DNA from: Globomyces pollinis-pini
Taxonomy: Eukaryota; Chytridiomycota; Chytridiomycetes; Rhizophydiales; Globomycetaceae
Assembly: GCA_025399215.1 (NCBI GenBank)
Contig: MU621405.1
Span: forward strand, 1-19,420
Length of the DNA: 19,420 bases
Direction of reading: 5' to 3'
Of the stretch, positions 1-19,420 are shown piece after piece. Each line of letters opens with the position of its first letter. Within the stretch, counting starts at the first letter, position 1. A program made the position numbers and the translations under genes. The notes beneath the pieces are model-generated. The model saw only the letters and a program-made list of their open reading frames with translations, made no database searches and was not told the origin of the DNA.

Positions 1-80
1 TAATAGTAGATAATGTTTAAATGTTAGTGATTTAATGTACTAATTATGATTACTAATAATAGATAATGTTTTAGGGATGA

Positions 81-647
81 TTAATGTTGGGTTATACATA
101 CATTTGCTAATGGAGCACCAAATAGATTTGAAACCATATCTATACCAAAATGACTTATTTTTGATACAGGAGAAGAATCTGAAGGTTGAGGTAAACCATC
201 AGGCCATTTCCTATCTTGTTTTTCAGTTAGATAAAAAGTGTTTTGATTTTCATCGATATTGATTAGATTACGTTTGAAAGGGGCCAACCAAGATCTTAAC
301 ATTGATATTACATCATTTGGAGATTGAATAGTATTATTTACAGGGTCAAAATATAGAGTAGACCAAGTATTATTTGAAGTAGTAGTTATTTCGATAGAAG
401 TGATACAACAAGCTTTTTTGTTTAATATTGATAATTGAGGGATTATAGTTATTGATAGGATATTATTTAAAGATATTTGTAAATCTAAATTACAATCAAT
501 TAAATTTGATAAAGATTTGAAAGCTTTTAATTGATTTTGTGATAAATTAGAATGAATGGACCAAATTAAAGATATAGTATTAAATTTGCATCTTATATTA
601 AACTGATCTATTACTACCAAATATTGTAGTATAAAACTATTTTTCAA
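81..647 (-). CDS. Unidentified protein, start unresolved
   Basis: An open frame of about 188 codons that I do not recognise. It is rich in Asn, Ser, Ile and Leu and has a polar, better-constrained second half, including SWLAPFKRNLINIDENQNTF and DRKWPDGLPQPSD. The composition looks coding rather than random. It lies only 23 bp downstream of the RIO2 stop on the same strand. There is no ATG at its 5' end: the frame begins after a TGA inside the 3' end of RIO2, and 647 is merely a TTG codon, so a small upstream exon or a non-AUG start must be supposed. Near the 3' end a GTATGT donor at 96-101 could splice to an acceptor at about 53 and carry the gene off the left edge. Otherwise it stops at 81. 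Function unknown. Confidence 0.5.
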   Translation of the reverse strand: MKNSFILQYLVVIDQFNIRCKFNTISLIWSIHSNLSQNQLKAFKSLSNLIDCNLDLQISLNNILSITIIPQLSILNKKACCITSIEITTTSNNTWSTLYFDPVNNTIQSPNDVISMLRSWLAPFKRNLINIDENQNTFYLTEKQDRKWPDGLPQPSDSSPVSKISHFGIDMVSNLFGAPLANVCITQH

Positions 648-670
648 AAGTAGAAAGCCTAGGAATCAAA

Positions 671-2428
<1,758 letters not shown>

Positions 2429-2970
2429 TGAACTGAAAAAAAAAATAAAAAAAATGAAACAAACTCTCCAACCACGTTAACCGACCGATAAAAGGTGTTC
2501 AGTTCGTCAAAGCTATTGAATTCTATCTTCAATTAATCCATTGGATTCATACCCATTCTTGATTTTTGTACTATCTTGACCAAGTACGGTTGATAAACAG
2601 TTGTTCGTTAGCAGCATCATTGAATGGAATTGATTTTAATAGTTCTTATACATGACCATCACAAATGATTTTGAGTGAATATGAGTACGAGTACGCGTAA
2701 ATTTTGCATGCAGGTATGTAGAACTGGAATGTAAGTATGAGTTGACCTTAAAACACACAAACACTCATGATATGTTTATTCGCCTATTAAAGGTACTTGA
2801 TTGAACTATTTGAAAATCGTAATATGTATACAAAACGGAAATCTAATAGCGATGAAACACCCTCATGAGTTATACTTACTAGTAGATGTGTTGTAGAGAG
2901 CAATAAATCATTCTGGTCTAGATTTATAAACTTTATTGTTTAAGCAGATTAGCAAAACCATTCATCATCA
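2429..2970. other. Intergenic region 5' of RIO2
   Basis: No convincing reading frame on either strand. It should hold the RIO2 promoter on the right-to-left strand and the 3' end of the 197-residue gene. An AATAAA-type poly(A) signal for the latter is read on the minus strand at 2932-2937. A single ACGCGT (2693-2698), the sequence of the yeast MCB box, lies about 265 bp upstream of the RIO2 ATG; one copy is weak evidence of cell-cycle control. Confidence 0.5.
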
Positions 2971-3564
2971 TCAAAAAGCGATCCCACCAAAAAAATCAAC
3001 CATAGTATCGAAAAGGGTGTCTTGCGCTCCTGAATTGACAAATTGGTCGTGTATATAATCGCCAGCTACTTTTGCACCAAAATTCATTGCAACGTTAGAT
3101 GCCATACGACTCAAAGTTGGGGTTTCACTCGAACGTGACTTGGTTTGTTGATTTGAACGTGATCGTTCTTTCGATGAACCATCATCAATGGTCAAAGCCA
3201 CTGGAATTAAATGGTGATCGTTTGGTACAACAAATTGCATATTTCCTTCGCTATGATATGAAAAGACGTTATTTAAATCATCCACAGTTACGCTGGAGGT
3301 GGCCTCTGTGGTTTTAAAGCATCCAATCATAATGTGACTCGGACAAACACTATGACGTGTAATGGAGTTTGGTTCCATTGATACAATTCCATACGTCCAG
3401 CCATTCTTCAGATCACCTGTCTCGAATTTTATCCATTCTTGGCATTCACTACAATTTTCGGAATGACCGTCCTGATCAAGAGTACAGTACAAGAAGTTGA
3501 CAGTTATATCACCACTATTTCGGAATTGAAAGTATTTGACCATGATAATCTTTAAGAACCCCAT
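2971..3564 (-). CDS. Orphan intron-less protein with clustered cysteines
   Basis: A single uninterrupted frame of 197 codons; a second in-frame ATG at 3543 would give 190 residues and an equally good start (MVKYFQFRN). I do not recognise the family. The first 100 residues contain a Cys pair (CSEC) within a hydrophilic, beta-like region with further single cysteines. A Ser/Arg/Lys-rich linker follows (SKERSRSNQQTKSRSSETP), then a small-residue helix (MASNVAMNFGAKVAGDYI) with GxxxA-type spacing. There is no signal peptide or clear membrane span. Most neighbours are full of mini-introns, and this gene has none that I can find, so it may be young, lineage-specific or acquired. An AATAAA signal sits just past the stop. 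Confidence 0.65.
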   Translation of the reverse strand: MGFLKIIMVKYFQFRNSGDITVNFLYCTLDQDGHSENCSECQEWIKFETGDLKNGWTYGIVSMEPNSITRHSVCPSHIMIGCFKTTEATSSVTVDDLNNVFSYHSEGNMQFVVPNDHHLIPVALTIDDGSSKERSRSNQQTKSRSSETPTLSRMASNVAMNFGAKVAGDYIHDQFVNSGAQDTLFDTMVDFFGGIAF

Positions 3565-4241
3565 TCATTAAATTCCATTCTTATAGTCCAATACCAAGCC
3601 ACTTCTCCTTTGGCGGACTCTATCATTTCTCAAAGCTCGCTCGATTTTGATTGGATACGAAGAGTAATACAAAACACAATCTATTCATTTGTGATTTATT
3701 CTATTGTTTCTCAGTTCTGAATTTACACTGTAGAATAATGATTCAAGTGATCTGGTGTCAATAACATTCTCGACCCATTTATATTCGCAACTTTCAACAA
3801 TACTATGGGTGTTCGAACATCATATGTTCGTGACACTTCTCAAAAGGAAATGCCTCAGATTTAGTATGACTTTCTCTCAATCGTATCAGATCCCAAAAAA
3901 CCCTAGTTTCCACTGGTTAACTCATATATATATATTGCACAACCGAGCGGGAAGGTATAGCGAGATCAAACGAAACTAACACTCTACTTGAACTGTATCC
4001 TTCCACAAGAACCCCGTCCCACAAAGATCACGGACTCACTTCCTTTGACCGCTCATTGCAACATATGCCATACTTTAGTGGTATATAATTTCATCTTTTG
4101 GTAGATCACTACAATCGTACCTTTTGAAAATGTAATGACAGTCTGCAAGGAATTGGTAATCTAAAGTGCAAACTTCACTTGCTTTAAAAAATTAGGTAAG
4201 TGATCAAAAAGCGTGAAGATGTAAACCATTTATTTCACAAA
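3565..4241. other. Intergenic region without a recognised gene
   Basis: No frame here looks coding; the 74-codon plus-strand frame at 3755-3979 has no family resemblance and irregular composition. Visible elements: a 7-bp inverted repeat around CAT (CGAACAT-CAT-ATGTTCG, 3812-3828), an alternating TA run near 3920-3935 that could act as a TATA element, and a CTATAAG sequence read on the minus strand just 5' of the 197-residue gene. I searched by eye for tRNA arms and U6-like motifs and found none. Confidence 0.45.
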
Positions 4242-4791
4242 CTAATTCTTCTGTTTCTCACTTACAACAGAGCCCAAATTCAATACAACATTGCCGTTGG
4301 CAGATGATGCTAAATGAATCGTTACAGTCATACTATCCGTATCTAAAATACTTTAATATCATATACATCATCATACCTTTAGTATATTTGAAAATCAATC
4401 CATTCAATTTATCATCATCATTTAATGTAGCGCATTTATTAGCTAAACGTAACCCCATCAATTTGAACTGTTTGTATGAATAAGATTCGGCACTGACAAC
4501 AATGACTAATGAAGCAACAAAATATAGATATTTTGTAAAAGACCAATGATGACCTGAGCAAAGATCGAAAAACAACATGAAAGATAATACAAACAAGAGT
4601 AAATGCATGCATATCTTTAAAACAACCAACATTTTTAGATTTGAAGTTTGATTTAATGTCTTATTGAACTGTTTGATGATTTCATTTAATTCGTGTTGGG
4701 ATAGATATGGATTTACTTGAATTGGGGTTGATTGGAATCCAGTTTGAAATGGGGTGATTGTTAACGTGGTCAGTTCGGAAGGTAGAGACAT
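4242..4791 (-). CDS. Small protein with two transmembrane segments, unknown family
   Basis: Two exons (4377-4791 and 4242-4342) separated by a 34-nt intron (4343-4376) give 171 residues. Without the splice the frame stops within seven codons of a plausible acceptor. With it, 33 further codons open and end at a TAG, which supports the intron. The order is: a polar N-terminus, a short helix (HELNEIIKQFNKTLNQ), two adjacent hydrophobic spans (about residues 57-76 and 86-104) with a brief polar turn, then a soluble tail with a hydrophobic beta-like stretch (VTIHLASSANGNVVLNLG). The hairpin topology suggests an ER or Golgi membrane adaptor. The N-terminal helix faintly recalls the ERF4/Golgin-7 type, but I would not assign it. 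Confidence 0.7.
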
Positions 4792-4977
4792 TTAAAAGTA
4801 AAAACCCTACCACCAATCGAATCATTCTTTTCTTGGTAATGACGAATTGGGAAAGTGGCACAAAACATCACTTTTTTTTTGATGTGAAATTGGATATTGT
4901 GTATTGTAGATGATGGAAAAGTTTTTTTTTGAAAATCAAATGAATTGATCTGTTCAAGTATCTGCAAGTTTATCAAA

Positions 4978-5293
4978 TCATTCTTTGTAAACTTTATGAT
5001 ATAAAACCAATGAAAGAAATTCTTTTAGGATTTGCACATGTGGTGGTGATTGAGCCAAATCAGTGTCACCATCCTTTTCCTCTTTTAGTTTTTTCTTTTG
5101 TAAAGAAAATATAAAGATCTTGAGAGGTACTAAAGAAAAATCATCAATCGAATTGAATTTCTAAACCTCAGAGTATGATTGAGATGAGTTTGAATTCTAC
5201 ACTGTCGAAATTATAATCACAAAACGTGATTTGAAGCTCACTTAAAGTTTGTTGATACTTACAAACGAGATCAATTGTTTGTACATCAAACAT
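4978..5293 (-). CDS. Tentative small gene, structure uncertain
   Basis: The clearest part is the last exon (4978-5160), an open frame with a Lys/Glu-rich helix (SLQKKKLKEEKDGDTDLAQ) and a hydrophobic C-terminal helix (ILKEFLSLVLYHKVYKE) ending in TGA. Joining it through a 40-nt GT...AG intron (5161-5200) to the frame that starts MFDVQTIDLVCKYQQ at 5293 gives 91 residues in frame. The upstream frame stays open to about 5403 without an ATG, and another short frame (MMEPSEWIVYLLAHEKMEM) begins near 5510, so further 5' exons are likely. No family recognised. It could also be a remnant. Confidence 0.35.
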
Positions 5294-5681
5294 GACAGGA
5301 TCTAGTACCATTAATTGGCTGACTAAACTACAATCAAAATTTGATATGAATATTACATGCAGAGTACGATTATTGATAAACTTCCCAAGTACAATTATTC
5401 ACGTAGAGATGTTTAGGGAGAGACAGATAAATGGAAGAAGGTATACCAGATGCATACACATTTCCATCTTTTCATGAGCAAGCAAGTATACAATCCACTC
5501 GGATGGTTCCATCATCGTTATGTGATCCAATTTGTGCAATGCTCGACAAAAACAGAGCGCTATGTGTATGCAAGATACGGTCCTGGTCGCTCTAGTGTAT
5601 GATAAGTGTCTTTGCACAACCTAAAGCAAACCTATCCTCAAAAGATAAAATTGAAAATAATGAAAGACAAAACTATATTAT
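5294..5681. other. Region between the small gene and SEC63
   Basis: Holds the 3' flank of SEC63 and possibly 5' exons of the small gene downstream: an open minus-strand frame from about 5403 and an ATG-led frame near 5510 on the same strand. No exon chain here could be confirmed by family similarity. Confidence 0.3.
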
Positions 5682-8307
5682 CTACTCAATGAAATCATCA
5701 TCTTCCTCTTCTTCTTCTTCATCTTCACAATCCGAATCAGATGAATCATCGTATTCTCCACGTACAGCTTTAGCCTTGCGAACTTTCTTCACCTTGGTAA
5801 CCTCTTCTTCAGTTTCGGATTCTTCATCGGTACTGATATCTTCGTACACTGGGGATTCGGGAATGGCATCATGGGAATCAACAGTAAGCTATGGTCAATT
5901 TTTTCAATAATGTTACCTTGAGATCAAATTGATGGTCACAGGATTGGAATGTATCAGATTTGATGTAGATTTGAAAAGTCCAGGATCCGGGTTCGGGTGG
6001 GGCTTGGAATTGAAGACGTACAGTTTGGTCTTGGGTTGCACCAACAACTTTGGTGTAGGTAATCAAACGACCAATTTTGGCATTGGCAAGAATGACGGTA
6101 TACGTAGGTTTTTTGGTTGCTGCGAAAAATGGACAATGTGGTGCAAATTTATCTTGTTGTTTCTCGGCCCACCATTGTTTGGTTTTCTTTTCTTCTTCTG
6201 GGTCCATAATGGAGGTGTCAATGACAAGTTTAGGGTTGGCACGACCATACTGGAATCGGAACTTGACCGATAAAGTAACAAGTGACGAGGGAACAATGGC
6301 AGGTTCGCCATATACAGAATACTCGGCTTTGGAAATCTTGACTAATGGGTACTTGTCTGCAACGGTTTGAACAATCTTTGCCTTTTCCTTATCCAAATTC
6401 TCCAACAATACTCCACGTTCACGTTCACCAAGTTCAATAAATTTAGGTAAGGTATCAATAGAAACACCATCCACTTCCCACTCCTTGACCATGGCTGCGG
6501 TCACGAATGGTAACTGCAACAATGAAGACTGTCCAGGCAATAATGCTTGTACCAAATACTAATATCATTAAACCTCAAAATGATTACCTGTGAGAAATTC
6601 AAGGTTTGTAGAGTTGCACGTAACCAATTACGACTGACCGAAATCTGAATCAACCCAGCACAGAGTCGAACAGCAATTTCCACAACCTGATCCTGATCTA
6701 CCCATTAACATGACCAAAATACATGATTCAAGTACAGCCGAATCTGGAACAATTCGCAGCAAATGTGCCAACAGCAAATACAATGTATATCGTGAAGTTT
6801 CATTCAAATTGGGATTCTAAAAAAAAAATCAACCACTTTTGTAAAAACCTTTTTCAATGCATTAAAATCAAGTAAAGTGTTATTCTTTAATTTACCCATC
6901 AATTTCACTTCCAACTACCATCAACAACACAAAAAAATAAACCTTTCCGAATTCGGTGGATAAATCAGTATCTGGTTTGAAAACTTGTAAGAATTCGTCA
7001 GCTTGGATAATGATTTCGAGGATTCCTTTGAATTGAACGGTATCTTTTAAATCTCTATAGAAAACTTCCATGGTTGCATTCAATACTTGATTTTTGCTAA
7101 CTACTTTGGCATTTCTCCACCATTGTGCCTATGGTTAGTTTATGTACTGAAAGCATTCGTGTTGGTAATTGACATGTATCATGTAGTGAATTGTTTTCAT
7201 GACAGTATTAATCATCGCCATCAGTAATTGGTATGAGTGATGTGTTTTTAAACATGGCATTTCATTCAAAAAGAAAAAGTATTTAAAAAAGTAAAAGTGC
7301 AAAGAAAGGTAGCAAATCATAACTAAAAATCAACATACCACAACAATAGGCAATCCCAATCCAAACACCACAGTGTACATCAACAACACCAATGACGAAT
7401 TTCCCTTTTCTACCAACCAGGACGGTAAAGCAACACCCAACTGGAACGCTACCATCAACATTTATCTATCCTACCTTGTTTACCATCAGGATGTCCGAAT
7501 TCATCCCAAATGGCTTTGGCTTCAGGGTCAGTCAATACAGTGTATGCTTTGGTCAGATCTACGAATTTTTGGTTTGCTGCTTCTTTTTCCTCTTCCGTTC
7601 CTGGGACGTTTTAGTTTTATTTGTTGTACCTGTTTGGATGTTATGATGAGATGGTTTTTACCTAATTGTTATCATGTATTTGTTGTACCTGTGAATTGTT
7701 AGTTGTAAAAGGTCAACCTTTGATGTTAATTATAGACCCTTCCAACCTACAAGTCAATAAGAAACACAATCACCTTTAAATTTATCCGGATGCCAAATGA
7801 GAGATAATTTTCGATAAGACTTTTTGACAAGTTTTTCATCAGCAGACTGATTGTTAGTGAATATCAAGAAATGAACATACTTGATCGATTCCAAGGATAT
7901 TATAAGGATCCCAGAGTTCAGGTTCCACTTGTTTCAAGGTGTAAGCACAGTAAAAAGTGAATGTAAAGAGTAACCAACCCAAGATGAGTAAAATGTACCT
8001 ATTGTTAGAGGTATTTTTCAAAGATGAATGTAATATGAAATGATCCACTGATGATAGAGAGAATTCAATTAGTGTATAGATATTGAATTAGATTAGAGAT
8101 AGAGTCCTACTTTTTCCAGTTTGTCTTTTTTTGAGAGAATTTAATAGATTTGCGAGCGCATTGAGGACAAGGACAGTTTAAAGGGGGTAGTTTAACAGGT
8201 GACGAGAATAGGGTTGAATAAGAGTACGGTAGTAATAATATTGATAAACAAGCTAAAGAAAAGTAGGAGAATATAGCTCCCGTGTCATCGTAAGCGTATT
8301 GAGCCAT
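5682..8307 (-). CDS. SEC63: SEC63, J-domain subunit of the ER protein translocon
   Basis: Eleven exons (8111-8307, 7881-7998, 7774-7846, 7475-7600, 7339-7448, 6943-7128, 6849-6914, 6723-6816, 6588-6697, 5917-6558, 5682-5888) give 642 residues; yeast Sec63 has 663. It recruits the luminal Hsp70 to the Sec61/62 channel for post-translational import. Three membrane spans (about 14-30, 67-84, 189-208) surround a J domain (DPYNILGI, then SYRKLSLIWHPD with the HPD at 124-126). A Brl/Sec63 domain follows (YLVQALLPGQSSLLQLPF, GSWTFQIYIKSDTFQSCDH), then an acidic tail ending EEEEEEDDDFIE that binds Sec62 in yeast. Introns are 112, 34, 173, 26, 210, 28, 32, 25, 29 and 28 nt. The three long ones fall at or before exons 2, 4 and 6. 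The 173-nt one is a tandem of mini-intron units (listed separately). Confidence 0.96.
7129..7338 (-). other. SEC63 intron 5, the gene's longest (210 nt)
   Basis: Lies between the third membrane span (GLPIVV) and the conserved QWW. It starts GTATGT and ends in a TAAC-containing tract before CATAG. Unlike intron 3 it does not divide into AG|GT-joined units. A 61-codon open frame inside it (7135-7320) has no recognisable similarity. A CTGA followed closely by GATGATT resembles an internal D'/C' pair of a C/D snoRNA, but no terminal D box or closing stem was found. Confidence 0.7.
7601..7773 (-). other. SEC63 intron 3: tandem array of six mini-intron units
   Basis: The splice joins HPDKFK to GTEEEKEAANQKF (phase 1) and restores the J-domain alignment. 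The 173 nt divide exactly, with no leftover base, into six pieces that each begin GT and end AG: 7747-7773 (27), 7718-7746 (29), 7689-7717 (29), 7662-7688 (27), 7630-7661 (32) and 7601-7629 (29), in transcription order. All junctions read AG|GT. Most units carry a branch-like TAAC, TAAA or TGAC 5-15 nt before the AG. Units 4 and 6 share their first 12 nt (GTACAACAAATA), so at least these are copies. Unit size equals that of free-standing introns nearby. Retaining unit 2 as an exon would bring an in-frame stop. Confidence 0.75.
7999..8110 (-). other. SEC63 intron 1 (112 nt) with internal inverted repeat
   Basis: Joins KKTNWKK to YILLILGW (phase 2), just before the second membrane span. It contains an 8-bp inverted repeat (AATTCAAT ... 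ATTGAATT, 11-nt loop) that could hold the donor and acceptor close together. A second possible acceptor, CATCAG, lies midway, but using it would break the frame. Confidence 0.7.
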
Positions 8308-8396
8308 AAAGAAAAAAAAAGAAAATTTTATTCTTATTACTAGTAGTAGTAGGTTTATTTTTTTTTGTAGTAATTTTATTTAAATAACAAATGAAA

Positions 8397-8682
<286 letters not shown>

Positions 8683-9234
8683 ATTTGAAAAAAGTAAAAC
8701 TAAGTAACCCTTACACTAACCCTAATACCTTCAGTAACCTGACCATCACTAACCCTAACTACCATCAGTAACCCTACTTTAACTACCATCAGTAACCCTA
8801 CTTTAATGATGCATAATTAGTAAAAAGTTTAAAGAATATAAAAACTGTTGGTAATGAAACTAAATCCAAATTCAATTGTTTTAATTCATTGTAAATAAAG
8901 GTATAAAGTAAATGAATTTACAAAAGTAATTGTAAACCTAGAGTTTCATCCTTATTTAATGAAAAAATATCAAATGTCTATGGATTAATGGTGACATGGA
9001 AAATGTCCAAGAATGAAACCAAATTAAATTGTTTTATGCAAGATTGGACATTGTGAAAGAAATAAAAATAGTACAATAAGAATACACTTGCTCATAGTCA
9101 GTAATAGGGTTGAGAATCTAATGGAATCACAATGACTGTTAATGAAATACAACATTAAAGAAGCTTATTCAACAAGTAAATATAACCAATAACACCAAGC
9201 TAGAATGCATAGTCTATTAAAAACATGCTTCAAT
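8683..9234. other. Intergenic region between TMA7 and the 95-residue gene
   Basis: Besides the telobox cluster at 8704-8804, the remainder (8805-9234) is AT-rich, with no coding frame that I can support on either strand. It must contain the 3' flank of the 95-residue gene. A CTGTTGGTAATG stretch and a TGATGC near 8807-8813 were considered as snoRNA boxes, but there is no matching box pair. Confidence 0.45.
8704..8804 (-). promoter_or_regulatory. Telobox-rich promoter of TMA7
   Basis: Several TAACCC or AACCCTA motifs (TTAGGG/GGGTTA in the direction of TMA7) lie 20-120 bp upstream of its ATG. The right half is a perfect 24-bp tandem duplication (8757-8780 and 8781-8804). In yeasts such teloboxes bind Tbf1/Reb1-like factors and mark translation-related genes. 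That role is inferred here. Spacing is irregular, so this is not a telomere. Confidence 0.6.
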
Positions 9235-9577
9235 TTACTCGTTGACGTGATCAAATTCATCAGCAAACTCATTCACAATGGTCTTGTAGTCCCAAACCTT
9301 GGTCTCCTCGATTTTACCATCCACACAATCAACCTTGGTAACGCTTGCTTCGAATGGGACTTGATCCATGTAGGCATCACTATAGCGATAATCAAAATGC
9401 TTATTATCATTCAATAAAACGTCAAGAGTGACTTTAAAGCCATTCATCAATTACCTTTTCTTTCAGAGCTACTTTGGCGGCATCGGCAGTTGAGTAAAAG
9501 GTGTTTGTGACTTCGGCAAAAGGGCTCTTATAACAGGGATATGCAGTAACTACTTTTAAAACCCAAATGGATGTCAT
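9235..9577 (-). CDS. Unknown 95-residue protein
   Basis: Exon 1 (9455-9577) starts MTSIWVLKVVTAYPCYKSPF and exon 2 (9235-9399) runs HFDYRYSDAYMDQVPFEASV to DEFDHVNE. A 55-nt intron with an AAG acceptor (9400-9454) joins them in phase. A shorter 23-nt option ending AAAG puts exon 2 out of frame. The product is small, soluble, acidic at the C-terminus and strongly aromatic. Strand-like stretches (WVLKVVTAYP, FEASVTKVDCVDGK) and an alpha segment (STADAAKVALKEK) suggest a compact alpha/beta fold. I do not recognise the family and see no targeting signal. Confidence 0.7.
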
Positions 9578-9788
9578 GGAAGATATTTTTTGTTGAAGGG
9601 AAAAAAAAATGGGGACAAAAACCGTTTCTTATATGTAGTCAATTCGGGAATAGCAATCACAAATTTCCTTCTCTTTAAAATAATGGAAATGATTTATGTA
9701 ATTACAAGGTTATAGTTAGTGATATTATAGAGTTAGTATAACTTTTATTTAGGTACCATTATTATTAGAAATACTTTTATACTATAGG
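9578..9788. other. Upstream flank of the 95-residue gene
   Basis: AT-rich, with poly(A) and poly(T) tracts and no open frame. It presumably contains the promoter of the minus-strand gene and ends at the left tip of the inverted-repeat element. No clear target-site duplication could be defined at the junction. Confidence 0.4.
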
Positions 9789-10300
9789 GGTCCTCAACTT
9801 CACTTTTTTCAGGTTTTTTCTTCCATTTATTCGGACAGATAAATGGAAAAATAAATAAATGAACAAATACCACAAGAGATGTTTTTTTCTCCATTTATTT
9901 ATTTTTTTCTTAATTAAAAATTTAGTAGGAGTATAGGCACTACCACCAAGCAAATGTTGTAAAGGACCAAAAAATGAAGTAGGATTTTTATTTAAGTATG
10001 AATTGCTAATCACTCTTTGATCATGCACTGAACTACTCCATCCTGTATATATGTACCTTATTCGTCTATTAATGTCACATATAATTTGTTCTTCTATACT
10101 ATTTGATATCTGTAATCGTTCATTTTTGTCTCTTTATATCGTAATTGTAAAATGGATATATAGTATTGAAATAGTCTATGGTCTTGTTCGTGTTTAAGTT
10201 TGATATTCCATCTTTTTCGATAATGTTGATACTCTAATCTTTTTTATATTTCTTGTTCCAGATTGTAAATTAGTTCTTCTCTTTTTGATATTTTGGGCAT
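9777..10300 (-). pseudogene. Decayed reading frame inside the inverted-repeat element
   Basis: From an ATG at 10300 a basic coiled-coil-like frame begins (MPKISKREELIYNLEQEI), meets an in-frame TAA at 10244-10246 and continues at once in the same frame (KRLEYQHYRKRWNIKLKHEQ). It then shifts frame at a run of five A (10123-10127) into a long open frame containing NKNPTSFFGPLQHLLGGSAY. A C-to-T change in a Gln codon and a one-base slip would explain both breaks. No GT...AG pair removes either. The last part runs through the element's low-complexity end. Not recognised; it may be an element-encoded or captured gene. Confidence 0.5.
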
Positions 10301-10423
10301 TTTCTATTAGAAAAAATAAATAAAGAAATAAAAAGGTGCCTCAACTTACAAATAGAAATCATATGTGTGTAACCACTTATTGTCTGAAATAAATAAATGA
10401 AAAAAAAAATGAAGTTGAGGACC
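9789..10423. mobile_element. 635-bp element with terminal inverted repeats
   Basis: The left end reads GGTCCTCAACTTCACTTTTT. The right end, read inward on the other strand, starts with the same 14 bases (GGTCCTCAACTTCA), followed by a T run and CATTTATT-type sequence, as on the left. A third related motif (GGTGCCTCAACTT) sits inside at 10335-10347 in the left-end orientation. AT-rich sub-terminal repeats of ATAAATAAATGG type lie near both ends. Size and structure fit a non-autonomous DNA transposon or the remnant of one. Target-site duplications are not clear, so a simple inverted duplication is possible. Confidence 0.5.
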
Positions 10424-10462
10424 ACTTATCTATGATTGTTTAACTTGATGAATATTTTGTAA

Positions 10463-10576
10463 ATAACCCTAACTACTAGTAACCCTAACTACTGGTAACC
10501 CTACTATTCATAAATAACCCTAATCATAAATAACCCTAATTCATGACATTTGAAGATGAATTAGGGTTAGGGTTAA
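10463..10576 (+). promoter_or_regulatory. Telobox cluster immediately 5' of SIP5
   Basis: Five AACCCTA-type motifs, in units of about 15-17 bp (CTAACTACTAGTAAC, ATCATAAATAACCC), are followed by the opposite-strand array TTAGGGTTAGGGTTAA (10561-10576). That array ends 5 bp before the SIP5 ATG. The two orientations could pair as a hairpin. A Tbf1/Reb1-type binding role is inferred from yeast; the arrangement parallels that upstream of TMA7. Confidence 0.6.
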
Positions 10577-10581
10577 CTTGA

Positions 10582-12711
10582 ATGGGAAATTCAAACAGTT
10601 CTGAAGAAACAATTGATTATGGAAAATTATCTCCTTTCGGTAATGGAAAACTATATACTTAATTATACAAATTAATCAATAATCATCCAATACAAAAAAA
10701 TTAATCATATTATAGGAAAATTATATCCATTATCAAAAGATTACTCTCAACAAATATTAGCAAATGCTATAAAAAATAGAAAACTTCAACCTTTTTATCA
10801 AGGTTTAGACTCCCCGGAAGCTTTTCATTTACCTACTCCTATAAACAAAAAATATTCTAAAAAATCAAATTCAAATTTATTCCCAAAAGAATTATTAGCT
10901 ATCGATCCTATTGAATGTCCTATTTGCTTTCTGGTATATTCAATTTATTTAAAACTAAAAAGTATTACCCAAAAAATATTAATTACTCTCGTTGTTGTGA
11001 TCAACCTATATGTACCGATTGTTTCTTACAAATTAAACGTCCGGAATCAACTTTTGGTATAAAAATAGACTTGTAATTCATCATTAGATCCTCCTACTTG
11101 TCCTTATTGCGTTCAAGAACATTTTGGTGTCGTTTATCATCCTGTAAATTCTCCTGGTTTCGATGAACGGTAAACCTTTTTGATTTTCATTTCTAGTTAT
11201 ACCGATTCCGCTGTACCGCAACGTCGTAAAAGTATCTCTCATTTAAACCCAATCGTCGTCACTTCAGGTATGTCCTTTTTATACTCTATTTCAACTCTTG
11301 GAACGAAACACTAAAGAGTGTTTTTCTACTTGACTCTATCAATCCCTAATATTATTTACTTGACCTTTTAAAACACTTAAAGTGTTTTATTGGACTTTAC
11401 AGTCACTAAAATTGTTTTACTTGACTCTTACAGTCACTAAAACTACTTACTTGTCTCTTACAGACACTAAAACTACTTACTTGACTCTTACAGTCACTAA
11501 AAGTGTTTTAATTGACTCTATCAATAACTAAAAGCGTTTAATCATTCATATTTTAACCTTCAAATACTGAATGTATACTCTTTCATCATTCAAACACTAA
11601 ACATTTAATTCACTTGAATCAAATTCTTGAATGAACAGCAACAATTTTCATAACACAAACCACTTTAAAAAGATAATAACTAATGATAGATGATCTACGA
11701 CCCGACTGGCAAGCACGAAAAGAAGAAAAGGAACGGCAACGAGTACTAGAACAACAACGTGCTGCCATGGCTCAAGCAAGAAGAAGACAATTAGAATTTT
11801 TAACGTAATTTTTATCATTCTTTTTTTTATACTTTTTTTATAGTGAAAATCATTTACAGATGATGTTGCAGAATTCTCAACATTCTCAAGGTCATGTTCA
11901 AGGTATGTTCATCTCATTGTGAAAAATGATTTTTGTTTGTTTTTACTATTTGGTGTTTATCTTTGAATTTTGTCATCCTTGAACACAAAGTGTTTGTCTT
12001 ACTTGAAAACTGTTTATCATACTTAATACGTACAGAACACAAAAGTGTTTATTTTACTTGAATCCTTCTAGAACACAAACTGTTTATCATACTTAATACG
12101 TCCAGAACACAAAAGTGTTTATTTTACTTGAATCCTTCCAAAACACAAAAGTGTTTATTTTACTTGAATCCTTCCAAAACACAAAGTGTTTATCTTACTT
12201 GAATACGTACAGAACACAAAGTGTTTGTCTTTCTTGAATCACTCTTGATCAATCACAAACTATATCTTAAACAAGACCATTAAAAGTGATAACAACTAAC
12301 TGTCAAAGGCATTTTGTTGGGAACGGATGTAGAAGAACTGATGATGCTGGAAGCCATCCGAAGATCCATGATCGAACCCACACCACAAAACGACCAAACC
12401 GAGGAAGAACGTCAAGCATTAGCAGCATCCCTAAACGACATCCAACCTCAACCCGCCACGTCTACATCTACCGGTACCCCATCACATCCTTACATATAGA
12501 TAATGAAGAATCGCCACCTGCACAAGTTGACACTGTTCCCGATCCAATACCATCCATACCTACATCCAGCACTGTTGATACCACCACTGCACCACGCATA
12601 CCAATGGCACCCGAAAATAGTCTTGCTTTTGGTGATGATGATCAGCAGTTGACTGATTTACGTGATTTGGAATCCAAATTAATGGCACAACAAATTATTG
12701 AAGAAGAATAG
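10582..12711 (+). CDS. SIP5: SIP5-family RING-type zinc-finger protein with UIM-like motifs
   Basis: Nine exons (10582-10639, 10716-10933, 10963-11056, 11088-11169, 11197-11267, 11690-11804, 11844-11902, 12309-12473, 12500-12711) give 357 residues. Sip5 in yeast links the Snf1 kinase and the Reg1/Glc7 phosphatase in glucose signalling; the molecular role is poorly known. MGNSNS at the start is a myristoylation-type sequence. A RING-like finger uses C87-x2-C90, the CC at 103-104, C109-x2-C112 and C128-x2-C131. It is followed by the family block [20 protein letters not shown]. Near the C-terminus [16 protein letters not shown] and [13 protein letters not shown] both fit the ubiquitin-interacting motif, so it may bind ubiquitin. 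Introns are 76, 29, 31, 27, 422, 39, 406 and 26 nt. The two giants are minisatellite-filled. Confidence 0.93.
10640..10715 (+). other. SIP5 intron 1 with internal duplication
   Basis: This 76-nt intron contains two related stretches that start ATACAAA and continue AATTAATCA, about 25 nt apart. It therefore looks like a partly duplicated mini-intron. The exon sequence GGAAAATTAT upstream also recurs just inside the donor and just after the acceptor. Splicing here (phase 1) keeps the [13 protein letters not shown] family sequence. Confidence 0.6.
11306..11540 (+). repeat. Minisatellite in SIP5 intron 5 (30-31-nt period)
   Basis: The intron spans 11268-11689 (422 nt). Its core (11401-11525) has four nearly perfect units of 30-31 nt, each built as CACTAAAA, a variable TGTTTT or CTACTT block, ACTTGACTCTTACAG, then T or A. 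Degenerate copies lie on both sides. Some units keep a palindromic CACTTAAAGTG core. Unit length and the TTACAG end match a mini-intron 3' end, although adjacent units share the G (CAGT) rather than meeting as AG|GT. Confidence 0.85.
11979..12246 (+). repeat. Minisatellite in SIP5 intron 6 (34-36-nt period)
   Basis: The intron spans 11903-12308 (406 nt). About seven units read GAACACAAAAGTGTTTATTT, then TACTTGAATCCTTCCA or TACTTAATACGTACA. Each has a short palindrome (AACAC-AAA-GTGTT), and many end CAG or TAG. It shares the AACAC...GTGTTT...ACTTGA core with the intron 5 repeat, so one repeat family occupies two introns of the same gene. The intron ends with CTAAC, a branch-like site, before an AAAG acceptor. 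Confidence 0.85.
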
Positions 12712-12895
12712 CCTTCAAAGGTTATGAATGGATTTGTAATTGTTTATGTTGGATTTTAAATATACACACTGGTTTTTTTCATCTATTTTGAATACTATTG
12801 AGGTGAATGTGGATTTGAAATACGTACATGTAATTAAAGTACGACAAATTTTTTTTTTTTATTGTAAACATTCATGATTGATTGAATAAATAAAC
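12712..12895. other. Convergent 3' flank of SIP5 and the carrier
   Basis: A 184-bp spacer between two stop codons that face each other. It holds an AATAAATAAA stretch on the plus strand (12885-12894) and an AATAAA on the minus strand (12858-12863). The plausible poly(A) signals of the two genes therefore overlap each other's untranslated region. Confidence 0.5.
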
Positions 12896-13991
12896 TTATT
12901 TCTTATCCAACATATTTCCAAATAATGGAATCAAAGATTGAGCAACAGTAAATGAAAAGATCAATTTTGGTCCAACCACCAAAATTTTAGGAGTTAAACC
13001 CTTGATTTTTAATACTGTAAAAAATAAAATTACCTTGAAGAATGATCCTAAACCTTCTTTGACAACCATTTCTTTCACAATCACCCAACCACCTAAAGCA
13101 TTCTCAGCCGTACGTGCTTGAATTCGAGTCTTGATCACATCCAACTATACATTTAAAAAAAATTTGTGAAAAAATTACTGGTGCAGAGACTGTAATTGAA
13201 GTGATAGCACCTGCAATAGAAGCAATAAAATTTTGATAAAATGTTGCTTTAGAATAATCCGATAATTGAAATAAATGTTCTTTAACAACTGCTGAACCAC
13301 CAAATAAAGCAAATGATCCTGGTGCATTACGTGCTGCTGTCCAACTTGCTCCTCGATATAATGAAAATCCTTCTTCACGAATGATTTGAAACACTCCTTT
13401 ACCAGCATATTCTGCTTGTGATACTTGAAATTTGATTTTAAGTGCATCTAATGGTAATAATACTACTTCTCCAATTCCAATAACACTATTTCATTAATCA
13501 TTCCTACAAAAACATATTTGATGATATCATAAAAAAAAATAGAATGATGAAATTCATTGATGTGTAAAAAAGAAAGATTACCTTCCAGCAGTAGCATGCA
13601 TAATGGTTTTAGAATGTTTCTCTCCAAATAAAGTATTAAAACTTGATTTATGATTATTCTTTAAATAATCATTCACAAATGGTTGACCACCAAATTTATA
13701 CATTCGTTGTAAGATTTTATACCCAGCAGCAGCACCGAGACCAGGAAAAAGGGAAAGATACTTTGAAAAGGTCCCTTTATTTGCAGCATCTTTGAAAATA
13801 ATATTGTTAAGATGACCAAGAGATTGTGTGGTTGTAATACCGGATCCATAAATTTTTTGTTTATTGTTCATGAGTCGTTTGGCAACAGTGTCGACAGGGT
13901 GGAACCCAAGTAATTCTAGAATTCCACTTGTACCGGATCCTAATAATCGAGCTGTTGTTGAATCTTTAGAATTTCCTGTAACAGGTGACAT
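12896..13991 (-). CDS. Mitochondrial carrier (SLC25 family), fungal YFR045W-like
   Basis: Four exons (13582-13991, 13179-13485, 13034-13144, 12896-13000) give 310 residues, the usual carrier length. All three repeats show the PxD signature: HPVDTVAKRLM (about 31-41), LPLDALKIKFQ (from 147) and APLDVIKTRIQA (from 238). The family exchanges metabolites across the inner mitochondrial membrane. The N-terminus (GSGTSGILELLGFHPVDT) resembles the fungal YFR045W branch as I remember it, so the substrate stays open. Introns are 96 nt (13486-13581), 34 nt (13145-13178) and 33 nt (13001-13033). The last is a multiple of three with no stop, so it looks like coding sequence. Removing it restores the conserved FFKGLTPKILVVGPKL. 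Confidence 0.93.
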
Positions 13992-14460
13992 TTTTTTTTA
14001 ATCAACTTTTTTTTTTTTCTGATTTCAATCTCTAACGGTTCATGATGAGGTGGAGTTACTATTCATTGCCAGTAATGAAGATGTTGAAGTTTCTTTGATA
14101 CTGGATCATCAACAGTGGTATCGGATTCTTATTGTGAATAATGCTGAATGTTGTTTTTTTGTTTATTGTATTTGATGAGTATTTACTGTGAGTGAAATCA
14201 ATAATCGTTTGGTTACCACTCGATAGATCCAACTATATGACAATGAGCTAAATCTAATCTAATATTATTATACTTGTATTAAAGTTGAAGTAATATTCAA
14301 TCAATGATACTGATCCAATAGTATCTTATTTCATGTAAATAAACAGGCGTAGGTATTGGAAACTAGAATCCCGCCTATTGTTTAATTGCATGCGCCTGCT
14401 GGAACTGGCAAAGTTGATTGGAAAATAAATATTCAAATTATTTGTCATTTATCCAGATCC
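13992..14460. other. Divergent spacer between the carrier and a plus-strand small gene
   Basis: Contains promoter space for both flanking genes. An open plus-strand frame (about 14022-14175) that reads FQSLTVHDEVELLFIASNED looks protein-like, but it has no ATG, no visible upstream exon and only 30 bp between it and the carrier start. I leave it uncalled. Confidence 0.4.
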
Positions 14461-14628
14461 ATGAAATTGCTTTACTTTACTCTATTACCAATTTTAATTT
14501 TGGGAAGAAACAGATATGATCCAAATAATGGATTGATTTCCAAGATCAAGTACGCGATAGAACAAGCGAAACAAAAGACAACCGGCAATGAAGGTGCTGG
14601 CGAATCAGTCTATTGGGAAGATTATTAA
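14461..14628 (+). CDS. Short peptide with N-terminal hydrophobic segment
   Basis: 55 codons from an ATG that places a hydrophobic signal-like stretch first (MKLLYFTLLPILILG). A polar, partly helical remainder follows (ISKIKYAIEQAKQKT), with an acidic aromatic end (SVYWEDY). The frame is open back to an in-frame ATG at 14386, but those 25 codons lack the look of a targeting sequence, so the inner start is preferred. It could be a small secreted or membrane-anchored peptide. No family recognised and no intron seen. It is the only plus-strand gene called besides SIP5. Confidence 0.45.
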   Translation: MKLLYFTLLPILILGRNRYDPNNGLISKIKYAIEQAKQKTTGNEGAGESVYWEDY

Positions 14629-15104
14629 GCGGAACAAGTTGGATGACTCGATAATATATGAAGTTGATTAAAACCAAAAAAATTGATGCTTTTAACGCTT
14701 AAATTAGTGCAAATCGCGTGTCATCATGACTTCAAATAGTAAATAACTAACTGCCAAGTTTTTAATCATTACACGAAAGTGAACTGTATGATCTTGTTCT
14801 GGCTGTAGGTTTCATTTCTATTGACCGAAAACTTGCTCATTACACCATGAGTATGTAACAAATCGAAAGATCTTTATTACAAATACTTTGTAATCTGGCT
14901 ATTAACTTTCAATCATTAAGCATAGAGTATTTCTAAGAAAGCCATTCTAGAGCTTTGTTCGACTAAAGCAAACTAGATTACAAACTCATGGTAAGTCCAA
15001 AATCATCAAAAACATAGAAGGTACAATATATAAAAACACAACGTTGAATCCTAATTCTAAACCATTCTTCAGCAATACAAGAAACAAAAATAACGCAATT
15101 GATG
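14629..15104. other. Intergenic region, 3' side of kinase 1
   Basis: No gene supported. A perfect short inverted repeat (ATTACAAA-TAC-TTTGTAAT, near 14876-14894) could form a hairpin. The stretch at about 15000-15040, with TAGAAGGTACAATATA, is similar to the region after kinase 2 (near 16724), so the kinase duplication included some 3' flank. Confidence 0.5.
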
Positions 15105-16192
15105 TCAATCGAGTAGATATTGGATGCCTTTCAACCAAGGATGCGAAATGACATCTTGAATCATAATTCGATTCGTTGGTTCTTTTGTCAATAATAAAGA
15201 TAAGAGATGTTTAAGATCTGTTGATCCTCGATTATTCAAATTAAAATCCATTTGTTTATCAATAACTTGATCTGAATCTAAAAACGGTAATGAGCGATTC
15301 ATAGCAAGAAACTACCATCAGTAAGTCTAGTGATTTACTAGTGTGATACCAGCAGCCCATATATCAGTAGGTTTACCAAAATGTGGAACATGTAACAAAG
15401 TTTCTACCATCAGTTCATGTTAAAAGTAATACCTGGAGAACAGAATTGTATGGTACCATACAAATCCGTCAATGGTTTATCATTTTGGATCACTATTGCA
15501 TTTCCAAAATCAATCAATTTCACATTTAAATGATCATCAACCAAGATATTCTATAACCATTAATTCAATAAATTAACTTGATCTTTAATATCACGATGAA
15601 TAATGTTTAGCGAATGAAGATAAGAGATGGCTTGAAATGTTTGCATAAATAAGTGTTTGACAATAGATTCATCAATTGGATCAAATAATTCAATGAACCT
15701 TGGAATGAGTGTTTGGGTGGTGATTACTGGAACAGATCTTTGGAATGGGTTTCATGAAAGTCTGGATGAAGGTATTTGAGTTTGGTGGATAGTGGATGTT
15801 GAATGTTGGTCCATTTTGATACCGGACATTCCATGCAGATATAAAAGTTTTTATCATCAGAAAACAAATCTCTAAACATGAATCATTTTGAATCATTTGT
15901 ACCTAGCAATCGGATTAAATCGGATTTCGGAATATTACCTGAATTGGATGATATTAGGATGTTGTAACTTCCTCAATAAATAAGATTCGTAAGGTATCAC
16001 TTTATTATGATCACCCATTCGTTCATTAGATACCCATTGTGGTATATGAAACTTTGGAATCACCTTGATTGCATCCAACGCGCAAGATCTAATGTTTTTG
16101 GCCAAAACAACCTGTCCAAATGCACCACCTCCAATCACCTCTACTGGGATGTAATGGTTTGTTATCAAATGTCGCTTCTCCAATTCAATCAT
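15105..16192 (-). CDS. Ser/Thr protein kinase, PAS-kinase-like catalytic domain (copy 1)
   Basis: Six exons (15939-16192, 15728-15871, 15578-15698, 15433-15550, 15339-15403, 15105-15311) give 302 residues, essentially a kinase domain alone. Seen: glycine loop IGGGAFGQV (20-28), ATP lysine K43 in AIKVI, catalytic HRDIKDQN (D169), DFG (187-189), SPE in place of APE, DIWAAG, and a final NRIMIQDVISHPW. Blocks such as KVIPKFHIPQWVSNERMG and DLFQFIELFDPIDESIVKHL resemble PAS kinase (PSK1/PASK) better than other families. PAS kinases couple nutrient state to translation and sugar storage; no PAS domain is visible upstream. Introns are 67, 29, 27, 29 and 27 nt. The first is a double mini-intron. All catalytic residues are present. 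Confidence 0.92.
15872..15938 (-). other. Kinase 1 intron 1: two mini-intron units back to back
   Basis: The 67 nt between NIIQF and RDLFSDDKNFY split into 15903-15938 (36 nt) and 15872-15902 (31 nt). Each starts GT and ends TAG, with an AG|GT junction and no exon base between them. Keeping the second unit as an exon would introduce a TGA within three codons. Each unit has its own TTTAAT- or TGAT-type branch-like site. Confidence 0.75.
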
Positions 16193-16811
16193 ATCAGAAA
16201 GGTAAAGAATTACTTCGATCTCTATTTAGCTTTCATGTGTCTTTTTTATGCATATTCTTAAATTTTTCCGAAATTCGGATTTTTTGGATTTTTCAAATCC
16301 GAATTATTTTTTAGATTGGGCACATGTTATCAGTGACTCGATTTGAATCAACAATCAAGTTTTTGATAACAATATCTGGACTTACACTAAAGTTCCCAAA
16401 ATTATTAAATTTGGTTCGCGTTTATAAATCCGGTTGAATTAACAACATCCGGTAATGATATGTAGTATATCTGTTATGACTAACATTAGCAAAGCATCTC
16501 TAGTAAATAGCTGGGTATTCGGAACGATTCCTAAAATCAATAGCTACTAAAACCAGTATCAAACTTAAGTGATTGTTGGCACTACTTGTATATCAACATG
16601 TTGTGGGAATGTCATGATTGACAACTGTTACCAAGTTTACTAATTAATCCTCTCTAAATCACAGATTGTTCTTATAAACCTATTCCAATTAGATTAACAA
16701 AACTAGAAAGTTTCAACAAATTATAGAAGGTATTATATTAAAAAGACAATGGCCCACTCAATGTACTATCAGGCATTGTTGAGCGCAAGTCCAAATGGAA
16801 ATCCATGGATA
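16193..16811. other. Spacer between the tandem kinases
   Basis: Contains the kinase 1 promoter (right of 16192) and the kinase 2 3' flank, part of which resembles the kinase 1 3' flank (TATAGAAGGTATTATATT, 16723-16740). No coding frame was supported. A CCGAAATTCGG palindrome is listed separately. Confidence 0.5.
16268..16300 (-). promoter_or_regulatory. Palindromic motif pair upstream of kinase 1
   Basis: CCGAAATTCGG (16268-16278) and the interrupted palindrome GGATTTTTCAAATCC (16286-16300) lie about 75-110 bp before the ATG. The same pair occurs before kinase 2, while much of the sequence in between has diverged, so they are candidate binding sites. CCG-N5-CGG spacing would suit a fungal zinc-cluster factor; that is an inference. 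Confidence 0.5.
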
Positions 16812-17895
16812 TCAGTCACAGAGACATTGTAAGCCTTTCAACCAGGGATGCGAAATGACTTCTTGAATCGTGATTCGATTCGTTGGTTCTTTTGTCAATA
16901 ATAAAGATAAGAGATGTTTAAGATCTGTTGATCCTCGATTATTCAATTTAAAATCCATTTGTTTATGAATAACTTGATCTGAATCTAAAAACGGTAATGA
17001 GCGATTCATAGCAAGAAACTACCATCAGTAAGTCTAGTGATTTACGAGTGTGATACCAGCAGCCCATATATCAGTAGGTTTACCAAAATGTGGAACATGT
17101 AACAAAGTTTCTACCATAAGTTCTTGTCAAAAGTAATACCTGGAGAACAGAATTGTATGGTACCATACAAATCCGTCAATGGTTTATCATTTTGGATCAC
17201 TATTGCATTTCCAAAATCAATCAATTTCACATTTAAATGATCATCAACCAAGATATTCTATAACCATTAATTCAATAAATTAACTTGATCTTTAATATCA
17301 CGATGAATAATGTTTAGCGAATGTAGATAAGAGATGGCTTGAAATGTTTGCATAAATAAGTGTTTGACAATAGATTCATCAATTGGATCAAATAATTCAA
17401 TAAACCTTGGAATGAGTGTTTGGATAGTGATTACTGGAACAGATCTTTGGAATGGGATTCATGAAAGTCTGGATGAAGGTATTTGAGTTTAGTGGATAGT
17501 GGATGTTGAATGTTACTCCAATTGGATACCGGACATTCCATACAGATATAAAAGTTTTTATCATCAGAAAACAAGTCTCTAATCATGAATCATTTTGAAT
17601 CATTATACCTAATCGGATTAAATCGGATTTCGGAATATTACCTGAATTGGATGATATTAGGATGGTTTAATTTCTCCAATAAGTAAGCTTCGTAAGGTAC
17701 TATCAAACTAGGAACATTCATTTTTTCATTTGATGCCCAAGTTTTTATTTGAGACTTTGGAATGACCTTGATCGCATCCAACAGGCAAGATTTAATATTT
17801 TCCGCCAGTAGAACTTTTCCGAAAGCACCATTTCCGATCATATTCAAAGGGATGTAAGTTTTAGATAACGAATGTCTGTTGTCTAATTGAATCAT
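16812..17895 (-). CDS. Ser/Thr protein kinase, PAS-kinase-like catalytic domain (copy 2)
   Basis: Six exons (17642-17895, 17435-17578, 17285-17405, 17140-17257, 17046-17110, 16812-17018) give 302 residues with the same exon lengths and phases as copy 1. Glycine loop IGNGAFGKV, AIKVI, HRDIKDQN, DFG, SPE and DIWAAG are intact, so this copy should also be active. Exon 1 differs at about four in ten residues from copy 1 (MIQLDNRHSLSKTYIPLNMI against MIELEKRHLITNHYIPVEVI), whereas exon 4 is identical in DNA, and exons 3 and 5 differ by only one or two bases. The division of labour is unknown; the diverged N-lobe could change activators. Introns are 63 (33+30), 29, 27, 29 and 27 nt. Confidence 0.92.
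17579..17641 (-). other. Kinase 2 intron 1: two mini-intron units back to back
   Basis: The 63 nt split into 17609-17641 (33 nt) and 17579-17608 (30 nt), joined AG|GT, at the same place as in copy 1. Copy 1 reads TTGCTAG|GTACAAATG where copy 2 reads TTAG|GTATAATG: indels fall on both sides of the junction but the AGGT itself is kept. Confidence 0.75.
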
Positions 17896-18198
17896 ATTAG
17901 AAAGTTAAAGAATTACTGTCATCAATTGCTGCTTATTTAAACTTTCAGGTGATGATTATGCATCCGAAATTCGGAATTTTTGGATTTTTGAATCCGATTC
18001 CTTTAAACTTTTTTTTTTCCAGACTTCAAAAAGAGAAAAAAAAAAACTTTCTCTTTGGCACAGTTACCGGTAGTTATGCTTTTACCTGTACCTCGACTTC
18101 AAACAAGGATTCGATTTCAAGTATTTTATCTCCAACATTAAAATTTCAATGCCAAAGAGGATGTTATTATATTAAAGATTGAGAATTGACTACTACAA
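17896..18198. other. Spacer between kinase 2 and the hexosaminidase
   Basis: Holds the kinase 2 promoter, an inverted repeat (AAAGAGAAA at 18030-18038 with TTTCTCTTT at 18048-18056) and the hexosaminidase 3' flank. A plus-strand frame (17949-18182) reads GSYAFTCTSTSNKDS but begins with promoter palindromes and poly(T), so it is not called. Confidence 0.45.
17964..17995 (-). promoter_or_regulatory. Palindromic motif pair upstream of kinase 2
   Basis: CCGAAATTCGG (17964-17974) and GGATTTTTGAATCC (17982-17995), 70-100 bp before the ATG, match the pair before kinase 1. Related ATCCGAT-type repeats also occur in the first unit of intron 1 of both kinases. Confidence 0.5.
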
Positions 18199-19420
18199 TT
18201 AACCAATAACACTTGAGATACGACCCGTTCGTTTAGAATCAGTGCTAATGGTCCTAACGTAAAGTGTACTACCACTACTTAAAGGAATACTAGATCCATC
18301 ATACTGTTTCCATTGCGTTTGATCACTAGAGTACTGTATCAAAACTCCTGGTATTTCACTACGTAACAACACCATGCCATTTTCAACTCGACTTCCTACC
18401 ATCGGTAATCGATATTGAACGCCTAATCGATCCAGTTTGCCCAATTCTTTATATCCAATCGCATTAATAAACCCTGTATAATCTTCCTCTACTTGAACCT
18501 TATCAATAAAATTCGTAGTGGCCGAATATTCAGTTATGGGTTTGAACTCAGGTTCCCATTTGGATTGATACCATGCTCGCTCTGCCAACGCAAACAATCT
18601 TGGATAGATCATGTACTCCATTTGCTCATCCGTTCGAACAACTTCTGACCATAGATGACCAGAGATCCCTTCGATGTTGGGTTTCGTATTGTTACTCTTC
18701 AAGGTCATTGGTGCTCCATTATTATCTTTGGAAAGCTCAGCATTGGATGGAAGGTTGCCTGGAACAAATTGAAACATTTTCTATACACCTGTTTAGTTCA
18801 ACTCTTCAGTTACCTTGATAGTATTTCCTCTTGAAGCCCAGTAGTAGCCTCTTTCATATGGATCAATCTCGTTTGGCATATCCAGGTATAAATAATCAGG
18901 CATTGAAAGTACAATATCAAACTCTTTACCACTCAATTGATCTACCATATCACTTCCACCCCTGTCTGTTAACCAACTTGCAATCCATTTACCAGAATAA
19001 AGTGTCCCATACATTGACTCTTGTCTTGACTGGAGTAGTTGACCCACTTGCAAACGTTTTGATTCCATCTTGCCTAATAATCGTGAAACAATCATCATCA
19101 AACCATGATTGAAATCTACTGATATTGAATGGTTTGAGCCATCCATTCACTTGACTTGCAAACCAACTTCCAAGTTGTTCCACATTGTCCAATCCTGGTT
19201 GGTTCGTTTTCAAGAGTTCTTGACATACTGGTGATTTCTCTAATGGATGATGTTGATTGGTATCATTCACATTATACTTGATATTCTTCATTTCATCTCC
19301 ACCAAAATGCCATGATTGTAACGTCACGTTCGCTTTCTGATACATCTTTTGTACTTGTTCAACAATCTTCAACACAAACTTTTTGGTACTTGGTAAACAT
19401 ACATTCAATACACTCTGACG
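18199..19420 (-). CDS. Beta-N-acetylhexosaminidase, GH20, bacterial chitobiase type (5' end missing)
   Basis: Four exons (19104-19420 partial, 18993-19073, 18814-18961, 18199-18780) give the last 375 residues; the start lies beyond the right edge. The enzyme removes terminal N-acetylglucosamine from chitin oligomers or glycans. Seen: WHFGGDE with the catalytic Asp-Glu pair (42-43 of the part shown), RFQSWQDG, VNVWDTLFWGGSDMV, PDYLYLDMPNEIDPYERGYY, GISGHLWSE, LFALAERAWY, and a C-terminal beta domain (LGVQYRLPMVG, YSSDQTQWKQYDG) typical of Vibrio or Serratia chitobiase rather than of ordinary fungal or animal hexosaminidase. Introns are 30 nt (19074-19103), 31 nt (18962-18992) and 33 nt (18781-18813). 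The 30-nt one is in frame without a stop; removing it gives the family's WQDG. A transferred origin is possible but unproved. Confidence 0.93.

Follow-up and report, generated by a model that had tools for sequence, protein, structure and literature searches.

Arrays of abutting mini-introns in SEC63 and across the genome of the chytrid Globomyces pollinis-pini

Introduction

The origin and lengthening of introns have long been debated, and recent duplicates of entire introns are, to our knowledge, rarely seen. The SEC63 gene of Globomyces pollinis-pini, a culturable saprotroph (chytrid, Rhizophydiales), has a third intron that can be cut into six much smaller GT...AG units. We asked whether this intron is a set of complete mini-introns, whether such sets recur in the genome, how they may be removed, and how they may have arisen.

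Intron 3 of SEC63 is an array of six units

The SEC63 gene lies on the minus strand of the window (the whole stretch of DNA analyzed, 19,420 nt). A ten-intron model of the gene was identical to the public protein P0001 ("Sec63 Brl domain-containing protein [Globomyces pollinis-pini]," 781 aa) over the first 641 of 642 residues. The coding region, the six units of intron 3, and the other nine introns are as follows.

5682..8307, minus strand: SEC63 coding region including start and stop codons, interrupted by ten introns and encoding 642 residues (gene model and P0001)
7999..8110, minus strand: long non-array intron of 112 nt lacking AGGT junctions (model and P0001)
7847..7880, minus strand: single mini-intron, 34 nt (model and P0001)
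7747..7773, minus strand: intron 3 unit 1, 27 nt, branch-like TTGAC (sequence)
7718..7746, minus strand: intron 3 unit 2, 29 nt, branch-like TTAAC (sequence)
7689..7717, minus strand: intron 3 unit 3, 29 nt, branch-like CTAAC (sequence)
7662..7688, minus strand: intron 3 unit 4, 27 nt, branch-like ATAAC, first 12 bases the same as those of unit 6 (sequence)
7630..7661, minus strand: intron 3 unit 5, 32 nt, branch-like ATAAC (sequence)
7601..7629, minus strand: intron 3 unit 6, 29 nt, branch-like CTAAA (sequence)
7449..7474, minus strand: single mini-intron, 26 nt (model and P0001)
7129..7338, minus strand: long non-array intron of 210 nt lacking AGGT junctions (model and P0001)
6915..6942, minus strand: single mini-intron, 28 nt (model and P0001, gene finder)
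6817..6848, minus strand: single mini-intron, 32 nt (model and P0001, gene finder)
6698..6722, minus strand: single mini-intron, 25 nt (model and P0001)
6559..6587, minus strand: single mini-intron, 29 nt (model and P0001)
5889..5916, minus strand: single mini-intron, 28 nt (model and P0001, gene finder)

Besides the array, the gene contained seven introns of 25 to 34 nt and two long introns (112 and 210 nt). A candidate intron of 126 nt was rejected, as P0001 shows two mini-introns flanking a 66-nt exon. P0001 extends beyond the Sec63 stop codon (window 5681 and below), and its tail includes residues of the open frame 4791-4333. Short, imperfect repeats of the CTAACCCT / ACTACCATCAGTAACCCT type were seen by eye at window positions 8690-8800.

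A reading made from the sequence only had proposed that intron 3 consists of six exact GT...AG units joined at five AG/GT junctions, and this was confirmed. The 173 nt of the intron (7773-7601, minus strand) were divided into units of 27, 29, 29, 27, 32, and 29 nt, each GT...AG, with zero leftover bases. AGGT occurred five times, each time at a unit junction. The exon ends around the intron were backed both by the Sec63 frame (...HPDKFK/GTEEEK...) and by P0001. The 1332 AGGT occurrences in 438,840 strand-bases of a 219-kb genome sample gave an expectation of approximately 0.5 per 170 nt, in line with the earlier estimate of less than one by chance in such a length. Mononucleotide shuffles of the intron (n = 100,000) contained five or more AGGT in a single case and tiled exactly in none. 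Tiling was likewise absent from all 984 genuine GT..AG stretches of 173 nt taken from 190 kb of the genome. A branch-point-like motif was detected in all six units, with 6 to 10 nt separating the motif from the unit end; the strict form of the motif (YTRAY, 4 to 13 nt before the unit end) was present in units 1 to 3 only. These results indicated that the 173-nt intron of SEC63 is made up of six complete abutting spliceosomal mini-introns with no exon between them.

The 12 starting bases previously noted as common to two units are real (units 4 and 6) but are weak evidence of a relationship, because 1.6% of unit pairs between different arrays align as well as these two and the SEC63 array offers 15 pairs. 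Pairwise alignment of the units of this array detected no significantly similar pair.

Recurrence of arrays across the genome

The Globomyces pollinis-pini genome (18.5 Mb, 459 contigs) was searched for AGGT sequences at mini-intron spacing. Pairs of AGGT exhibited a modest excess on spacing alone (34 at 27 to 29 nt versus about 12) because a single intron at an AG/GT exon site makes a pair too, and triplets were therefore used. With 144 spacings permitted both in the search and in its spacing control, 888 AGGT triplets (426 + 462) were detected at 23- to 34-nt spacing and 196 (100 + 96) at 40- to 51-nt spacing. For the stricter junction TAGGTA, the corresponding numbers were 99 (42 + 57) and 0. 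The search for tiling introns proposed in the sequence-only reading, run in this pattern form, thus came out positive. Counted by sequence pattern alone, the 99 TAGGTA matches represented 61 loci and 160 units, the number of units between strict junctions being two in 39 loci, three in 12, four in 5, five in 4, and six in 1.

A second control, in which the pattern was reversed, exceeded the loose AGGT pattern (318 + 354 versus 91 + 108, and 896 + 1029 versus 426 + 462 in a second search) and, taken alone, counts against the finding. The core of the reversed pattern, TGGA, was twice as common as AGGT (2672 versus 1332 in the 219-kb sample), and the matches of the reversed pattern were barely dependent on spacing (1925 versus 1841 at the control spacing), whereas those of AGGT dropped from 888 to 196. 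With TAGGTA, the reversed control yielded 8 matches versus 99. The spacing controls led us to reject the explanation that the arrays are due to chance or are an ordinary minisatellite containing AGGT. Some loose-pattern matches are indeed plain repeats (L003, L007) and others resemble coding repeats by eye (C2:36466, C1:106153), but most arrays are not sequence repeats and yet retain the branch motif and a depletion of AG, and we consider this explanation highly improbable. Overall, these searches indicated that Globomyces pollinis-pini carries such arrays across its genome, the longest one read having ten units.

Introns were also predicted from sequence in the 219-kb sample by a simple gene finder, for which the Globomyces genome itself served as the training set. 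On SEC63, the gene finder placed nine of ten introns exactly and misplaced the start of intron 1. It predicted 527 introns in the sample, of which 453 were 23 to 38 nt and 74 were at least 50 nt, with a commonest length of 28 to 29 nt; the absence of introns of 39 to 49 nt (0 of 527) may be a prediction artifact. Together with the seven SEC63 introns of 25 to 34 nt, these lengths bore out the statement that single introns share the size range of the units. Exact tiling with AGGT junctions was observed in 6 of the 74 predicted introns of at least 50 nt versus an expectation of 0.17 from shuffles, three of the six being inside the window. The rank of AGGT among tetranucleotides (6 tiled introns, compared to 5 each for TAGG and TTTA) gives a thin margin on its own, because TAGG overlaps the same junctions and TTTA is four times as frequent, and the shuffle expectation is the stronger figure. 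Several of the loci studied had been selected for their content (L029 to L046 for many pattern matches, L047 for a 41-nt repeat, and L020 for array content), and unbiased figures are those of the genome-wide counts and of a 19-locus subset with 463 predicted introns, in which 3 tiled among 60 of at least 50 nt.

Two of the arrays predicted in the window were in neighboring paralogues.

17579..17641, minus strand: predicted two-unit array, 33 + 30 nt, in a gene resembling a protein kinase (gene finder)
15872..15938, minus strand: predicted two-unit array, 36 + 31 nt, in the neighboring paralogue of the kinase-like gene (gene finder)

The two kinase-like regions (window 15493-16214 and 17200-17920) exhibited 88% DNA identity, with a predicted two-unit array in each. 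A 3-base indel adjoined the array junction, which was intact in both copies, and 61 of 63 aligned array bases were identical, with 4 gap columns. This pair is uninformative on selection because the part downstream of the array is 97% identical too.

Arrays within predicted genes

To define a set of arrays within genes, 37 AGGT chains were examined in the fetched loci. Nineteen were kept, 12 were classed as intergenic, 4 were in predicted introns of more than 60 nt, and 2 were dropped by hand as coding (L005 minus and L030 at 1111); the set did not include L003, L004, L007, or L029, which are plain repeats or overlapping copies. The 19 arrays had 3 to 10 units each and 98 units in all, and their removal gave an unbroken predicted frame. 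A Pfam scan of 10 of the spliced proteins detected a domain crossing the join in 7, as follows.

Protein kinase domain: across the join left by a 5-unit array
Tfb2 domain: 3 units
PhyH domain: 10 units
GDSL lipase domain: 9 units
NIF phosphatase domain: 5 units
Snf7 domain: 10 units
CoaE domain: 4 units

In the other three of the ten, the domain did not cross the join (an asparaginase, an OTU protein, and an MCM protein, in which the match begins at the join). The Snf7 protein is VPS24, and removal of its ten-unit array (locus L038, C4:31001-32900) gave LAKE^VVNSKKAKNRIITSKAQLNS (LAKE^VVNSKKA), where Boothiomyces has LAKEVVASKKAINRIITSKAQLGS (LAKEVVASKKA).

Two further loci were observed with other arrangements. 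In L034 (C68:15001-17000), six 27-nt units, the last three near identical, occupy positions 877-1038. By eye, this array follows the ATGG of a dehydrogenase-like gene, though it had been classed as intergenic in the chain set, and its first unit and the downstream exon share the start GTAAAAGA. In L047 (C1:20901-22900, reverse strand, approximately C1:21966-21710), six 15-nt exons (ATATGATGATAGAAG-like) lie between seven mini-introns of 25 to 30 nt. These are tandem copies of exon plus intron at the start of the apparent kinase gene of L001, and the five-unit array of L001 seems to be part of this gene as well.

Splice signals within units and the mode of removal

The units of the arrays were compared with predicted single introns. 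Unit length (mean, 28.79 nt; SD, 2.67; n = 98) was similar to that of 453 predicted single introns (28.56 nt; SD, 2.73), and no significant correlation of unit lengths within arrays was detected (P = 0.15). The strict branch motif was present in 53% of 60 internal units, 47% of 19 first units, and 42% of 19 last units, compared to 62% of 72 single introns from a prediction that made no use of the motif and 17% of internal units after shuffling. Of the 160 units in the genome-wide strict set, 52% had the motif versus a control value of 18% (SD, 3%), with a peak 5 to 10 nt from the unit end. Among units dissimilar to all others of their own array, the value was comparable (49% of 61, including 50% of 34 internal units, versus 16% after shuffling). 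Within the 14 nt that precede the acceptor, AG dinucleotides numbered 0.18 per internal unit, 0.19 in single introns, and about 0.46 in shuffled sequences. The strict motif was absent from half of the 98 array units and from 38% of the 72 single introns. A GTA start was rarer in array units (65 of 98) than in predicted single introns (406 of 453, or 67 of 72 in the first set), a comparison affected by the preference of the gene finder for GTA. By these statistics, the internal units appear to have splice signals like those of single introns.

These signals bear on how an array leaves the transcript. An AG/GT junction could act as both acceptor and donor, so the removal of any single unit would leave a working junction. 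The units could then be removed one at a time and in any order, a form of recursive splicing via zero-length exons that would always yield the same mRNA. A duplicated intron would therefore be nearly invisible to the protein and could accumulate. If removal occurred in one step only, the internal signals of diverged units would be expected to have decayed, and their retention therefore points, indirectly, to unit-by-unit recognition; it is the main argument for this mode of removal.

Alternatively, the first donor and the last acceptor could be used as a pair to remove the whole array at once, the internal units being splicing-inactive remnants of duplication. The 112- and 210-nt introns of SEC63 are without AGGT junctions and are also absent from the public protein, so that one-step splicing of long introns is probably possible in this organism, and the gene finder predicted 74 introns of at least 50 nt. 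Evidence against this alternative is that internal units retain the branch motif and are depleted of AG even with no similarity to their array partners, and that the motif has no positional gradient from first (47%) through internal (53%) to last (42%) units; we regard it as unlikely. Unit-by-unit removal, one of the two modes put forward in the sequence-only reading, thus gains indirect support from the internal signals, while the two long SEC63 introns leave room for a single step.

A fixed order of removal would be imposed if the units were nested introns (stwintrons), in which one intron interrupts the splice signal of another and must go first. Such introns are documented in fungi (PMC8469720, PMC9024468, PMC7138796). 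The units in the arrays read are complete and abutting, no splice signal among them is interrupted by another intron, and no inner unit needs prior removal, which makes nesting a very improbable explanation here.

Origin of the units

Similarity between units was used to examine how the arrays were enlarged. Of 99 pairs of adjacent units, 23 were more similar than the 99.9th percentile for units from different loci, and these pairs came from 14 of 61 loci. In the PhyH array, identical, similar, and unrelated units lie side by side, a mixture that would be expected from repeated duplication and divergence. The similarity of neighboring units was not reached in any of 500 reshufflings of units among arrays, also when the PhyH array was excluded, although a locally shared base composition could add to this similarity. 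These comparisons suggested that whole introns have been duplicated in tandem, clearly so at the 14 loci. The earlier proposal of repeated insertion or duplication of introns is therefore supported, as duplication, at these loci, and is not demonstrable in the SEC63 array; for this array and the remaining loci, old duplication and separate insertion appear indistinguishable.

The units could instead be separate insertions, each made by an intron (an introner-like element or a reverse-spliced lariat) that entered the AG/GT site of the previous one. This would be consistent with the 47 of 61 loci that have no neighbor pair above the 99.9th percentile and with the lack of a significant pair in the SEC63 array. 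The exons flanking arrays of at least five units (n = 9) also have the ends that a proto-splice site predicts, the upstream exon ending in AG in 6 of 9 (versus 31% of single introns; P = 0.03) and the downstream exon beginning with GT in 5 of 9 (versus 11%; P = 0.001), but these counts come from a nonrandom sample chosen for AGGT matches. Evidence against separate insertion is that no family shared between loci was seen among the 98 units compared, for which the best of 4502 between-array similarity scores was 12 compared to 24 within one array, and that neighbors are more similar than reshuffled units even without the clearest array. In our view, separate insertion is unlikely. The exon ends just described would also mean that the founding intron was bounded by AGGT on either side, which would be a natural substrate for slippage. 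The signature expected of target-site or exon duplication was sought by comparing intron ends with exon ends in the 453 single introns: similarity between intron start and next exon start was not above chance (mean, 0.497 versus 0.494), and that between intron end and upstream exon end was weak (0.954 versus 0.933; SD, 0.013).

Discussion

The reading that we favor, with a probability of roughly 0.7, is that the arrays are functional mini-introns, enlarged in part or more by tandem duplication of whole introns, with the units probably leaving one after another by way of zero-length exons. The component processes are already known, with published accounts of recursive splicing at zero-length exons, of AGGT sites with dual specificity, of stwintrons, and of introns gained by tandem duplication.

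In long animal introns, recursive splicing proceeds stepwise via zero-length exons (ratchet points) with juxtaposed AG/GT (PMC5126111, PMC8605326). Globomyces arrays resemble these in having AG/GT junctions inside an intron (all five AGGT in SEC63, and the genome-wide excess), but the animal process subdivides long introns, whereas each Globomyces array consists of three to ten abutting whole introns of approximately 29 nt. The human polyubiquitin gene UBC has dual-specific sites in which AGGT serves as donor or acceptor in a regularly spaced tandem array (PMC10809524), and a tandem arrangement of AGGT at regular spacing is shared by Globomyces. The UBC segments are 228-nt coding monomers that give varied isoforms, whereas the Globomyces segments are noncoding and must all be removed for a conserved protein. 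Ascomycete stwintrons (spliceosomal twin introns) are complex intervening sequences removed by consecutive reactions (PMC8469720, PMC9024468, PMC7138796); the arrays are likewise complex intervening sequences in a fungus, and their removal would also be consecutive. Stwintrons are nested and have a fixed inside-out order, while Globomyces units are complete, abut in numbers of up to ten, and have no imposed order. In known intron gain by tandem duplication, AGGT supplies the new splice sites and an exonic or boundary segment becomes an intron (PMC3443670, PMC4974935), whereas in Globomyces existing whole introns would be copied into arrays. The ultra-short introns of ciliates, near 25 nt, are similar in size to the units, and the abstract makes no mention of end-to-end arrays (PMC5014332). 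The sequence-only reading could put no name to an abutting six-unit array, and none was described among the literature matches listed (titles and abstract starts, with most subscription papers and bioRxiv preprints outside this set), so that its absence from the literature is unproved.

A broader possibility, which we put forward tentatively, is that a mini-intron flanked by AG/GT duplicates in place, that its copies are spliced independently, and that the array, because it leaves the protein unchanged, ratchets up to at least ten units, plain long introns being decayed arrays, the 112- and 210-nt introns of SEC63 perhaps among them. If such in-place multiplication occurs and long introns are its decayed products, intron length would increase by one-intron steps. 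With at least 61 strict-junction loci, in which neighboring units range from identical to unrelated, the growth, divergence, and stepwise splicing of arrays are open to ordinary RNA sequencing.

Gene annotation can be led astray by arrays, too. P0121, the public model of Globomyces VPS24/CHMP3, has 158 residues, begins within the ten-unit array, and is without the conserved N-terminal part; other public gene models may be damaged by arrays in the same way.
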